64,000 bases of DNA, from the NCBI GenBank assembly GCA_003225175.1, contig QIBA01000071.1, positions 1 through 64,000 on the forward strand. Direction: 5' to 3'. The position numbers and the translations under genes were made by a program. Below the pieces are notes generated by a model. That model did not search any database and was not told the DNA's origin. It saw only the letters and a program-made list of their open reading frames with translations. Below are positions 1 to 64,000 of the stretch, in pieces. Positions within the stretch are counted from its first letter, which is position 1. Each line of letters starts with the position of its first letter. Origin of the DNA: Acidobacteriota bacterium. Lineage in GTDB: Bacteria > Acidobacteriota > Terriglobia > Terriglobales > Acidobacteriaceae.

Positions 1-172
1 TACAGCGGCGCTATGCCTTCGCCCTGGTTTTTCGCCCAGGCTTCTAAACTGACTCCCAATTCGATAAGTACAAAGGACAGCTTGAGACAGTCGCCTTTCT
101 GCCACTCAAGGTGTTCTAATCTTACTGCTGGGGCGGACCGGCCTCTATTTCGTGTCATTGAGGAATTTAACC

Positions 173-640
173 ATGAAGAAGGTTTATCTAGTCCTCGCAG
201 CAACCACCATGTTCGCCATTGGTGGCGCCGCTTTTGCGCGCGGACCGCAAGACGCGCAGAACAGTCAACCACCCAGCCAATCAGGACAAGGCCATGGGCA
301 GGGCAGAGGAGAAGGACACGGTCAAGGCATGATGAGTCCCGATGCGATGCTCGAGCACATGTCGCAGGAACTCAGTCTTACCGATGACCAAAAGGCCAAG
401 CTCAAGCCCATTCTCGAAGACCAAGCCAAACAGATGCAGGAGTTGCGCAAGGATACGTCCAGCTCCGATCAAGATCGCCACGCAAAGATGAAGCAGATCC
501 ACGAGAACACCATCAGCCAGATGCGTCCCATTCTGAATGCGGACCAGCAGAAGAAGCTCGAAGAGATGATGAGCCGCCGCTCCGAACATGGAAAGCGCGA
601 GCACGACGGCAACCACAGCTCCGGTTCCAAGCCGCAGTAG
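173..640 (+). CDS. Spy/CpxP-like periplasmic protein
   Basis: A 155-residue protein with an N-terminal signal peptide (about residues 1-24, ending near FARG), a Gly/Gln/His-rich low-complexity stretch (about 30-55), then an amphipathic helical region containing LSLTDDQKAKLKPIL. That motif resembles the LTxxQ-type repeats of the Spy/CpxP family of periplasmic chaperones and stress sensors. The C-terminus is charged and His-rich. The ATG at 173 is preferred over an upstream GTG at 152 because GAGGAA lies 7 bases before it and the signal peptide begins there. The gene appears to stand alone and is followed by a strong hairpin. Family assignment is by motif only; the exact function is unknown. 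Confidence 0.7.
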   Translation: MKKVYLVLAATTMFAIGGAAFARGPQDAQNSQPPSQSGQGHGQGRGEGHGQGMMSPDAMLEHMSQELSLTDDQKAKLKPILEDQAKQMQELRKDTSSSDQDRHAKMKQIHENTISQMRPILNADQQKKLEEMMSRRSEHGKREHDGNHSSGSKPQ

Positions 641-652
641 TGTTCCAACCGT

Positions 653-688
653 ATACCTGCGGAGCCACTGAGTGTGCTCCGCAGGTAT
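653..688. terminator. 13-bp stem-loop after the Spy-like gene
   Basis: Arms ATACCTGCGGAGC and GCTCCGCAGGTAT pair perfectly around a 10-base loop, 13 bases after the stop codon at 640. There is no T-run, so this is either a Rho-independent-like terminator without a tail, a 3' stabilising hairpin, or a dispersed palindrome. It lies between two convergent genes. Confidence 0.5.
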
Positions 689-842
689 CTGGACGGCAAA
701 CGATTCGAATAGGGCTTCTTCGACCAGGAGAATTCTTAGGGGAATTCTTGAGGAAGATGAGGCTAGAGAGGACCAAATAGGGACGATCAAGTAGGGACAA
801 CCAGAAAACCGGTGACAGTTCCCGGTTTCTCCAGCCTCTAAA

Positions 843-2759
843 TTACTCCGGCAAGCCTATATGGTGTATCAACGTCTGAAAGCGGGGCTCGGTGCCCATC
901 TTGGGGAATTGGGAGTAATCGATTTTCGTCCATACTGCCATGCCGGAGCGCTCCTCGCAGATCTTCTCCAGGATATCGAGAGCAGCGGCGTTGTTCCCAA
1001 TCTGGGCGTAGGCCTGGGCTAATGCCAGTCGCCCTAAGATGGTCTGCGGCGCCTGCCGCTTTGCCGCTGTGATAACGATTTCTGCTTCCATTCGGTGATA
1101 GCCGGCGATGCCTGCGCTCGCGTACGCATCCTTCAATCGAGCGATGTCTTGCTCGCTTGCACCGTCCAGCGAATGTTGCTTCAACGAAGCTTCCACTGCT
1201 TCACGGGAACGGCCTTTCGCTTCGTAAGCCGCGCTCATGTACCCATACGCAGCCGAGTAGTTCGGGCTCAGCTCCTGCAGTTTTTTGGAGCGCTCGATGG
1301 TCTCGTCGCGATGTGGCGAGTGCGCGAGGATGAGCGCCACGATGTTGTTCAAAGGTACGGAGAGGGGATCGAGCTCCAGCGCGCGATTGGCTTCCGCGAT
1401 AGCATCATCCCAGCGGCCATAGACGGCCAGGAGCAACACGGCATATCCGTGGTGAGCGGTGGGATAATTCGGATTCAGTTCGATGGCGCGTTTGAACTCC
1501 GCCTCTGCGCCCGGCCAGTCCCAGTCATAAAAGAATTTCACCAGAGCCATCGACGTGTGGCTCTCGGCAAGATTGGGATCGAGTTCCAGCGCCTTCAACG
1601 CCGCGGCTCTCGCTTTTGGCATTCCCTCACGAGAGGGCATGTTCCCGAAGGCATACGAGCGGTAGAAGTAAGCGTCGGCTAAGCCTGAGTATGCCAAGGC
1701 ATATCGGGGCTCGTACTTCAGGACGTCCTCGAAGTATTGGATGGCTGTTGCGAGATCAGAATCTGTCCTTTTATTCCAGAAAAAGCGCCCCCGGGCATAT
1801 GCCTCATGGGCGCGCGGATCGCTGAACTGGAGCGCCGCCAGACGCTGCTGGTGCTGAGGAGTGAGCTCGACCTGAATCTCATTGGCGATGGCATTGGCCA
1901 CCTCCTGTTGCATGGTCAGAATGCCGCCGTGAGTGCGTTCATAACTGCGGGCCCAAACGTGGGTCTGATCCTTCACGCGAATGAGCTGAGCGGTGACGCG
2001 CACACGATCGGCTTCCGTCCGGATGCTGCCCTCGAGGACGTAGTCAACCGCAAGTTCCTTCCCAATCTGGTCCACCGCGACGCGGGCGCCTTTGTACTTC
2101 ATCGCGGACGTGCGCGCGATTACTCCCAGCCGTTCCGGCTGCAGCGAGCCAAGCTGGGTGATCATCTCTTCGGTCAACCCATCGGCGAGGTATTCCCGCT
2201 CAGCGCCCGGGCTGTAGTTCTGGAAGGGAAGCACGGCCAACATGATCTTCGCAGTTGAGCGCGCGGCCGATGCCCGGCTGCGAACCAAATAAATCGCTGC
2301 GAGCGCAGTCAGTATCAGAACCATTGCGCTTGCAATCAGCAGGACTTTGCCGGGCACTAGTGTCGTGCGAGGCGGGATTTGTGGAACAGTAACCGCGGCA
2401 GCAGCGCTCGCGATGCCATTTCCTGAAGCGACAGGAGCGACGAAGCGATAACCCTTGCGGGGAACGGTCTGAACAAAACGGGGTTTGTCCGGATCGTCAG
2501 CCAGCACGCTACGGATCTGGCGTATGCAGGAGTTGAGTCCCTGCTCGAAGTCAACGAAGGTGTCCTGTCCCCAGAGCGCTTCCCTTATTTCCTCGCGGGT
2601 CACCAACTGGTTGGCGCGGCTCGCGAGCAGGATCAGCACCTTGGCCGGCTGAGGATGCAGCTTCAGCAGAAGTCCGCTCTTGCGCACCTCTCCCGAACTT
2701 GAATCGAGCTCAAAAACTCCAAAGCGAAGAACAGAATTGGGCGCGGAAGCTGTGGCCAT
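843..2759 (-). CDS. Winged-helix (CadC/OmpR-type) regulator with TolB-like and TPR domains
   Basis: A 638-residue protein. Residues about 10-108 form a Trans_reg_C winged helix (LKLHPQPAKVLILLA, then the wing KPRFVQTVPRKGYRFV). A single membrane helix lies at about 138-159. Residues about 172-275 look like the FlgO/TolB-like periplasmic domain common after such helices (LAVLPFQNYS... DYVLEGSIR). The rest, about 290-630, is a run of tetratricopeptide repeats. The layout predicts a membrane-anchored one-component regulator with an external sensing or protein-binding part. This architecture is abundant in Acidobacteria, and a relative with a different HTH lies at 43588-45423. The target genes are unknown; the divergent secreted protein at 2980 is a possible one. 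Confidence 0.85.
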   Translation of the reverse strand: MATASAPNSVLRFGVFELDSSSGEVRKSGLLLKLHPQPAKVLILLASRANQLVTREEIREALWGQDTFVDFEQGLNSCIRQIRSVLADDPDKPRFVQTVPRKGYRFVAPVASGNGIASAAAAVTVPQIPPRTTLVPGKVLLIASAMVLILTALAAIYLVRSRASAARSTAKIMLAVLPFQNYSPGAEREYLADGLTEEMITQLGSLQPERLGVIARTSAMKYKGARVAVDQIGKELAVDYVLEGSIRTEADRVRVTAQLIRVKDQTHVWARSYERTHGGILTMQQEVANAIANEIQVELTPQHQQRLAALQFSDPRAHEAYARGRFFWNKRTDSDLATAIQYFEDVLKYEPRYALAYSGLADAYFYRSYAFGNMPSREGMPKARAAALKALELDPNLAESHTSMALVKFFYDWDWPGAEAEFKRAIELNPNYPTAHHGYAVLLLAVYGRWDDAIAEANRALELDPLSVPLNNIVALILAHSPHRDETIERSKKLQELSPNYSAAYGYMSAAYEAKGRSREAVEASLKQHSLDGASEQDIARLKDAYASAGIAGYHRMEAEIVITAAKRQAPQTILGRLALAQAYAQIGNNAAALDILEKICEERSGMAVWTKIDYSQFPKMGTEPRFQTLIHHIGLPE

Positions 2760-2979
2760 AGTAAGCGCTGAGGGGGTGCCAGATTATAGTCCGGATTTCG
2801 CCCTGCAGGCCGCAATCATGTATTGAATCAACTCTTCTGCTTTCAGCTGATTGCGCAATCAGAAAAGAACTATGCGGACGATCATTGACCTTCTCTCCGC
2901 GAAGTAGCAAATATTCCGCTCGAGTCTCAATTCCGGCATGCATGGAAAAGACCGCAATCAAGCACAAAGGAGATTATTT

Positions 2980-3477
2980 ATGCGATCGACCACTCGCTAC
3001 TTCGGCCTCTCTCTTGAAGTCATTCTGCTGCTGGCATCGCTCGGCACAACCGCGTTCGCGAAAAACCCAACCTGCTCAGAAGTTGGCGGCGCGATTCTGA
3101 CCAATATCGGCGGCTTTGGGCAAATCGATGGCCATCCCACGACCCTCGGTCCCGCCACCGGCGATCTGAAGGGCGCAGTGGGCGTCGAGATCAAGGACGT
3201 GAATCAGAGTTCGACCGTCATCACTGTGCAGCACCACTGGGTTACAGAGAACGGCGACACCCTGAATATCGATGAAGCCCAGGCGGCGGGCATGTTTCTC
3301 CCTAATTCGGCTTTGTTCGCGATCACCGACTATAAGATCACGCTGAGCGGCGGCACCGGACGTTTTGCCAACGCGACCGGCCAGATGAACGCAATCGGCG
3401 AAGTCGATTTCAGTACTGGCCATGCCATCCTCCGTTACTCCGGCCAGATTTGCTACAGCGCGCAGGAAAGACGCTAA
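2980..3477 (+). CDS. Secreted hypothetical protein with GTGRFANATG motif
   Basis: A 165-residue protein with a signal peptide (residues about 1-27, cleavage after TTAFA). The mature part carries the motif SGGTGRFANATGQ near residues 125-140, a pattern seen in small secreted beta-barrel proteins of the allene-oxide-cyclase-barrel-like type; this is a weak resemblance, not a firm assignment. Two cysteines flank the mature domain (CSEVGG and QICYS) and could form a disulphide. The start at 2980 is supported by AAAGGAGAT about 6 bases upstream. It is divergent from the winged-helix regulator, separated by 220 bases. Confidence 0.65.
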   Translation: MRSTTRYFGLSLEVILLLASLGTTAFAKNPTCSEVGGAILTNIGGFGQIDGHPTTLGPATGDLKGAVGVEIKDVNQSSTVITVQHHWVTENGDTLNIDEAQAAGMFLPNSALFAITDYKITLSGGTGRFANATGQMNAIGEVDFSTGHAILRYSGQICYSAQERR

Positions 3478-3633
3478 CATGACGACGCGGTCGGCTTGCT
3501 TTACGTGGAAGGCACGGCGGAGTTGAGACGTGTGACGCACTCTCCTACCCCAGCAAGAAAACCGAGTTGCCGGGGACCCCGAGTCTGCGTGGAGTTTTGC
3601 AGGGTGACGCTGGGGCACCCCCGGCCGCCAAGT

Positions 3634-4230
3634 CTAGTTCTGAAAAATCTCGAACAGCGAATTCGTCGTCTTGCCGATGTTTCCCAAGTCGCTGGTAAAG
3701 CTGTTTCCCAGGAAGCTGCCCGTAACATGGGCGCTGTTAAGTTCATTATTGAGCTGTGTGTGCAGACGCGCTCCGGGAAAGGTCTTCCAGTTCTGACTCA
3801 AGGTTCGGTTCGACATTACTCCATCCTGCTGCCAGTCAATCTGGATTACGCCGAACGGTCCTGGAGTGCAGGTGGAACTCTGGCCAGGGAAGTGTGTGCA
3901 GCTCGTTGCCATAAATCGGGACACCTGTGACGTGTCCACATTCAAACTCGCGACATTCGCATTGTTGAGTTGAGCCGCGTCATTCGGGATATAGCCACCG
4001 CCGAATTGGAAGGTGGAGGAGCCGTCCGGGCTCGAGAACGAGTAATTGTAGATAAGCAGGGTCTGCCCGCTGGTGTCCTGGCTCACAGAGATGTGAGCGA
4101 TGTATCCGTTGATGCTGAAGGTGTCGTCGGCAAATGTGCCCGTCATGCGGGTACTGATCACCGGCGCACTGTCCTGCGCGAAAGCAAGTGTGGAAAGCGA
4201 GACAAGAACGAGAAGGAGGCGGATTTTCAT
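3634..4230 (-). CDS. Secreted hypothetical protein
   Basis: A 198-residue protein with a signal peptide (MKIRLLLVLVSLSTLAFA, cleaved before QDSAP). The mature part is rich in Ser, Thr and Asn, is predicted mainly beta, and has two cysteines (SCTHFPG and STCTPG) that may pair. No known family was recognised. An AGG-containing stretch (GGGCCC ... ATG region) precedes the ATG but no textbook ribosome site is clear. The neighbours are unrelated secreted proteins. Confidence 0.6.
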   Translation of the reverse strand: MKIRLLLVLVSLSTLAFAQDSAPVISTRMTGTFADDTFSINGYIAHISVSQDTSGQTLLIYNYSFSSPDGSSTFQFGGGYIPNDAAQLNNANVASLNVDTSQVSRFMATSCTHFPGQSSTCTPGPFGVIQIDWQQDGVMSNRTLSQNWKTFPGARLHTQLNNELNSAHVTGSFLGNSFTSDLGNIGKTTNSLFEIFQN

Positions 4231-4743
4231 GGCATGGGCCCTTTCTGCCCCGTAAGGGCATGTCTTTCTGGATTTCGGGGGCTTTGATGTCCTGAGATTT
4301 CGCAGCTCGCGTGCGAGTTGTCTCAGCCGCGAAGACTTCTCCGGATTGGCGCGAGGGTGGCCTGAGATGAATGTTCATCAGCCCGAGGGCGAGGAGTGAG
4401 GGAAAACGCCTCTTTCAAATACCGAAATGGGAATAAAACAGCTGCGGTTCAGGCACCTCAGTGGCACCAGAAAAATTTCCTAGTACGCGCCTTAGTTCTC
4501 TTAATTCTTCCGTCGGTCGCCACGCGGGGGGGCGTGGACGGATGGCGCACCTGCTGCCCACCCTTTGATGTTGGTTCCAATATGGAACTTTAGGATGTGG
4601 GTGCCCGGCTTATGGAGGGGCACCCTTTGTGTTGGAGTCCGAGCAAAAAAACCGAAACGGGAAAGAGCAGCCAGCCAGTCCTGTTTCGCTGTGGCCGAGT
4701 CCGAAAAGGCCCGCTCATTGCCGAGCGAATCTCGGCGGGGATG
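4231..4743. other. Intergenic stretch with a short palindrome
   Basis: No convincing gene between the two minus-strand secreted-protein genes. It contains the perfect palindrome GTTCCAATATGGAAC at 4574-4588, a near copy of which occurs at 20628-20642, plus a GC-rich hairpin-like stretch near 4515-4535. Short ORFs here have no signal peptide, ribosome site or family resemblance. Confidence 0.5.
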
Positions 4744-5202
4744 CTAAGAAACGTTTGTGCTGTGGAAGGCTACTTCCTGCCACTTGCCGCCTCGTTTCAC
4801 GAAAACACGCGTAACCTGATGTCGCCCGCTCATGTCCTTGCCTTTTTGCGTGCCCTTCACATCAACAGTGTAGGTTGCAACTGCCGCGTTACCGTAATCA
4901 CGAACTTTCACATCGCTGGTTTCAATTGACTGAATTTTCACATCGCCGTTCTTGAAGGCGCTTACCCATTCACTTTTGGTCAGTAGCTTGCCGTCCTGTC
5001 CCACTCGAGTGTAGTCCTCGGCAGCATTCTTCTCGGTGTAAGAGGAGTCACCCTTCAGTGTGGCTTCTCGCGACTGATTGAGCAGCGCCTTGATTTGATC
5101 TTCAACGCCGCTCGCACTCTTCTTTTCCTGCGCGACCGCGCTGGAAGAGAGACAAAGCGCCATGCACACTAATAGAGCCAGTGTTCCGATCCTGTTTTTC
5201 AT
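4744..5202 (-). CDS. Secreted DUF4440 / SnoaL-like (NTF2 fold) protein
   Basis: A 152-residue protein: signal peptide 1-24 (ending SSSAVAQ) followed by one domain of about 120 residues. The pattern (helical start EDQIKALLNQSREATLKGD, then a central ...AEDYTRVGQDGKLLTKSEW, then the paired strands YGNAAVATYTVDVKG and VTRVFVKRGGKWQEVAFHST) fits the DUF4440/SnoaL-like NTF2-fold family. Such domains often bind small ligands or are of unknown role; catalytic function here is not established. The ATG follows a sequence containing GGAGAG. The intergenic region to the divergent gene at 5419 probably holds both promoters. Confidence 0.75.
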   Translation of the reverse strand: MKNRIGTLALLVCMALCLSSSAVAQEKKSASGVEDQIKALLNQSREATLKGDSSYTEKNAAEDYTRVGQDGKLLTKSEWVSAFKNGDVKIQSIETSDVKVRDYGNAAVATYTVDVKGTQKGKDMSGRHQVTRVFVKRGGKWQEVAFHSTNVS

Positions 5203-5418
5203 GTGTTCTCTCCTGTCATTGCAATCAGACGAGCAGGAATGCTACTCGCCGACACGGAGCGAGTCAAAAATTGGTGCCGCACTCTGGCTGAATCTTGGCC
5301 AATTGCGGAATGTCTCACCTGAAGCAGAGTTGAAGTGTGCACCCGGAGAGAAATCCTGGTAATCACGAATTGCACCTCATTACTGCTTGAGAGAGAATGA
5401 CACCCGGAGGCAGCCATC

Positions 5419-6147
5419 ATGGTTCACACAGTAGTTGATGGAACGTTTCGGCAAACTAATTTGACCAACGAATCTTCCGAGTATCTGGCCAAGCGCGAGG
5501 AGCTTCGCCTTGCCGAAATCGAGCTCATGCGACAGCGCGAACGCGTCGCTGGGCTGCGCCGTAGTCTTCCTAAAGGTGCTCCTATTAAGGACTATCAATT
5601 TGAAGAGGGTCCACGTGACCTCAACGCTGGTGATGCGCCTGGGAGCACTGTCCGCCTCAGCGAACTCTTCACCCAGCGCAATCGCTCGCTCGTCATCTAT
5701 CACTTCATGTTCGGAAAAAGGCAGACTAAGGCTTGCCCTATGTGCACCGCCTGGCTTGACGGTGCGAATGGTGTCGCCCATCATCTCGCTCAGAATCTTG
5801 ACTTCGCTGTTGTCGCGGCCGCCGATCTGCCGACTCTGCGCGCTCACGCTCGCGAGCGGGGCTGGGACAAGTTGCGTCTCCTCAGCGCCGGCAACAACAC
5901 TTTCAAATACGACTTCGGCAGCGAAGACCGCGAAGGCGGTCAGGATTCAACCGTTTCCGTTTTCACGCGCGACGCCGACGGCACCCTGCGTCACTTTTAC
6001 ACAGCGCATCCTTGGATGGCGCCGGACATTCGGGAGCGTGGCATCGATCTGCTCACTCCTATTTGGCACTTCATGGACCTCACCCCACAAGGCCGGGGCA
6101 CTTGGTACGCCAGCCTTGCTTACGGTACCAAAGTCCAGGCTGCCTAG
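5419..6147 (+). CDS. DUF899 thioredoxin-like protein
   Basis: A 242-residue cytoplasmic protein without signal peptide. It has the features of the DUF899 family: a helical N-terminus, then a thioredoxin-like core with YHFMFG and ACPMCTAWLDG (a CxxC near residues 112-115), FAVVAAADLPTLRAHA, and a C-terminal segment with HFYTAHPWMAPDIRERG and IWHFMDLTPQGRG. The family is annotated only as thioredoxin-like; substrates are unknown. The gene is monocistronic as far as can be seen. No regulatory site was recognised besides the preceding intergenic region. Confidence 0.85.
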   Translation: MVHTVVDGTFRQTNLTNESSEYLAKREELRLAEIELMRQRERVAGLRRSLPKGAPIKDYQFEEGPRDLNAGDAPGSTVRLSELFTQRNRSLVIYHFMFGKRQTKACPMCTAWLDGANGVAHHLAQNLDFAVVAAADLPTLRAHARERGWDKLRLLSAGNNTFKYDFGSEDREGGQDSTVSVFTRDADGTLRHFYTAHPWMAPDIRERGIDLLTPIWHFMDLTPQGRGTWYASLAYGTKVQAA

Positions 6148-6354
6148 TTCACCTCGAGCCAAGGCTTAAACGCGCCATTTCAACGCGGAGTCTACGTACG
6201 AGTCGCATCATCGTACATGTTGAGGCTATACAAGCATCTCCGGGTTGCCGTTTACCAAGGAGTTAGGCGATCGCGTCTGAATTGCCGACAATCCGGAAGT
6301 CAGGAATTGCACCGGTTGCGCACGCGCTGCTCCGGTCAGCGGTATGATGCGAGT

Positions 6355-6999
6355 ATGCCTATGAATCAGCAATGCCCAGTCTGCAAGGGTCGGCGGACAG
6401 ACGGAAACGGCAGAACCTGCCGGCAGTGCGGCGGTACAGGAGAACTCAGGCCCGGCCCGGATGAGCGCGACGTGCAAGCCCATGTTCCATATCCGCACCG
6501 GCAAGGGCAGCAGCAGAAAGAAAAATCGTTACGCAAGCGCCTGATCAGCCCGATCCGGCAGGTCGCGCCGGTCCCCGAAGCCGAGTGGCTGGAGTTGGAC
6601 AGAGCGGCCTCGGTGGAAGTGACTTCCGAGGATCCGCAGCATCCGATCGAAGGCGCCCTGCTGAGGGAAGACAAACGTGGATGGCGCGCGTCGGAAGCCG
6701 GCCCGCAAACTGTACGGCTCATCTTCGATCAGCCCCAGAATATCCAGCGCATTCAGCTGGCATTCGAGGAGAACGAGGCGGCCCGCACACAGGAGTTTGT
6801 CCTGCGATGGATGCCCAAAACGGGACAGTCCCATGAAATCGTGCGCCAGCAGTGGAATTTCAGTCCTCCAGCCACCGTCCATGAGGCTGAGAACTTCTCC
6901 GTACAGCTTTCCGGAGTGAGCACGCTGGAACTCGTCATCACTCCCGACATCAGCGGCGGAAAAGCTCATGCTTCTCTATCGCAATTGCGTTTAGCCTGA
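6355..6999 (+). CDS. Zinc-ribbon plus discoidin-like domain protein
   Basis: A 214-residue protein. Residues about 4-27 hold two CxxC pairs (CPVCKGRR ... CRQCGGTG) with the second resembling the CxxCxGxG zinc repeat of DnaJ, predicting a small zinc-binding module. A charged, Arg/Gln-rich linker follows, then residues about 85-214 form a beta-rich domain (GPQTVRLIFDQPQNIQRIQL, then ELVITPDISGG and SLSQLRLA) that resembles discoidin/F5-8C-type sandwich domains, which bind ligands such as carbohydrates or proteins. No signal peptide, so a cytoplasmic role is expected. The start at 6355 is chosen because upstream sequence in frame lacks coding character; ATG at 6361 is equally possible. Confidence 0.7.
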   Translation: MPMNQQCPVCKGRRTDGNGRTCRQCGGTGELRPGPDERDVQAHVPYPHRQGQQQKEKSLRKRLISPIRQVAPVPEAEWLELDRAASVEVTSEDPQHPIEGALLREDKRGWRASEAGPQTVRLIFDQPQNIQRIQLAFEENEAARTQEFVLRWMPKTGQSHEIVRQQWNFSPPATVHEAENFSVQLSGVSTLELVITPDISGGKAHASLSQLRLA

Positions 7000-7174
7000 C
7001 GTCGACCATGAAGGCCGAGCAGTACTCCAGGCGCGTAATTCAACGCTCACCAATATCACTGGTGCTCGACGCGACCCGCCGCTGGGGATCGCAAAATCCG
7101 GAAAGCCCGATCTGCCCCTTTGTGAACTGAGCGCCAGAAAGGAAATAGGACGATTAGCTTCGCAAATTTCCACG

Positions 7175-8455
7175 CTACGGAGCAGCCAGCGCTAGTTTGA
7201 TCCTCTTCACATTGTTCTCCCGCTGGCTCTGACTGGGGATCTGCTGGGCTACGTCCAGGGCCTGCTCCAACGCGCGATGAGCTTCTGCCGATTGGCCTTT
7301 TCGCTTCAGCGCGTCGGCTTTGGTTTGCAGCAGCCAGGAGCGACCGAGGGCTCCCGGGTTGCGAGACAAGCCACGATCGCAGGCGACAATGGCTGCGTCG
7401 TAGTGTTTGGCTGCTTTTTCCATCTGCGCTACGCGCAGTGACGCGTTGTAATTGTGCGGCATGGCGAGCTCGGATGTTCGCAGCGAGGGGAGCACGCGTT
7501 CGGGATCGCCGTTTATCTGGATGGCTTCGACGCGGGCGATGTCCACGGCCGAGCGCTCCTCGTCATCCACCGGCTTAATAGCATCGAGTTCGGCCAGCCA
7601 TTTGTCCTCCAAGCTTGCCGCCAGCGGTTCCTCATTCCGTGAAATAGCGAAGTACATGAGCGTGCGGTAAAGCTCGTTGCGCTCATCGCGTACCGTTTCG
7701 GGAGAGGAGAGAGCTTGTTTTGCCAGAGGCACCAGTCTATCCGAAGCCGCACTACGCCAGGCTGCGGCTGTGTCACCCTGGACCAAGCACCACATGCCCG
7801 CAGCAACAATGCTGGCAAAGGTATTGTCATGCGTCATGAGCGAGGCTTCCCGGGCGGCAGTTTCTGCGCACTGCTGATGCTGCTCATGCAATTGCAGCGC
7901 GGTGACGAGCGAATACTGGGCCACTGGGCGAGGCGGCCAGTCCGGCGGCGCGAGGCGCAGCGCTTCCTGATAAGCGGCGACAGCTTCCGGCGACTTGGTG
8001 CTGAGAAGCTCGTCGGCCCGTTGCAGGGCGGCGTCGGCCGACGACTGCGGATTTCGTGCGAGGCTCACTCCCCGGTCCAGGAACGCTCTGAGCTCCGTCT
8101 CGGACATAGCTCCCGGTTGATCGGACAGGACCTTGCCGTCGGCATTGATCACATAAAAGGTTGGAGTCGCACTGGCCTCAAAATGGGAAAAGAAATCCTG
8201 GTTCTCCGGCTTGTCGAAGTTCAATTCCAGCCAGACAAACTGTCCGGCGTACCTGCTGAGATCGGCATGCGCGAGCATGGTCCTCATCAGGCGGCAGCTC
8301 GATCACCACGGAGCCCAGCACTCGACGAAGATCGGCTGCTTGCGTTGCTTTGCTTGCGCGAGCGCTTGTTGATAATTGTCCTGGATGAACGGGAGCTCTG
8401 CGGCAAGCACTGGCGCAAAGCCGATAACGATCAGCAAAGCAAGAATCTTTTTCAT
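7175..8455 (-). CDS. Secreted thioredoxin-TPR protein with in-frame TGA at the active site; candidate selenoprotein
   Basis: Read through the TGA at 8303-8305, this is one 426-residue protein. Residues 1-19 are a signal peptide (MKKILALLIVIGFAPVLAA). The thioredoxin domain (about 20-145) contains the active-site context FVECWAPW-[TGA]-SSCRLMRTML, so TGA (residue 51) stands where the first Cys of WCxxC belongs and Cys54 is intact. A cis-Pro follows in ASATPTFYV. Residues about 150-426 are helical repeats resembling TPRs. The frame is open on both sides with no other defect, and the five codons after the TGA belong to the conserved motif. This fits a selenocysteine UxxC oxidoreductase; a recent nonsense mutation or sequencing error cannot be excluded. 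No selA, selB, selC or selD is in the window. Translation of only 8303-8455 would give a 50-residue stub. Confidence 0.7.
8266..8301 (-). promoter_or_regulatory. Possible bacterial SECIS-like stem-loop after the in-frame TGA
   Basis: Numbering bases downstream of the TGA, 2-6 (CGAGC) can pair with 27-31 (GCUCG), and 12-14 (CCU) with 19-21 (AGG), leaving a GAUG apical loop whose first base is G. A separate 5-bp hairpin CAUGC/GCAUG with loop UCGC lies at 24-37. The first structure has the G-in-loop placement expected of bacterial SECIS elements but an internal loop of 5 x 5 and a rather short distance to the TGA (14 bases). Read by eye; not folded. Confidence 0.3.
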
Positions 8456-8640
8456 GCGACGGGAGATGGACGCGTCCGGCAGGTCGAAGGTGAGCAAGAA
8501 AGCAGGGAACAGGTTACATGGGACAGGGAACAGCGGGATGGCGTGATCGCGTGATCAGTTGAAGTGAACAGCCAGTGCACAACAATAAGGGTGCCAAAAA
8601 ATGCGACGGGCTGATCTCTCCATTCATGAAAGTACGTGCT

Positions 8641-9423
8641 CTAAAGATCGACCTTGATCCACACCGGAGCATGGTCGCTGGCGTTTAGTTCGCCCCGCAC
8701 CCATCGGTCTACACTGCCGTCCGAAAGTCGCTTCGAGATGTTCGGTGAGAGCAGGAAGTGATCGAGTCGCATGCCTTTGTCCTTCTCCCATCGTTGAAAT
8801 TTGTAATCCCAGAATGTCCAGAGTGGACCGGCTGGGCGCAGCTTGCGCATTGCGTCGGTCCAGCCTTGAGCGAGCAAACGCGCGAAGGCTTGCCGGCTTT
8901 CCGGCTGGATTAACGCGTTGTTGTCCAGGGAGCGAGTCGGATAGATGTCCTGCGGGGTGGGCACGACGTTGTAGTCACCAGCCAATATCACGGGTACACC
9001 GCTCGCCATGAGTTCAGCCGCATGAGTAATCAGACGCTCAAACCACGTCAGCTTGTAGTTGAATTTCGGACCAGGCTGCGGATTCCCGTTGGGCAGATAG
9101 ATGGAGGTGACCAGGACTCCATTCACAGCCGCTTCGATGTAGCGCGCCTGACGATCTTCAGGATCGCCGGGCAGGCTTGAGCGGGTCAGCACAGGAGGGT
9201 GGTTCCGCGCGAGAATGGCCACTCCATTCCAGGAACGCTCGCCTTGCCAAACTGCTTCGTATCCGAGCTGGCGAAAGGCATTCACGGGAAAACCGTCGTG
9301 ATCTGCCTTGAGTTCCTGGAGACTCACAACGTCCGGCTTCGCTTTGGCCAGCCAGGCCAAGAGATTATCCAGCCGCTTGTGGATGTTATTAATGTTGAAG
9401 GTCGCGACTTTCACAATAGGCAA
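8641..9423 (-). CDS. xth: Exodeoxyribonuclease III (ExoA/XthA family)
   Basis: A 260-residue protein of the usual length for exonuclease III/AP endonucleases, which cut at abasic sites and remove 3' blocks in base-excision repair. Family motifs are in order: KVATFNINNI at the N-terminus, SLQELK (metal-binding Glu), RSWNGVAILAR, TSIYLPNG, the catalytic AGDYNVVP, LWTFWDYK near the C-terminus, MRLDHFLLS and the terminal SDHAPVWI with the catalytic Asp-His. The protein is cytoplasmic. It is transcribed in the same direction as the ParB-domain gene upstream, with a 33-base gap to that gene, so co-transcription is possible. Confidence 0.93.
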   Translation of the reverse strand: MPIVKVATFNINNIHKRLDNLLAWLAKAKPDVVSLQELKADHDGFPVNAFRQLGYEAVWQGERSWNGVAILARNHPPVLTRSSLPGDPEDRQARYIEAAVNGVLVTSIYLPNGNPQPGPKFNYKLTWFERLITHAAELMASGVPVILAGDYNVVPTPQDIYPTRSLDNNALIQPESRQAFARLLAQGWTDAMRKLRPAGPLWTFWDYKFQRWEKDKGMRLDHFLLSPNISKRLSDGSVDRWVRGELNASDHAPVWIKVDL

Positions 9424-9456
9424 TTAGCGAATAGCAGATCGACTGTAAAGGTGGCA

Positions 9457-10434
9457 CTATCCTTCGTTGTCCGGTGGCCCGGCTGCTCCTGCCAGGTCTT
9501 GCGACTTAATTTTCTCCACGTTAAATCTTGCGGCGCGTTCGCGCATGGTTTGAAGCAGGTCTTCCAGCTCGGGCGAGTCGCCTTTGATCCAGCGTAGAGG
9601 ATTGATGCGAGCTACCACAAACGATCTTAGATAGGGACTGACTAGCCCGCGCTCCTTGAGTTTTTTCACTACGGCTGCGACCTTCTCCTCGAGGTCGAGT
9701 ACCGATTTGGCATTCTTCTCGTGCTGCTTGAGGGAGATTCGCAGCGGCTCGTCAGTGAAGGCTTCAAGGCGGCGCAGGATCGGGTGATAGACTCCGCCAC
9801 CAAAGCGGGGTACACGTTCGTAGCAGATGCCAAGTGTGACCAGCGCGGCTTCGTCAAGGTAAAACGTAAATTTGGATTCGGGACGGGAGGCGTCTTCGTC
9901 AACCAGTCCGCGGTAGATGCGGATCACCTCGAGAGAGCGCTCTTTCAGGTTATGGGCTTTCTCCGTGTTGAGAGCCAGGATCTGCCATGCGACTTCCCGA
10001 TCTGGAACCACGAGCGCCGAAATAGATTTGGCTCCCAGGCGACGCATGGCTGCAAGGCGATGGCGTCCGTTGGGGGTCCAGAAGCCCCCGCCATTAGGAG
10101 CGGTGACAGCGATGATGGGATCGAGAAAGCGTCCGGTCTTATTGATTACGTCGGCCAGGCGCTTGTGATGCGCGTCGGAGAGGTCGCGCTGAAAGGGTGT
10201 GGGCTCGATAGCGTCGATCGGCAGAATGGAGACCAGGACAGCATGACCGCCAAGCGGATCTTTATAGGAACCTACGACGCATCCGCCGGCTTTCTGAACG
10301 GCTCCGGCGATCTCGGCTGCATTTCCTGAAGGTTCAGGTAACTGGCACTCTGCCGGGCCGAGCCCCTTCGTTCCGGGCTTCGCTTTGCGGGGACGCTTCT
10401 TCGGCGCTGCGCGTTTCACCATAGGGATTCCCAT
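9457..10434 (-). CDS. ParB-like nuclease/partition-domain protein
   Basis: About 325 residues. After a basic, Lys/Pro-rich N-terminus there is a ParB/Srx-type N-terminal domain: VSILPIDAIEPTPFQRDLSD (box-I-like), then GGFWTPNGRHRLAAMRRLGA, the hallmark nucleotide-binding G-x-R-R/H-R motif, then SALVVPD. The C-terminal half (about 160-325) is helical and carries no clear ParB HTH. There is no parA neighbour, so it is not a standard partition pair; orphan ParB-domain proteins include nucleases, CTP-dependent switches and regulators. Start uncertain: GTG at 10455 and ATGs at 10434 and 10422 are all in frame; 10434 was chosen because the residues after it (GIPMVKRAAP) begin the basic tail. Confidence 0.7.
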   Translation of the reverse strand: MGIPMVKRAAPKKRPRKAKPGTKGLGPAECQLPEPSGNAAEIAGAVQKAGGCVVGSYKDPLGGHAVLVSILPIDAIEPTPFQRDLSDAHHKRLADVINKTGRFLDPIIAVTAPNGGGFWTPNGRHRLAAMRRLGAKSISALVVPDREVAWQILALNTEKAHNLKERSLEVIRIYRGLVDEDASRPESKFTFYLDEAALVTLGICYERVPRFGGGVYHPILRRLEAFTDEPLRISLKQHEKNAKSVLDLEEKVAAVVKKLKERGLVSPYLRSFVVARINPLRWIKGDSPELEDLLQTMRERAARFNVEKIKSQDLAGAAGPPDNEG

Positions 10435-11499
10435 TCTAGTCGCTCGCCACTCCACGCCGAATGGTGAAACGAATTCCGGCTGCGAGCAACGGATTCAGCG
10501 TGAACGTGGCTTAATTCACTGGTGTTCGCGGAACAGTGAATTTATCAGCGAATTTAACAGCGAATATTTTCTCAAGATGAGGGCGAGCAACGGACGATTC
10601 CCCGCAACCTCCTGCCCCGTCAGGAATTACGGACATTCGCGATTTTTAGCCGCCAAAAAGAACAGTGAATAACAGTGAATAAGCAGTGAATTGTGAAATT
10701 CGCATCCGTTGCTCGCGCCAACATAAGATGATTGCCACGAGCACTTTCCCAAAGCCGCCTGAGTTCCAAAATGAAATTTTCGTTGACTCGCAATCTTGAC
10801 TCGTGGTAGCACCGAACCAGGTTCGGTGCTGAGGAATAGTTTAGGGACGGAAACGATTTCCAGTCATCATTTGGATTTTCAGGTGGGAGCCCCAGATTTG
10901 GGCCTTCAGGTGGGTGGAAGCCCCCGACTTCAGTCGGGGGAGCAAGGCTTTTCAAGCCTTGCGAAAGAAGCGATCGCATAACATTTTGTGGGCTTTAGCC
11001 CTGGCGCTTCCCGATCTGAAACCCCACGGCTAAAGCCGCAGCGAAGGCGAATGCGCGCGTTTGCGAGGCTTGAAAGCCTCTCCCACGCATGAATGCGTGG
11101 GCTCCCACCCAAAAGGCAAGAGCGTAGGATCGCCCCTGATTTGGATTTTCAGGTGGGAGCTCCCAAATTTAGGTTTTCAGGTAGGAGCCCCCGGATTTAT
11201 CCGGAGGCAATGCTTCAGCGTTGCAAAGAAGTCCCAACGACGGAATAAACCTAATATAAACAATGGGGTACGCGCATTACGTTAGTGCTTTGACTTTCCC
11301 CTCCTGGGATGGCAACTTTATGCACATAACCGAAGTGGCATTTCCCCACCACCGAAGGAAGGGATCAATAGAGCCGAACTTCTCCCCTACTCTCCGCTAA
11401 GGATTTCTGTACCCGGACTTGGAAGGTACCGCGAGTGAGCGCTCTGGCCGACGCTTACTGAAAGGCGGTTTCGTGGCCAAGGAATGAGAGGGTAAGAAA
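10435..11499. other. Gene-free stretch with repeats
   Basis: Apart from repeat copy A, this 1-kb stretch has an AT-rich part (10490-10720) with the direct repeat GAACAGTGAAT seen several times near 10520-10690, and a partial second repeat at about 11150-11240 (AGGTGGGAGCTCCC..., AGGTAGGAGCCCCCGG, then AATGCTTCAGCGTTGCAAAGAAG, which matches copy B). The region just before 11500 presumably holds the promoter of the collagen-like gene. No supported gene. Confidence 0.6.
10882..11109. repeat. MITE-like palindromic repeat, copy A
   Basis: The element begins GGTGGGAGCCC and ends GGGCTCCCACC, perfect 11-bp terminal inverted repeats. Inside are hairpins CCCCCGACTTCAGTCGGGGG, GCAAGGCTTTTCAAGCCTTGC, the GGGCTTTAGCC/GGCTAAAGCC pair and GAGGCTTGAAAGCCTC. 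Copy B (14999-15279) shares the ends and the core GAAGCGATCGCATAA; copy C (59284-59473) has related ends. No ORF inside. Confidence 0.8.
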
Positions 11500-13329
11500 G
11501 TGAGAAATTCAAGCTCTTTCCTGCGCGGACTCGCCTTTCTTCTTGTTCTGTATCCTTCGTTTTTGTTCTCCCAGGCACCCGTTAGCGACGACACCTTTTC
11601 GTCTGCCGATCGCAAAGCAAACTATGGCGATAAAGATTACCTCGCGGTGCAGAGTCCTGCCTCGACTGCATACATCAGGTTCGATCTTTCCCGCTTGCCG
11701 CAAGGAATAACCGGAGAACAAATCAATAAGGCCACGGTTCGACTCTGGGTTTCCGCTGTCACTCAGCCTGGTTCACTTGATGTGGTCCGCGTGGCGAGCT
11801 CGTGGAATGAGGACACACTCCAAGGCAACAACTTGCCGTTACTTGGAATTACTGATGTACACAACGTGCAAGTGTCCAAGGAATCAAAGAACCATTATCT
11901 GGTCATCGATCTCACTGACTTAGTGCGGGACTGGGTGAACAATGCGCAAATGAATTACGGCATCGCCCTCGTTCCCGCAGGAAATATCTCTGCGGCGTTC
12001 GATAGCAAGGAGAACGGAACCAACAGTCACGACGCAGAATTGAACGTGGAGCTCCAAAAAATCGGACCGATGGGTCCACAAGGGCCTCAGGGTGTGCGCG
12101 GCTTGGTTGGAGCTGCCGGAGCCGCTGGACCTGCAGGGCCGCAAGGTGTACCGGGACCTGCCGGACCTGCGGGCGCAACCGGGTCTGCTGGACCTGCCGG
12201 AGCAGTTGGCCCCGCCGGAGCTCCTGGACCGAAAGGGGATACCGGTGCAACCGGAGCCCAGGGTCTCGCCGGACCGCAAGGACCCAAAGGTGATACCGGA
12301 GCAACCGGCGCACAAGGTCCAAAGGGGGATACCGGTGCAACCGGAGCCCAGGGACCTACCGGAGCGCAAGGACCCAAAGGTGATACCGGAGCAACTGGCG
12401 CACAAGGTCCGAAGGGTGACACCGGAGCAACCGGAGGCCAGGGGCCCGCCGGCGCTGCTGGTCCACAAGGCCCTGCTGGAGCAACCGGCGCGCAAGGTCT
12501 GAAGGGTGACACCGGAGCAACCGGAGGGCAGGGGCCCGCCGGCGCTGCTGGTCCACAAGGTCCGGCCGGAGCAACCGGCGCGCAGGGTCCGAAGGGTGAC
12601 ACAGGTGCGATGGGAGTCCAGGGACCCGCCGGTCCGCAAGGCCCGGTTACGTTGGCGTATCCAGACAATCCTCCAGCCAATCCGTCAGCTTACGATGACG
12701 AGTTCAATTCTGGGACTTCACTCAAATCCATCTGGGCTGGACCCAGCGCAGGAGTGGTTGATGGCGAGAATGCAGCGTCCTCTGTTGCCGGCTGGGACGT
12801 GAACAACACCATCCCAGATTGGTTGAATGTCCATCTCAGCAACGTGGGCGGAGCAAGCTTCGTCATTCAGCAAGCCACTGCCCCGAGCGCTCCGTTCTCC
12901 TGCACGGTGAAGTTCAGCATGGCAGGCTTCGCGAATTTTACTGGAGTGTATCTCTACTTCATGAACGGAACTTCTGGCGCAGCCACGGATGGAGTCCGGC
13001 CAGGAGTTGAATTCAATCCCTCTGCTTTGGCTTACCAGAGTGTTCAGGCGACATTTAGCACAAAAGATTCGGGCAACTGGAATTTCACTCGCAGCGGGCA
13101 TGTGATCCCACTTTGGGGAACCTTCTACATGCACGTGAAGTACGATGGAACAAGCTGGCGCATGTGGATATCGCCGAATGCGGTTTCATGGCTTGAAGTA
13201 ACGTCAGGCAACTTCGTGAAAGCCTTCACGGTTCGTGCTGTTGACGTCTCGATCAAGCTGAACGGCGCAAGCACTGATTCGCGCTTCGGCGTAGATTGGA
13301 TCCGCTTCAACTGGCTCACGCTTCCGTAA
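11500..13329 (+). CDS. Secreted collagen-like protein with DNRLRE and C-terminal sandwich domain
   Basis: A 609-residue protein starting at GTG, with a signal peptide (about 1-25, ending FLFSQA). Residues about 28-185 look like a DNRLRE/TGFb-propeptide-like domain of surface proteins ([40 protein letters not shown]). Residues about 189-382 are an uninterrupted Gly-X-Y collagen-like tract of roughly 64 triplets with units such as [12 protein letters not shown] repeated, visible also as direct DNA repeats. Residues about 395-609 form a beta-rich domain (DEFNSGTSL... [15 protein letters not shown]) resembling DUF1349/concanavalin-type sandwiches. The layout predicts an extended trimeric surface or extracellular filament protein. 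GAGAGG before the GTG supports the start. Repeat number may vary between strains. Confidence 0.85.
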
Positions 13330-13521
13330 CTTGGGAGCCACCCAATGTCGAACGATCAGTGGCCCTCACGTAAGTGTGCGCGACTTGATTGCGTTCGTGC
13401 TGCACCGCTCGGCCCAGTCTTTCTTCCCGTTTCGGCTTCTGGGTCCGAGTGCGCCACCCGCCCCTTAGCAGACCTGCCCGGTACCAATCTGCGGTCGTTC
13501 AAACGTAACCAGTAGCCCGAT

Positions 13522-14001
13522 TTAGGATCGCGTTCGCCCGGCACCCTTCTTGAGACGAACGGAAAGACACTCGGTCTTGATGCGATTCGGATTCAAAGCG
13601 CGCAGCAGATGGGCTGGTTCTCCATTAGGAGTGCGGGAAAGACGTTGATCCCACTCTGCCAGCGTGTGGCGAATCGCGCGGCGGGCAGCCTTTAATTCAT
13701 CGATCTGCCGATCCACGCGGGCAAGAATCTCCTCGGCGGCAGCTCGCACTTCCCGGCACGGCGCATGCCCGGAGTCGCGCGCCTGCAAGAACGTCGTCAC
13801 CTGCTTAAGCGAAAATCCGAACCGCAATGCATTCCGCACAAAACGGATTCGCTCCAGCATCGCCTCGGAATACCATCGATATCCGGAATCGGTTCGTTCG
13901 ATCTTCGGCAGCACTCCCATGCGCTCGTAATAACGCAGTGTATCGGGGCTAACCCCGGCCAGTTCAGCCGCCTCACCAATTCGCAGTGCGCGAGAGTTCA
14001 T
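13522..14001 (-). CDS. MerR-family transcriptional regulator
   Basis: A 159-residue protein with a canonical MerR N-terminus: RIGEAAELAGVSPDTLRYYER and SGYRWYSEAMLERIRFVRNA, then the long dimerisation helix. Cys82 (HAPCREV) sits where metal-sensing MerR proteins have their first ligand, and there is a Cys near 145, but the usual C-terminal metal loop Cys is replaced (EPAHLLRAL). It therefore resembles heavy-metal regulators without their complete ligand set, so the inducer is uncertain. Its -10 box lies only 8 bases from the ATG, which suggests a leaderless or nearly leaderless mRNA and autoregulation from the palindrome at 14015-14037. It is divergent from a His/Met-rich periplasmic protein gene. 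Confidence 0.9.
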   Translation of the reverse strand: MNSRALRIGEAAELAGVSPDTLRYYERMGVLPKIERTDSGYRWYSEAMLERIRFVRNALRFGFSLKQVTTFLQARDSGHAPCREVRAAAEEILARVDRQIDELKAARRAIRHTLAEWDQRLSRTPNGEPAHLLRALNPNRIKTECLSVRLKKGAGRTRS

Positions 14002-14008
14002 CCCGCCG

Positions 14009-14039
14009 ATGATAGACCCTGGAGCGATTCCAGGGTCAA
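14009..14039 (-). promoter_or_regulatory. MerR-type promoter of the regulator gene
   Basis: On the minus strand TTGACC (-35) and TATCAT (-10) are 19 bp apart, the elongated spacing typical of MerR-controlled promoters. The spacer overlaps a perfect 9+5+9 palindrome (arms GACCCTGGA and TCCAGGGTC, 14015-14037), the likely MerR operator. Confidence 0.75.
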
Positions 14040-14064
14040 CGGCAGCGCTCAGTCAACTTTACCC

Positions 14065-14096
14065 TTGACTCTGGAATCGCTTCGAGCCTCTAGGAT
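14065..14096 (+). promoter_or_regulatory. MerR-type promoter of the periplasmic protein gene
   Basis: TTGACT (14065-14070) and TAGGAT (14091-14096) are separated by 20 bp, too long for RNA polymerase alone but standard for MerR activation. The spacer CTGGAATCGCTTCGAGCC shares CTGGAATCGCT with the operator in front of the regulator gene. Confidence 0.75.
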
Positions 14097-14133
14097 TTCA
14101 GCTACATGCGGTATTCCCTGTGGAGAGGAAACA

Positions 14134-14682
14134 ATGCCAATGCCGAGTTGTAGAAAATTCAGGTTACTGACATTCGCCATCGCCCTCCTGTTCGCACCGC
14201 GCACTGTAGCCATGCAACATGAAATGCCGGCAGGCATGACGCACGAACAGCATCTCGCACAAATGAAAAAAGAAGCAGAGATGAAAAAACGCGGGAACGC
14301 AGCCATGGGATTTGACCAGGACAAAACCACGCATCACTTCCTGCTTACCCGCGACGGAGGCACAATCCAAGTCGAAGCCGACAATGCGGCCGACACCACC
14401 ACTCGCGATCTAATTCGCACGCACCTAAGGGCAATCTCAGAGCAATTCGCCAAAGGCGACTTCAGCGCACCTTTGATGACTCACCATGAGGTTCCTCCGG
14501 GTGTACCCATGATGCGGCAACTGAAATCGACCATTACCTATACGTTTGAAGAAAATCCCCAAGGCGCAGTCGTGCGCATCAGCTCGGCGAATGGCGACGC
14601 GATAAAGGCCTTACACGCGTTTTTGCGCTATCAAATAAAGGAGCACGCAACCGGAGACCCTACGAGCATCAAGGCAGAATAG
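14134..14682 (+). CDS. His/Met-rich periplasmic protein under MerR control
   Basis: A 182-residue protein with a signal peptide (about 1-27, ending RTVAMQ). The start of the mature protein is rich in Met and His (MQHEMPAGMTHEQHLAQMKK), a composition common in periplasmic metal-binding proteins. A conserved-looking core follows (AMGFDQDKTTHHFLLTRDGG, VEADNAADTTTRDLIRTHL, then FLRYQIKEH). Proteins with this MGFDQ-KTTHHF core occur widely in bacteria and are sometimes labelled as aspartate carbamoyltransferase without reason; no transferase motif is present. A role in metal handling is inferred from the MerR promoter and composition. GGAGAGGA lies 5 bases before the ATG. Confidence 0.75.
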   Translation: MPMPSCRKFRLLTFAIALLFAPRTVAMQHEMPAGMTHEQHLAQMKKEAEMKKRGNAAMGFDQDKTTHHFLLTRDGGTIQVEADNAADTTTRDLIRTHLRAISEQFAKGDFSAPLMTHHEVPPGVPMMRQLKSTITYTFEENPQGAVVRISSANGDAIKALHAFLRYQIKEHATGDPTSIKAE

Positions 14683-15620
14683 CAGCCCGAGCGAGCCCGA
14701 AAAACGTTCTGTTTGTTACGGTGAACCCGATCGCCAACAGCCCTTCTACAAATGTTTTTCCTAAACGCGGCATTCGCTCCACCAGTGCCGCCCCATCCTG
14801 AGCGTAGTCGAAGGATCCTGTGTTTATGCTGTGGCTGTTTGCGGCACGGCATAACAGGATCCCGGCAGAGGCCGATGTCCTCGGAAGTCCCGCCAACTGG
14901 CGGGACGCATGCTAGTAGCCCACCACAGCCCAGTGGTGGGCTAGGGAATAACAGAATTGAAGTTCGGCTTCCAGCCGGACGGTCGAGAATTGTCTCAGGT
15001 GGGAGCCCCCGCATACCGGGGTCCCCAGCAAACGCGGGGTTCGTTTGCTGGGGTGGATTCATGCGGGGGAACAACGCTTCAGCGTTGCAAAGAAGCGATC
15101 GCATAATAATGTTTGGGCTTTAGCCCCGGAGCCGTCCCGATCTGAAACCCACGGCTGAAGCCGGAGAAAAAGGAGAATGCCCGCGTTTGCGAGGCTTGAA
15201 AGCCTCTCCCACGCATAAATCCACCCCAGCAAACAAATACGACGTTTGCTGGGGACCCCGGTATGCGTGGGCTCCCACCCAAAAGCCAACAACGTTGCCT
15301 TAGCTAATTGCTGATTGCTAATTGCTTTCTTCAAGCTGATTGCTAATTGCTGAATGCTGCTTTTCTTGCAAGAAACAAGGCCAGGGCACCCGCAACTAGC
15401 TTTTCTGAAGTGAACGGTCAACTTCGCATTTGTAAGAACGAGAGCTACTCCGCTTCCTTGGAATCGTCAGAATTGGGCGATTACGCCCCTGCGAATGCCC
15501 GGCATCTAAGAAAGCTGTGGCCAGCGCAGGTGTGTGGCGTGCTCACTGGTTCGACCAGATTGCAGTGCCCTTACTTCCTCTGGCGCCATTCGACTCATCA
15601 TTGTTCCGGAGAAGAAAAGT
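14683..15620. other. Gene-free stretch around repeat copy B
   Basis: Apart from repeat copy B, the stretch holds CCTGAGCGTAGTCGAAGGATCC (about 14798) and a run of imperfect direct repeats of GCTAATTGCTGATT type at 15300-15356. No protein with a signal, ribosome site or family resemblance was found. The last part is the upstream region of the phosphoesterase gene. Confidence 0.5.
14999..15279. repeat. MITE-like palindromic repeat, copy B
   Basis: It starts GGTGGGAGCCCC and ends GGGCTCCCACC, the same 11-bp termini as copy A, and shares GAAGCGATCGCATAA, GGGCTTTAGCCCC, GATCTGAAACCCACGGCT and GCGTTTGCGAGGCTTGAAAG with it. An extra nested inverted pair with CCCCAGCAAAC / GTTTGCTGGGG is present near both ends, which explains the greater length (281 against 228 bp). 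Confidence 0.8.
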
Positions 15621-16550
15621 ATGTGGACAAACCGACTGTATTCTCTTTCGCTCACAGTCATCGGCGCCATCTTGCTGTCGCCACTCAGCGGCGCGGGGCA
15701 ACAAAAAGTACAGCATCACATCAAGACCGTTTTCATCATCCTGATGGAGAACCAGAACTGGGCGGCGATCAAGGGCAACCCGCAGGCTCCGTACATCAAC
15801 AACACGCTGCTGCCGAAGGGCTCGCACGCGGAGCTGTATTTCAACCCGACGCTCAACCATCCGAGCCTACCCAATTACCTTTGGCTGGAGGCGGGCACAA
15901 ATTTCGGCATCCACGACGACAATCCTCCGAGTGTGAACCACCAGAGCACCACCGAGCACTTGGTAACCCTGCTTAAAAACGCGAATGTCACCTGGAAGGC
16001 ATATGCCGAGAATATCGATGGAGTTACGTGTCCGCTGACGGATAACTATCCTTATGCGGTCAAGCACAATCCATTTGTTTACTTCGACGATGTGACTGAC
16101 AATCTGAATCCCAATTCGGCGTACTGCATTCAACACGTCCGTCCATTCTCCGAGCTAAGCACTGATTTGCAGAACGGCACTGTAGCCAGCTACAACTTCA
16201 TCATTCCGAACCTCTGCGACGACATGCACGACCTCTGCCAGCCAACGCAGATGCAGATCAAACAAGGCGACGACTGGCTGTCACAGCAGGTGCCGGCGAT
16301 CCTCCACTCGCACGCTTACCACCAGGGCGGCGCGCTGTTCGTCACCTGGGATGAAGCCGAGATCGGCGATGGACCTATCGGCATGATCGTCCTTTCGCCA
16401 TTTGCAAAAGGAAATGGCTATCAAAATTTCGTCTACTATGAGCATGGCTCGACCCTGCGCACGATGGAAGAGATCTTTGGCGTCAATCCGTTGCTGGGAG
16501 ATGCGGCGGGCCAAAGTGATCTCAGGGATTTGTTCGCCGTGTTTCCCTGA
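15621..16550 (+). CDS. Secreted phosphoesterase (acid phosphatase/phospholipase C-like)
   Basis: A 309-residue protein with a signal peptide (about 1-26, ending PLSGAGQ). The mature protein begins VQHHIKTVFIILMENQNW, the N-terminal metal-binding pattern of the phosphoesterase family that contains bacterial acid phosphatases and non-haemolytic phospholipases C (the ENxxW/F block). Further family blocks are HPSLPNYLWLEAG, FIIPNLCDDMHD, LFVTWDEAE and GMIVLSPFAKG, followed by EHGSTLRTMEEIFG. Expected to release phosphate from organic phosphate esters outside the cytoplasm; the precise substrate is unknown. GGAG lies about 8 bases upstream of the ATG. There is no obvious operon partner. Confidence 0.9.
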   Translation: MWTNRLYSLSLTVIGAILLSPLSGAGQQKVQHHIKTVFIILMENQNWAAIKGNPQAPYINNTLLPKGSHAELYFNPTLNHPSLPNYLWLEAGTNFGIHDDNPPSVNHQSTTEHLVTLLKNANVTWKAYAENIDGVTCPLTDNYPYAVKHNPFVYFDDVTDNLNPNSAYCIQHVRPFSELSTDLQNGTVASYNFIIPNLCDDMHDLCQPTQMQIKQGDDWLSQQVPAILHSHAYHQGGALFVTWDEAEIGDGPIGMIVLSPFAKGNGYQNFVYYEHGSTLRTMEEIFGVNPLLGDAAGQSDLRDLFAVFP

Positions 16551-16671
16551 TGAGGCAGAGCTCCGATTCGAACAGCAAAGCAAAGCCCCTTCTGAACCGG
16601 CGGCCATCAAGAAGAAGTCGGTGAAAAGACAGCCTGAAACTGCGCGATTATTTTTTTTGTAAATGACGCAG

Positions 16672-16799
16672 TTCAGGAGCCTGTCGGAGATAGATTTTTT
16701 GAAACGAAGAATCAACAACTTGCAAGGAGTGCTGTGTCTGTAAGTTGTTGATTCCTGGTTCGGGAATCGTTCACTCCGACAGGCTCTCAGGCCGTCCCC
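16672..16799. repeat. Inverted-repeat element, left copy
   Basis: The element has ends AGCCTGTCGGAG and CTCCGACAGGCT and inner arms GAATCAACAACTT / AAGTTGTTGATTC, so it can fold as one long hairpin. The reverse complement matches 19664-19794 over about 125 bases with only a handful of differences. Both copies lie just outside the block of four minus-strand genes 16843-19465. MITE- or REPIN-like; no ORF. Confidence 0.85.
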
Positions 16800-16842
16800 A
16801 GTTTCCTTTTTCTCAAAAAAGAAATAAAAGGTGGCGCGACTC

Positions 16843-17130
16843 TCAAGATGCAATGGTTGATGGAGAATTACTCGCGCGTATCTTGCGGATCGTGACGAAC
16901 TGTCCGTCAAGCGAATAGCGGCCGTTCGTCATCAACAGCACATTGTCTATCACTCCGCTTGTCTCTCCTTCACGACTGATTTCTAACCAGGAACAGATAT
17001 AGTCTTCGCTCTCTGGCCCAAGCCCCTCCTCCATATCAGACAACGTGCGGCATACAGTGGCAGTTATCTCATCACCAGGTATGTCATCGAATGTCAGACT
17101 GATGCGATCACCGACGAATAGATCTTCCAT
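16843..17130 (-). CDS. Small hypothetical acidic protein
   Basis: A 95-residue protein without signal peptide or membrane helix. The first half is acidic (VGDRISLTFDDIPGDEITATV), the second has EDYICSWLEISREG and NGRYSLDGQFVTIRKI; it is predicted mostly beta. No family recognised. The ATG is preceded by AGAGGTTC. It is the last gene of a minus-strand group but separated from the hydrolase upstream by 144 bases. Confidence 0.5.
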   Translation of the reverse strand: MEDLFVGDRISLTFDDIPGDEITATVCRTLSDMEEGLGPESEDYICSWLEISREGETSGVIDNVLLMTNGRYSLDGQFVTIRKIRASNSPSTIAS

Positions 17131-17274
17131 TTTGAACCTCTTTCTGCGCGTTAACCATCGAGCTGGATCGCAGCATCTCTCGGGAGTTGTCGATCATTTC
17201 CCTACAGACCGATTTGTCAGAACCTCACGCCCGGCAGATCGGCAAAGAAATCCGATCTGCCGCGGCGTCAAGAT

Positions 17275-18123
17275 TCAGGCTGCCGTCCTGCGAGCTTTTT
17301 GAACCGAGTTCAGAAATTTCAGCAAGTCGGCGTTGACTTCATCCGGGTGCGTAGCCGTTAGGCCGTGAGGCCTACCCGGATAGTAAATTTCCTGTGCTCC
17401 TTTGATGAGCCTCGCCGATTTCTTCGCTGAATCTTTGATCGGCACAATCTGATCGTCCTCCCCGTGCATCACCAGCGTGGGCACATCGAACTTCTTGAGG
17501 TCCTCGGTGAAATCGGTCTCGGAAAATGCCTTGATGCTGTCGTAGGCATTCTTGAGACCGCTCTGCATGCTCCACAGCCAGAACTGGTCCAGTATCCCCT
17601 GCGAAACGCTCGCACCTACTCGATTGGCGCCATAGAAGGTTGCGGCAAAGTCTTTGTAGTATTGTGAACGGTCTTTGGCAAGACTGCTTCGCCCTCCGTC
17701 AAACACCTCGATCGGGACGCCTTCCGGGTTTGAAGCGGACTTCACCAGGAGCGGCGGCACAGCAGCGATCAGAATGGCCGCGGCAACCCGCTTTGTGCCG
17801 TGCCGTCCGATGTAACGTGCCACTTCGCCTCCGCCCGTGGAGTGACCGACCAGAGTCACGTCCTTGAGATCGAGCGTCTCAATGACCGCGGCTAGATCGT
17901 CGGCGTACCCATTCATGTCGTTCCCGGACGAGGCCTGGCTGGACCGGCCATGGCCACGCCGGTCGTGCGCGACGACTCGGAAACCGTTCTGCGCGAGGAA
18001 AAGCATTTGGCCGTCCCACATGTCCGAGTTCAGCGGCCATCCGTGTGAAAACGTGACGACCGGGCCTTCGCCCCAGTCTTTGTAGTAGATTGTCGTGCCA
18101 TCTTTCACCGTAAGTGTGCTCAT
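17275..18123 (-). CDS. Alpha/beta hydrolase (non-haem chloroperoxidase/esterase-like)
   Basis: A 282-residue alpha/beta hydrolase. The oxyanion motif [10 protein letters not shown] comes first, then [12 protein letters not shown], the nucleophile elbow GHSTGG (Ser near residue 94), the acid in HGEDDQIVP and the catalytic His in [11 protein letters not shown]. The sequence is closest in style to the arylesterase / cofactor-free haloperoxidase group, which hydrolyses esters and can carry out perhydrolysis. No signal peptide. The start is well set by AGGAGGAAATTTGTATG. It stands in a block with a secreted cupin and an NmrA-like reductase, all on the minus strand; the block may be an accessory cargo between two inverted repeats. 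Confidence 0.9.
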
Positions 18124-18174
18124 ACAAATTTCCTCCTTGATTTTTTTCGAAATGGAAATGCTTGCGGTTTTGAT

Positions 18175-18564
18175 TTAGTTGGCGGGTACCAACACGGGAG
18201 CGCCTTTGTCCTTCACGAAGAACACCACGAATTTCGCTGGTTTGGTTTGGCTTGCGTTCCGCCCCACGACGTGAACATCATCGGGGCCTTCGTAGAAGGT
18301 CTGACCTGGTGTCAGCGTAACTTCCTTTCCGCCTCTCACCTGCATCACGATCGAGCCTTCCAGCACATAAATAAATCCATGGGCATTGTGCCGATGTATT
18401 GGGTCTACACTTCCCGGCGGATAATCCACGATGAGCATCAGGCCTTCTTTGCCAGGAAGGTTTGTCAGGTCTTTCGACAGGAGCTCCGTTACCTTAGCTT
18501 CCTGTGCTACCAGCGTGCCGGACATCAGAAATGCGAGCACCAGAATTAACTTTGTGAACGTCAT
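18175..18564 (-). CDS. Secreted cupin-domain protein
   Basis: A 129-residue protein with a signal peptide (about 1-20, ending GTLVAQ) and a single cupin barrel: the first motif PGSVDPIHRHNAHGFIYVLEG has the HxH plus Glu metal ligands, the second motif is TPGQTFYEGPDDVHVVG. Such small secreted cupins bind a metal and may act on or bind a small molecule; the substrate is unknown. It lies 51 bases upstream of the hydrolase gene on the same strand, so co-transcription is likely. Confidence 0.85.
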   Translation of the reverse strand: MTFTKLILVLAFLMSGTLVAQEAKVTELLSKDLTNLPGKEGLMLIVDYPPGSVDPIHRHNAHGFIYVLEGSIVMQVRGGKEVTLTPGQTFYEGPDDVHVVGRNASQTKPAKFVVFFVKDKGAPVLVPAN

Positions 18565-18682
18565 AAGGTCACCTTTCGTTTGACCGATGCTATACGCGGC
18601 ATGAATTGCAGGTGTGTTAGCTGGAAGCCACGCGCCGCTGCGGTTTCACGGTTTTTGCTAGCCGCTAGTGGCAGCCACCGCA

Positions 18683-19465
18683 TCATGCTGCGGGATGCGA
18701 TTTCGCATGAGGAATCTCAGCTGTGGTCTGATTCACCCAAGCTTCGTAGCGGGTCTCGCCGAGTCGCGCGTTATCACCCGGAACCAGTGTTCTGTCGTTG
18801 ATCTTCGCCCCAGAGTAGAGCGCATTCGGATCAGCGACGACTTCACGAGGATCTCCGAGCTGGGCCAAACGCCGCCGGACTAGTTCGTCCATACGAAACT
18901 GTTCCGGCCCTCCTATTTCGACGGTGCCATTTACCGGCGTCCCTACCGCGATCCTGCCTACAAGAGTCGCGATATCGTCGGCAGCCATTGGCTGGAAGAG
19001 CACAGGAGGCAAATGCACCTTGTCGCCAACCATGGAAATGTCGGCAAGACCCTTGACGAATTCGAAGAACTGCGTTGCCTGGACGATCGAGTAGGGGATT
19101 GACGATTCCTTAATCAATTTCTCCTGAGCGATCTTGGCGCGGAAGTAACCGCTTTCGGACAGCCGCTGGGTCCCCACGACGGATAGTGCAACGTGATGTC
19201 CGACGCCTGCGGCAGCTTCAGAGGTGAGAAGGTTACGCGTTGATGTTTCGAAGAAATTCAGCACCGCCGCGTCTTCCCAAGAGGGAGAGTTCGATACGTC
19301 GACGACCACCGATGCACCCTTCAGCGCTTCGGCCAGTCCCTCGCCCGTGAGGGTGTTGACCCCAGTGTTGGGGGCTGCCGCTACTGCTTCATGCCCCTGT
19401 TCATGAAGCTTGTTGACGAGCTTTGATCCGATGAGTCCAGTGCCGCCGATCACTACGATTTTCAT
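18683..19465 (-). CDS. NmrA-like / atypical SDR NAD(P)-binding protein
   Basis: A 260-residue protein with an N-terminal dinucleotide fold (VVIGGTGLIGSKLVNKL, the GGTGxxG loop), followed by LKGASVVVDVSNSPSWED, YFRAKIAQEKLIKES and YSIVQATQFFEF, the usual order in NmrA/NAD-binding_10 proteins. These proteins sense NAD(P) redox state or reduce small molecules; the catalytic Tyr-Lys pair of classical SDRs is not evident. It is first in the minus-strand block of hydrolase, cupin and small hypothetical genes, with 118 bases to the cupin. Confidence 0.85.
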   Translation of the reverse strand: MKIVVIGGTGLIGSKLVNKLHEQGHEAVAAAPNTGVNTLTGEGLAEALKGASVVVDVSNSPSWEDAAVLNFFETSTRNLLTSEAAAGVGHHVALSVVGTQRLSESGYFRAKIAQEKLIKESSIPYSIVQATQFFEFVKGLADISMVGDKVHLPPVLFQPMAADDIATLVGRIAVGTPVNGTVEIGGPEQFRMDELVRRRLAQLGDPREVVADPNALYSGAKINDRTLVPGDNARLGETRYEAWVNQTTAEIPHAKSHPAA

Positions 19466-20094
19466 GATTGACTCCTTTAATAATCAGGTTTGCTGTTTCA
19501 GACGCCTTCAAAAACTAGAGCGGTGAACGCAGGCTCTCTTTACTTTACTAGGTCAATGAAGTGAGGCTATCGAAGCTCACCTGAGTACGCCATCCTAATC
19601 GCCCGGTTTTGAACGAATCTTCCGATTTCTTTTCAGCACAAACCGTTTCGGCGGTAGAAAGAGGGACAGCCTGAGAGTCTGTCGGAGTAAAAGATTCCCG
19701 AACCAGGAATCAACAACTTAAAGACACAGCACTCCTTGCAAGTTGTTGATTCTTCGTTCCAGAAAATCTATCTCCGACAGGCTCCTGACCTGCCCTATTT
19801 TTCTAGAATCTGTGTCGATTTGAAACGGGGCAGATCAGGCTGTTCCGTTTCTTTCACACATGAGTAACGTCCAACGACGCGACGGTCTGGGATATTATCC
19901 TCGTGATTCGAACCCTTATGTCCTCTTTCCCCGCAGTAGGTCAGCAGCCAACGCCCATTTTGGACTTGCGCGAAGATGCACCGGAAAATATGCCACATGA
20001 ATTCAGCTTCCGCAGGGTGCAGCAATCCAAAATCGAACACTGGCTCCTTCGATTCGCTCAGGATTCGCAAGATCAAATGCGGGTAAACGCTACC
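19466..20094. other. Gene-poor region around the right repeat copy
   Basis: Besides the inverted repeat this stretch holds only overlapping short ORFs on both strands (19795-20103) with no signal, ribosome site or family resemblance. The first 100 bases are the upstream region of the NmrA-like gene. Confidence 0.5.
19664..19794. repeat. Inverted-repeat element, right copy
   Basis: This is the reverse complement of the element at 16672-16799, with the same ends (CTGTCGGAG and CTCCGACAGGCT) and inner arms around CAACAACTT. The two copies enclose a block of about 2.9 kb with four minus-strand genes. Confidence 0.85.
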
Positions 20095-20574
20095 TCACAT
20101 TGACGGGTAATTGGGATCGATGTCGATGCTGTCGGCTAGGAACGCCTCCAAGAATGCCTCAAAATTAACGGCTGTTGGTTTCTTGAGCTGTGCGATCTGT
20201 TCTGCCGTTATCTCCTCCCAGAACCAATCATGCGCAATGAGCACGACGGGCGTTCCGGTTTCCGGCGACGCGGCGTTCAAATCGAAACAAAATGTATCTC
20301 CGAAAAGCGTCGTTGAGAAGACAAGGTATCCATGCTCACGGATGTAACAGCCAGGGACATAGTCGGTGTTCTCCTCAATGATGTTCTTGATCGGCCACAG
20401 GCGAACACCATCAATCTCAGCGCAAAGAACCGGTTCGGCCTCACGGTAGAACGCGATTGCTTCTTTCGGTACTTTCAGAGATCTGAGTTGATCGATTCCG
20501 CCTGGTGTCGCTGGAACAAAATCGATTTCCGTCTGCTTTTTGAGCGTGGCAATCAGGTCTTGCCGATCAGCCAT
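20095..20574 (-). CDS. SMI1/KNR4 (SUKH)-like protein
   Basis: A 159-residue cytoplasmic protein. The pattern LRSLKVPKEAIAFYREAEP then VRLWPIKNIIEEN, YLVFSTTLFGDTFCFDL and VVLIAHDWFWEEI resembles the SUKH/SMI1-KNR4 fold, in which an N-terminal helix pair is followed by a beta-sheet reading the acidic G-D-x-F-x-F/C-D-L block. SUKH proteins are often immunity proteins against contact-dependent toxins, but many stand alone; no toxin gene is adjacent here. The ATG at 20574 is preferred over an upstream in-frame start because the extra residues look non-coding. Confidence 0.7.
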   Translation of the reverse strand: MADRQDLIATLKKQTEIDFVPATPGGIDQLRSLKVPKEAIAFYREAEPVLCAEIDGVRLWPIKNIIEENTDYVPGCYIREHGYLVFSTTLFGDTFCFDLNAASPETGTPVVLIAHDWFWEEITAEQIAQLKKPTAVNFEAFLEAFLADSIDIDPNYPSM

Positions 20575-20627
20575 GCGCGAGAGTTTATCAGAGTGGTCGG
20601 ACGAGCGGGCCCATCCTCTTGCTGCCG

Positions 20628-20642
20628 GTTCCAATGTGGAAC
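20628..20642. repeat. Short palindrome GTTCCAATGTGGAAC
   Basis: A 15-bp palindrome nearly identical to GTTCCAATATGGAAC at 4574-4588, with similar bases following (CCTAGAAAATG here, TTTAGGATGTG there). Possible operator or small dispersed repeat. Confidence 0.4.
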
Positions 20643-20709
20643 CTAGAAAATGAGTGCGGGATGTACCAGTATCGGCAAGATCAAATCCAAGAACAGCTTT
20701 GGCTTTACG

Positions 20710-22578
20710 CTATCGTCTGTCCTTGTACACGACTCCGCCCTTCATCACGAACACCACTCGGCGTACTGCGGTAATGTCCCTGGTCGGATCGCCATCCAGG
20801 GCGATGATGTCCGCTTGCATGACTGGACTGAGTGAGCCGATTTCCTTGTCCAGATTCAGGGCTTGCGCGGCGAGGGAGTTGGCTGAGACCATGGCTGCCA
20901 TGGGATCCTGGCCGCCGTCCTTGACTCGATAGATGAACTCCTCGGCATTGCGACCGTGGGCTCCGGCCACGGCATCGGTCCCAAAGACGATCTTCAACCC
21001 GGGAGTCTTCAGCGCGCGCTTGAACATTTCCACGTTGAGTGGAAGGACTTCTTGCATCTTGGCGAAGCCTTCTTCGGTGTAGCCGGGCGCGCCGAGAAAC
21101 TTTTCTTTGTTATCCAGATAATTGTGGATCACCAGCCCAACCTGCGGATCGAACCAGGTGCCGTGACTCGCCATGTTGCGCAGATTATCGTCGGTGGTAA
21201 GGCTGCCGTGTTCCACTTCGGTACAGCCGGCGTCGGCTGAGGCCTTCACCGCATCTTTGTAAGCGTGCACCACGGAGCGCATACCTTGCGCACGAGCTTC
21301 GTCGCAGGCGGCTTTGAGCTGCTCGTTGCCGAGCGTTTGACCTCCACCCTGACGGATGCTGCTCGAAGCAAAAATCTTTAGTACGTCGGCGCCGTCGGCT
21401 TTCACCTTGCGGACGAACTCGCGGATCTGATCGGGAGTGAGCTTCTCGTCGGTGAGGGGATTGACCGCCGTCAGAATTCTCGGTCCAGGCACGACGCCGC
21501 GATTGATCGCGTCGCGCAGCGGCACGTCTTCCGGCGATCCCAGGCTTTGAATGGTCGTGAAGCCCGCCAGCAGCGTACGCCACGCGTTGCCCTCGGCCTC
21601 AAGCGTCGCTCTCTCGGGCAGCTCGTCCTTCTCGCCAAAGTGCCCGTTCGGCCCGAAATGCCATGTAGGATGCGTATGGCTGTCGATCCATCCAGGCAAA
21701 ACCGTGAAACCGCGTAGATCGTAGTTCGGACGACTGCTGTTGCCGCCAGATTTCCGAATTGAAACAATTTTGTCTCCGCGGATTTCAATCTCTAAGTTAC
21801 GCAGCACCTTGCCGCGACCGTCAAATGCATAGTCGGTGACGATGGTTAGGGAGCGTTCCTGCGCCTGATCTGAGTTGAGCTGAAAGACGAGGAAGTAATC
21901 CTCGCGGTCGGGTTTTACGAAGTCGTATTGTTCAACCAGGCGATAACCCGCTTGCGCGGCTTCCTTTATTACAACGTCCTTCTGAACACCATGATCTTGG
22001 CCGTTGCCGTTACGGTCGATGATGCCGAGACGGGCGCTGCTGCGAAGCGACCTTCGCAAGTTTTCCAGCAAGACTACAGGAGCGGCGATCTCGTGGTAGG
22101 TCTTCAGTATCAAAACGGAATCCACGCTGTTGGGAGGCAACTTCGGATCATCCGGCGTGCTGAGAATGGTTTTCACATTGTGGAATCGTTCTTTTTGCAC
22201 TCTATCGTCGATGTACTTGATCGATTCGGGATTGATGTCGACGGCATACACGGTGCCGTCGTTTCCCGTGCGCTTTGCTGCTCTTACCGTGAACCAGCCG
22301 GAACCTGCGCCGATATCCGCGACATTGGTTCCTGAATGGATGCCGAGAATGTCCATGACGCGCTGAATCTGGAGCTTCTGGTCTCGCTCCGGATTCTCGA
22401 AAATCGAAAGGTCGCCGGCATAGGGTGTGCTGGTCTTTCTGTGTTCGGTGCTCTGGGTTGCGGCTGACTGTGCGGCTAAGCTTGAAAGCTGCAACAGGCA
22501 GAGAATGGTCGTGTGAAGACAACGAAGGAGGAAGCTCGTGCGCGATTTGTCCAATGCAACTTGTTGCTGACCTTGCAT
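20710..22578 (-). CDS. Secreted methyltransferase-amidohydrolase fusion
   Basis: A 622-residue protein with an N-terminal hydrophobic signal (about 12-38, ending SLAAQSA). Residues about 50-235 are a class I SAM-dependent methyltransferase: VADIGAGSGWFTVRAA (motif I), VYAVDINPESIKYID (motif II), LILKTYHEI and an FLVFQL end. Residues about 245-622 are a metal-dependent amidohydrolase: PGWIDSHTHPTW (HxH), ADVLKIFAS (candidate bridging Lys), VVHAYKDA, TEVEHGSL and the metal Asp in IVFGTDAVAG, ending with the usual ADIIALDGDP. Each domain alone is common, but the fusion in one exported chain is unusual, since SAM is cytoplasmic. The ATG at 22578 is preferred over TTG at 22587. The substrate is unknown. 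Confidence 0.85.
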   Translation of the reverse strand: MQGQQQVALDKSRTSFLLRCLHTTILCLLQLSSLAAQSAATQSTEHRKTSTPYAGDLSIFENPERDQKLQIQRVMDILGIHSGTNVADIGAGSGWFTVRAAKRTGNDGTVYAVDINPESIKYIDDRVQKERFHNVKTILSTPDDPKLPPNSVDSVLILKTYHEIAAPVVLLENLRRSLRSSARLGIIDRNGNGQDHGVQKDVVIKEAAQAGYRLVEQYDFVKPDREDYFLVFQLNSDQAQERSLTIVTDYAFDGRGKVLRNLEIEIRGDKIVSIRKSGGNSSRPNYDLRGFTVLPGWIDSHTHPTWHFGPNGHFGEKDELPERATLEAEGNAWRTLLAGFTTIQSLGSPEDVPLRDAINRGVVPGPRILTAVNPLTDEKLTPDQIREFVRKVKADGADVLKIFASSSIRQGGGQTLGNEQLKAACDEARAQGMRSVVHAYKDAVKASADAGCTEVEHGSLTTDDNLRNMASHGTWFDPQVGLVIHNYLDNKEKFLGAPGYTEEGFAKMQEVLPLNVEMFKRALKTPGLKIVFGTDAVAGAHGRNAEEFIYRVKDGGQDPMAAMVSANSLAAQALNLDKEIGSLSPVMQADIIALDGDPTRDITAVRRVVFVMKGGVVYKDRR

Positions 22579-22710
22579 GTGTTTCAACCAAACCCATCTG
22601 AGCCGCTATCTGGCTGCGCGGCAGCGACTTGTCCCATCAGCTTTTTGCGTTTCGAGAAATGGCGAAACGATGCCGATCCGCTGACCATAGAATAATCGCG
22701 GAGCCCTCCA

Positions 22711-23535
22711 ATGCCTACTCAAGCAGAAAAAGGAAAAGTATTCCGCGGGCTGCATCAGCGCGATCGTGCGTTCATCATTCCTAATCCGTGGGATGTGGGG
22801 ACAGCGCGATTATTGCAGTCGCTGGGATTTGCGGCGTTAGCCACTACGAGCGGGGGATTTGCATTCTCTCTTGGCAAATCCGATGGCGCTGTCGATCGGG
22901 ATACGATGCTCGCGCATTGCGCGGCACTGGCCGCTGCTACCGATCTGCCCGTCAGCGCGGATCTGGAAAATGGTTATGCAGATAGCCCGAGCGACGTCGC
23001 AAATACAGTTCGACTGGCCGCGAAAGCCGGCCTGGCCGGCTGCTCCATCGAGGATGTACGTCAAGGTGGTGGAAATGCGCCCTATGAGATCTCATTCGCA
23101 GCCGAACGAGTACGTGCTGCCGCTGAGGCTGCGCATTCGCTTGGATTTGCATTCACGCTAACCGCAAGATCAGAGAATTTCATTGTGGGACGTCCTGATT
23201 TAGGCGATACGATTGCGCGGTTACAGGCGTTTCAGGAAGCAGGCGCTGATGTGCTCTTTGCCCCAGGACTAAAAACCAAGGACGACATCCGAACAGTAGT
23301 TCGATCCGTGGATCGTCCGCTCAATGTCATTATGGGACTTCAGGGCGTGCAACTGAGTCTGGCCGAACTTTCGGAACTTGGAGTGAAGCGAATCAGCGTG
23401 GGCTCCGCGCTGGCTCGATCAGCGTTGGGCGCCTTTCTCCGCGCTGCGCGGGAGATGCAGGCCTCAGGAACATTTACCTTCGCCGAGGATGCAGTGAAGT
23501 ATGCAGACTTAAATGCGATGTTTGCGGGCGCTTAA
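22711..23535 (+). CDS. Isocitrate lyase / PEP mutase superfamily protein
   Basis: A 274-residue TIM-barrel protein of the isocitrate lyase/PEP phosphonomutase superfamily. Seen are NPWDVGTARLLQSLGF at the start, TTSGGFAFSLGKSDG, the metal-binding PVSADLENGYADSP, AGCSIEDVRQGGG, FTLTARSENF and VNMIGLQG-like (NVIMGLQGVQLS). The lyase signature KKCGH is absent, so it is not isocitrate lyase; it is more like oxaloacetate decarboxylase/2,3-dimethylmalate lyase-like relatives that split or rearrange 2-hydroxy or 2-oxo acids. The physiological substrate cannot be told. Monocistronic and divergent from the fusion gene; no clear regulatory site. Confidence 0.88.
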   Translation: MPTQAEKGKVFRGLHQRDRAFIIPNPWDVGTARLLQSLGFAALATTSGGFAFSLGKSDGAVDRDTMLAHCAALAAATDLPVSADLENGYADSPSDVANTVRLAAKAGLAGCSIEDVRQGGGNAPYEISFAAERVRAAAEAAHSLGFAFTLTARSENFIVGRPDLGDTIARLQAFQEAGADVLFAPGLKTKDDIRTVVRSVDRPLNVIMGLQGVQLSLAELSELGVKRISVGSALARSALGAFLRAAREMQASGTFTFAEDAVKYADLNAMFAGA

Positions 23536-23562
23536 TAACAAACGGAGCATGATGCTGCCGCA

Positions 23563-23901
23563 TTATCCTGGAGGCCAGCTTAGAGGCCGTCCGCCCAGGA
23601 GATGCAGATGCAGGTGGAATACTGACTGTCCGGCGCCGGGCCCAACGTTGAACACGGTTCGATAGCTATTCTCGATATTTCGCTCGCGCGCGATCTGCGC
23701 GGCTACAAGATGAAGCTTGCCAATGATTGCGGCATCTTCAGCCTTTGCTTGCCGGAGTCCAACAACGTGTTTCTTCGGAATAATCAGCACATGTGTGGGA
23801 GCCTGCGGCTTGATGTCCTCGAAGACGAAAGTTTCCGCGTCTTCATAGACTTTCTTAGCGGGAATCTCACCGCGAATGATGCGGCAGAAAAGGCAATCCA
23901 T
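23563..23901 (-). CDS. HIT (histidine triad) family nucleotide hydrolase
   Basis: A 112-residue protein of HINT size: MDCLFCRIIRGEIPAKKVYE with the CxxC zinc pair, FEDIKPQAPTHVLIIPKKH, and the catalytic triad FHLHLHLLGG (HxHxH). HINT proteins hydrolyse nucleoside phosphoramidates. The start at 23901 is taken because upstream residues in frame are not part of the family. A hairpin at 23935-23958 lies just upstream. Confidence 0.93.
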   Translation of the reverse strand: MDCLFCRIIRGEIPAKKVYEDAETFVFEDIKPQAPTHVLIIPKKHVVGLRQAKAEDAAIIGKLHLVAAQIARERNIENSYRTVFNVGPGAGQSVFHLHLHLLGGRPLSWPPG

Positions 23902-23934
23902 CTCCGTTCCTCTATTTGCCTGGACAGCATAGCG

Positions 23935-23958
23935 AAGACGCAGCATGCTGCGTCTCTA
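23935..23958. repeat. Hairpin AGACGCAG / CTGCGTCT
   Basis: An 8-bp perfect stem with CATG loop between rlpA and the HIT gene. The related sequence GTAGAGACGCAG...CTGCGTCTCTAC occurs at 62063-62090, so this is a dispersed short palindrome that could also end rlpA transcription. Confidence 0.5.
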
Positions 23959-23966
23959 CCCGGCTT

Positions 23967-24731
23967 CTAGTCTAATCGCACGAGGAAGACTCCGCCTTCG
24001 GGAGTGGTAATACTTTGCGAAATCTGTTCGGCAAGTTGGCGGTCGTCGTTCTGCACGCGTATGCGGACCCACTCGCCTGTCGGTCCAGCAAACTCGAGTA
24101 CATTCGCGGGATGATAACGGTCGATCACAGATTGCTCCATTTGCAACGCAGCTTCTCGAGTGTCGAAGGCGCCAATCTGCACGGCCCACTTTCCGCCAGT
24201 GTCAAGAGGGGCAGGAGTCTCGAGCAACTCGACTCTTACCCAGGCGGTACCCGGTCCCCACACATCAATAGCCTTGGCCGCAGCCATCGAGAGATCGACG
24301 ATGCGCTCGCCAATAAATGGGCCACGATCAGTGATGCGTACCACTGCGGAACTCCCGGTCTTGACGTTGGTGACACGAACGAGACTGTTCAATGGGAGCG
24401 TTCGGTGTGCGGCGGTCATCGCATGCATGTCGTAAAGCTGTCCATTTGAGCCGCGACGGTTGTGATATGGCGCACCGTACCAACTCGCTAGTCCCAATTG
24501 CGTGTACAGAGGCTTTTCGTTTGGCGTAATAGGAACCGGTGTCGCTGGAACCGGTGCGTTCGTGGTTGTCGTGTCGCGATTTGCCGGCGAGGGCAGCGGC
24601 GGCGGCGTTGTGACCGTCGCTTGCGGGGGGAGCTCTGGTGGAGGTGGAACGCTCACCGTAGCTTGTTTATGGCCGCAGCCCGAAAGCAGAGGCAAGAACA
24701 ATACGAGTATAAGAAGACGAGTTGTTCTCAT
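23967..24731 (-). CDS. rlpA: RlpA-like septal ring lytic transglycosylase lipoprotein with SPOR domain
   Basis: A 254-residue lipoprotein: lipobox LLSGC with Cys19, a Pro-rich linker (about 30-70), a double-psi beta-barrel RlpA domain (about 78-165) with LGLASWYGAPYHNRRGSNG, YDMHAMTAAHRTLPLNS and VRITDRGPF, and a SPOR domain (about 180-254) with WAVQIGAFDTREAA. RlpA acts on denuded glycans at the septum in cell division. Its ATG overlaps the stop of the small coiled-coil gene upstream (ATGA), so the two are translationally coupled. Confidence 0.92.
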   Translation of the reverse strand: MRTTRLLILVLFLPLLSGCGHKQATVSVPPPPELPPQATVTTPPPLPSPANRDTTTTNAPVPATPVPITPNEKPLYTQLGLASWYGAPYHNRRGSNGQLYDMHAMTAAHRTLPLNSLVRVTNVKTGSSAVVRITDRGPFIGERIVDLSMAAAKAIDVWGPGTAWVRVELLETPAPLDTGGKWAVQIGAFDTREAALQMEQSVIDRYHPANVLEFAGPTGEWVRIRVQNDDRQLAEQISQSITTPEGGVFLVRLD

Positions 24732-24943
24732 TTCTGCCGCGAGGCCGATTTCTTGGAGTTGTCCAACCGGTCAGCAAGCTTTTTCAGTTCCTGGGCAACG
24801 TTGCGCAGGGCCTGCGTTCCCTCGGTTCGCACTTTTGGCACAACGTGATCGTTCAAATGCTGGATCACACTCCTGATCTCCTGCTCAATCTTAGATGCTG
24901 CTTCATCCAGCTTGCGTCTTGTCTGATCGAAATCCGAAGGCAT
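24728..24943 (-). CDS. Small coiled-coil protein coupled to rlpA
   Basis: A 71-residue, highly charged, all-helical protein (RRKLDEAASKIEQEIRSVI, then LRNVAQELKKLADRLDN) without signal peptide or membrane helix. Its stop overlaps the rlpA ATG by 4 bases, indicating a bicistronic mRNA. No family recognised; a role with cell-envelope or septal factors is only guilt by association. Confidence 0.7.
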   Translation of the reverse strand: MPSDFDQTRRKLDEAASKIEQEIRSVIQHLNDHVVPKVRTEGTQALRNVAQELKKLADRLDNSKKSASRQK

Positions 24944-25045
24944 GGCTCACCTCGATTTCTGGATTATGAACGCAGAGTGCGGCCAGAGGCAATTGCCGAT
25001 TTCACTACGGAGCCATACAGGACAGGCAGAACATTCTTCTTGTTC

Positions 25046-25148
25046 GTCATTCCGAACCGCCGGTTTATGGCGCTGAGGAATCCCTGCGCGAGGCCCTCAA
25101 TGGTCTTCTATAGATCCCCGCGGTAGTGACGCGGCGTTTCGGAGTGAC
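25046..25148. repeat. GTCATTCCGA-ended palindromic element
   Basis: A 103-bp element that begins GTCATTCCGA and ends TCGGAGTGAC (9 of 10 bases inverted), with flanking TTGTTC / GAACAA extending the inverted repeat to about 16 bp each side. It contains GAGGAATCCCTGCG, the block shared with the GIY-YIG unit at 56428-56921. It lies directly upstream of fabI. Confidence 0.75.
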
Positions 25149-25209
25149 GAACAACAAACTCGCGGTGAAAATTGCCTCTGTTATTCTTAGAAGTTTCTCG
25201 GAGCACTGG

Positions 25210-25977
25210 ATGATCAACATGCAAGGTCGGGTAGCGGTCGTTTTTGGCATTGCCAATAAACGCAGCATTGCCTGGGCGATCGCGCAGAAGTTACAGGCGG
25301 CTGGTGCAACCCTGGCTATTACCTATCAGAACGAACGCCTTGCACAGGAAGCGAAAGACCTCATAGAAGCTCTTCCCGGAGCTGCGGCATTTCAGTGCGA
25401 CGTTTCGAACGACGTGGAGATCAATCAACTGTTCGAGCAGTTCAAGTCACGCTACGGCAAGCTGCACACGCTGGTCCACAGCGTTGCATATGCTCCCGCC
25501 GACGAATTGAAGAATGATTTTATCTTTACCACGCGGGAAGGTTTTCGCATTGCTCACGACATCAGCGTGTATTCCCTGATCGCGGTCGCTCGCGCGGCCA
25601 CGCCACTGATGACGGAAGGCGGAAGCATCATTACGCTCACTTATTACGGCGCCGAAAAAGTTGTGCCTAGATACAACGTAATGGGCGTTGCGAAAGCCGC
25701 ACTGGAAGCTTCGGTTCGGTATCTCGCTGCTGATCTGGGGCCGCAGAAGATCCGTGTAAACGCAATTTCAGCCGGTCCCATCAAGACGTTGGCTGCCCGG
25801 GGAATTTCAGGTTTAGGAGACATGCTGAAGGCGCATGCGGAACGCGCACCGCTGAAGCGCAACGTGGAAACAAGCGAAGTAGGCGATACCGCGCTATATC
25901 TCTCTTCCGATCTCAGTACGGGAATCACGGGCGAGACGATTTATGTCGATTGCGGCTACAACATCATGGGGTTCTGA
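25210..25977 (+). CDS. fabI: Enoyl-ACP reductase FabI
   Basis: A 255-residue SDR of FabI type, which reduces the trans-2-enoyl-ACP double bond with NAD(P)H in the last step of fatty-acid elongation. Visible: VVFGIANKRSIAWAIAQ (FabI nucleotide loop), FQCDVSNDVEINQLF, LVHSVAYAP, and the catalytic YNVMGVAK (Tyr-x6-Lys, diagnostic for FabI), then GPIKTLAARGISG and the ending ETIYVDCGYNIMG. The start ATG at 25210 follows CGGAG; ATG at 25219 also fits. A palindromic element lies immediately upstream and may include part of the promoter. Confidence 0.95.
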   Translation: MINMQGRVAVVFGIANKRSIAWAIAQKLQAAGATLAITYQNERLAQEAKDLIEALPGAAAFQCDVSNDVEINQLFEQFKSRYGKLHTLVHSVAYAPADELKNDFIFTTREGFRIAHDISVYSLIAVARAATPLMTEGGSIITLTYYGAEKVVPRYNVMGVAKAALEASVRYLAADLGPQKIRVNAISAGPIKTLAARGISGLGDMLKAHAERAPLKRNVETSEVGDTALYLSSDLSTGITGETIYVDCGYNIMGF

Positions 25978-26012
25978 GTAAGCGCTGACTGCTGGAGTGT
26001 CATCTTCGCATT

Positions 26013-26198
26013 ATGCCCAAAAAGCAACTGACCGTTTTCGTGATCGTCGATCTAATTCTTGTGGCGGCAGCAATCCTTGCGGTTTTGCGTCACGTGAAGG
26101 TGTTATACGTCATGTTGGGTTTTATCGCGTTCTCAGTAATTAACGGAATATTTTTGCTTGTCACCGTTTTGAGAAAGACGGAACCGCGGCAGAAATAG
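26013..26198 (+). CDS. Small membrane protein with two helices
   Basis: A 61-residue protein: Met-Pro-Lys-Lys start, helix 1 at about 8-26 (FVIVDLILVAAAILAVL), a short loop, helix 2 at about 31-53 (VLYVMLGFIAFSVINGIFLLV), basic C-terminus. Positive-inside charges suggest both ends in the cytoplasm. No family recognised. It lies 35 bases downstream of fabI on the same strand and may be co-transcribed. Confidence 0.65.
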   Translation: MPKKQLTVFVIVDLILVAAAILAVLRHVKVLYVMLGFIAFSVINGIFLLVTVLRKTEPRQK

Positions 26199-26206
26199 TG
26201 ATTGTG

Positions 26207-26641
26207 CTACCGGCGATAAACAATCCTTCTTTCATTTTCCCCAGTTCTGTCGATCGATATCTCTCCATCACATTCGGTCTTAATTTTGTCGAACTTTTCT
26301 CCCCACTCCACCAGCAGGATGCTCCCGGGTTCTGAGCGTAGGTCATCGATCCCCAAAGTCGCAAGTTCGCGCTCTGTATCAATTCGGTACAGGTCAATGT
26401 GAAAGAGTGTGACCGATTGTCCCCGATACTCGTGCACTAGAGTGAAGGTTGGACTGGTGACATCTTCCTGGCGCGCAGCCTCGAAGCCCTCAGCGATACC
26501 CTTTACCAGTGTCGTTTTCCCAGCTCCCAGATCGCCTCGCAAAATGATCATTTGTCCTGCCGTGAGATCTTGCGTGAGCTGGCGGCCAGCAGCGATGGTT
26601 TCTTCTGACGAACGAGTGTGGAATTCGCGCTTTGCGCTCAC
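26207..26641 (-). CDS. tsaE: tRNA threonylcarbamoyladenosine synthesis ATPase TsaE
   Basis: A 144-residue P-loop protein of the TsaE/YjeE family, which helps TsaB-TsaD make the t6A base at position 37 of ANN-decoding tRNAs. Walker A is GDLGAGKTTLVKG; then EDVTSPTFTLVHEY, the Walker-B-like LFHIDLYRI and LLVEWGEKF are family signatures. The GTG start overlaps the stop of the upstream nnrE/nnrD gene by 4 bases, so the two are translated in a coupled way. Confidence 0.93.
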   Translation of the reverse strand: MSAKREFHTRSSEETIAAGRQLTQDLTAGQMIILRGDLGAGKTTLVKGIAEGFEAARQEDVTSPTFTLVHEYRGQSVTLFHIDLYRIDTERELATLGIDDLRSEPGSILLVEWGEKFDKIKTECDGEISIDRTGENERRIVYRR

Positions 26642-28215
26642 CCACGCTGCTCCCCGCGTTGGATCCAGGTGAATTCGTCGGAAGGCTCTCGAAGTATGCG
26701 AAAGGCGGAGGGAAGCGCAGCGATTACGTCGCTGGTAAGCATAGTTTCTTCGGTTTGACTTGCGAGCGCCGCCTCTGCCGCGAGTCCATGCAAATAGACT
26801 CCAGCGCGGACCGCATCCACAATGCGATCTGAATGCTGAGCGATGAGACCGGCGATCATGCCTGTGAGGGCATCGCCGCTTCCACCTTTAGCAAGCCCCG
26901 GATTCCCGGTAGTGTTCACCCAGATCTCGCCACGGTGGTCAGCGATAAGCGCTCGCCAGCCTTTGAGAACCAAAATAACGTGGTGCTCGCGTGCGAATCT
27001 GCGCGCGACTTCGATGCGATTCGCTTCTATTTCCTTAACTGTACTTCCGATCAGACGGGCCATCTCGCCTGGATGTGGAGTGAGCACCAGAGGCCGGTTG
27101 CTGCCATCCAGTAATTTGCTCTCTCCTTCGAACGCATTGAGCGCGTCGGCGTCAACAACCAACGGCAGGGGACAACGCACGACGAACTTGCGAACCGCCC
27201 GCACAGTCTCAGCATCTCGGCTCAAGCCTGGACCAACGGCAACGACATTCTTCCGCTGGAGCAACGCGGATGTCTCAGGCTCGTCAAGAGCTCGCTCTGA
27301 GATCGCTCCGGCTGCGTTCTCGTCCAGAGGTTCAGTCATCAATTCGGGAATCGCTCCAGCTACAACGGGCTGTATGCTCTTCGGAACCGCGCAGGTCACA
27401 AGTCCCGCACCAGTTCGCAAGGCTGCAATTGAGGCCATGGTTGGAGCGCCGGATTTTCCGACAGAACCACCGATCACCAGGGTATGACCATAAAGTCCCT
27501 TATTGGAATTCAGGGGACGCTCTTTACTGAGGACAGAAGGTGGAGAGTTCCACTCGAGTCCGAGCTTCGACTCAATGACTTCTTCCGGGGAGCCGATACC
27601 GGCTACGACAATCGGTCCGCGCGTCAGTGCGGTGAAAATGATTCCAGGTTTGGGTGCAGTAAAAGTGACAACGGCGTTGCTTCTGCAGACAGCTGACTGA
27701 TTGACGGTGAAGGAGTCGGCGTCGATCCCGGAGGGGACGTCCACAGAAACAACTGGCACACTCGAGCGCTGAATGTGTTCGAATATCTTCGCGGCCAGCT
27801 CGGGAAGCGGTGGGTGAAAACCCGTTCCAAAAACAGCATCGAGGATCAGGTCGGCAGAGTCCAATAATGGACGAATGCTGGTAACTTTTTCCGGAGATCG
27901 CAATCCGGTTGGGAGCACCGGCATTAGCCTCAGCATCTCACTTGCATCGCCTTTAACGTCTTCGATTGCTCCCAGGAGCAAAACCTTCACCTGCTTGCCG
28001 GCCTCATGAAGCTTGCGGGCTGCGACGAATCCATCTCCACCGTTGTTGCCCTTGCCGCAGATCACGATGATCTGCTGTGCCTTGGGGTGTTGCCGTAACA
28101 CAAACCGTGCGACGGCACTCCCGGCATTCTCCATTAACGTGAGAGATGGAATTTTGTGTCTCTCGGTGGTCAGCCGGTCGATGTCCTGCATTTCAGGGGC
28201 GCTAACGATCTTCAT
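26638..28215 (-). CDS. nnr: Bifunctional NAD(P)H-hydrate epimerase / ADP-dependent dehydratase
   Basis: A 525-residue two-domain protein that repairs damaged NAD(P)H hydrates. The N-terminal YjeF_N epimerase (about 1-215) has ERHKIPSLTLMENAGSAV, IVICGKGNNGGDGFVAARKL and DLILDAVFGTGF. The C-terminal carbohydrate-kinase-like dehydratase (about 230-515) has GHTLVIGGSVGKSGAP, VLTPHPGEMARL and NPGLAKGGSGDALTGMI with the catalytic Asp. It overlaps kch upstream (ATGA) and tsaE downstream, forming a tight three-gene operon. Confidence 0.95.
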   Translation of the reverse strand: MKIVSAPEMQDIDRLTTERHKIPSLTLMENAGSAVARFVLRQHPKAQQIIVICGKGNNGGDGFVAARKLHEAGKQVKVLLLGAIEDVKGDASEMLRLMPVLPTGLRSPEKVTSIRPLLDSADLILDAVFGTGFHPPLPELAAKIFEHIQRSSVPVVSVDVPSGIDADSFTVNQSAVCRSNAVVTFTAPKPGIIFTALTRGPIVVAGIGSPEEVIESKLGLEWNSPPSVLSKERPLNSNKGLYGHTLVIGGSVGKSGAPTMASIAALRTGAGLVTCAVPKSIQPVVAGAIPELMTEPLDENAAGAISERALDEPETSALLQRKNVVAVGPGLSRDAETVRAVRKFVVRCPLPLVVDADALNAFEGESKLLDGSNRPLVLTPHPGEMARLIGSTVKEIEANRIEVARRFAREHHVILVLKGWRALIADHRGEIWVNTTGNPGLAKGGSGDALTGMIAGLIAQHSDRIVDAVRAGVYLHGLAAEAALASQTEETMLTSDVIAALPSAFRILREPSDEFTWIQRGEQRG

Positions 28216-29243
28216 TGCGGATTGCCGGCTGCCAGCTCGAGATTGGACATGCTCGCAGGCTCTCCCATTGCGATAAAGTAATCGCCCGGTCGAATTTCGT
28301 CGCGCGCTCCTGGATTGAACGAAGTGTTGCCGTCGGAGTGCTTGATGGCCAGAATGATGATTCCGTAATCGCGATGGATTCCTGACTCTCCTACGGTAGT
28401 TCCCGCAAGAGGAGAGCGGCCCGCCACTGCAATTTCTTCGATGACCATTTCGTGTCCGCCATCGCGGCCGGTAGTCAGAGTCAGGAAATCAACCACATTG
28501 GGCCGAAGGAGCCCTTGGGCGATTTGATGTCCAGCAAATGCGTACGGCGAGATTACCGAATTCGCGCCAGCCTTGGCCAAGTGTTTAGCCGATTCTTCCT
28601 CACTAGCGCGAGCGATGATTTTCAGCGTCGGATTCAGACTGCGCGCATTGAGGACGATGAAAATATTGCTGGCATCCGTAGTAGTTGCTGCCACCAGGCC
28701 GGCGGCGCGGTCGATGCGCGCTGCGATCAGCGTGCTCTCCTGCGTGGCATCGCCGATCACTGCAAGCCACTCGTGCGGCAATCCCTCAGCTTTGGTTTGA
28801 TCTTTCTCGATGATCACGAACGGTACAGGCTTGCGAGCCAGTTCGCGAGCTGCACTGCGGCCTACCCGTCCGGCGCCGCAGATGATGTAGTGTCCGGAAA
28901 GACCAGCGATTTGCCGCTCCACTCTGCGCCTGCCGAAGAACTGAAGAAGCTCGAATTCTAACAGAGCCTGCGTCAGGGTCCCGATGCCAAGCGCGACCAT
29001 GACTGCTCCACAACCGATGAGAACAATGGTGAACTCCCGGCCGGCTCGGCTCAGTGGATGCACCTCTTCATAGCCAATAGAGCTGAACGTGATAACGACC
29101 ATGAAGAGGCTGTCGAGCCAGCTCCAGCCCTCGACGAAGTGAAAACCGATTGTTCCAATTGCGGAAAGGACCAAAAGCGCGAGACCGATCCAGAGCACCC
29201 GGCGGAATGCATTGAGCGGATTTCTAACCGGTGAGATCGCCAT
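28212..29243 (-). CDS. Potassium channel with TrkA-N (RCK) domain
   Basis: A 343-residue protein with two membrane helices: the first at about 13-32, a pore helix and filter at about 45-65 (MVVITFSSIGYEEVHPLS), the second at about 70-95. Residues about 118-235 form an NAD-binding TrkA-N domain (HYIICGAGRVGRSAARELA, AVIGDATQES), and 245-335 a TrkA-C domain. The two-helix plus RCK plan is that of MthK-like ligand-gated K+ channels. The filter reads SSIGYEE rather than TVGYGD, so selectivity could differ. First gene of the operon with nnr and tsaE. Confidence 0.88.
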   Translation of the reverse strand: MAISPVRNPLNAFRRVLWIGLALLVLSAIGTIGFHFVEGWSWLDSLFMVVITFSSIGYEEVHPLSRAGREFTIVLIGCGAVMVALGIGTLTQALLEFELLQFFGRRRVERQIAGLSGHYIICGAGRVGRSAARELARKPVPFVIIEKDQTKAEGLPHEWLAVIGDATQESTLIAARIDRAAGLVAATTTDASNIFIVLNARSLNPTLKIIARASEEESAKHLAKAGANSVISPYAFAGHQIAQGLLRPNVVDFLTLTTGRDGGHEMVIEEIAVAGRSPLAGTTVGESGIHRDYGIIILAIKHSDGNTSFNPGARDEIRPGDYFIAMGEPASMSNLELAAGNPQ

Positions 29244-29281
29244 TCCGGAGGGATTCTAGCAAGCAGTCGGAAGGAATGCAG

Positions 29282-29316
29282 AAAAAGGAGCGACGGGCTA
29301 GCTCGCCCAGCGCTCC
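29282..29316 (-). terminator. Rho-independent terminator after the APC permease gene
   Basis: On the minus strand GGGAGCGCTGGGC pairs imperfectly with GCCCGTCGCTCC and is followed by TTTTTC. It lies 15 bases past the stop at 29331 and ends the permease transcript before the channel gene. Confidence 0.8.
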
Positions 29317-29330
29317 CTTGTTTCTCAGGC

Positions 29331-30887
29331 CTAACGCGTAATTAGTGCTTCTTCTGGATGTCCCTGCTGTACTTTGCTGTTTTTGCGGCTATACGCGAAA
29401 TAGATGATGAGGCCGATCACCAGCCACACTACCAGTCGAATCCAGGTCGCGGTTTTGAGGCTGTACATCATGTACGCAGATATGACAATACCCATAATGG
29501 GAGTGAATGGAACCCATGGCGTAACGAAGGCCCGCTTCACTTCTGTGCCACGCGCGCGCAGAACCCAGACGCCGGCGCACACGATGATGAAAGCCATCAA
29601 CGTACCAATCGAAACCATTTCTCCAAGTACATCAATGGGGGTGAGGGCGCCTGCCAACGCGACGCAGATGCCTACGAAAATCGTGGAGAGATAAGGGGTG
29701 CGAAAGCGCGGATGAACTTTGCTGGCCCAGCCTGGTAGGAGTCCATCTTTGGACATAGAAAAGAAAACGCGAGATTGACCGAGCAACATAACCACCATAG
29801 TGCTGCTCAGTCCGCAGATGGCACCAAGCTTCACCACCATACTTCCCCAGCGCACTCCGGTGACGTCGATACCGATGGCTATCGGATCCGGCACGTCAAG
29901 GTTTGTATACTTAACAAGTCCAGTGAGCACTACAGCTACAAGGATGTATAGCACGGTGCAAATCGCCAGCGATCCGAGGATGCCGATAGGCATGTCTCGC
30001 GCCGGGTTCTTAGCCTCTTGCGCAGCAGTGGAGACTGCGTCGAAACCAATGTAAGCAAAAAATATGATTCCGGCAGCGGTTGCGATTCCCGAAATGCCAT
30101 ACTCACCGTAGTGTCCAGCGTTCGGCGGTAAGAACGGCGTCCAATTGGCCACGGCTTCGCCCCAATGCTTCAGGACGTAAGCTCCGCCGAGCGCGAGGAA
30201 AATCAGCAGTACGCAGATTTTGATGATGACGATGAACGAATTGAAATTGGCCGATTCCTTGATGCCGATCACCAGAATCACAGTCACGAGGGCAATGCCG
30301 AGAAAGCCGAAGAGATTAAAAGAGGATGTTGTGCTAGGCAGAGTTGCGGGATCGATATGTTCAATTGCAAGCTTCTTCGCAATGCCGGCGAGCCGCTCCC
30401 AATGGTCATGGTAGAAGACGAACTTTGTACCGGGAGCGCCTGCGAGAGTTGGGCTGACTCGAATGCCCAAATCACCTAACAGGCTGAGCACGTAACCACT
30501 CCATCCGCTGGCCACGGTCGCAGCTCCCAAAGCGTATTCCAGGATCAGGTCCCAGCCAATGATCCATGCTACGAACTCTCCCAACGTTGCATAGCCATAG
30601 GTGTAAGCCGAACCGGCTACTGGAATCATGGAGGCAAACTCGGCGTAGCAGAGCCCAGCGAAAACGCAGGCTAACGCCGCGAGGCAGAACGAAAGAATGA
30701 TTGCTGGCCCCGCATGCATCGCGGACGCGGTGCCGGTGAGCACGAAGATTCCTGTTCCGATGATCGCTCCAATACCAAGCGAAATCAGGTTCGTCGGACC
30801 GAGCGCACGCCGCAGACTGTGTTCGCCGCCTTCTTGGGCCTCCTGCATAATGATGTTCAGAGGCTTCTTCGCCATTAAATCCGGCAT
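29331..30887 (-). CDS. APC-family amino acid permease
   Basis: A 518-residue membrane protein with about 12 helices. It has the APC signature LISLGIGAIIGTGIFVLTGT in the first helix, then GPAIILSFCLAALACVFAGL and AYTYGYATLGEFVAWIIGW, and FFAYIGFDAVSTAAQEAKNP in the sixth helix region, the pattern of cationic amino acid transporter (CAT/YfnA-like) members. Predicted proton-coupled amino acid uptake at the inner membrane. The paralogue at 30911-32479 lies immediately upstream (23-base gap), suggesting a two-gene operon closed by the terminator at 29282-29316. Confidence 0.92.
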   Translation of the reverse strand: MPDLMAKKPLNIIMQEAQEGGEHSLRRALGPTNLISLGIGAIIGTGIFVLTGTASAMHAGPAIILSFCLAALACVFAGLCYAEFASMIPVAGSAYTYGYATLGEFVAWIIGWDLILEYALGAATVASGWSGYVLSLLGDLGIRVSPTLAGAPGTKFVFYHDHWERLAGIAKKLAIEHIDPATLPSTTSSFNLFGFLGIALVTVILVIGIKESANFNSFIVIIKICVLLIFLALGGAYVLKHWGEAVANWTPFLPPNAGHYGEYGISGIATAAGIIFFAYIGFDAVSTAAQEAKNPARDMPIGILGSLAICTVLYILVAVVLTGLVKYTNLDVPDPIAIGIDVTGVRWGSMVVKLGAICGLSSTMVVMLLGQSRVFFSMSKDGLLPGWASKVHPRFRTPYLSTIFVGICVALAGALTPIDVLGEMVSIGTLMAFIIVCAGVWVLRARGTEVKRAFVTPWVPFTPIMGIVISAYMMYSLKTATWIRLVVWLVIGLIIYFAYSRKNSKVQQGHPEEALITR

Positions 30888-30910
30888 TCTTGGTTTCTCC
30901 TATATGAGAG

Positions 30911-32479
30911 TTAGCCTGCTTCGCCTTCTAATTGGACCGTACTGCCATTGACGCGGGCACTTCGTGACCAGAATAGGTATATGGGAATTCCGAGTAGGAC
31001 AATGATCAGTCCAGGCCATGTGTATTGCGGTTTGTAGCGCAACAGTACGACATCGATGAAGATCGCCATCACGATGTAAATGGCAGGTAGAACAGGGTAC
31101 CCGAAGGCTCGATAAGGACGCAGTACATCCGGCCGGGTTCGCCGCAAAACGAAGAGACCGCCGATCGTCAGAATATAGAAGATGATGACAGCGAACATTG
31201 TCAGATCGAGCAGTTGCCCATAGCTGCCTGAAAGGCACAGGCAGCATGTCCAGAGCGCCTGAACTATGAGTGAGGCTACTGGCGTCTTGTAGCGGGGATG
31301 GAGTCCTCCGACTGAGCGGAAGAAGAGGCCATCCTTTGCCATCGCGTAATAGATACGCGCTCCCGCGAGGATCAGTCCATTGTTGCAACCGAATGTTGAG
31401 ATCATGATGGCGATTGCCATCAGCACCGCTCCCGAAGCTCCAAAAGCCTGTTGCATCACGGCCGTTCCTACTCGGTCGTCGGCCGCGTATTGAATGCCGT
31501 GTGCCAGTACAGTCGTACCATGCGGATTGCCGTGCAGCGGCAGCACCATGAGGTAAACGAAGTTCGCTGCTATGTAGAGAATTGTGACGAGACCGGTTCC
31601 GAGTGCGAGGGACAAAGGAAGATTGCGACGTGGATTCTCAACCTCTGCGGCGGTGAAGGTGACGTTATTCCAAGCGTCAGAAGAGAACAGCGATCCTACT
31701 TGCGCTACAGCGACGATCGTAAAGAGTCCCACGAAAGCTATCGGTCCGCCAACTCCTACCTGCACTGGATGGAGCGTACTGAACGAGGCGTTTTGCCAGA
31801 AATGTCTGAAGTTTTGACTAATTGCCTCAGCATTGCGCCCGAGCGTTGCGCCGATCAGCACGAGGCCGAAAAGGGCGGCAGTTTTGGAAAAGGTAAAGAT
31901 GTTTTGGACAATTGCGCCAGTCTTCACACCGAGAACGTTAATCGCGGTAAGGAATAAAACCATGGCAATGGCTACAAGATTCTGGCTGTTTACGCCAACA
32001 TCCATGTTTCCAAGCGCCATTGGCCCGACCTGCCATTGCGGAACATGTCCGATATGCCAAATCCATTTGTCCGCGGAAATAGCAGGGAAGAGCATGCCCA
32101 TAAACTTCCCGAAAGCGACGCCGACTGCGGCAATTGTGCCGGTTTGAATTACTGCGAACATCGACCAGCCATAGAGAAAACCCCAGAGCGGTCCGAGAGA
32201 CTCGCGCAAGAATACGTATTGCCCGCCGGCCTTGGGCATCATGGCGGCGAGTTCGCCATAAGTCAGCGCGCCGACAACCGTCATGAATCCAGTAACAACC
32301 CACGCGACAATCAGCAGCGCTGGTGAATCGACTAGGCGTCCTATATCGGCCGAGACGATAAAAATGCCTGACCCGATCATCGATCCAATGACAAGAGTGG
32401 TAGCGCTGGTAAGGTTAATGCCTTGAACAAACTGAGAGGATTCGGGGGCTGGGACGCGGACCTGCGTTGGTGTGGTCAC
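30911..32479 (-). CDS. APC-family amino acid permease
   Basis: A 522-residue membrane protein with about 12 helices: INLTSATTLVIGSMIGSGIF in helix 1, ALTYGELAAMMPKAGGQYVF in helices 2-3, and WNNVTFTAAEVENPRRNLP in the helix 6-7 area. The AGGQYVFLRESLGPLWGFLYG stretch and VENPRRNLP loop resemble the LAT/SteT-type serine-threonine or basic-amino-acid exchangers. It differs strongly from the downstream permease, so the two are not recent duplicates. The GTG start is read from the frame; no strong ribosome site was seen. Confidence 0.9.
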   Translation of the reverse strand: MTTPTQVRVPAPESSQFVQGINLTSATTLVIGSMIGSGIFIVSADIGRLVDSPALLIVAWVVTGFMTVVGALTYGELAAMMPKAGGQYVFLRESLGPLWGFLYGWSMFAVIQTGTIAAVGVAFGKFMGMLFPAISADKWIWHIGHVPQWQVGPMALGNMDVGVNSQNLVAIAMVLFLTAINVLGVKTGAIVQNIFTFSKTAALFGLVLIGATLGRNAEAISQNFRHFWQNASFSTLHPVQVGVGGPIAFVGLFTIVAVAQVGSLFSSDAWNNVTFTAAEVENPRRNLPLSLALGTGLVTILYIAANFVYLMVLPLHGNPHGTTVLAHGIQYAADDRVGTAVMQQAFGASGAVLMAIAIMISTFGCNNGLILAGARIYYAMAKDGLFFRSVGGLHPRYKTPVASLIVQALWTCCLCLSGSYGQLLDLTMFAVIIFYILTIGGLFVLRRTRPDVLRPYRAFGYPVLPAIYIVMAIFIDVVLLRYKPQYTWPGLIIVLLGIPIYLFWSRSARVNGSTVQLEGEAG

Positions 32480-32491
32480 TGCCTCATAGTT

Positions 32492-33053
32492 TTACCCCAA
32501 TTTGGCCATTTTGAGCAGGAATTGCGCAGTTACTTTGCGGGGATCAGAGAGAAGCTCGCTGATTACTGCTACCGCGTCAGCTCCTGCCTGGATAACTGCC
32601 TGGCAGTTCTGCAGGGTGATTCCACCGATTGCGACGAGAGGCTTGCTGCTCCGGGCGCGAGCGTCTTGAATGCCTGCCAAGCCGATTACGGGGCTTGGAT
32701 TGTCCTTGGATGTTGTTGGGAAAACGGGGCCGATTGCCAGATAGTCCGCGGAGCTTTCGTCCACAACGATCACTTGCTGAATGTTATGCGTCGAGACTCC
32801 CAAGACGCCCTTCGAACCAATGATTCGGCGTGCTACCTCGGGAGGACCATCATCCTGGCAGCTCTCGAGCTAATCGGAGGATCTCCCTTCCCGATGCGTG
32901 CTTTTCTCTCAATTGGATTAGCGTCGCACCTGCAGCGACGAGTTCGCGCGCAAATTCGCAACTCTCTGCCATGCTTCCTGAGCCAATTCGCGAAGGTACC
33001 AGAATGGGATAGAAGCGCGGGAGTTCCAAGGAAGCTTTGCGAGTAGTTGTCAA
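32492..33053 (-). pseudogene. Broken thiamine-phosphate synthase (thiE)
   Basis: Two fragments in different frames carry the two ends of ThiE, which joins HMP-PP and thiazole phosphate. The N-terminal part (32850-33053) has ATLIQLREKHASGREILRLA and then hits TGA. The other frame resumes with QDDGPPEVARRIIG, VLGVSTHNIQQV, LAIGPVFPTTSKDNP and VAIGGI, ending at 32492. At the join the segment of about 32-35 residues expected between them, which contains the conserved Asn-Asp-Arg/Asp active-site block, is missing. The lesion is therefore an internal deletion with frameshift, not a sequencing slip of one base. The gene sits between accC and the permeases on the same strand. Confidence 0.85.
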
Positions 33054-33071
33054 AAAGTGGAGCAGGCGACG

Positions 33072-34436
33072 TTAGCGGCCGCTTCCGTTCCTACTGTTCT
33101 CCAGGAATCGCTCCATGAACTTCGTGTCGAAGTTGGCGGCGCGAAAGTCCGGATTTTCCATGATTCGTCGATGTAGCGGAATGGTCGTGTGGATCCCTTC
33201 TACGATAAACATCTCGAGCGCGCGAGACATCCGAGCAATCGCCTCATCGCGGTCTTTGCCGTGAGTGATCAATTTTGCGATCAGTGAGTCGTAGTACGGA
33301 GGAACTACTCCTTCAGCATACGCAGCTGTATCGACGCGCACTCCAGTACCGCCGGGCGTGTTGAAGGCCGTGATCTTGCCAGCCGAAGGAGTGAATTTCT
33401 CGGGATGCTCAGCATTAACTCGGCACTCGATGGAATGACCGCGCATCTCAATGGGAGCGGAAATGATTTCGCTCAGCTTCTCCCCAGAAGCGATTCGTAT
33501 TTGCGCTTTTACTAGATCCACTCCGGTGACCATTTCAGTAACTGGATGTTCCACTTGAATACGAGTATTCATTTCGATGAAGTGCAAACTGCCATCTTCA
33601 TCCATCAGGAACTCGATGGTTCCAGCATTCTGATACCCGATGTCAGTCAGCGATGACTCTAATTTCTCACTAATCTGCTTGCGCAATTTCGGAGTCACGC
33701 GTGTGGATGGCGACTCTTCAAGCAGTTTTTGATGCCGGCGCTGGATGCTGCATTCACGTTCACCAAGCGTCATCACTTTGCCGTGCTCGTCAGCAAGAAT
33801 CTGGAACTCAATATGGCGGGGGCGTTCGATGAACTTCTCCATGTACAGGTCGCCATTGCCAAACGCGTTCGCGGCTTCGGAGTGCGCTGCCTGAAAAAGC
33901 CTGGGCAATTCTTCGGCGCTGCGAATCACACGCATTCCGCGTCCGCCGCCGCCAGCAGATGCCTTCAGAATTACGGGATATCCAACTTGCTTCGCCCATT
34001 CGAGAGCCTCGTCTTCACTCTGAATGACACCCTCCGATCCGGGCAGAATTGGAACACCAGCCTTTTTCATCGCGATGCGCGCCTTTTCCTTTTCTCCCAT
34101 CAGACGCGTGACTTCCGGCGGAGGACCGATGAACTTGATACGCGAAGTTTCGCATACTTCGGCGAAGTTTGCGTTCTCACTTAGAAGGCCATATCCAGGA
34201 TGGATGGCCTCGACATTTGCGATTTCTGCTGCGCTAATCACGGCAGGAATGTTGAGATAGCTTTCAGCCGAACGGGGAGGGCCAATGCAGACAGCTTCAT
34301 CTGCAAACCGAACATGAAGAGAATTGCGATCAGCCTCGCTGTATACCGCAACGGTTCGGATTCCGAGCTCCTTGCAGGCACAAATGACGCGAAGAGCGAT
34401 TTCTCCGCGATTAGCGATTAGGATCTTATTGAACAT
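33072..34436 (-). CDS. accC: Biotin carboxylase subunit of acetyl-CoA carboxylase
   Basis: A 454-residue ATP-grasp enzyme that carboxylates the biotin on AccB in the first committed step of fatty-acid synthesis. Seen are [17 protein letters not shown] at the start, [17 protein letters not shown], the glycine-rich ATP loop [44 protein letters not shown] with catalytic Arg/Glu/His, and [11 protein letters not shown]. Full length for the family. It lies 24 bases downstream of accB in the same direction. Confidence 0.97.
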
Positions 34437-34460
34437 GCGAAGACTGCAGGCCTCGTCCGA

Positions 34461-34937
34461 CTAGTGCGGGCGGATGCTGAACAATGGCTGTCCGTATTCC
34501 ACCGGTTGTCCGTTATTGACTAAGCGTTTCACGATTTCACCCCCTACGTCGGCCTCGATTTCGTTCATCAGTTTCATTGCTTCAATAATGCAAAGCACCT
34601 GTCCGGCATCGACTTTATCGCCTGGTTTCACGAAAGGTGGAGATCCAGGTGATGGCGACTCGTAGAAGGTTCCCACAATGGGCGACTTAACTACATGCAG
34701 TCCTTCCTCGGCGGCCACGGGCTTTGCTGTTCCCGCGTGTCCAATGGGAGGCTGCGCTGGAATATCCGCCGGCAAAGAGGTTGTAACCCCAGGGGAAGCA
34801 TGAATCGGTAGTGCAGGCGTCGTAATTATTGTTCCACGTTTGATCCGAACCTTTACATCACCGCGTTCCAGCTCGAACTCGGCAATGTCCTGCTCTTTTA
34901 GGAACTCGATCAGCTCTCTAAGCTCTTTTTGATTCAT
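34461..34937 (-). CDS. accB: Biotin carboxyl carrier protein of acetyl-CoA carboxylase
   Basis: A 158-residue protein: helical N-terminus (LRELIEFLKEQDIAEFELE), Pro/Ala-rich linker (about 42-78), and C-terminal biotinyl domain (about 82-158) with VGTFYESPSPGSPPFV (the thumb-bearing AccB type) and IEAMKLMNE, where Lys122 is the biotin site. It precedes accC in the usual accBC order and follows the peptidase gene by 22 bases, so the three are probably one transcript. Confidence 0.97.
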   Translation of the reverse strand: MNQKELRELIEFLKEQDIAEFELERGDVKVRIKRGTIITTPALPIHASPGVTTSLPADIPAQPPIGHAGTAKPVAAEEGLHVVKSPIVGTFYESPSPGSPPFVKPGDKVDAGQVLCIIEAMKLMNEIEADVGGEIVKRLVNNGQPVEYGQPLFSIRPH

Positions 34938-34959
34938 TTGCTCTCGTGGGAGTCTGGGA

Positions 34960-36090
34960 TCAGCGGATTACGAGTTCTTTCGATGTCGGGGTGAGCACTT
35001 CACAGCCAGTGTCGGTGACCAGGATCATGTCTTCGATTCGCACGCCTCCCTTACCGGCAACGTAAACTCCTGGTTCGATGGTTATCACCATTCCAGCCTC
35101 CAGCTTCTGCATTTCGCCCTTTGCCAAACGTGGAGACTCGTGAATCTCAATTCCCACCCCGTGTCCCAGCGAGTGGGTAAAATATTTATCCAGTTTGTGC
35201 CCGCGCAATATCTTCCGTGCGGCCGCGTCTACTTGTTGGGCTTCTACCCCGGAGCGAACGGCGGCAATTCCTGCAAGCTGCGCTTCAAGCACTGCCGCAT
35301 ACAGGTTTCGCATCGCCCTATCCGCGCGACCCAGCCATACGGTGCGCGTCATGTCTGAACAATAACCGCCTACTATAACACCATAGTCGAGGACGACGAA
35401 CCCGCGTCCGATTCGGGCCAAGCTCGGTCGCGCATGTGGCAACGCGGAACGAGAGCCTGACGCAACGATCGTGTCAAAACTCATCTTTTCCGCACCCGCT
35501 CGGCGCGCGAGATACTCGACCTCCGCCGCGAGAGAATTTTCTGTTTCTCCAGGCTTGAGTACCCTCAGGACCTCGGGAAATACGCTGGAGGCAAGATTGA
35601 CCGACTTACGGATTTGATCGAGTTCGTTCTCATCCTTTTTTATTCTGAGCCGCTCCACCAACCCGACGGTCTCGATCATTCGGAAGCGAGATTTCGACGC
35701 GACTCGTTCCAGTTCGGAGCTTAGCCGTGCCTCCATCGCCAGAGTTACGTGTTCGCGCTCGATTGCAATGCGGGAGACACTCCGACTCCGCTTAAGCTTC
35801 GCTCCCATCAATCGGGCAGCACTTGCAATCGGAGGAACGGCGTCTACTCGTATTCTTGCGCCTTTGACCTGCTTCTTCGCTTGCTCCGTATAACGTCCGT
35901 CCGTGAAGAACTCCCAGTCTCCGCGGCAACAGCTCAGGACGCCGGAACTCCCGGTGAATCCGCATAAGTATCGAATATTTGCGCCGTGCAGTATAAAGAC
36001 AGCATCTAGACGGTCGCGCTCGAGTTGAGTCTGGAGCTTTTTCAGGCGAGCAAGATGGTTCATTTGATGGATGGCGTGACCACAAAACAT
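34960..36090 (-). CDS. M24 Xaa-Pro aminopeptidase
   Basis: A 376-residue M24 metallopeptidase of PepP/PepQ type, removing N-terminal residues before proline. The N-terminal creatinase-like domain (LARLKKLQTQLERDRLDAVF, YLCGFTGSSGVL) is followed by the metal domain: VLDYGVIVGGYCSDMTRTVW (two Asp), HSLGHGVGIEIHESPRL (His), VITIEPGVYV (Glu) and GGVRIEDMILV (Glu). ATG at 36090 is chosen because GGAGG lies 5 bases before it; ATG at 36063 lacks a ribosome site. The ribosome site lies in the arm of a strong hairpin (36092-36118). First gene of the peptidase-accB-accC group, a neighbourhood common in Gram-positive and Acidobacterial genomes. Confidence 0.93.
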   Translation of the reverse strand: MFCGHAIHQMNHLARLKKLQTQLERDRLDAVFILHGANIRYLCGFTGSSGVLSCCRGDWEFFTDGRYTEQAKKQVKGARIRVDAVPPIASAARLMGAKLKRSRSVSRIAIEREHVTLAMEARLSSELERVASKSRFRMIETVGLVERLRIKKDENELDQIRKSVNLASSVFPEVLRVLKPGETENSLAAEVEYLARRAGAEKMSFDTIVASGSRSALPHARPSLARIGRGFVVLDYGVIVGGYCSDMTRTVWLGRADRAMRNLYAAVLEAQLAGIAAVRSGVEAQQVDAAARKILRGHKLDKYFTHSLGHGVGIEIHESPRLAKGEMQKLEAGMVITIEPGVYVAGKGGVRIEDMILVTDTGCEVLTPTSKELVIR

Positions 36091-36091
36091 C

Positions 36092-36118
36092 GGGCCTCCA
36101 GTACTGTACCGGAGGCCC
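36092..36118 (-). promoter_or_regulatory. Stem-loop that covers the peptidase ribosome site
   Basis: GGGCCTCC and GGAGGCCC pair perfectly over 8 bp around an 11-base loop that itself holds GTAC/GTAC. On the minus strand the 3' arm contains the GGAGG ribosome site of the M24 peptidase gene. The hairpin may end pilQ transcription in part, or hide the ribosome site. Confidence 0.55.
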
Positions 36119-36140
36119 TCGGCGAACGAGCTGCCCAGGT

Positions 36141-38573
36141 TTAGGACTGAAGGATTCTTGGCGTAATGAAGAAGATCAGTTCCTGGGTCGAGGTGCTGAC
36201 TGCCTTCCGCTTGAACAGATTTCCCAATATCGGAAGATCCCCAAGCAGAGGAACTTGCTGGCGGGAGATGGTATCTGCGGTCTGGATCACGCCGCCGATT
36301 ACGACCGTTCCACCGTCTGATACGAGTACCTGCGTGGTCGCCTGTTGCGTGATCAGCTCAGGATTGCCGGCAACCTGCTGTCCGAAGTTCGGAGTGGTGT
36401 TCTCCACATCAACGTTCAGGAAGATCGTATTGTCAGAGGTAATCTGCGGCTGGACTTGCAGCCGGAGGAATGCATCCACATATGTGGTCGTAGGCGGACC
36501 ACCCAATTGCGCTGCAGTCACAACCGGAATGCGGACGCCTTGACGAACGAGCGCTTGAATGTTGCTTTGAGTGACGACTCGCGGACGCGAGAGAATCTTG
36601 ATCAACCCACGGTCTTCTGCAGCTGTAAGAATCACATCAAGCCGGTAATTGTTCGTGGCGTTGATGAAGCTTAGGCCAGTGGTTGCGCCCACTGCTGGAA
36701 AGTTGCTGAACAGTGGAATCTGGTTGCCTCCAACGATGATGTATTTCGGCGCAGTGATTCCCGTGGCCTGAAGTGGCGACGATCCCACTATGCCGGCCCC
36801 GCCCACAGCCGAGACGTTGTTTCCGTACCCAAATCCAACCTGAGCTCCAAGATCGCGTGCGAAGCTGCGTGTAGCAGCCACGACGCGAGCCTCGATTTCA
36901 ACCTGCTGTGTCTTACGATCGAGTTCCTTTACCAGCCGATCGAGTCCCGGGATTACGCTCGGGATATCTTGGATAATCAGCGAATTCGTGCGATCGTCGG
37001 CTATGATGTCGCCGCGCTTGGAGAGGAATGCCTTTAAAGTCGGGACAATGGTCTTGGCCGATGCATAGCTTAGATAACGGGTGACTGTGACGCGATCAAC
37101 GGCCAGTGCTTGAGCTTCCTGCGTTGCACGCAGAGCGTCGGCTTCCCTGCGCAAAGTGTCGGGTAGCGCGATACGCAGCACGTTGCCGTTCAACTGGCAT
37201 TGCAGCCCATTATTCTGCAGCACGATGGCGAGCGCCTGGTCCCAAGGTACGTCATCAAGCACGATTGTCAAGGTTCCATTGACACCGGGATCCAGAACTA
37301 CGTTCAGCCCGCTGATTTCATGAATCAGGCGGAAGAAGTCTTTAAGATCGACGTCCTTCAGATTTACCGAAATGGGCTCGCCGGTGTAACGACCTGTGTT
37401 GCAATTCTGAGTTGCCGCCGCTGCCGCCATTGCCTGACCGCCACTGGGCTGCGCTGCTTGCATCATTGCAGCTTGCAGCACCTGCGGCTTTATCTCGGCG
37501 TGACTCGGACCTGCAGAAAGAGGAATTTCGACCTGAGGCGCAGCACCCAGAATTTTAGCTGCCTCTGAAGCCCGCTCAGTGGCTGTTTTCTCCTGCGCCG
37601 GCTGCTGCTCTCGAGTTACTTCGTGATACTGCGGCTGTACGACCACAAAGTCCTGAGCCTGTGGCTTCACTGCAGCAGTGGCGGATGTCCCGTTACTGCG
37701 ACGACTGGATGTGACCGTGCCCGGCATAGAAGGCATGCTGCCATCCGCCAAAGCCGCTCCTCGAGCCGCCAGCGGCCGGAGCTTAACCACTAGCTTGTCG
37801 CTTAGATTCGCGAGCTGAAAATCTTGCGGCGATTTCAGATCCAGTACTACGCGCGTCGTAGGCGGCTCGGCTTGATACTGCGACATCCGCACCATGTTCA
37901 CATCGGCGGCGTGTACAGGAATGTTATGCGGACGTGATTCTGGTACGGCGTTGGGAAGGTCGATCACCAGGCGATCCGGCGACTTCAGAGTCAACACCTT
38001 CGGCGTGAGGACTCCACTGATTCGAATTTCTACATTCGTGCCCTCGTGTCCGCGAACCACCGAGATTCCCCGGACCCGCGCAACTGGTGCATTCGCGTAC
38101 ATTGCTGCGGGTTTCACTGGGGAAGGGCGCGAGAAGCTTGTGCTTGCAGTTTCTCCAGCTTTATCTGTCGAAGCTATTGGCAGCGAGTCGGTACTCACTG
38201 ACACCAGCACTGCATTCTGTTCGTTGGACAGCTGTACGCTGGCATGTGAAGCGAGAGTCAACTCAACTCGGGCGATCTGGCTTCCATTGGCGGCTTTGTA
38301 GGAGTGGACCTGATATGAGCTGATTCCGGGAATGCTGACGGTATGAGTATTAGTGTCGAGTGTGCCGACATCTACGCCGGGGAAATCGACCAGCAATAAG
38401 TTGTCGACTGGCCTATATTCGTTGTGAGTAAGAGCGCCATTCGCGCGGATGGTGACGACAGCAGCGTTGCCATTACTTTGAACGCTGATGTCCGTCAACC
38501 GCGAATCGGCAGCGGCAAGCGCGGTCAGCAAGGGAACCGCCAGCGCCACACTCAGAAGTTGCTTCAGCCTCAT
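36141..38573 (-). CDS. pilQ: Type IV pilus secretin PilQ
   Basis: An 810-residue outer-membrane secretin. Signal peptide 1-22 (ending TALAAA), two AMIN domains (about 25-110 and 165-270) for peptidoglycan binding, a Ala/Gln-rich linker, an STN/N0 domain near 395-450 (ISVNLKDVDLKDFFRLIHEISG), a secretin N1 domain (about 480-550), and the C-terminal secretin barrel (about 565-808) with VEIEARVVAATRSFARDLG, VQPQITSDNTIFLNVDVEN and VPLLGDLPILGNLFKRK, the secretin signature. It forms the gated pore for the pilus. Last gene of the pilMNOPQ operon; a 326-base spacer separates it from pilP. Confidence 0.96.
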   Translation of the reverse strand: MRLKQLLSVALAVPLLTALAAADSRLTDISVQSNGNAAVVTIRANGALTHNEYRPVDNLLLVDFPGVDVGTLDTNTHTVSIPGISSYQVHSYKAANGSQIARVELTLASHASVQLSNEQNAVLVSVSTDSLPIASTDKAGETASTSFSRPSPVKPAAMYANAPVARVRGISVVRGHEGTNVEIRISGVLTPKVLTLKSPDRLVIDLPNAVPESRPHNIPVHAADVNMVRMSQYQAEPPTTRVVLDLKSPQDFQLANLSDKLVVKLRPLAARGAALADGSMPSMPGTVTSSRRSNGTSATAAVKPQAQDFVVVQPQYHEVTREQQPAQEKTATERASEAAKILGAAPQVEIPLSAGPSHAEIKPQVLQAAMMQAAQPSGGQAMAAAAATQNCNTGRYTGEPISVNLKDVDLKDFFRLIHEISGLNVVLDPGVNGTLTIVLDDVPWDQALAIVLQNNGLQCQLNGNVLRIALPDTLRREADALRATQEAQALAVDRVTVTRYLSYASAKTIVPTLKAFLSKRGDIIADDRTNSLIIQDIPSVIPGLDRLVKELDRKTQQVEIEARVVAATRSFARDLGAQVGFGYGNNVSAVGGAGIVGSSPLQATGITAPKYIIVGGNQIPLFSNFPAVGATTGLSFINATNNYRLDVILTAAEDRGLIKILSRPRVVTQSNIQALVRQGVRIPVVTAAQLGGPPTTTYVDAFLRLQVQPQITSDNTIFLNVDVENTTPNFGQQVAGNPELITQQATTQVLVSDGGTVVIGGVIQTADTISRQQVPLLGDLPILGNLFKRKAVSTSTQELIFFITPRILQS

Positions 38574-38899
38574 CTCTATCTCTCCTCACGGTCCGATATT
38601 TCTACCGAACGCGGCGCGGATTGAAGGCCCAGGAATCACATTCCCATTTAGGACCTGCTACCGCTTTTGGAATTTGCCCACCGCGCAATCCAGGTTATGA
38701 AGCACGCGGTTACTACCATCCCAGGAACTTTGGCCGGACTCCACTCTCAAGCGGATTTGCTGCAACTGCTTTGAAACCCGACGCGAGCCTTCGTGCGATT
38801 CACAGGCAGGATCCATCTATGTGTACTAACTTGGTTCCGCTTCCAGAGTCCGCACTGGGACATGAAAGCACTCTTACATACTTGATGCCTGCGCGCTTA
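38574..38899. other. Non-coding spacer between pilP and pilQ
   Basis: A 326-base spacer inside the pil operon with no supported gene on either strand. I see no strong hairpin or known element, apart from possible promoter sequences for pilQ that I cannot define. Confidence 0.4.
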
Positions 38900-39712
38900 C
38901 TAAACCGCCGGGGCAGAAACCTTCTTGACAACCTCCTTGGAGATGGGCCGTCCGAGGATGTCGTTACTCTCTTCTCTAAACACCACGCTATCTCCGGTGA
39001 TCTTTACAACGCTACCGTTGAACAGCGAATCACGTTCATGCAGCACATAAGGCCGTTTTGAGATGTTCTCGACCAGTGCAAAATTTCCCGACTTCATCTG
39101 CACGATGCCTTTGAGCACGATCTGATCGACGATCAGGCATTTCTTTCCCGTTGTGCAGCCCGCACCCGGGCCGTGAGCGCCCGACGCCAGTGGGCTCACA
39201 AAGGGATCGCGTTTGCCCGGACTCGGCAGTTTCCTCGGCGCGCTTTCAACTACTTCGGAGGACGGCTCTTTCTTCACTTCCGCAGGCTTGGTGTTTTCCG
39301 GTTTCGGAGCGGCTTTGGCTTGCACTGGTGCGGCTTGTTTCGGCGCTGCCTTTTGCGACGCCGGCGTCTTTGCCTGCGGCTTGGCAGCTTGCGTCTTTGC
39401 TGGTTGAGCAGCGGCTTTTGCCTGTGTTTTCGCAGTCTGAGTAGAAGTTTTCGCTTGCGCTTTGGCGGGTTGAGCTGGGGTTGGCTGCGCAGCCGACTTG
39501 CCTTGCGTCTTTGCCGGTTGCGTGGGGGGCTGCGCGGACTTCGCCTTTGGCTTGAATGGATTCTTGGCTGGAGACTTCGTCGCGCCTGCATCCTTCTTTG
39601 GCGCCTGTATTTGAGGAGGATTCGGCTGTACCGTCTGAGAAGCGGGAGCCGTCTGGGCAGCTAGCGCTCCTGCCAGAAGTGCAGTCGCAACAATGTGAGC
39701 TGTGACTTTCAT
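38900..39712 (-). CDS. pilP: PilP-like pilus assembly protein with Lys/Ala/Pro/Gln-rich linker
   Basis: A 270-residue protein: signal peptide (about 1-19), a very long low-complexity region rich in Ala, Lys, Gln and Pro (about 25-145, repeated AKTQAK/QPAK units), and a C-terminal PilP domain (about 155-262) with SPGKRDPFVSP, VDQIVLKGIVQMKSGNFALVE and YVLHERDSLFNGSVVKI. PilP links the inner-membrane PilMNO complex to the PilQ secretin. Typical PilP is about 175 residues, so the spacer is enlarged. The name rests on the domain plus position between pilO and pilQ. Confidence 0.87.
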   Translation of the reverse strand: MKVTAHIVATALLAGALAAQTAPASQTVQPNPPQIQAPKKDAGATKSPAKNPFKPKAKSAQPPTQPAKTQGKSAAQPTPAQPAKAQAKTSTQTAKTQAKAAAQPAKTQAAKPQAKTPASQKAAPKQAAPVQAKAAPKPENTKPAEVKKEPSSEVVESAPRKLPSPGKRDPFVSPLASGAHGPGAGCTTGKKCLIVDQIVLKGIVQMKSGNFALVENISKRPYVLHERDSLFNGSVVKITGDSVVFREESNDILGRPISKEVVKKVSAPAV

Positions 39713-39727
39713 GTGTCTCCTCGTTGT

Positions 39728-40393
39728 TTAGCTCGCTTTCTTTCCCGGCGCCTGACCGGAAGCCGCTGCCGTCGCTGCAGGCGCGGCTGGCGCAGGCTTA
39801 GACGGAGAGCTGAAGAAAGTCTTCGCCGTGCAGGAAACTGTTACGGTTTCCCCGGGAGCATAGTCATACTTCCGTCTCACAGCAGATTGTTTACTTTGAA
39901 TTCCGGCCATGCGCAGATTGTCAACGTTGATGATTCGTTCGCTGGTTCCTACGCGCTCGAAGAATTTCAACATGGCGAAATACGGCCCATCGAGTTCCAA
40001 ATCGAACGGAACTTCGGTGTAGTACTGCTTGGCCACAATGGGCTTCGCCAGATAATCGCGAATCTCAACTCCCGCCTGCTGAGCGTTCTGTTGCAAGTCA
40101 CGCATGAACTGGTCCGCTGTCTTCTGATCTGGAACGATCTGCTTTTGCCGGTCCATCTGCCGCTGCAAGGATTCGATCTGCAGCTCGATTTCCTTGAGCT
40201 GCGATTCATAAGGTTTCATGCGCGCATTTTCTGCCTGCAGCACTTTCAATTTCGCTATGGATGCATCGTTCGCTGCGCGCATTGCCTCGAATCCTGGAAC
40301 TGGACCGTACCAGGCGCCGGCAAAAATTGCGGCGCCCACCACCGCGAAGATCACGAAGCGTGCCAAGAATGGAAGTTGATTGAATTTTTCCAT
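39728..40393 (-). CDS. pilO: Type IV pilus inner-membrane protein PilO
   Basis: A 221-residue protein with a short cytoplasmic start, a membrane helix at about 11-31 (FVIFAVVGAAIFAGAWYG), a coiled coil (about 40-92, ENARMKPYESQLKEIELQIES), and a periplasmic ferredoxin-like domain including PFDLELDGPYFAMLKFFERVG, a PilO hallmark. The start at 40393 is set by a GGAGA site; an upstream in-frame start overlaps pilN. It pairs with PilN in the alignment complex. Confidence 0.92.
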   Translation of the reverse strand: MEKFNQLPFLARFVIFAVVGAAIFAGAWYGPVPGFEAMRAANDASIAKLKVLQAENARMKPYESQLKEIELQIESLQRQMDRQKQIVPDQKTADQFMRDLQQNAQQAGVEIRDYLAKPIVAKQYYTEVPFDLELDGPYFAMLKFFERVGTSERIINVDNLRMAGIQSKQSAVRRKYDYAPGETVTVSCTAKTFFSSPSKPAPAAPAATAAASGQAPGKKAS

Positions 40394-40410
40394 GATGATT
40401 CTCCGTGCCG

Positions 40411-41028
40411 CTACGACTTCTTTCCGGCTGCATTCGGCGGCAGCTTCTCGCAAATTAAGCTGAAATTGAATGCCTGCAGTTTTTTCTCTGCCTCATCCTG
40501 ATAGGCTTCCTTGATTTCGACCGTCTTGAAATATCCGGTCTTCATCAGATTCGTCATCAGGTTGGCCACCGCATTGGAACTCAGCGCTGTACCCTCCACA
40601 TTCACATTGTTTCCAGCGTCGCTCATGGCAACGAGCCACACTTCATCGGTGTTGTTCACGGTGGCGCTGACGGTTGTCAGTAAGTCGACCGGACCTGACT
40701 GGCTGGCGCGCAGCGAATCGATAATCTTGACGCGTTGTTCGTACTCGTCTCTGACTGCCTGACGCTGCTCGAATCGAGCCTTAGTCTGCGCCAGTTGCTG
40801 TGCCTCCCGCTGAGCAGCATCCATTTGCTTCTTGATCTCGAGCGCCTGGTTGTTCAGTTGAGTTTGATACCACCAGATCGAGCCGACGGTGATGGCAAGA
40901 ACGATGATGGCCGCCATTGCATTCGAAGAATTCGGCGAGCCTCCACTCTCGAATTCGATGGCCGTTGTTGCCATCGCGGAACGTCTGCTTTTCGGTTTCG
41001 ATTTGCCAAGAAGGTTGATGCGAATCAT
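40411..41028 (-). CDS. pilN: Type IV pilus inner-membrane protein PilN
   Basis: A 205-residue protein that begins MIRINLLGKSK, the conserved cytoplasmic INLL motif that docks on PilM, followed by a membrane helix at about 38-55 (AMAAIIVLAITVGSIWW), a coiled coil (about 58-105) and a periplasmic Fimbrial_assembly domain. Its ATG overlaps the pilM stop by 4 bases. Confidence 0.94.
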   Translation of the reverse strand: MIRINLLGKSKPKSRRSAMATTAIEFESGGSPNSSNAMAAIIVLAITVGSIWWYQTQLNNQALEIKKQMDAAQREAQQLAQTKARFEQRQAVRDEYEQRVKIIDSLRASQSGPVDLLTTVSATVNNTDEVWLVAMSDAGNNVNVEGTALSSNAVANLMTNLMKTGYFKTVEIKEAYQDEAEKKLQAFNFSLICEKLPPNAAGKKS

Positions 41029-42074
41029 AGCGACTCAAAACTCCTAAGGGCGAGTCCCACGGCCACTGCGAGCTGCCCCGCGTTCTCCCCAACAAAATCT
41101 CCAGCGCCATTCGCCTGAATGCGCTGGAACGGATTCAGGATCTCCACCGGCATCGAAAATTCCTGGCGCAAAGCCTCTGTCAGACCGGGAACTGCTGAGG
41201 AACCGCCCGCGAGATAAATCTTTTCAATGTGCGACCCCGCTGCTGTAGCACGGAAGAAATCAAACGTCTTCTGGATTTCGAGAACGATGATTTCCGTCAC
41301 CTGCTTCAATATGGGAAGCTTTGCATCGGGACTCACCTTCCCGATCGTCTCTCCCATCTTCAGAGCTTCAGCATCGTCAAAGCTGAGATCGAGCTCTTTC
41401 TGCAGCGAGTCCGTGTACTGATTGCCGCCAACACTGACATCGCGCGTAAACAACGGCGTGCTGCCCTTGACGATGTTGATGTTCATCACACTCGCGCCAA
41501 TGTTCAGCAACGCAACGGTAGAAGTGGGGGAGGGCTCGTAGTTGTACTCGTAGCAGTTCTGCAGAGCGAAGGCGTCGATATCGACCACTTCGGGAATTTT
41601 CCCAGAGAGCGAAAGAACGTTCGTGTAGTTAAGGATCTTGTCTTTCTTCACTGCCGCCAGCAGTACGTCCATCTGCGGCTCATTGGCATTCTCCGAGAGC
41701 ACCTGGTAGTCGATGTTCACGTCGTTCATGTCGAACGGGATGTACTGCGCAGCTTCCGTCTGCAGGAGCTCAGGCACTTCGCTTTCGGGCACGGTCTGCA
41801 TCGAGATCTTCTTTACGATTACCGAGTGACCGCTAACCGCGGTCGCGACCAGCTTCGACCCGAACTTGCGCTCGGAGAAGAGCTTGGAGATAGCGCTCGA
41901 GACGCTGCCTGAGTCGACGATCATGGAGTCCACCACGATGTCCGAGCCGAGCCGCTCCATACCCAGGTGAGCCACCTGGATCTCGCCCTTGACCTTCTTC
42001 AGCTCAACGGCCTTAATGCTGCTGGAGCCGATATCCAACCCAACAATTGTTCTCGACGATCCAAATCCGAACAT
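41025..42074 (-). CDS. pilM: Type IV pilus actin-like ATPase PilM
   Basis: A 349-residue FtsA/actin-like protein: GLDIGSSSIKAVEL (phosphate-1 motif), VATAVSGHSVIVKKI, QTEAAQYIPFDMNDVNIDYQ, NIGASVMNI (phosphate-2), EILVF-type GGSSAVPGLTEAL (adenosine motif), and LNPFQRI near the end. It binds the PilN N-terminus on the cytoplasmic face of the membrane. First structural gene of the operon, 11 bases after the HTH gene. Confidence 0.95.
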   Translation of the reverse strand: MFGFGSSRTIVGLDIGSSSIKAVELKKVKGEIQVAHLGMERLGSDIVVDSMIVDSGSVSSAISKLFSERKFGSKLVATAVSGHSVIVKKISMQTVPESEVPELLQTEAAQYIPFDMNDVNIDYQVLSENANEPQMDVLLAAVKKDKILNYTNVLSLSGKIPEVVDIDAFALQNCYEYNYEPSPTSTVALLNIGASVMNINIVKGSTPLFTRDVSVGGNQYTDSLQKELDLSFDDAEALKMGETIGKVSPDAKLPILKQVTEIIVLEIQKTFDFFRATAAGSHIEKIYLAGGSSAVPGLTEALRQEFSMPVEILNPFQRIQANGAGDFVGENAGQLAVAVGLALRSFESL

Positions 42075-42085
42075 TCTTTGCCTCG

Positions 42086-42328
42086 CTATTGGCCGATGGC
42101 GGCCCGTGCGGCCCGCGGCCTCTTCTTAGTCGTGCTCTTCGCTTCCCCGACTGAGCTCTTCTCTTCCATCCACTGGTCGAGAATCGTCTTCTTGAATTTC
42201 CAGCGGTTGCCCAGTTTGAAAGCCGGGATTTTCTCTTCGTAAACGTATTTGTAGAGCGTGTCGGGACTAACGCCCAGGTACTGCGAAGCCTGGCGAATAT
42301 TCATCACTTCACGCGAATCTGCACCCAT
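42086..42328 (-). CDS. Excisionase-type HTH protein heading the pil operon
   Basis: An 80-residue protein with an MerR/excisionase-like winged HTH (about 8-57): VMNIRQASQYLGVSPDTLYKYV and KIPAFKLGNRWKFKKTILDQWM. The tail is basic (TTKKRPRAARAAIG). Such domains bind DNA and may act as phage excisionases or small regulators. It lies 11 bases upstream of pilM on the same strand, so it is most likely part of the pil operon and could regulate it. No phage or integrase genes are near. Confidence 0.8.
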   Translation of the reverse strand: MGADSREVMNIRQASQYLGVSPDTLYKYVYEEKIPAFKLGNRWKFKKTILDQWMEEKSSVGEAKSTTKKRPRAARAAIGQ

Positions 42329-42883
42329 AAATGCCTAGACCTTTCCACGAATGTTGCTTCCCTGAATCGAACTCCACGGGAATTGCCTCATCGGACTGGG
42401 GCCTGAAGAGGAAGAGTCCTCTGCTTTCTCGGGGGGGAAACTTAAGGTAGGCGTGTTATACCCCGGTTGCTCCGGGGTGTGTCAAGGGAGAGTTCCGTGT
42501 TTCTTCCGGGTTTTATCCCGTTTTCTTCGGATTTTCGTACATGTACCTTGGTGCTCCCGGCGACATACTGTGCTTCTCGCAAAGGCCGATCACAATCCGT
42601 AGTGGTATTGATGCACATTGGACGGAAAGAAGACCGAGCCCTTTCGTAAGTCAGCCCTAAAACGCGCGAGGCATACCACTTAGGACAGTGAATCGGGGGT
42701 AGCGGACAGGCACAGCGAGGAGGTTTACTGCCAGAGAGGGCGTTTGGTTTATCAATTCGGCCGGTGGTAGCTCCTGACTCAGTAGCTGATTAAGGAACCA
42801 AATGAGTTAAGCGCCAGAATAATAAGGGACCTAGAGGGACCGCCGGCAGCCTCTCGGCAGGCCTTTGGTGTTATGTTCCAGAT
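42329..42883. other. Promoter region upstream of the pil operon with a GC hairpin
   Basis: A 555-base stretch with no supported gene. It contains the strong hairpin ACCCCGG-TTGCT-CCGGGGT at about 42460-42478. Being upstream of the HTH-pilMNOPQ transcript, it is expected to hold its promoter and leader, but no convincing -35/-10 pair was defined. Confidence 0.45.
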
Positions 42884-43138
42884 TTATTGCTTCTGACTGG
42901 CTACTGCTGCAAAGTTCGCCTGAAGATCCAGCAGGTCTTCCAGCACCCGCTTACGCCGTTCGGCTTCTCTCGCACGTCCAGAGAGGCTGGCGAGCAACTC
43001 AAGATCCACAGACCTTGCATCATGCTGCAACTGACAGCATTGCTCGAATAATTCACGATTTAAGCGCGCCGAAAGAAGCCTCAGCTTTTCAAGTTCGCAA
43101 GCGGCCTTCCTGGCGTCGATCAGTGGGGGGACCGACAT
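42884..43138 (-). CDS. Small helical hypothetical protein
   Basis: An 84-residue helical, coiled-coil-rich protein (LIDARKAACELEKLRLLSAR, then LSGRAREAERRKRVLEDLLD). No signal peptide. It could be a flagellar/pilus-type or scaffold-like small protein, but no family was recognised. ATG at 43138 is assumed; a longer frame upstream has poor coding character. Confidence 0.4.
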   Translation of the reverse strand: MSVPPLIDARKAACELEKLRLLSARLNRELFEQCCQLQHDARSVDLELLASLSGRAREAERRKRVLEDLLDLQANFAAVASQKQ

Positions 43139-43587
43139 CGCATGCCTCAAAAGAAAATCAGAAAATCGTTTGTTGCTGATTTCGAAGAAGAAGAAGTGAG
43201 CCCGAGCGTTTGCGGCTCTGTTTTCCTGGCGCTTCTGCCTTTCAGTAAATACGACGCCAAGATGCGCCACCGCGTTGCTGCCAAAATTCGGTGCACTAGC
43301 ACTTTCGCGGTTGCAAATGGATGGGTCTTTATGACTCCACAGCAGACGGTACTGACGTCGAAATGCTCCAGCCGATTGCCTCTCAGCCAATTTTTCCCAC
43401 CGTCAGCATATCCTTCAGAATTCCTGATACTCGCGAATCGTCGGTATTCATGCGGGTTCCAGAATCAAAAGATTCTGCACGGAGAAATTTCCTGCCCTTT
43501 TCCTGAGGCAGGGAATCGGGCGAGCAGCAAAGGATGCGTCTAGGCGTATGAATGCGATGCGAGAGTCGGCGCAGCGTCGAAGGTGAG
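43139..43587. other. Gene-free stretch
   Basis: Between the small helical protein and the HTH-TPR regulator; only short shadow ORFs on both strands. Nothing else was seen except A/G-rich runs near 43185. Confidence 0.35.
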
Positions 43588-45423
43588 CTACCTTTGTGAT
43601 TCGATTCCGAGGCGACTCAAGAGATCTTTGAACCTGGCGTCATCGCGGAGCACGTCGGCCATTGGGTCCTGGTTCACGAACACGAGGTAGTCGCAACGTT
43701 CAGTCAGGGCTTTGTTCAGCCATCGGAAGGCCTGATCTTTGTCCTTCATGCCGGTGTAGATCCATGCGAAGTAGATGGCCGGGACGTACTCAGTCCTCGA
43801 GAGTTGGGTGAGCTGGTCCAGGTACTGCTGCGCCTGTTTTGTATTGCCAGAACGAGCATAGGCATAGCCTACTGGCGCAAGTGTGGCGGCATTGGGAGAA
43901 TTCGCCCTGGCCTGCTGAAACTCCGAGATTGCGTCAGCATTGCGCTCCTCCATCAGGTACGCGCGTCCCAGATTGTAGTGCGCAAGAGCAGAGGATGGAT
44001 CCAATTCAAGCGCTGCCTTCGCCTGATCGGCGGCGTGGGCGTAATCGCGCGCGAAATAGTAAGCCTCGGCCAGCGCGATGTTTACCGCGAGGGAAAGCGA
44101 ATCCTGTTCTTTGGCTCGAGTCACAGTAGCGATCGCGCTCTTGGTATCTCCGATCGCGTAGTAGTAAAGGCCGAGCCACTGATGTGCGGTGGCATACGAG
44201 GGATCTAGCTGGATGGCGCGATCGAACTCCTGCTTCGCCCTGCCAAGATGGTGGTCGTAAACGAGCGAGATGTACGCAAGTGAAGTGTGAGCTTCAGCCA
44301 ATGAATCATCGAGACTGAGCGCTTTTTCCGCCGCCGCTTTCGCTTCCGGGAAAGCCTTTGTCGGCGGCAGGACACCAGATTGGGCGGAGCCAAGGAGAGC
44401 CAAACCGTCAGCGAGTCCGGCATATGCAGCGGCAAAGTTGGGGTCCTCGGTTATCGCCAGCTTGAAGTAGTTCATCCCTTTTCCCATGCTGGCGACGCCG
44501 CGCTTGCTCCAGAAATATCGACCATGGAGAAAGTCGTCGTAGGCTTGTGAGTTCTTCGTCCCGATTCTTGCCTGTCGCGGCGGCGATGACGTGTTGCTCG
44601 ATTTTTGATGAGGCGTAAGCAGATCTGAAAGCTTGTGCTCCAGGTCCGCGGCGATTCTCGACGAGGCACTCGGAATGCTCTGTATCTCGTCGTCGTAACT
44701 GTTCGCCCAAACCTCTGTTTGATCCGAAACTTGAACAAGCTGCACGTTGATACGGACACGATCGACCTGCCGTTTTACCGTTCCTTTGGTTACGAAATCG
44801 ATACGCAAGTCGCGCCCGATCTGATCAACCGTCTTCTGTTCGTAACGAGCAGCGGTAACGCGTTCAACAACGCTAATTTTGGACGACTGCAATTGGGCCA
44901 GGGAGGAGATCACATCATCCGAGATGCCGCGCGCGAGATAGTCCAGCTTTGGGTCGTCACTAAGGTTCTCGAAGGGAAGGACCAGTACACGGGCGGGGAG
45001 CGGAATTGTCGCAGTGGAGATCCACTTCCAAATCAGGAAAGTGCCGATGGCAACGATTAACAGGGCTGCGGCAAGGGTGAGAGCTTTCTTGCGTTTGGAA
45101 GGCTCCTCATCGATCGGAGTATCAATCTCTTTTATTTCTACTTCCACATCATCGAAGGGCCGTTGTTTCAAGGAATCCAACCCATTTGCGGGCTGAGCCG
45201 GAGGAGCTTCGACCTCAGACGCGTCGCTCTCGAGAAATGCTCCCTCGGACGTCATCCAGATATCGATTTCCGCTTTGAAAGCAAAGATCGCCCCCGTCTG
45301 CCGCTGGCGATGGATCGGCAGGCCTTTTTTCTCCCAGCGTTGGACCGTCCTCACATCTTTATTCAGATAAAGGGCGATCTCTTTCCAGGAGTCGAAGCGC
45401 TCGGTGATGATGTTAGGCGCCAT
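43588..45423 (-). CDS. HTH regulator with TolB-like and TPR domains
   Basis: A 611-residue protein. Residues about 9-58 hold an HTH resembling the excisionase/MerR type (DSWKEIALYLNKDVRTVQRW and GAIFAFKAEIDIWM). A membrane helix lies at about 111-130. Residues about 140-260 are a FlgO/TolB-like domain (VLVLPFENLSDDPKLDYLA, ISVVERVTAARY, DFVTKGTVKRQ), followed by tetratricopeptide repeats (about 290-600). It shares the C-terminal layout with the gene at 843-2759 but has a different DNA-binding head. A membrane-bound one-component regulator is inferred; the divergent hydrolase gene is a possible target. Confidence 0.85.
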   Translation of the reverse strand: MAPNIITERFDSWKEIALYLNKDVRTVQRWEKKGLPIHRQRQTGAIFAFKAEIDIWMTSEGAFLESDASEVEAPPAQPANGLDSLKQRPFDDVEVEIKEIDTPIDEEPSKRKKALTLAAALLIVAIGTFLIWKWISTATIPLPARVLVLPFENLSDDPKLDYLARGISDDVISSLAQLQSSKISVVERVTAARYEQKTVDQIGRDLRIDFVTKGTVKRQVDRVRINVQLVQVSDQTEVWANSYDDEIQSIPSASSRIAADLEHKLSDLLTPHQKSSNTSSPPRQARIGTKNSQAYDDFLHGRYFWSKRGVASMGKGMNYFKLAITEDPNFAAAYAGLADGLALLGSAQSGVLPPTKAFPEAKAAAEKALSLDDSLAEAHTSLAYISLVYDHHLGRAKQEFDRAIQLDPSYATAHQWLGLYYYAIGDTKSAIATVTRAKEQDSLSLAVNIALAEAYYFARDYAHAADQAKAALELDPSSALAHYNLGRAYLMEERNADAISEFQQARANSPNAATLAPVGYAYARSGNTKQAQQYLDQLTQLSRTEYVPAIYFAWIYTGMKDKDQAFRWLNKALTERCDYLVFVNQDPMADVLRDDARFKDLLSRLGIESQR

Positions 45424-45726
45424 ATTGTTGCGGAAATGGTGTCGATTGTATGCCGGAAAGGATTAACTGACACGACAAAAAACGACATTTGGCGGCAAAC
45501 GCCACAGGCTCTTCACATTGGCAGGGCTAGTGCGGCTTAAGGTGAATTCCCAACTTTCCCGGCGGGCGTGTCTTGCCGGTCATTGCTCTACGGCAGAGGT
45601 ACACATTCCGCGACAACACGCGGCAGCATTCCCTGACCGTCCTTTGCCGCTTGAGACGCGACTTCGTTCGAAGTACGTTCTGCGTGCCGGACCGAAATTG
45701 GTTCGAGCAAAAAAAGGAGAGCAGAG
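45424..45726. other. Divergent intergenic region
   Basis: About 300 bases between the HTH-TPR gene and the divergent hydrolase gene. It holds the ribosome site AAAAAAGGAGAG of the hydrolase and presumably both promoters. No gene recognised. Confidence 0.4.
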
Positions 45727-46965
45727 ATGCAGCGACACAGGAAGAACGTGCAGATTTATGGATGGCTGCTCATAACCGCAATGGTCATGGTCCTGAGAGG
45801 CTTTGCGGCGGGGCAGCAGATTATCACTGGTAATGGTCAAGACGGTTCATCCTATGAGATCGCCGTGCCGGCACAGTGGAATGGGGACTTGGTCCTATAT
45901 GCCCATGGCATCAACGATCCCCAGGAACCGCTGGTGGTACCCAGCCAGGACAGCGACTTTGCCCCCTTCCGCGACGGAATGGTCGCTCTTGGGTATGCGG
46001 TCGCTTCCTCAAGCTGGTCGACCAATGGATACGCCGTCAAGGACGGTGTGCAACGCACACACCAGCTCAAGGGAATTTTCGTATCCCAATTCGGAAAACC
46101 AAACCGTACCATCCTGATTGGCAAGTCGCTGGGCGGACTGGTAGTCGTTAAATTGGCCGAGCAGTACCCGTCGCAGTATGACGGAGTACTGTCCCTGTGC
46201 GGAGCCATTGGTGGTGGCACGCCTGAGATCAAATACCTGGCAGATGAAAGAGCAGCTTTCGATTATTTCTTCCCGGGTGCCGTTCCTGGAGATGCGTTCC
46301 ATACTCCATTGCTCGACTTCAACCCCGCTCCACCCCGCCCGATCTTCCTCTCAGCATACTTCGCGCTGCTGAACGGATTCACTCCTCAACAAGACTTCAA
46401 GACCTTGCAATTTGCGAGGGTAGCCAAGCTGGATGCCATTAGTCCCGCTGAGATCATTCAAACCGCGCTGGAAGGCGTGGGTTTCAGCGTTCGCTTTGAT
46501 ACAGATCTGCTGGAGCGAACGCACGGCGGCATTCCTTATGACAATACGCTCTTCAACTATAGCGGCACGTTCAATGATGCGACTTACACAGATGCGGCGC
46601 TAAACGCCGGTATCGAGCGATTTGCCTCTGATCCACAAGCCGTGAACTTTGTTCAGAAGTATTACGACCCGACGGGCAATCTGCAGATTCCGATGCTGAC
46701 GCTCCATACCGTTCGAGATCCCAGGGTGCCGAATTTCCACGAAGGCATTTATGCCGGACTCGCAGCCCAGGCAGGAGCATCAGGGCAGGTAGTTCAGCAG
46801 ACGCTGAATCGTTTCGGGCACTGCGCATTCGGCAATGATCCCAATGCTCCCCAGGGCGCGTACACCGATGCCGATCCCACGCTGAAGCTGAATGCCTTCG
46901 CTGCGCTCGCGAAGTGGATCGCAAATGCGGCCAACAAGCCGCAGGGAGGCGAATTAGTTCCATAA
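45727..46965 (+). CDS. Secreted alpha/beta hydrolase
   Basis: A 412-residue protein with a signal peptide (about 1-29, ending GFAAGQQ). The mature enzyme has the oxyanion motif LVLYAHGIND, the nucleophile elbow TILIGKSLGGLVVV (GxSxG, Ser near residue 137), and a C-terminal His in LNRFGHCAFG with an acidic residue in HTVRDPRVPN. This fits a prolyl-oligopeptidase-like or phthalyl-amidase-like hydrolase acting on esters or amides outside the cytoplasm; the substrate is unknown. Strong ribosome site (AAGGAGA) sets the ATG. It is divergent from the HTH-TPR regulator. Confidence 0.85.
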   Translation: MQRHRKNVQIYGWLLITAMVMVLRGFAAGQQIITGNGQDGSSYEIAVPAQWNGDLVLYAHGINDPQEPLVVPSQDSDFAPFRDGMVALGYAVASSSWSTNGYAVKDGVQRTHQLKGIFVSQFGKPNRTILIGKSLGGLVVVKLAEQYPSQYDGVLSLCGAIGGGTPEIKYLADERAAFDYFFPGAVPGDAFHTPLLDFNPAPPRPIFLSAYFALLNGFTPQQDFKTLQFARVAKLDAISPAEIIQTALEGVGFSVRFDTDLLERTHGGIPYDNTLFNYSGTFNDATYTDAALNAGIERFASDPQAVNFVQKYYDPTGNLQIPMLTLHTVRDPRVPNFHEGIYAGLAAQAGASGQVVQQTLNRFGHCAFGNDPNAPQGAYTDADPTLKLNAFAALAKWIANAANKPQGGELVP

Positions 46966-47402
46966 CGAGATTGACGCCGGTGAGCTGAGAGATAGTAGAG
47001 CGAGATAAAGCATTGTGACTGCAATTCAGAATCTGATTGGCGCACTCCAGCCTGGCGACGGGCCCGATCCCCGCTGCCGGATTTCGAAAAGGGAAAGATC
47101 AATTTCGAGCTCCGGCACAGGCGATGAGCGCGCTCTCCTGGCTCTAGCTGGCCGAGTTCCGGTAAAGGTGACTGCGGAGGCAGCTGCGATCGCATCGGCG
47201 ATCTGCTAACCAGCAGCTCGAAGGCGGGATATGCGATGCGCTGCGCCAACCGGGTCACCTGCTCCGGAGAAATCATAGGCGGCCGCTACCGCTCGGATCA
47301 CGCAGCGGCATGATTCAGGCGCTTTTGACCGTGCAGTAACTGAGGACGTAAACGGCCCATCATGTTTTACGGGGCAAATTTGTCGCATATGGGCGACGGG
47401 AG
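46966..47402. other. Gene-free stretch
   Basis: Short ORFs on both strands (for example 47015-47209) have no family resemblance and no ribosome site. Nothing else recognised. Confidence 0.35.
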
Positions 47403-47810
47403 GTGGAAATGCTCAGCCAACGTCTAGATGGACTTCAATGGACTACGCTCTTCGCCATTGCCATTGTCATTATTTCCTGGACTGCTTGTGTGCCAGGAGG
47501 GTTCCAGCTGCCGTCGATCTGCACTCCTGCGCCAACTCTCAACACGATCAGTCCGGCTGAAGTGAAGGCTGGTTCGCCCGAGTTTGCGCTCCAGGTAACC
47601 GGCAAGGACTTTCACTCAGCGTCGTTCCTCATGATCAATGGCCAGCAGCGCACTACGATGATTGGGGGCGAACACGAACTCTCGGCGCTGATTGAGCCAT
47701 CTGATGTCGCGCAGCCGGGCGTTGCTAAGGTAGTTGTAGTCACGCCACCCCCGAAGGACGGCTGCGGCGGCGGAACCTCAAAGGAGCTGGCACTGACAAT
47801 AACGCCGTAA
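47403..47810 (+). CDS. Putative lipoprotein with IPT/TIG-like domain
   Basis: A 135-residue protein with a hydrophobic N-terminus (FAIAIVIISWTAC) ending in a possible lipobox Cys. The rest is beta-rich: LNTISPAEVKAGSPEFALQV then LMINGQQRTTMIGG and LSALIEPSDVAQPGVAKVVV, the sequence of an IPT/TIG (Ig-like) domain. A Gly/Cys-rich end (KDGCGGGTSKEL) follows. Start at 47403 or 47409 (both ATG); function unknown. A decayed partial copy of its C-terminal half lies at 48443-48570, downstream of the next gene. Confidence 0.65.
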   Translation: MEMLSQRLDGLQWTTLFAIAIVIISWTACVPGGFQLPSICTPAPTLNTISPAEVKAGSPEFALQVTGKDFHSASFLMINGQQRTTMIGGEHELSALIEPSDVAQPGVAKVVVVTPPPKDGCGGGTSKELALTITP

Positions 47811-47870
47811 ACGAGGCCGAAATCAAGGAAGCGCCCAAATCGTCAGCTCTCAGAGACGGAGGTGTTAGTC

Positions 47871-48413
47871 ATGTGTACGAATTCGCTAGCTGTTGCGTTG
47901 CTGTTTTCCGTGATGTCACCAGCGGCATTCGCGCAACAGACTGCAGCTTCCTGGGAAGCTATTAAACAGGCACAAGGAAAAAGCATCGCCGTTGTGCATA
48001 ACAATGGTCACTCCGAAATTGGACAACTGGAGCAAATCTCACTCGTCTCACTCAGCTTGATTCAGCACGGAGGCAGGATTGTCGTGATCTCGCATGATGA
48101 TGTCCGAAAGGTGTACCTCCGAGGTAGCCGGTCCCGCAAAGGAGGAGCGCTAGCTGGTCTCGTAATCGGCGCCGGTAGCGGAGCCGCCGTCGGCGCCATC
48201 GGCACGCAACCGTGCGATGCCTGCATCATCAGCTTCAGCCGCGGCGAAGGCGCAGCCATTGGTGCAACTTTAGGCGCCGCGGTTGGCACGATTGTGGGCG
48301 TGTTAGTTGGGGGACCGCACAAGAAAGTCCTCCTCTATGACAAAGGTGTCGTCTCACATCGGGAAAACTCGTCGTTCCTTACGCCAACCGCCGATAGTCC
48401 AACGAGCGACTGA
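47871..48413 (+). CDS. Secreted glycine-zipper protein
   Basis: A 180-residue protein with a signal peptide (about 1-22, ending AAFAQQ), then a beta-rich segment (AVVHNNGHSEIGQLEQISL, IVVISHDDVRKVYLRGSR) and a strongly Gly/Ala-rich zipper region (about 90-145, GALAGLVIGAGSGAAVGAIG and AAIGATLGAAVGTIVGVLVGG), which suggests insertion into or association with a membrane. GGAGG 8 bases before ATG at 47871 favours it over GTG at 47862. The family is unknown; such proteins are often envelope stress factors. Confidence 0.75.
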   Translation: MCTNSLAVALLFSVMSPAAFAQQTAASWEAIKQAQGKSIAVVHNNGHSEIGQLEQISLVSLSLIQHGGRIVVISHDDVRKVYLRGSRSRKGGALAGLVIGAGSGAAVGAIGTQPCDACIISFSRGEGAAIGATLGAAVGTIVGVLVGGPHKKVLLYDKGVVSHRENSSFLTPTADSPTSD

Positions 48414-48442
48414 AGATCGTCATAAATTTTAAGGGTGCCTAA

Positions 48443-48570
48443 CTCTCAGCCCTCATTGCGGTTTCCGATGTTGCGCAGCCAGGGACTGCCAAGATCGTTT
48501 GGTCGCGCCACCAGCAAAAGACGGCTGTGTCGCAGCGTCGACCAAGATGCTCATGATCACACCATACCTA
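48443..48570 (+). pseudogene. Decayed copy of the IPT/TIG gene's C-terminal half
   Basis: In one frame it reads LSALIAVSDVAQPGTAKIV and, after a one-base shift, VAPPAKDGCVAASTKMLMITP. This matches LSALIEPSDVAQPGVAKVVV...TPPPKDGCGGGTSKELALTITP of the intact gene at 47403-47810. No start, so it is a fragment left by duplication. Confidence 0.8.
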
Positions 48571-48653
48571 AAACAGGTTACCCTCGTGACCTTGTCGAAT
48601 TCCCCTGAAGTAACAATCATTGGTACTGCGAGGGCACTTCTCCGGTAATCACA

Positions 48654-49346
48654 ATGAGCTCAGCTCCCGTTCCCCGATCCAGCGCCCATGCTGTCCCCAA
48701 AGTAGCTCTAGTACAGCTCGATGCTTCGTCAACCGAGACCTTAACGAGAGCCTTTGCCCAATATGGCGTTCAGGCAGTTCCAATAGCCGAAGAGTTTCCC
48801 CGGCGCCTTGGGATGGAGCAGTTCCAGGGATGCGTCGTGCTGCTGGACGAGCACGCACCCGCCGTTCTCGAAGCAGTGCGGTCCTCACGGTCTAACCACA
48901 GAATGCTCCTGTATGGGATCTTGCCGCGAGAGAGTGATGTGCGGCGCTTTTCCAAATTTGGGATCAATACTCTGATTGAGTCTCCCGTAGAGCGTAGCAA
49001 CGCGGTGCACGTTGCTCGCTCTACTTGTTCGTTGTTGCTGAACGAACTGCGTCGCTATGTCCGCATTCCACTCGTAATCGAGATATCCATTGCGAGTCTG
49101 GTAGGAGATCTGTCTGGCTCCACCCGAGAGATCAGCGGAGGAGGTATGTCCGTCCAACTGGCGCGCATGGCTTCCCTGTCAGATAAGCTGCGGCTCGCAT
49201 TCACACTGCCCGAAAAATCTGCCGTGACCATAGAAGCTGAGGTCTGTTGGCAGAAGGACTCCCTGGTGGGGCTCAAGTTTCAGGAGTCTGATCCAGCACG
49301 CCAGATTGTGCGGAAGTGGATCAACAAGTTTCTCGGACTCGATTAA
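48654..49346 (+). CDS. PilZ-domain protein with degenerate receiver-like N-terminus
   Basis: A 230-residue cytoplasmic protein. The N-terminal half (about 14-125) has the fold order of a receiver domain (VALVQLDASSTETLTRAF, GCVVLLDEHAPAV, RMLLYGI), but the acceptor Asp and Lys are not evident. The C-terminal PilZ part (about 128-228) begins RRYVRIPLVIEISIAS and contains EISGGGMSVQLA and VCWQKDSLVGLKFQ, the family's strand pattern; the R-x(3)-R start (RRYVR) and the S-x-G-G block fit c-di-GMP binding. Possibly a motility or pilus-related effector, fitting the nearby pil operon, but with no direct link. Confidence 0.8.
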   Translation: MSSAPVPRSSAHAVPKVALVQLDASSTETLTRAFAQYGVQAVPIAEEFPRRLGMEQFQGCVVLLDEHAPAVLEAVRSSRSNHRMLLYGILPRESDVRRFSKFGINTLIESPVERSNAVHVARSTCSLLLNELRRYVRIPLVIEISIASLVGDLSGSTREISGGGMSVQLARMASLSDKLRLAFTLPEKSAVTIEAEVCWQKDSLVGLKFQESDPARQIVRKWINKFLGLD

Positions 49347-49359
49347 ACCTCAAGCGCCG

Positions 49360-49569
49360 TCACGAAGGATCGAGCCGTCGGCTGGAATATGCGCGATCCA
49401 GCTTTTCAATCTGGTGCTTCCATTGGCGACAGTTCTCACGAAGTGACCGAATAATTTGTTGATCTGCGTCCTGTAACGCTGGGTGTCGCGCGTAAGCATT
49501 CGCTTCGCCTTCCAATAGCTGTGCCATTCGCGCACAGAAAATCTTATAGAGCTGTTCAACAGGTCGCAT
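49360..49569 (-). CDS. Small hypothetical protein
   Basis: A 69-residue, mostly helical protein (MRPVEQLYKIFCARMAQLLEG, then IIRSLRENCRQWKHQIEKLDRA). No signal, no family recognised. It is convergent with the PilZ gene. Coding character is moderate; an overlapping longer ORF is less likely. Confidence 0.35.
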   Translation of the reverse strand: MRPVEQLYKIFCARMAQLLEGEANAYARHPALQDADQQIIRSLRENCRQWKHQIEKLDRAYSSRRLDPS

Positions 49570-49721
49570 TTCGTGCTCCAGCTGATGGGATGCCGAAGGG
49601 GTCGTAACTGGCGAGCGTTACTCAGACTGATTTGGAAAAAAATAAGCTCGCCTGTCCAAAGAAATCCGAAGTCCATAATGGGCAGACTGTTTTCCCGTTT
49701 TGGCAAGCTAGAGAGCTTCTC

Positions 49722-50165
49722 CTACTCCAGGGCTTCGGGCGTGATCTGGATATTCTTTTCTCCAGCAGCTCTCTTTTCCCAATATTTCTTGACCCAGGCT
49801 TCAAAGCTCTTGCCCGCTGCAGGATCGCGGTCGCTGAATTTGAGTGCGGCAATATCAGAATAGGGAATGGAGAGTTTTTCACGAGCGTTGCTGGGGATCA
49901 CTCTAACGAAGGACTCGGAAAGGTCGTTCCCCGTGCGACGATCGAAGATGTAGCCTTCCACCTTGCTGCCATCTTTGCGCGTAATCGCGATATCGCCGCG
50001 GTAATCGAAAGCCTTTTCCAGTGCCAGGCGGACATCGTTTTCATTTGCGAGTTGGGGAATCCAGCCTTCGAGGCGCTCGTGGGATGTTCCCGGAGCTACT
50101 TCGAGCGAGTCAGGATTGGCAGGCAGGTGCTGCGCAGCAACCGTGGATTGGGATACTTCGTTCAT
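49722..50165 (-). CDS. Conserved hypothetical protein coupled to hpnH
   Basis: A 147-residue cytoplasmic protein. It has a helical start ([21 protein letters not shown]) and then a beta-rich part with [19 protein letters not shown] and [26 protein letters not shown]. Its ATG overlaps the hpnH stop by 4 bases, so it is translated with it. No known family; because it belongs to the ispH-shc-hpnH block it may be a hopanoid-associated factor. Worth a targeted test. Confidence 0.75.
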
Positions 50166-51286
50166 GCCCGAGTCCCTTCAAGTTCGCGGCTGCCAGTTTC
50201 AATTTGGACCAGAGAATTAAAGGCATGCACGGGACGCACCGACTCCTCCAGCAGCTTGAGTGCGCTCTTGTCGTCGTAGTGCGAGAAAGTGGCCCGAATC
50301 GTGCGCACAAATCCGGCGAGGGAATTGAACGTATCGTTCACGGCAGAGGCTTCGTACCCGCTGTGTACCATGCAGTTCGCGCAGCGCTGATTTCCCGATT
50401 CGGTACCGTAGTTATGCCACTCCGTGGCTTCCATCAATTCCTGAAATGTATCGGCATAGCCGTCCTGCAGCAGGTAGCAAGGCTTCTGCCAGCCGAAGAT
50501 GTTGAATGTCGGCATTCCCCATGGCGTGCAGGCGTAATGCTGTTTGCCCATCAGGAACTCAAGGAATAGCGGCGACTGATTAAACCGCCAGCTCTTCCTA
50601 CGGTTCGACAGAATTGCGCGAAACAGGCGACGGGTGCGAGCGCGTCCGAGAAAATGCTTTTGATCAGGCGCCTTGTCGTATGAGTAGCCGGGTGAAAGCA
50701 TCATGCTCTCCACGCCGAGATCCATCATCTCGTCGAAATGCGCGCGGACGCTGTTCGGATCGGCGCCGTCGAAGAGTGTGGTATTGGTGGTGATGCGGAA
50801 TCCGCGACGGATCGCCTCACGAATGCCTTCGATTGCCAATTCGTACCCACCCTCGCGGCAGACAGAAAAGTCGTGGTGCTCGCGTTGTCCATCGACATGT
50901 ACTGAGAATGTCAGGTACTTGCTTGGCTTAAAGAGATCGAGTTTTTCTTTCAGCAGCAGAGCATTGGTGCAGAGATAAATGTACTTCCTGCGAGCGACCA
51001 GTCCCTCGACGATCTTGTCGATCTCTGTATGCATGAGCGGCTCGCCCCCGGGGATACTGACGACCGGCGCTCCGCATTCGTCAACCGCGCGGAAGCACTC
51101 CTCCGGCGTGAGCTGCTGCTTGAGAATGTGCGGGGGATACTGAATCTTGCCGCATCCGGCACAGGCAAGATTGCAGCGGAAGAGCGGTTCGAGCATGAGG
51201 ACGAGCGGATAGCGCTTGCGCCCTGACAGCCTCTGTTTCAGGACGTAAGTTGAAACCGTCCACATCTGTGAGATTGGTCCCGGCAA
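50162..51286 (-). CDS. hpnH: Adenosyl-hopene transferase HpnH (radical SAM)
   Basis: A 374-residue radical SAM enzyme that joins a 5'-deoxyadenosyl group to hopene, the first step of extended (C35) hopanoids. The cluster motif is [12 protein letters not shown] (Cys38, Cys42, Cys45), followed by [44 protein letters not shown] and a C-terminal CxxC-type cluster-like region ([17 protein letters not shown]). The TTG start at 51286 is preceded by GAGG; ATG at 51265 is an alternative. Same operon as shc (170-base gap) and coupled to the unknown gene downstream. Confidence 0.95.
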
Positions 51287-51456
51287 AATTCCCTCAAGTT
51301 CCCGGCGAATCTATCGCTCACCGAAATATCTTTTGCATCGCCGCCAGAAAAGCCTCGAATGCCGCTCCTTCGGAGCTCGGTTGTTTCTGTCTCAACCCAG
51401 CCCTTAGGGGACTGGCCTACGAGAATTCCGCGCCTGCGGCGCCGGCTCAGAATTCT

Positions 51457-53430
51457 TTATGACAGCAACGATTCCATTTGCAGTCGTTCCGTGCTCACTG
51501 TTTTCCCATATGCCGTCAAGGCGATTAGCGGGAAATAAGCCCGATACAAGTGGTACGCGAGGTAAAACACTCGAGGAAAGCCGGTTCCAGTGTATTCAGG
51601 CTCATCCCATCCACCATCCTTGCGCTGCGTGCGCAGCAAACAGGCAATCCCGCGAGCTACGGCGTCGCTGCGCGTGTCACCTGCTGCGAGCAATCCCATA
51701 ACGGCCCATGCAGTTTGCGACGGCGTGCTGGCGCCAATTCCCTTCGTTGTGGGCTCGTCGTAGGACATGCAGCTCTCGCCCCATCCGCCATCGGGATTCT
51801 GGTACATGCGCAGCCACTCCGCGGCCTGCTGAATGCATGGCTCGTGATTATCAATACCCATGGCCTCGAGTCCGCGCAGAACCAGCATTGTGCCGTAGAT
51901 GTAGTTCACTCCCCAACGTCCAAACCACGAACCGTCAGGCTCTTGTTCCCGTTTAAGGAACTCAATCGCTCGCCTCACTCGAGCATCGTTCTGGGTATAT
52001 CCGTAAGCTGCCAGACATTCAAGGATCCTGCCAGTGATGTCCACGCTCGCGGGATCGAGCATGGCATTGTGATCGGCGAACGGGATGTTTTGAAAGACCA
52101 TCTTGTCATTGTCTTTGTCGAACGAAGCCCAGCCGCCATTCTTGCACTGCATGGCGAAGATCCAGTCAATCGCGCGCTGCACTGATTCGTGCTGGTAGCG
52201 CTCGTTCGGAACCTGAATCTTGCTCAGTCCAAGAGCGACCATCGCCGTATCATCGACGTCGGGATAAAACTCGTTATTGAACTCGAAGTACCAGCCGGCA
52301 GGAGCGGCATTCTTAACTTTGACCGCCCAGTCTCCTTTATGTGTCACCTGCTTCTGCAGCAACCACTCACCGACGGCAACCATGCGCGAATCGGTGGGCG
52401 GCAGACCAGCTTCGCCGAGAGCGAACGCGGCATAAGCCGTGTCCCAAACGGGAGACTTGCAGGGCGCCATGCGGAAGGTATCTTCTTCTTCGATACCCAA
52501 CGCCTCGAATTCGTCTATGGCGCGAATTACCTGGGGATCATCGGTCGAATATCCCAGGCAGCGCAGCGCGATGATGGAGTTCATGATCGCCGGATAAATG
52601 GCCGCCAGACCGTCGCTCATCTCCATGCGTTCGAGCATCCACTTCTCGGCCTTCTTGAGCGCGATCGAACGCAGCGGACGCACATGTACACGCTCGAACC
52701 AGTGTGTGAGACGGTCGAGCACGAGAAAGAAATTGCGCCAACTGATGAGTTTCTCGCTCCACTTCAGATGAAGATCCGTGTTGTGACGGCCGGCAGGGAA
52801 GAGTTCCTCAATTCCCATCTCATCGGGAATCTTCTTAAAGGGTTTCTTGGCGTAGGCGATCGAGAGCGGCACGAGAATGCCGCGGGACCACGACGAAATC
52901 TCGTAGATGTTGAACCAGAACCAATTCGGGAACAGTACGATCTCCGGTGGAATCGCTGGCACTGCGTCGTAGTCGTACTGGCCGAGGAAGCACAGATAGA
53001 TCTTGGTGAAGGTGTTGACCGCAGTGACCCCGCCGAGACTCTCGATGCACTCTCGCGCTCGTACCAAAACGGGATCGTCCGTCTTATAGCCTGTGAGCTT
53101 CAGCCCAAAATAGGCCTTAACCGTAGCGCTAACGTTCGATGGTCCACCGTAGTAGATCGGCCAGCCGCCGTCTTCATTTTGATGGCGCAGGATCTCACGT
53201 GCGGTCTTCTGCAGGCGCACTTCATCGCGCGTTCCCAAAAGGGTATGCAGCAGGATGTAATCGGATTCGAGGGTCGTGTCGGCTTCGAGCTCGCCGGACC
53301 AGTATCCTTCCGGCTCCTGGAACGCGAAGAGGAACCTTCGCGCGCCGTCCACCGCCGCGGCTACGCGGCTGGCGATGTCATCGATCTTGCCAAACACCAT
53401 CTGCACAGGGCGACGGGGGGTTTCGTCCAT
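51457..53430 (-). CDS. shc: Squalene-hopene cyclase
   Basis: A 657-residue cyclase that folds squalene into hopene at the membrane. The protonating motif DVDDTAM is at residues 391-394, and repeated QW motifs are visible (QEPEGYW, QNEDGGW, QEPDGSWFGRW, QNPDGGWGE, QRKDGGWDE). Length and motif order match bacterial SHC. It starts 3 bases after the ispH stop region, so the isoprenoid precursor gene and cyclase are one transcription unit. Confidence 0.97.
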   Translation of the reverse strand: MDETPRRPVQMVFGKIDDIASRVAAAVDGARRFLFAFQEPEGYWSGELEADTTLESDYILLHTLLGTRDEVRLQKTAREILRHQNEDGGWPIYYGGPSNVSATVKAYFGLKLTGYKTDDPVLVRARECIESLGGVTAVNTFTKIYLCFLGQYDYDAVPAIPPEIVLFPNWFWFNIYEISSWSRGILVPLSIAYAKKPFKKIPDEMGIEELFPAGRHNTDLHLKWSEKLISWRNFFLVLDRLTHWFERVHVRPLRSIALKKAEKWMLERMEMSDGLAAIYPAIMNSIIALRCLGYSTDDPQVIRAIDEFEALGIEEEDTFRMAPCKSPVWDTAYAAFALGEAGLPPTDSRMVAVGEWLLQKQVTHKGDWAVKVKNAAPAGWYFEFNNEFYPDVDDTAMVALGLSKIQVPNERYQHESVQRAIDWIFAMQCKNGGWASFDKDNDKMVFQNIPFADHNAMLDPASVDITGRILECLAAYGYTQNDARVRRAIEFLKREQEPDGSWFGRWGVNYIYGTMLVLRGLEAMGIDNHEPCIQQAAEWLRMYQNPDGGWGESCMSYDEPTTKGIGASTPSQTAWAVMGLLAAGDTRSDAVARGIACLLRTQRKDGGWDEPEYTGTGFPRVFYLAYHLYRAYFPLIALTAYGKTVSTERLQMESLLS

Positions 53431-53433
53431 GGC

Positions 53434-54423
53434 TTATGATTCCGCGGCGACGACAGTCGTGGAGGGTGCGGCGTGAATGGCAGCCACGATCTCCGGCGGG
53501 AGTCCGAAACGAACGTTCTCCGCCATAATTTCGACTTCCTCGACGCGATTGAAGCCCTCCTTCGTGGAGAGATACTCGACCACTTCTTCCACCAGGCACT
53601 CCGGAGCCGAAGCTCCGGCGGTGAGCGCGACCGCCTTTACATCCTCGAGCCACTCCGGACGGATCGCGCGGAAGTTCTCAATCAGATACGCAGGAGTCTC
53701 GAGCCGAGTTGCAACTTCTACCAGCCGGTTCGAATTCGAACTGTTCTCGGAGCCCACCACGAGTAGCAGATCCGCTTGGGGAGCTACATTCTTCACCGCG
53801 ATCTGCCGATTTTCGGTGGCGTAGCAGATATCTTGCGCATGGGGCCCGTGAATCTTGGGGAACTTGCGTTTCAGGGCCTCGATGATGTCCTTGGCTTCAT
53901 CAAGTGACAGCGTGGTCTGCGTCAGATAGGCGACTCGCTCGGGATCGGGGACATGAACCCGTTCGACTTCTGCCGGCGAACTGACGACCTGCGTCACATC
54001 CGGAGCCTCGCCTAGCGTGCCGATGATCTCATCGTGATCGCGGTGTCCCACGAGGATCAGGGAATTGCCTTGCTTGGCGAACTTGATCGCCTCTACGTGG
54101 ACCTTGGTGACAAGCGGACAGGTGGCGTCGATAACCTTCAGCTTCCGAGCTTTGCTGGCCTCGCGAACTTCGGGAGCTACTCCGTGCGCGCTGTAGATAA
54201 CACGTGCTCCCTCCGGAACGTCCTCGACGCTATCCACGAAAATTGCGCCCTTTGCAGCTAAATCATCAACGACGTAGCGGTTATGAACGATCTCTTTGCG
54301 GACGTAAATTGGGGCGCCAAACGTCTCCAGCGCAATGCGGACAATGTCGATCGCGCGCACCACGCCGGCGCAGAATCCCCGCGGCTTGAGCAGCAGGACT
54401 GTCTTCTCGGAATTGGGGGTCAT
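53434..54423 (-). CDS. ispH: 4-hydroxy-3-methylbut-2-enyl diphosphate reductase
   Basis: A 329-residue iron-sulphur enzyme, last step of the MEP isoprenoid pathway. Cluster cysteines are Cys18 (RGFCAGVVRAI), Cys102 (DATCPLVTK) and Cys200 (DICYATENRQ); the active-site HNRY, GHRDHDEIIGT and EEVVEYL segments are in place. First gene of the hopanoid block, supplying its C5 units. Confidence 0.97.
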   Translation of the reverse strand: MTPNSEKTVLLLKPRGFCAGVVRAIDIVRIALETFGAPIYVRKEIVHNRYVVDDLAAKGAIFVDSVEDVPEGARVIYSAHGVAPEVREASKARKLKVIDATCPLVTKVHVEAIKFAKQGNSLILVGHRDHDEIIGTLGEAPDVTQVVSSPAEVERVHVPDPERVAYLTQTTLSLDEAKDIIEALKRKFPKIHGPHAQDICYATENRQIAVKNVAPQADLLLVVGSENSSNSNRLVEVATRLETPAYLIENFRAIRPEWLEDVKAVALTAGASAPECLVEEVVEYLSTKEGFNRVEEVEIMAENVRFGLPPEIVAAIHAAPSTTVVAAES

Positions 54424-54586
54424 TACCTGTCTCTAAGTATAGCCGCGAACACCGAATAATCCGATTTCAAAACTACAAGGCGGAACTTGGCCAGTCAACG
54501 CAACTTCCTGAAATGGCGAGGATTAGCATTGGGCGGGGGTTATGGGGACGCGAATGGCGGGTTCACGTTCGGGCAGTGTTTGGGGT

Positions 54587-54672
54587 GTCATTCCCAAGCG
54601 AAGCGAGGAATCCCTATCGTGCCGATGCACTTTCGTGAAACCAGGCAGTTGCCGGCTAAGGCTCGCAATGAC
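54587..54672. repeat. GTCATTCC-ended palindromic element
   Basis: An 86-bp element beginning GTCATTCCCA and ending TCGCAATGAC, with AAGCGAAGCGAGGAATCCCTA inside. The ends are 8-9 of 10 bases like those of the GIY-YIG unit at 56428-56921 and of the element at 25046-25148. No ORF of its own. Confidence 0.75.
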
Positions 54673-54677
54673 AATAC

Positions 54678-56375
54678 TCACGACGCATTCGCCTTCAACA
54701 TCTGCTCGGCATGCTTCAGGCTCGCGTCGGTTAACTTCGCGCCGCTCAACATTCTGGCGATCTCTTCTCGGCGCTCTTGGGTGTCCAATTGGCGAATGCT
54801 GGTACGCGTTCGCCCGCCGGATTCGTGCTTTTCGATCAGCAGGTGATGGTCAGCAAAAGAGGCAATTTGCGGCAGATGAGTCACGCAAATCACCTGATTA
54901 TGAGCACCTAAAGCCTTTAATTTCCTGCCCACCGCCTCGGCGGCGCGTCCGCCGATGCCGGTATCGATTTCGTCAAAGACCAGGGTGCGATCAGCCGTTC
55001 GCCGCTTTGGCTTGCCATTGCCATTGGTTCGGGAGTGTCCGGACTCGACGCTTGCCTTCAAAGCCAGCATTACGCGCGACAATTCCCCTCCAGATGCGAT
55101 CTTTTCGATGGGATTTAGCGGCTCTCCGGGGTTAGTCGCTATCAGATATGCGACAGAATCGAGGCCTGAAGGCGACCAGTTTGCGTCATCCTCAGAGGTC
55201 ATTATTTCCACTCGGAAGCGCGCTTTCATCGCTAATTCATTGATTTCTGCTTCCGCTAACTTCTCTAATTTGCGCGCTGCAGAGGCTCGATTGCGCGAAA
55301 TTTGCTGCGCTTCCGCCAGATAATCCTGGGCTGCGGCGGCTAATTGCTTCTTTAAAGCGCGCAAAATCTCCTCACGATTCTCAATTTCATCCAGCTTTTG
55401 CGCCAGATCTGCGCCATAAGCGAGCACTTCTTCGACGCTATTTCCATACTTTCTCTTCAGCCTATCGATGGTTTCCAGACGGTCTGCGAGCTCTGCTAAG
55501 CGCCCTGGGGAGGCGTCAATGCCGTCTGCATAGTCGCGAGTTGTGGCGCTAACGTCCTCGATATCGGCCCTCGCGGACTCCATTGTCTTCACTAATTCGG
55601 CAAATTGAGCGTCAAATCGCGCCAGTTCTTCCAGCTGGCGCGCCGCAGAACGCAGCGTTGCGAGCGCAGAATTAGGCGATTCGTACAGCAAATCGTAGGC
55701 TCCCATCGCCGCGGAATACAGTTTTTCCGCGTTTTGCAGCACTCTGCGCTCAGTTTCCAGGCGCAAATCCTCGCCTAATTCGAGCTTAGCGGCGTCGATT
55801 TCCTTCTTCTGGAAGCTCCACAGGTCCACTAAACGCAGCCTATCTTGCTCACTGCGCTCCAATTCTTCGATTCGCAACCGCAATTCGCGCCATTCGGCGT
55901 ACTTTTTTGCGACTAACTCGACGCCAATTCCGGCATAAGAATCCAATAATTTGAGCCTCGCGGGCGGATCAAAGGCCAATACCGTCTCGTTTTGCGCGTG
56001 AATAGTCACCAATTCCGGCGCTAACTGCTTCAATACAGCGACAGTTGCGGGCTGATTATTCACCCAAACGCGGCTCTTAGCGCCGATTTCGCGCTTCAAT
56101 ATCAGCTCTCCGGACGCGCTTTCAACACCATTGGCGTCAAGAATGCGGTCTATCTGCGCGCTTGCAGGATGAAATACGCAGCTCAAAACCGCCTTATCGG
56201 CACCATGACGCACCACTTCCGGCGACGCTTTATCACCCAGAAGCAGCGCGAGTGCATCGATCAAAATGGATTTTCCGGCGCCAGTCTCACCGGTCAGGAG
56301 GTTGAGTCCAGGTCCGAACTCCACTGTTACGTGATCGATCACTGCGTAATTCTCGACGCTAAGCTCGACGAGCAT
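54678..56375 (-). CDS. recN: DNA repair protein RecN
   Basis: A 565-residue SMC-like ATPase of double-strand break repair. Walker A GLNLLTGETGAGKSILIDA at the N-terminus, two long coiled coils (about 155-345 in total), the signature IASGGELSRVMLALK, Walker B TLVFDEIDTGIGGRAAEAV, and QVICVTHLPQIASFADHH. The start at 56375 (MLVELSVENYAVID) matches the family; a longer upstream frame has non-family residues. Confidence 0.96.
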   Translation of the reverse strand: MLVELSVENYAVIDHVTVEFGPGLNLLTGETGAGKSILIDALALLLGDKASPEVVRHGADKAVLSCVFHPASAQIDRILDANGVESASGELILKREIGAKSRVWVNNQPATVAVLKQLAPELVTIHAQNETVLAFDPPARLKLLDSYAGIGVELVAKKYAEWRELRLRIEELERSEQDRLRLVDLWSFQKKEIDAAKLELGEDLRLETERRVLQNAEKLYSAAMGAYDLLYESPNSALATLRSAARQLEELARFDAQFAELVKTMESARADIEDVSATTRDYADGIDASPGRLAELADRLETIDRLKRKYGNSVEEVLAYGADLAQKLDEIENREEILRALKKQLAAAAQDYLAEAQQISRNRASAARKLEKLAEAEINELAMKARFRVEIMTSEDDANWSPSGLDSVAYLIATNPGEPLNPIEKIASGGELSRVMLALKASVESGHSRTNGNGKPKRRTADRTLVFDEIDTGIGGRAAEAVGRKLKALGAHNQVICVTHLPQIASFADHHLLIEKHESGGRTRTSIRQLDTQERREEIARMLSGAKLTDASLKHAEQMLKANAS

Positions 56376-56427
56376 CAGCCGCAGAATAGCCTTGTTCGCG
56401 AACCCAAACAATCGGTTTCGCGGGTTT

Positions 56428-56921
56428 GTCATTCCGAACCGCCCCTCATTTTGGGCGGTGAGGAATCCCTACGGACGGCTAGAATGTCGGCCCGTGCCAA
56501 CAATCCCAAACGGTTTATTTCGTCTACATTCTCGCGAGTCTGTCAGGAACACTGTATGTGGGAATCAGCAACAACGTTCAGCGGAGATCAGCCGAGCATT
56601 GGATCGGAAGAGCGGGTAGCTTTACGACAAAATACAAAGTTGACCGTCTAGTCTTATTTCGAAACTTCAGTGACATCGTCAAGGCAATCGCGCGCGAGAA
56701 GCAGATCAAGAGTTGGCGAAGAGAGAAGAAGGTCGCGCTTATCAACAGCATGAATCCGGCTTGGCAGGATCTGCGAAAGGAACTAATGGTGAGCACGCTT
56801 ATGTGAATGTCTCGCCAGGCGCTTTGACGTAAACACAATGGAAAAACCTCGTCGAACGAGACCGCATGGGCATCGAGGGATTCCTCTCTCGGCGCACAAA
56901 CAGCGCCTCCCTCGGAATGAC
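56428..56921. mobile_element. Unit with perfect 10-bp inverted ends enclosing a GIY-YIG gene
   Basis: It begins GTCATTCCGA and ends TCGGAATGAC (perfect inverted repeats), with inner GAGGAATCCCT near the left end and the reverse complement AGGGATTCCTC near the right end. A hairpin ACCGCCC/GGGCGGT lies next to the left end and GGCGC/GCGCC next to the right. The only gene inside encodes a GIY-YIG nuclease. Two shorter units with like ends and no gene are at 25046-25148 and 54587-54672. No target-site duplication was clear. Confidence 0.6.
56484..56806 (+). pseudogene. GIY-YIG nuclease gene, 5' frame disrupted
   Basis: The main frame reads VYFVYILASLSGTLYVGISNNVQRR in parts (VYI...YVG is the GIY-YIG pair), then SFTTKYKVDRLVLF, AIAREKQIKSWRREKKVALI and MNPAWQDL, the standard single-domain UPF0213-like family in full. 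No ATG or good GTG precedes VYFVYI in that frame. An ATG at 56484 starts MSARANNPKR in another frame, and removing two of the T bases at about 56514 would join it to YFVYILAS, the usual family start. So either a small insertion broke the gene or translation starts at the GTG at 56558, losing the first motif. Probably inactive. Confidence 0.65.
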
Positions 56922-57022
56922 AGGAAGACACTCCGCAGAAGTACATGTACTCACGAGGTACTAAGGGCTTCGACTCTTTGCCATGCAGAGTTGCGGTTTG
57001 CTACCTTTTAGCAGAGGTATAA

Positions 57023-57751
57023 ATGACGTCTCCCCCCGCTCTCCTTGCGTTTGCTACTGATATCGGTGGTCTCATCTCCGACGCCGGCCCGGTCGCACAC
57101 ACAGTCCTGGCGCTCTTGCTTTTGTTCAGCGTTCTCTCCTGGTCGATCATCTTGTCGAAGGGAACGAAGTTCCGCCGCATGCGTGCGCAAAGCGGACGAT
57201 TCCTGCGCGCATTCCGCAAAGCTAATGGACGTCTGCAGGACGTTTCCGCGGTCTCGGAGCAGTTCAAGCCAAGTCCGCTGGTAAGCGTTTTCGAGGGCGG
57301 ATTCGACGAGTATCGTCGCCAGAGCGGCGCAGGCTCGCCGCGCAATCTGAGTGCGGTACAACGCGCCGTTCAGATCGCCTCTTCCGAAGAGATGACGCAG
57401 ATGGAATCCCGCCTTCCGTGGCTGGCGACCACAGGCGCAATCACGCCATTTGTCGGCCTCTTCGGCACGGTGTGGGGCATCATCGATGCCTTTCAGGGAC
57501 TTGGCAATGCAGGCGCCGCGACGCTGCGGGCCGTAGCTCCAGGAATTTCCGCGGCGTTGATCACCACCGCCGCCGGACTCTTTACCGCGATTCCGGCCGT
57601 CATTGCCTATAACCAATACATGCAGCAGATTCGCGAATTCGGTGCACGCATGGACGACTTCGGCCTGGAACTCCTGAATACAGTCGACCGCTCCGCGCCG
57701 ACACCGCAATCAGCAAGAATGCGGGAAAGCGTCGTTCTGGAAGAAAGATAA
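57023..57751 (+). CDS. tolQ: TolQ/ExbB-family proton-channel protein
   Basis: A 242-residue inner-membrane protein of the TolQ/ExbB/MotA family. Helix 1 at about 20-42 (VAHTVLALLLLFSVLSWSII), a cytoplasmic loop, then helices 2-3 with TGAITPFVGLFGTVWGIIDAF and APGISAALITTAAGLFTAIPAVIAY, the diagnostic proton-path region. With TolR it energises the Tol-Pal system that keeps the outer membrane attached during division. First gene of the tol-pal cluster. AGAGG precedes the ATG. Confidence 0.93.
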   Translation: MTSPPALLAFATDIGGLISDAGPVAHTVLALLLLFSVLSWSIILSKGTKFRRMRAQSGRFLRAFRKANGRLQDVSAVSEQFKPSPLVSVFEGGFDEYRRQSGAGSPRNLSAVQRAVQIASSEEMTQMESRLPWLATTGAITPFVGLFGTVWGIIDAFQGLGNAGAATLRAVAPGISAALITTAAGLFTAIPAVIAYNQYMQQIREFGARMDDFGLELLNTVDRSAPTPQSARMRESVVLEER

Positions 57752-57754
57752 CGA

Positions 57755-57972
57755 ACTCACCACCGAGACACGCAGTCACGGAGAACAGCAAAGACGGGAT
57801 TGAACACGGAGGACACGAAGGTCGCGGAGGCTTGCCCTGGCGGAACAGACATTCCACTAAAGATTCAGAGCGTCGATATGATATGCGGAAAACCTGCATT
57901 TCCTCTGTGTCTCTGTGTCCTCCGTGTTCAGTCCCGGTTTGGTTTTTTTTCCTGACTCCGTGGTGAAATAGG
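57755..57972. repeat. Large inverted repeat between tolQ and tolR
   Basis: TGAACACGGAGGACAC (57801-57816) and GTGTCCTCCGTGTTCA (57915-57930) are perfect inverted arms; outer arms around CACCGAGAC...CACGGAG and CTCCGTGGTG also pair. In the tol transcript this can form a long hairpin of about 130-200 bases between the two genes. No ORF. Confidence 0.75.
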
Positions 57973-57977
57973 TTTTT

Positions 57978-58409
57978 ATGGCATTCACCAATTCCCAAGG
58001 TCGCACACAAAGCTCGCTTTCCGAGATCAACATCACGCCCTTTGTGGACGTGGTGCTGGTGTTGCTTATTATCTTTATGCTGACGGCGCCGATCATCCAG
58101 TCGGGGATTGAGGTAAACGTTCCGCATACGCAGACGGTGAAGGAGATCACCGAGCCTCGGCTCGTGCTCACCATGGATCGCGATCAGAATGTCTTTTTGG
58201 GAAGCGATGCGGTTAAGCTGGCCGAGCTTCCCAAAATATTGCATGACCGGGTAAAGGATCCCGAGCATCATCCAATTTACCTGCGCTGCGACGAGAACGT
58301 GACCTTCGGCGCATTTGCCGCTTTGATGGATATCGTGAAGCACAGCGGCATCACCAACGTCTCCATCGTTACCCAGCCTTATCAGAATAAGAATGTCGCA
58401 ACGCGTTGA
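57978..58409 (+). CDS. tolR: TolR/ExbD-family protein
   Basis: A 143-residue protein with a short cytoplasmic part, a membrane helix at about 22-44 containing FVDVVLVLLIIFMLTAP (the Asp needed for proton use), and a periplasmic domain (about 45-140) with VNVPHTQTVKEITEP, VLTMDRDQNVFLG and GALMDIVKHSGITNVSIVTQP-type ending. It forms the Tol stator with TolQ. Its stop overlaps the tolA start region by 17 bases. Confidence 0.93.
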   Translation: MAFTNSQGRTQSSLSEINITPFVDVVLVLLIIFMLTAPIIQSGIEVNVPHTQTVKEITEPRLVLTMDRDQNVFLGSDAVKLAELPKILHDRVKDPEHHPIYLRCDENVTFGAFAALMDIVKHSGITNVSIVTQPYQNKNVATR

Positions 58410-59190
58410 CATCTTCGACATCCGCGAGTCGTGGAAGGGGCCGATCAGCGCCTCTGTCGCATTTCACGGAGCGATCGTGGCAGCTGTTCTCACTTATGGC
58501 GCAATCGTGGGCGTCTCCCGAAATGAATGGGGCAGTGGAGAGAGGGTTACTGGCGAAGCCATTTCGGCGACATTGGTAGGAGCCAGCGCGATCCCGCTTC
58601 CGCGCGAGCAGCCTACGGAGAACATCGTGGCCAACGAATCTCCAGCGGTGACGCACTCGCAGCCCAAGGAAGTTGCTCCTGCAGTGCCTGAGGCGGTAAA
58701 AATTCCCGAAACGGTAAAGATTAAGCCCAAGGAACAGCCGAAACGGAGCGTGGAAAAGCATCCTGAGCCGGTGCAGCAGGCTACGAACCAACTGCAGTAC
58801 GGCGCAGGGGGCCAGGTTCACCAGAACTTCACCACCTTCAACAGCGCGCTTGGCGTGGGTGCGGTTGCTATGACGACGGGCGGAGACTTCGGAAGCCGCT
58901 ACGCATACTATGTGCGTCAGGTGACGCAGGCGTTGTCGCAGAACTGGCTGAAGTATGAGGTGGATCCGCACGCCATGCCGAACGCCTCGGTCTCCGTTTC
59001 CTTTGACATTTCCCGCGATGGCTCGCCCTCGAACATCAGAATTACCCAGTCGAGCGGCATACCCTCGCTCGATACCTCTGCCGTTCGAACGCTGCAGCGC
59101 ATCGACAGCTTTGGGCCTCTGCCGACCGATTATCGCGGCGGCAGTGTAGGCGCCGAATTCGAATTTCGGTATACGCCGATTAAGAGATGA
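58393..59190 (+). CDS. tolA: TolA/TonB-like energy transducer
   Basis: A 265-residue protein: membrane helix at about 20-38 (SVAFHGAIVAAVLTYGAIVG), a Pro/Glu/Lys-rich periplasmic linker (about 60-130), and a C-terminal TolA/TonB_C domain (about 160-265) with YYVRQVTQALSQNWLKYEV, VSFDISRDGSPSNIRITQSSG and FEFRYTPIKR. Its position after tolR and before tolB, and the TolA/TonB fold, support a TolA role, linking the stator to TolB-Pal. The start overlaps tolR. Confidence 0.87.
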   Translation: MSQRVDIFDIRESWKGPISASVAFHGAIVAAVLTYGAIVGVSRNEWGSGERVTGEAISATLVGASAIPLPREQPTENIVANESPAVTHSQPKEVAPAVPEAVKIPETVKIKPKEQPKRSVEKHPEPVQQATNQLQYGAGGQVHQNFTTFNSALGVGAVAMTTGGDFGSRYAYYVRQVTQALSQNWLKYEVDPHAMPNASVSVSFDISRDGSPSNIRITQSSGIPSLDTSAVRTLQRIDSFGPLPTDYRGGSVGAEFEFRYTPIKR

Positions 59191-59283
59191 CGAATTCAGA
59201 GATGACGAAGTTGATTAATGAATCCAACAATTACTCGACGTCCACTGTCTTCACGAAGCAAAGTCCGTTTCGGTGGATCCGGA

Positions 59284-59473
59284 GGTGGAAGCCCCCGACT
59301 TCTAGTCGGGGGAGCGAGGCTTTTCAAGCCTCGCGGAGGAGCTGCATCCCACATTGTCGCGCTTTAGCGCTGGTTCGCAGACTGCCCGGGGCTAAAGCCC
59401 AACTCATTGCTTCATTGTTTTGCCGCCGGATTGGAAGCCCGGCTCCTCCGACTGAAAGTCGAGGGCTTCCACC
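59284..59473. repeat. MITE-like palindromic repeat, copy C
   Basis: A 190-bp element with perfect 11-bp ends GGTGGAAGCCC / GGGCTTCCACC, hairpins CCCCCGACTTCTAGTCGGGGG and GCGAGGCTTTTCAAGCCTCGC like those of copy A, and a GGGCTAAAGCCC core. It sits between tolA and tolB and is wholly within the open frame that extends upstream from tolB. Confidence 0.8.
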
Positions 59474-59507
59474 GGGGGCTTTCCATGAACCATCGCTGCT
59501 AAAGCCG

Positions 59508-60887
59508 ATGCCCTTCCCTAAACCACGCTTCGCGCCAAAATCCCTTCCTAAGACACGTCATACGTCCTTCCTGGCGCTCTCAGTTGTCCTAATTCTGTTA
59601 TCCCCCCTCGCCTTTCCCCAACAAGACAAATTCCAAGGCGTAGTTACCCAGGGCGTCGAACGCGTCCGCATCGCTGTTGCCGATTTCAAGCCCGCGAGTG
59701 CCGATCCCAATGCGGGACAGCTTCTCACGACCTTTAATACAGTCCTCTTCTCTGATCTGCAGAACGCCGGAATCTTCGACGTAGTTTCGAAGAGCTTCAA
59801 TCCATTGCAGGTGCCGGGCACACCGCAGGAGGTCACGCTCGACGCCTGGGGAAATCCTCCGACGAATGCCGCCATGCTCGCTTTCGGAAACCTCGGCGTA
59901 AGCAACGGGCAAGTTTCCGTCTCCGGCTGGCTCTTCGACGTCAAGAACAGCGTCTCGCCGCAGGTGCTTGGCAAGCAATACCGCGAAGACGCTACGCCGG
60001 ATAACGCGCGCCTGATCGCGCACCGCTTTGCCGACGAGATCATCTTCCGTCTCGGTGGAGGCATTGCGGGAATCGCCGAGAGCAAAATCGTTTTCGTCAG
60101 CAATCGCACCGGGACCAAAGAAATTTGGATGATGGATTACGACGGCAACGGCGAGCGCCAAATCACGAAGCTCGGCAGTGTCTCGCTCTCGCCGCGCATC
60201 TCGCCCGATAATTCGCGAATTGCCTTTGTGGAACTGGGCAAGCGGAGCGTGAATATCCGCATGTACTCGCTCGATCTGAGTCGGGCAGTGACCTTTCCTA
60301 ATATTGGAGGCACGACCATCTCTCCGGCGTGGTCGCCGGACGGGCTGCGCCTGGCATTCTCGTCGTCACGCACAGGAGATCCCGAAATCTATGTCTCCAA
60401 CGCCTCCGGCGGAGAGCTTGCTCGTTTGACAGAGGTTCACGGTCCGGACGTCTCGCCCTGCTGGAATCCCAAAACGGGAGGACAGATTGCGTTCGTAAGC
60501 GGGCGCTCAGGGTTGCCGCAGATTTACACCATGGCGTCGGATGGAACCAATGTGCAGCGCATGACCGATACGGGATACGCGGTGTCGCCATCCTGGTCCC
60601 CGAATGGGCAATACCTGGTTTTTGCGTGGTCGCGCAGGTACGGCCCCGGAATCCCCGGCGCGCAGGACATTTATATAATGGATGTGGCCAGCAAGACGTG
60701 GGCGCAGTTAACCCATGACGCGGGTTCCAACGACTTCCCGTCATGGTCCTCCGACGGACGGCACATCGTTTTCCAATCCAATCGTTCCGGCACGACCCAA
60801 ATCTGGACCATGCTGGCCGACGGCACCCAGCAGCACCAGTTAACTCATACGAGCCAGAACACACAACCCAACTGGAGTTGGAAGTAA
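59508..60887 (+). CDS. tolB: Tol-Pal system beta-propeller protein TolB
   Basis: A 459-residue periplasmic protein. Signal region about 17-40 (SFLALSVVLILLSPLAFPQQ), N-terminal TolB domain (about 45-190, VRIAVADFKPAS, FNTVLFSDLQNAGIFDVV), then a six-bladed propeller built of PD40/WD-like repeats (about 205-455) with ITKLGSVSLSPRISPDNSR, TTISPAWSPDGLRLAF, AVSPSWSPNGQYLVF and DFPSWSSDGRHIVF. Start ATG 59508 is chosen because the frame upstream (59187-59507) runs through a repeat element and has no family resemblance. It follows tolA in the operon. Confidence 0.93.
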   Translation: MPFPKPRFAPKSLPKTRHTSFLALSVVLILLSPLAFPQQDKFQGVVTQGVERVRIAVADFKPASADPNAGQLLTTFNTVLFSDLQNAGIFDVVSKSFNPLQVPGTPQEVTLDAWGNPPTNAAMLAFGNLGVSNGQVSVSGWLFDVKNSVSPQVLGKQYREDATPDNARLIAHRFADEIIFRLGGGIAGIAESKIVFVSNRTGTKEIWMMDYDGNGERQITKLGSVSLSPRISPDNSRIAFVELGKRSVNIRMYSLDLSRAVTFPNIGGTTISPAWSPDGLRLAFSSSRTGDPEIYVSNASGGELARLTEVHGPDVSPCWNPKTGGQIAFVSGRSGLPQIYTMASDGTNVQRMTDTGYAVSPSWSPNGQYLVFAWSRRYGPGIPGAQDIYIMDVASKTWAQLTHDAGSNDFPSWSSDGRHIVFQSNRSGTTQIWTMLADGTQQHQLTHTSQNTQPNWSWK

Positions 60888-60901
60888 ACTTTCACTTTGA
60901 T

Positions 60902-61205
60902 GATGAACCAGGGAGAAATCGGGTGATCGGGTGAAGTGAAACCTAGGCTGTCGGCGTTCGGCTGTCGGCTTTCGGCCTGTAAACGTTTTGGTACTCCGTC
61001 GAAACTGCCCATTGGCCGAACGCCGAGTGCCGAGAGCCGAGCGCCCATTTTCGGAGGAAATGAACGAAGGAGAAATCGGGTGATCGGGTGATCGGGTGAA
61101 GTGAAACCAGGCTGTCAGCTGTCGGCTTTCGGCCTGTAAACGTTTTGTGGTTCATCGAAACTGTACATTGGCCGAACGCGGAGTGCCGAATGCCGAGCGC
61201 CCATT
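60902..61205. repeat. Tandem duplication of a 147-157-bp palindromic unit
   Basis: Unit 1 (60902-61049) and unit 2 (about 61059-61205) share GAGAAATCGGGTGATCGGGTGAAGTGAAACC, GCTGTCGGCTTTCGGCCTGTAAACGTTTTG, and the right part around TTGGCCGAACGC...GAGCGCCCATT (each written in blocks under 20 bases here: AGAAATCGGGTGATCGGGTG, TCGGCTTTCGGCCTGTAAAC, ATTGGCCGAACGC). Left and right halves of a unit are partly inverted (GGCGTTCGGC / GCCGAACGCC), so each can form a hairpin. The copies lie between tolB and pal. Confidence 0.85.
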
Positions 61206-61284
61206 CCGAATTCAATTGATCACTGGATCGGTTGTTTCTCGTGAAGCCTATATTTAGCCATTCATTATTTTTTCGGAGGAGATC

Positions 61285-62028
61285 GTGAATAAACGCCAGT
61301 GGATGCATGCGACTCAGATCGCAGCGTTGTCCATACTCTTGGTGATTGCCGGCTGCCATAAGGCCAAGCCGGTGCCACCGCCGCCGCCACCGCCACCGCC
61401 GCCGGCGCCCACTGCGTCGATTTCGGCGAATCCGTCCGCCGTCAATGCTGGGCAGTCCACACAGCTCACGTGGACGACGGAGAACGCCACTGACGTTTCC
61501 ATCGAGGGTGTGGGCAAGGTGCAGGCGAGCGGGTCACAGACCGTGACTCCGACCGATTCCACGACTTATCGCCTGACCGCGACCGGTCCTGGCGGAACGC
61601 AGGAGGCAACTACGCGCGTGACGGTGAACCGTCCGGCGCCGGTGCAGGCGCTTCCGCAGGAGCCGACGCTTACCGATCAGCAGTTATTCGAGCAGAACAT
61701 TAAAGACGCGTACTTCGAGTACGACAGCTACGAGATTCGTCCGCAGGACGGAGCTACGCTGCAGGCAGACGCGCAGTTCCTGAATCAGCATCCAAACTGG
61801 AGAGTGCTGATCGAAGGGCATTGCGACGAGCGCGGATCAACCGAATACAACATGGCGCTCGGCGATAGCCGCGCGCAGGCTGCGAAGCAGGCGCTGATTT
61901 CTGCGGGTGTGGCAGCCAATCGCCTGACGACCACCAGCTTCGGCAAGGAGAAGCCGTTCTGCACTGAGTCGAACGAACAGTGCTGGCAGCAGAATCGACG
62001 TGGGCATCTAGCGCTGGCTGGGCAGTAG
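61285..62028 (+). CDS. pal: Peptidoglycan-associated lipoprotein Pal
   Basis: A 247-residue lipoprotein: lipobox IAGC with Cys24, a run of ten prolines (about 32-41), an Ig-like insert (about 43-118, SANPSAVNAGQSTQLTWTTE) not found in short Pal proteins, and a C-terminal OmpA/Pal domain (about 140-247) with FEYDSYEIRPQDGATL, VLIEGHCDERGSTEYNMALG and RLTTTSFGKEKP, binding peptidoglycan via the conserved Asp/Arg residues. GTG start at 61285 with GGAGGA 4 bases before it. It anchors the outer membrane to the wall together with TolB. Confidence 0.94.
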   Translation: MNKRQWMHATQIAALSILLVIAGCHKAKPVPPPPPPPPPPAPTASISANPSAVNAGQSTQLTWTTENATDVSIEGVGKVQASGSQTVTPTDSTTYRLTATGPGGTQEATTRVTVNRPAPVQALPQEPTLTDQQLFEQNIKDAYFEYDSYEIRPQDGATLQADAQFLNQHPNWRVLIEGHCDERGSTEYNMALGDSRAQAAKQALISAGVAANRLTTTSFGKEKPFCTESNEQCWQQNRRGHLALAGQ

Positions 62029-62062
62029 GGAAGTCATTCAGCGGGCAGTTGTTTAGTGCATG

Positions 62063-62090
62063 GTAGAGACGCAGCCTGCTGCGTCTCTAC
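62063..62090. repeat. 12-bp stem-loop GTAGAGACGCAG / CTGCGTCTCTAC
   Basis: A perfect 12-bp inverted repeat with loop CCTG between pal and cpoB. A shorter version of the same palindrome lies at 23935-23958. Possible terminator-like or dispersed element. Confidence 0.6.
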
Positions 62091-62188
62091 GCCGCGTCCA
62101 ACTGTGCACGACGGTGTTTGAATTGGATGACGGCTGCTCGATACCAACGTCAGTAATAGAACAGCTCACACAGAATCACGAGCACAAC

Positions 62189-63061
62189 ATGAAAATCAAA
62201 TTTCCTCATTCCATAGCAAGCCTGCTCAGCCTCGCGCTGTTGCTAGCGCCCGCTGCCTTCGGCGCCAATAAAGAAATGGTGCAATTGCAGACGCAGGTGC
62301 AGGCTTTGCAAGATCAACTCTCGCGGCTGCAGCAAAGCAACGACGAGCGTTTCGGCGCGATGCGCAGCCTGATCGAGCAGAACACAGACACGGTCAATCG
62401 GGTTGCTAATTCGCTCGACGCCATTTCACATTCGCTGCAGACCTCCACCGCAGATCAGGGTGGCAAAGTCGATCAGGTGTCGGCGCAGGTGCAGTCGTTG
62501 CATGACGCGGTCGATGAGCTGAAGGCGCGACTGGCGAAGGTCAGCAAGCAGCTCGACGACATGGCCGCGGCGCAGCAGAACCTGCAGGCTGCGCCACCGG
62601 GCGGTCCGGGCCAGAATCCGCAGCTGCCGCCGCAGTCCCAAGCTCCGCCGCCTGACGTGCTTTATAACAACGCGCTCAGCGACTACAACGGAGCCAAGTA
62701 CAACCTGGCTGCGCAGGAATTTGCCGACTACATCAAGTACTACGGCAACACCGATCTGGCAGGGAACGCGCAGTACTACATCGCCGATATCGAGTACAAG
62801 CAAGGGAACTACAAGCAGGCGGTGCAGGACTACGACAAGGTCATCGAGCAATATCCCAGCGGCAATAAAGCTTCTGCCGCGCAGTTGAAGAAAGCCTACG
62901 CGTTCCTCAACTTGAACCAGCGCGACGCCGGAGTACGCGAATTGCGCGCACTGATCGCCCGCTATCCCAAATCACTCGAAGCCCAGCAGGCCCGCGAGCG
63001 CCTGAATAGTTTGGGGGCCACAACCACGGCCTCCAAGCCGAGTCCTACCCGGCCGCGGTAG
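62189..63061 (+). CDS. cpoB: CpoB/YbgF-like protein of the Tol-Pal system
   Basis: A 290-residue periplasmic protein: signal peptide (about 1-26, ending PAAFGA), a coiled-coil region (about 30-125, VQLQTQVQALQDQLSRLQQ), a Pro/Gln-rich linker (about 145-170), and TPRs (about 175-275, ALSDYNGAKYNLAAQEFADY, QYYIADIEYKQGNYKQAV, KKAYAFLNLNQRDAGVRELR). CpoB coordinates outer-membrane constriction with wall synthesis and is the usual last gene of tol-pal operons. The start at 62189 is set by the signal peptide. Confidence 0.93.
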   Translation: MKIKFPHSIASLLSLALLLAPAAFGANKEMVQLQTQVQALQDQLSRLQQSNDERFGAMRSLIEQNTDTVNRVANSLDAISHSLQTSTADQGGKVDQVSAQVQSLHDAVDELKARLAKVSKQLDDMAAAQQNLQAAPPGGPGQNPQLPPQSQAPPPDVLYNNALSDYNGAKYNLAAQEFADYIKYYGNTDLAGNAQYYIADIEYKQGNYKQAVQDYDKVIEQYPSGNKASAAQLKKAYAFLNLNQRDAGVRELRALIARYPKSLEAQQARERLNSLGATTTASKPSPTRPR

Positions 63062-63077
63062 GGAAAAACGCAGCCGT

Positions 63078-63095
63078 CAGCATTCAGCACTCAGC
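63078..63095. repeat. 18-bp direct repeat, left copy
   Basis: CAGCATTCAGCACTCAGC, repeated exactly at 63811-63828. The two copies flank the toxin-antitoxin genes. Confidence 0.75.
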
Positions 63096-63251
63096 ATTCA
63101 GGCGCGACACACCTTGGTCGGTGCGATCCTACGATGGACGCAAGTGTTGTGGCACAGCCGCCCTCGGCTGTGGCTCGGCTCAAAGCCAACCTAGGCGACG
63201 GCGCGTTTGAAGCAAGAAGTCGATCTCAATAAGTTGCCGTAATACATAATA

Positions 63252-63273
63252 ATACGTGGTAATATCTACGTAT
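63252..63273 (+). promoter_or_regulatory. Candidate operator of the toxin-antitoxin operon
   Basis: TACGTGGTAATATCTACGTA forms inverted arms TACGT / ACGTA directly in front of the antitoxin ATG; AT-rich repeats (AATACATAATAATACGTGG) precede it. Typical place for RHH repressor binding. Confidence 0.45.
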
Positions 63274-63525
63274 ATGAAAAGCGCTGAAAAGACGATCAGT
63301 TTCCGTGCAGAAGCCGAGAAGATCGATGCCCTCGATTCGCTCGCAGCCGCAAAAGATAGGCCGCGTAGCTACCTCATCAATGAGGCGATTACCAATTACA
63401 TCGAGCTTCACGCTTATCAGGATGCGTTAGTGCGCAAAGGACTCGAGCAGATGCGACAAGGGCGCACAGTGCGACACGAAGAAGTCGTTGAGCGGCTGAA
63501 GAAGACTGGCCGCGCTCGTCGATGA
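63274..63525 (+). CDS. Ribbon-helix-helix antitoxin
   Basis: An 83-residue protein of the RHH/CopG type: TISFRAEAEKIDALDSLA (strand and first helix) then RPRSYLINEAITNYIE (second helix) bind operator DNA; the C-terminal half (LEQMRQGRTVRHEEVVERL) is the likely toxin-binding part, similar to ParD/RelB-like antitoxins. Its stop overlaps the toxin ATG by 4 bases (ATGA). Imperfect palindrome TACGTGGTAATATCTACGTA immediately upstream (63254-63273) is a candidate autoregulatory operator. Confidence 0.9.
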   Translation: MKSAEKTISFRAEAEKIDALDSLAAAKDRPRSYLINEAITNYIELHAYQDALVRKGLEQMRQGRTVRHEEVVERLKKTGRARR

Positions 63526-63806
63526 TTGAATGGACCGAGCAGGCTACACAGCAACTGGATGCCGCTCACGATTACATTTCCCTCTCGAACGGCGAAGACA
63601 TCGCAGTTCGGATCACTTCGCGCATCGTCAGTAGCGTCCTGCAACTCGATGCGTTTCCCATCTCAGGAAGGCCGGGCCGTGTTCCGGGCACGCGGGAACT
63701 CGTGATTTCGAAGACTCCGTTCATCGCGGTTTATGTAATGGAGAAGAGTCGGATCGTAATTCTTGCGATTTATCACGCAGCGCAGCGCTGGCCAGAATCG
63801 TTTTGA
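63522..63806 (+). CDS. ParE/RelE-family toxin
   Basis: A 94-residue ParE/RelE fold protein: IEWTEQATQQLDAAHDYIS (family N-terminal helix pair), ITSRIVSSVLQLDAFPISG, RPGRVPGTRELVISKTPFIAVY and VILAIYHAAQRWPE with the conserved C-terminal H-x-x-Q-x-W pattern. ParE members inhibit gyrase, RelE members cut ribosome-bound mRNA; which applies cannot be told from sequence alone. Overlaps its antitoxin. Confidence 0.9.
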   Translation: MIEWTEQATQQLDAAHDYISLSNGEDIAVRITSRIVSSVLQLDAFPISGRPGRVPGTRELVISKTPFIAVYVMEKSRIVILAIYHAAQRWPESF

Positions 63807-63810
63807 GAAT

Positions 63811-63828
63811 CAGCATTCAGCACTCAGC
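63811..63828. repeat. 18-bp direct repeat, right copy
   Basis: CAGCATTCAGCACTCAGC, the exact copy of 63078-63095. The rest to 64000 holds GC-rich inverted patches (GGCCCGGAGGGCC) but no supported gene. Confidence 0.75.
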
Positions 63829-64000
63829 CGCGAATCTTGGTCTAAACGCTGCCCGCCAATCCTTAATTGACGCTGCGGGCTGAAATGCCCATTTTGGGCC
63901 GCGATCAATCAGGGCTCAACGATGGTAGGCCCGGAGGGCCGGCTGGCCAAACGTGAGCCCAGTCCCAGAAGGGCTGGGTAAGGGTATTGGTTGCCAATCC

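Follow-up and report, generated by a model that had tools for sequence, protein, structure and literature searches.

Several of the 119 prokaryotic selenoprotein families and subfamilies in a 2026 catalogue are thioredoxin-fold proteins, as far as the accessible text of that catalogue goes (PMC13188914). Its Table 1 includes Sec-containing Trx (PF00085, UxxC), a thioredoxin domain with Sec at the first position of UxxC, the arrangement also found in the protein described here. A 2006 survey counts, in Table 3 of its accessible text, two 'thioredoxin' selenoproteins in Anaeromyxobacter dehalogenans (PMC1794560). The coupling of a thioredoxin domain to a TPR holdase domain is known from CnoX, a protein of 284 aa with SxxC in E. 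coli and CxxC in Caulobacter, the partner of which is the cytoplasmic GroEL/ES in the accessible part of the source (PMC8129009). The words TPR and tetratricopeptide do not occur in the accessible text of the 2026 catalogue (PMC13188914) or in that of a 2022 review, a word search of PMC5029168 gave no match, and we found no description of a thioredoxin-TPR selenoprotein in the open-licence literature. A member of the family described below may have been included in the 2006 'thioredoxin' count, the TPR arm not being noted there.

The gene lies on the minus strand at positions 7175–8455 of the window, the whole 64,000-nucleotide stretch of DNA that was analysed. The minus-strand frame running from 8455 to 7175 translates as MKKILALLIVIGFAPVLAAELPFIQ...FVECWAPW, a stop, then SSCRLM..., and the single internal stop is the TGA at 8303–8305. 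The frame continues for 375 sense codons to the terminal stop at 7175–7177, giving 426 residues if the TGA is included as residue 51, an extent supported by both translation and homologues. The TGA occupies the first position of a UxxC motif (WAPW-U-S-S-C), at which the aligned codon in homologues is TGA or TGC/TGT. A preliminary description of this DNA had reported the in-frame TGA with its flanking residues, the 426-residue frame left open for 375 codons beyond it and its location at the first redox position of a WCxxC-type thioredoxin site; translation reproduced each of these points, and the Cys of homologues aligns at the same position. It had also anticipated that plain ORF calling would yield a 370-residue protein, and the longest ORF obtained without recoding is indeed 370 aa, from an ATG at 8287, entirely downstream of the active site.

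The existence of this 370-aa ORF with an ATG of its own would be expected if translation of the locus gave a short leader peptide, terminated at the TGA, and, as a separate second product, a 370-residue protein initiated at 8287. We consider this extremely improbable and rejected the internal start, which falls within the thioredoxin fold and past the active site. Furthermore, the Cys-containing relatives are one continuous protein and the codons preceding the TGA are constrained. Over the 24 codons 5' of the TGA in 12 close sequences, the pairwise differences at the first, second and third codon positions were 0.19, 0.21 and 0.49, a comparative pattern that shows protein constraint on this upstream stretch. 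A changed genetic code was likewise rejected as the cause of the in-frame TGA, because TGA also terminates 16 of the 41 stop-to-stop frames in the 64-kb window that are 250 codons or longer, some of which are non-genic.

The conservation of the TGA was examined in a near set of 150 genomes, comprising the window's own genome and its relatives. Some match was present in 104 of the 150, in the great majority of cases confined to the thioredoxin part. Eight full-length matches (37–100% identity, own gene included) each contained exactly one in-frame stop, a TGA, and in all eight it fell on the same aligned codon, which together with the constraint on the preceding codons argues that the site is not a chance occurrence. 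When GTDB genomes were scanned, 55 pattern matches yielded 15 confirmed loci, of which 12 carry TGA at the site and 3 carry TGT/TGC; several of the 12 belong to species already in the 150-genome set. In a 396-genome sample of the window's phylum, 23 genomes matched at E <= 1e-15, and removal of four matches to the thioredoxin part only left 19 family-bearing genomes, own included, with TGA in 16 and TGC in 3. Two species of the same genus differ at the site, one (G242) having TGA and the other (G201) TGC. For the codon check, L085, L086, L088 and L093 were set aside as thioredoxin part only and L087 because no alignment of it covered the site; the window's own gene is L066, and L089–L092 are extra pieces of genomes already counted.

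Two further phyla gave the same alternation. Matches occurred in 134 of the 195 genomes searched from the phylum to which the Myxococcales locus L061 belongs, and among the matches listed the site codon was TGA in at least 24 places and Cys in at least 39 genes. After removal of repeats and of genes with identical segments behind the site, which were dropped before counts were made, 57 genes of this second phylum remained (one running off its contig), and the site TGA was the sole stop found within 30 codons upstream and as far as the gene end, 370–405 codons on. Up to four family matches occur per genome in this phylum, and one genome carries two family copies in tandem (L150). The phylum to which the Eisenbacteria locus L063 belongs gave matches in 21 of 47 genomes; 19 family loci were read, with the thioredoxin-only match L182 excluded, giving 13 TGA and 6 Cys. 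In the family genes checked across the three phyla, the site codon was always TGA, TGC or TGT. On a quick tree covering 89 rows, for which the site was masked and L059, L082 and L150b were omitted, the Sec and Cys labels change 8 times; well-supported branches force at least 7 of these changes, and one change separates two species of the same genus, suggesting that Sec and Cys have been interchanged at least seven times in the thioredoxin-TPR family. Cys homologues aligned at the TGA, which the preliminary description had named as support for Sec, were thus found in three phyla.

These data bear directly on the possibility that an ordinary Cys thioredoxin-TPR gene shows the TGA through a nonsense mutation or a sequencing error, so that the locus would be a pseudogene or an artefact. 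The family does include many Cys forms, TGA is one base away from TGC and TGT, and one third-phylum TGA locus (L181) is apparently split between frames downstream of the site. The chance of this explanation is nevertheless minimal, since it is contradicted by the conservation of the TGA across species, which makes sequencing error implausible: each full-length match in the near set carries this one TGA, as do dozens of genes from three phyla, and the 57 second-phylum genes have no other stop near the site or before the gene end. A selected RNA structure behind the TGA, described next, weighs against it as well.

A SECIS-like hairpin is predicted within the coding sequence at 8251–8292 (minus strand), starting 10 nt after the TGA, with an apical UCGC loop at 8271–8274, 28 nt from the TGA. 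Consecutive 60-nt segments of each gene were folded and compared with shuffled controls that keep the protein and draw their codons from the same gene. In a first set of 30 Sec genes, mainly from Acidobacteriota (the truncated L065 and genes identical over the segment behind the site were excluded), the first segment had a mean z of −2.14, with 22 of 30 below −1.5, against means between −0.66 and +0.52 for the other segments and −0.48 for the first segment of 5 Cys homologues. A second set, excluding L097, L099, L102 and L121 as repeats of other loci, gave a first-segment mean z of −1.45 for 20 Sec genes (7/20 below −1.5; other segments −0.56 to +0.62) and −0.06 for 37 Cys genes. Moreover, the first segment lay below the mean of the gene's other segments in 30/30 and 20/20 Sec genes, compared with 4/5 (p 0.06) and 17/37 Cys genes, in the first and second sets respectively. 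The Sec versus Cys contrast for the first segment reached p values of about 6e-06 and 5e-06, which are optimistic because related sequences are not independent. For the window gene alone the signal is mild (z −1.14, 21 of 200 shuffles being as low). At the level of the family, these comparisons point to selection on RNA structure directly after the TGA in Sec genes, and to a weak or absent structure in Cys genes.

The preliminary description had suggested a bSECIS search behind the TGA, and the outcome was divided: a hairpin is selected there across the family, but the window gene itself, in which neither of the first two loop positions is a G, does not fit the published bSECIS model (taken here as given in the accessible text of PMC13188914, section 5). 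The loop position lay within the published range of 16–37 nt in all 50 Sec genes, and 7 of the 50 had a fold within 3 kcal/mol of the best that agrees with the full model; the failures were mostly due to the same missing G. A subset of selenoprotein genes falls outside the model according to that section (PMC13188914). No single pairing pattern fitted all sequences, the RNAalifold consensus being weak, empty or inconsistent, and we make no claim of covariation because the pairing register shifts between sequences. The results suggest that SelB of these phyla accepts hairpins outside the published SECIS rule.

The genome of the window carries the complete set of Sec genes that the preliminary description had proposed to look for: tRNA-Sec (selC, 64.4 bits, above the cut-off, anticodon TCA), SelB (377 bits), SelA (554 bits) and SelD (371 bits). 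The selD gene (L094) itself contains one in-frame TGA, between AAG and ASK at the expected Sec site, which fits UxxK, the site listed for Sec-containing SelD in the accessible text of the catalogue (PMC13188914). Among 36 genomes checked, all family-bearing apart from G004, selC was found in 31 and selA in 34, with at least one of the two in all 36. In the 396-genome sample selA was present in 18/19 family-bearing genomes versus 234/377 others (Fisher p 0.0018); in the 150-genome sample the link between selC and the family was not significant (7/8 versus 93/142, p 0.19). One genome (G002, 88% complete) has the family gene and selA and gave no selC match. The same-genus genome G004, likewise 88% complete, has the Sec machinery and no full-length homologue. 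Six Cys-form genomes among the 36 keep selA (6/6) and selC (5/6), and the Cys form is therefore not simply a consequence of loss of the machinery.

TGA is the leakiest stop codon, and on this general ground the long form could be made at a low level by read-through with an ordinary tRNA (for instance that for Trp) and contain no selenium. This is very improbable in view of the site itself, at which relatives have Cys, the redox nucleophile, and neither Trp nor Arg occurs in any family gene checked; in addition, selA, selB, selC and selD are all present, and the downstream RNA structure tracks TGA and not Cys. The proposal of the preliminary description that the TGA encodes selenocysteine is strongly supported by the alternation of TGA and Cys, the four sel genes and the RNA structure across the family, and from this comparative evidence we put the probability that the in-frame TGA is read as Sec at roughly 97%.

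The predicted protein begins with a signal-peptide-like segment (MKKILALLIVIGFAPVLAA, 8399–8455, minus strand), recognised from the sequence and its hydrophobic stretch. A hydrophobic N-terminal stretch is present in 28 of 34 first-set genes and in only 24 of 57 second-set genes. When read as a pattern, a lipobox-like motif occurs in 27/37 Cys and 4/20 Sec genes of the second set, and in 4/30 Sec and 0/5 Cys genes of the first. Judged by its N-terminus, the window protein is probably exported. Residues 25–127 (8075–8383, minus strand) constitute a thioredoxin domain, identified by Pfam PF00085 (47.6 bits, cut-off 23.5), by the structure model and by conservation, and containing U51, C54 and P98, the last of which we take to be the cis-Pro position of the thioredoxin fold. 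W50, C54 and P98 are invariant in 89/89 family rows.

Residues 139–426 (7178–8041, minus strand) are predicted, from Pfam, the model and structure comparison, to form an all-helical TPR superhelix. The Pfam TPR matches of the window protein itself are sub-threshold; among 13 family members scanned, Thioredoxin_7 was matched by all 13 and TPR_12 by 9 at E <= 0.001. The structure model (pLDDT 91, pTM 0.87, from 13 sequences) consists of a thioredoxin fold and, C-terminal to it, a helical superhelix, with low confidence at residues 1–3 and 12–18. In structure comparisons the thioredoxin part resembled 2lst (Z 15.7, rmsd 2.5, 125 residues) and the TPR part LGN 5a6c (Z 16.0, rmsd 5.9, 271 residues). 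The fusion of TPR-like repeats to thioredoxin, as the preliminary description had it, is thus supported by the family-wide Pfam matches and by the model. Two further cysteines are conserved in the superhelix, Cys196 (7868–7870, minus strand; 86/89 family rows) and its possible partner Cys223 (7787–7789, minus strand; 88/89). Both are present in 86 of 89 rows, in Sec and Cys forms alike; Cys196 alone is missing in two rows, and the single row without Cys223 lacks both. From their location in consecutive helices, Cys196 and Cys223 may form a disulfide.

We propose that SelB and tRNA-Sec decode the UGA as Sec, aided by the hairpin directly 3' of it, a step for which the support is comparative, and that the product would then be exported from the cytoplasm, as its N-terminus suggests. 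The selenolate at U51 would attack client disulfides or oxidised cysteines, C54 would resolve the intermediate, and Sec in place of Cys would raise the reactivity of the attacking residue. Most likely the product would act outside the cytoplasm on thiols and disulfides, as a reductase or an isomerase. The surface of its TPR superhelix might hold client proteins, and it would then be an analogue, in the periplasm, of the CnoX chaperedoxins. Sec incorporation together with a redox role is highly likely, and exported thiol-disulfide chemistry appears probable; that the TPR part holds clients in the manner of a chaperedoxin is a tentative proposal by analogy, which we place only just short of even odds.

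An exported location would permit chemistry in either direction, and the protein could act as an oxidase, that is, a disulfide donor, instead of a reductase or isomerase. This is unlikely, since the active-site setting, WAPWUxxC with P98, is of the thioredoxin type and selenol chemistry favours reduction.

TPR domains often bind a single partner, and the selenoprotein could serve one dedicated partner, such as a haem, copper or selenium-handling step, with the TPR arm as the docking site. The surroundings of the gene bear on this reading. In its favour, 7 loci of one Acidobacteriota subclade, of which 5 are distinct, have a MocR-type regulator gene (GntR plus aminotransferase domain; for example L052:2440–3903) immediately upstream and in divergent orientation. 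The start of the regulator gene, taken from the longest ORF, lies 80–257 nt before the TGA; beside the window gene the regulator is absent. No widely shared neighbour gene emerged around 21 and then 37 loci, and outside the MocR subclade none is widely common, which argues against a dedicated partner. One upstream neighbour is common to L071, L074 and L078, which are of one family, one downstream neighbour is common to L071 and L078, and a few others are each common to two loci. Moreover, the several family matches in some genomes would suit several clients as well as one. Docking to one partner is a real possibility, to which we give somewhat less than an even chance.

A promoter and terminator scan found nothing. 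Elsewhere in the window, a DUF899 protein is encoded at 5419–6147 on the plus strand, about 1 kb from the selenoprotein gene, and an ORF at 11500–13329 (plus strand) combines a signal-like N-terminus with a long collagen-like GxxGPxG repeat. A search of a plasmid collection with the selenoprotein returned one weak match (29% over 40% of the protein), on a Prevotella replicon.

More broadly, and with less confidence than an even bet would carry, we suggest that these genes represent a widespread, unrecognised family of exported 'seleno-chaperedoxins', distributed over Acidobacteriota, Myxococcota and Eisenbacteria, in which Sec and Cys are repeatedly swapped and most SECIS hairpins lack an apical guanosine. 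If so, annotation and SECIS-based searches would overlook the family, because most of its hairpins are without the apical G of the usual bacterial model. The family adds to the known selenoproteins a probably exported thioredoxin-plus-TPR architecture, present in three phyla and cut short by plain ORF callers. Its members also constitute a natural set of Sec/Cys swaps, down to species of one genus, with which to ask why such a redox protein needs selenium.

How, then, does the window protein compare with what has been described? No NCBIfam model passes its own cut-off for it, and among the 13 families listed for the 13 members none names a thioredoxin-TPR architecture. The thioredoxin equivalog TIGR01068, a single domain of about 100 residues, scores 41 bits against a cut-off of 96.8 on this protein of 426 residues. 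Trx7/PDZ selenoprotein (NF041199) and TsoB (NF045694) are, like the window protein, multi-domain selenoproteins with a thioredoxin-like domain; its scores against them, 23.5 bits (cut-off 300) and 24.8 bits (cut-off 805), are well below threshold, and the Pfam scan matched no PDZ or rhodanese domain. Thioredoxin_7, matched by 13/13 family members, links them to the DsbD C-terminal domain and similar proteins, whereas the DsbD model itself gives the window protein 27.9 bits against a cut-off of 330. Where DsbD has a membrane part, the window protein has the TPR arm.

CnoX/YbbN (E. coli b0492; PDB 3QOU) shares the order of domains, thioredoxin then TPR, and E. coli YbbN/CnoX gave the best Foldseek E-value (6.1e-06), with low whole-chain TM-scores of 0.22 and 0.32; it was not among the 50 matches listed in a second structure comparison. 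By BLASTP the window protein aligns with CnoX at E 7e-08; the alignment has 125 columns with 28% identity and is essentially confined to the thioredoxin part. E. coli CnoX matches TPR_20 (PF14561, 103.5 bits) and TPR_19, whereas TPR_20 was found in 0/13 members of the window family. Because TPR_20 is unmatched, the alignment is limited to about the thioredoxin part and, judging by the N-terminus, the cellular location seems different, we do not class the window protein as CnoX. Relative to Sec-containing Trx, with which it shares the UxxC thioredoxin domain, the window protein adds a signal-peptide-like or lipobox-like N-terminus, a TPR superhelix of about 290 residues and an extra conserved Cys pair.
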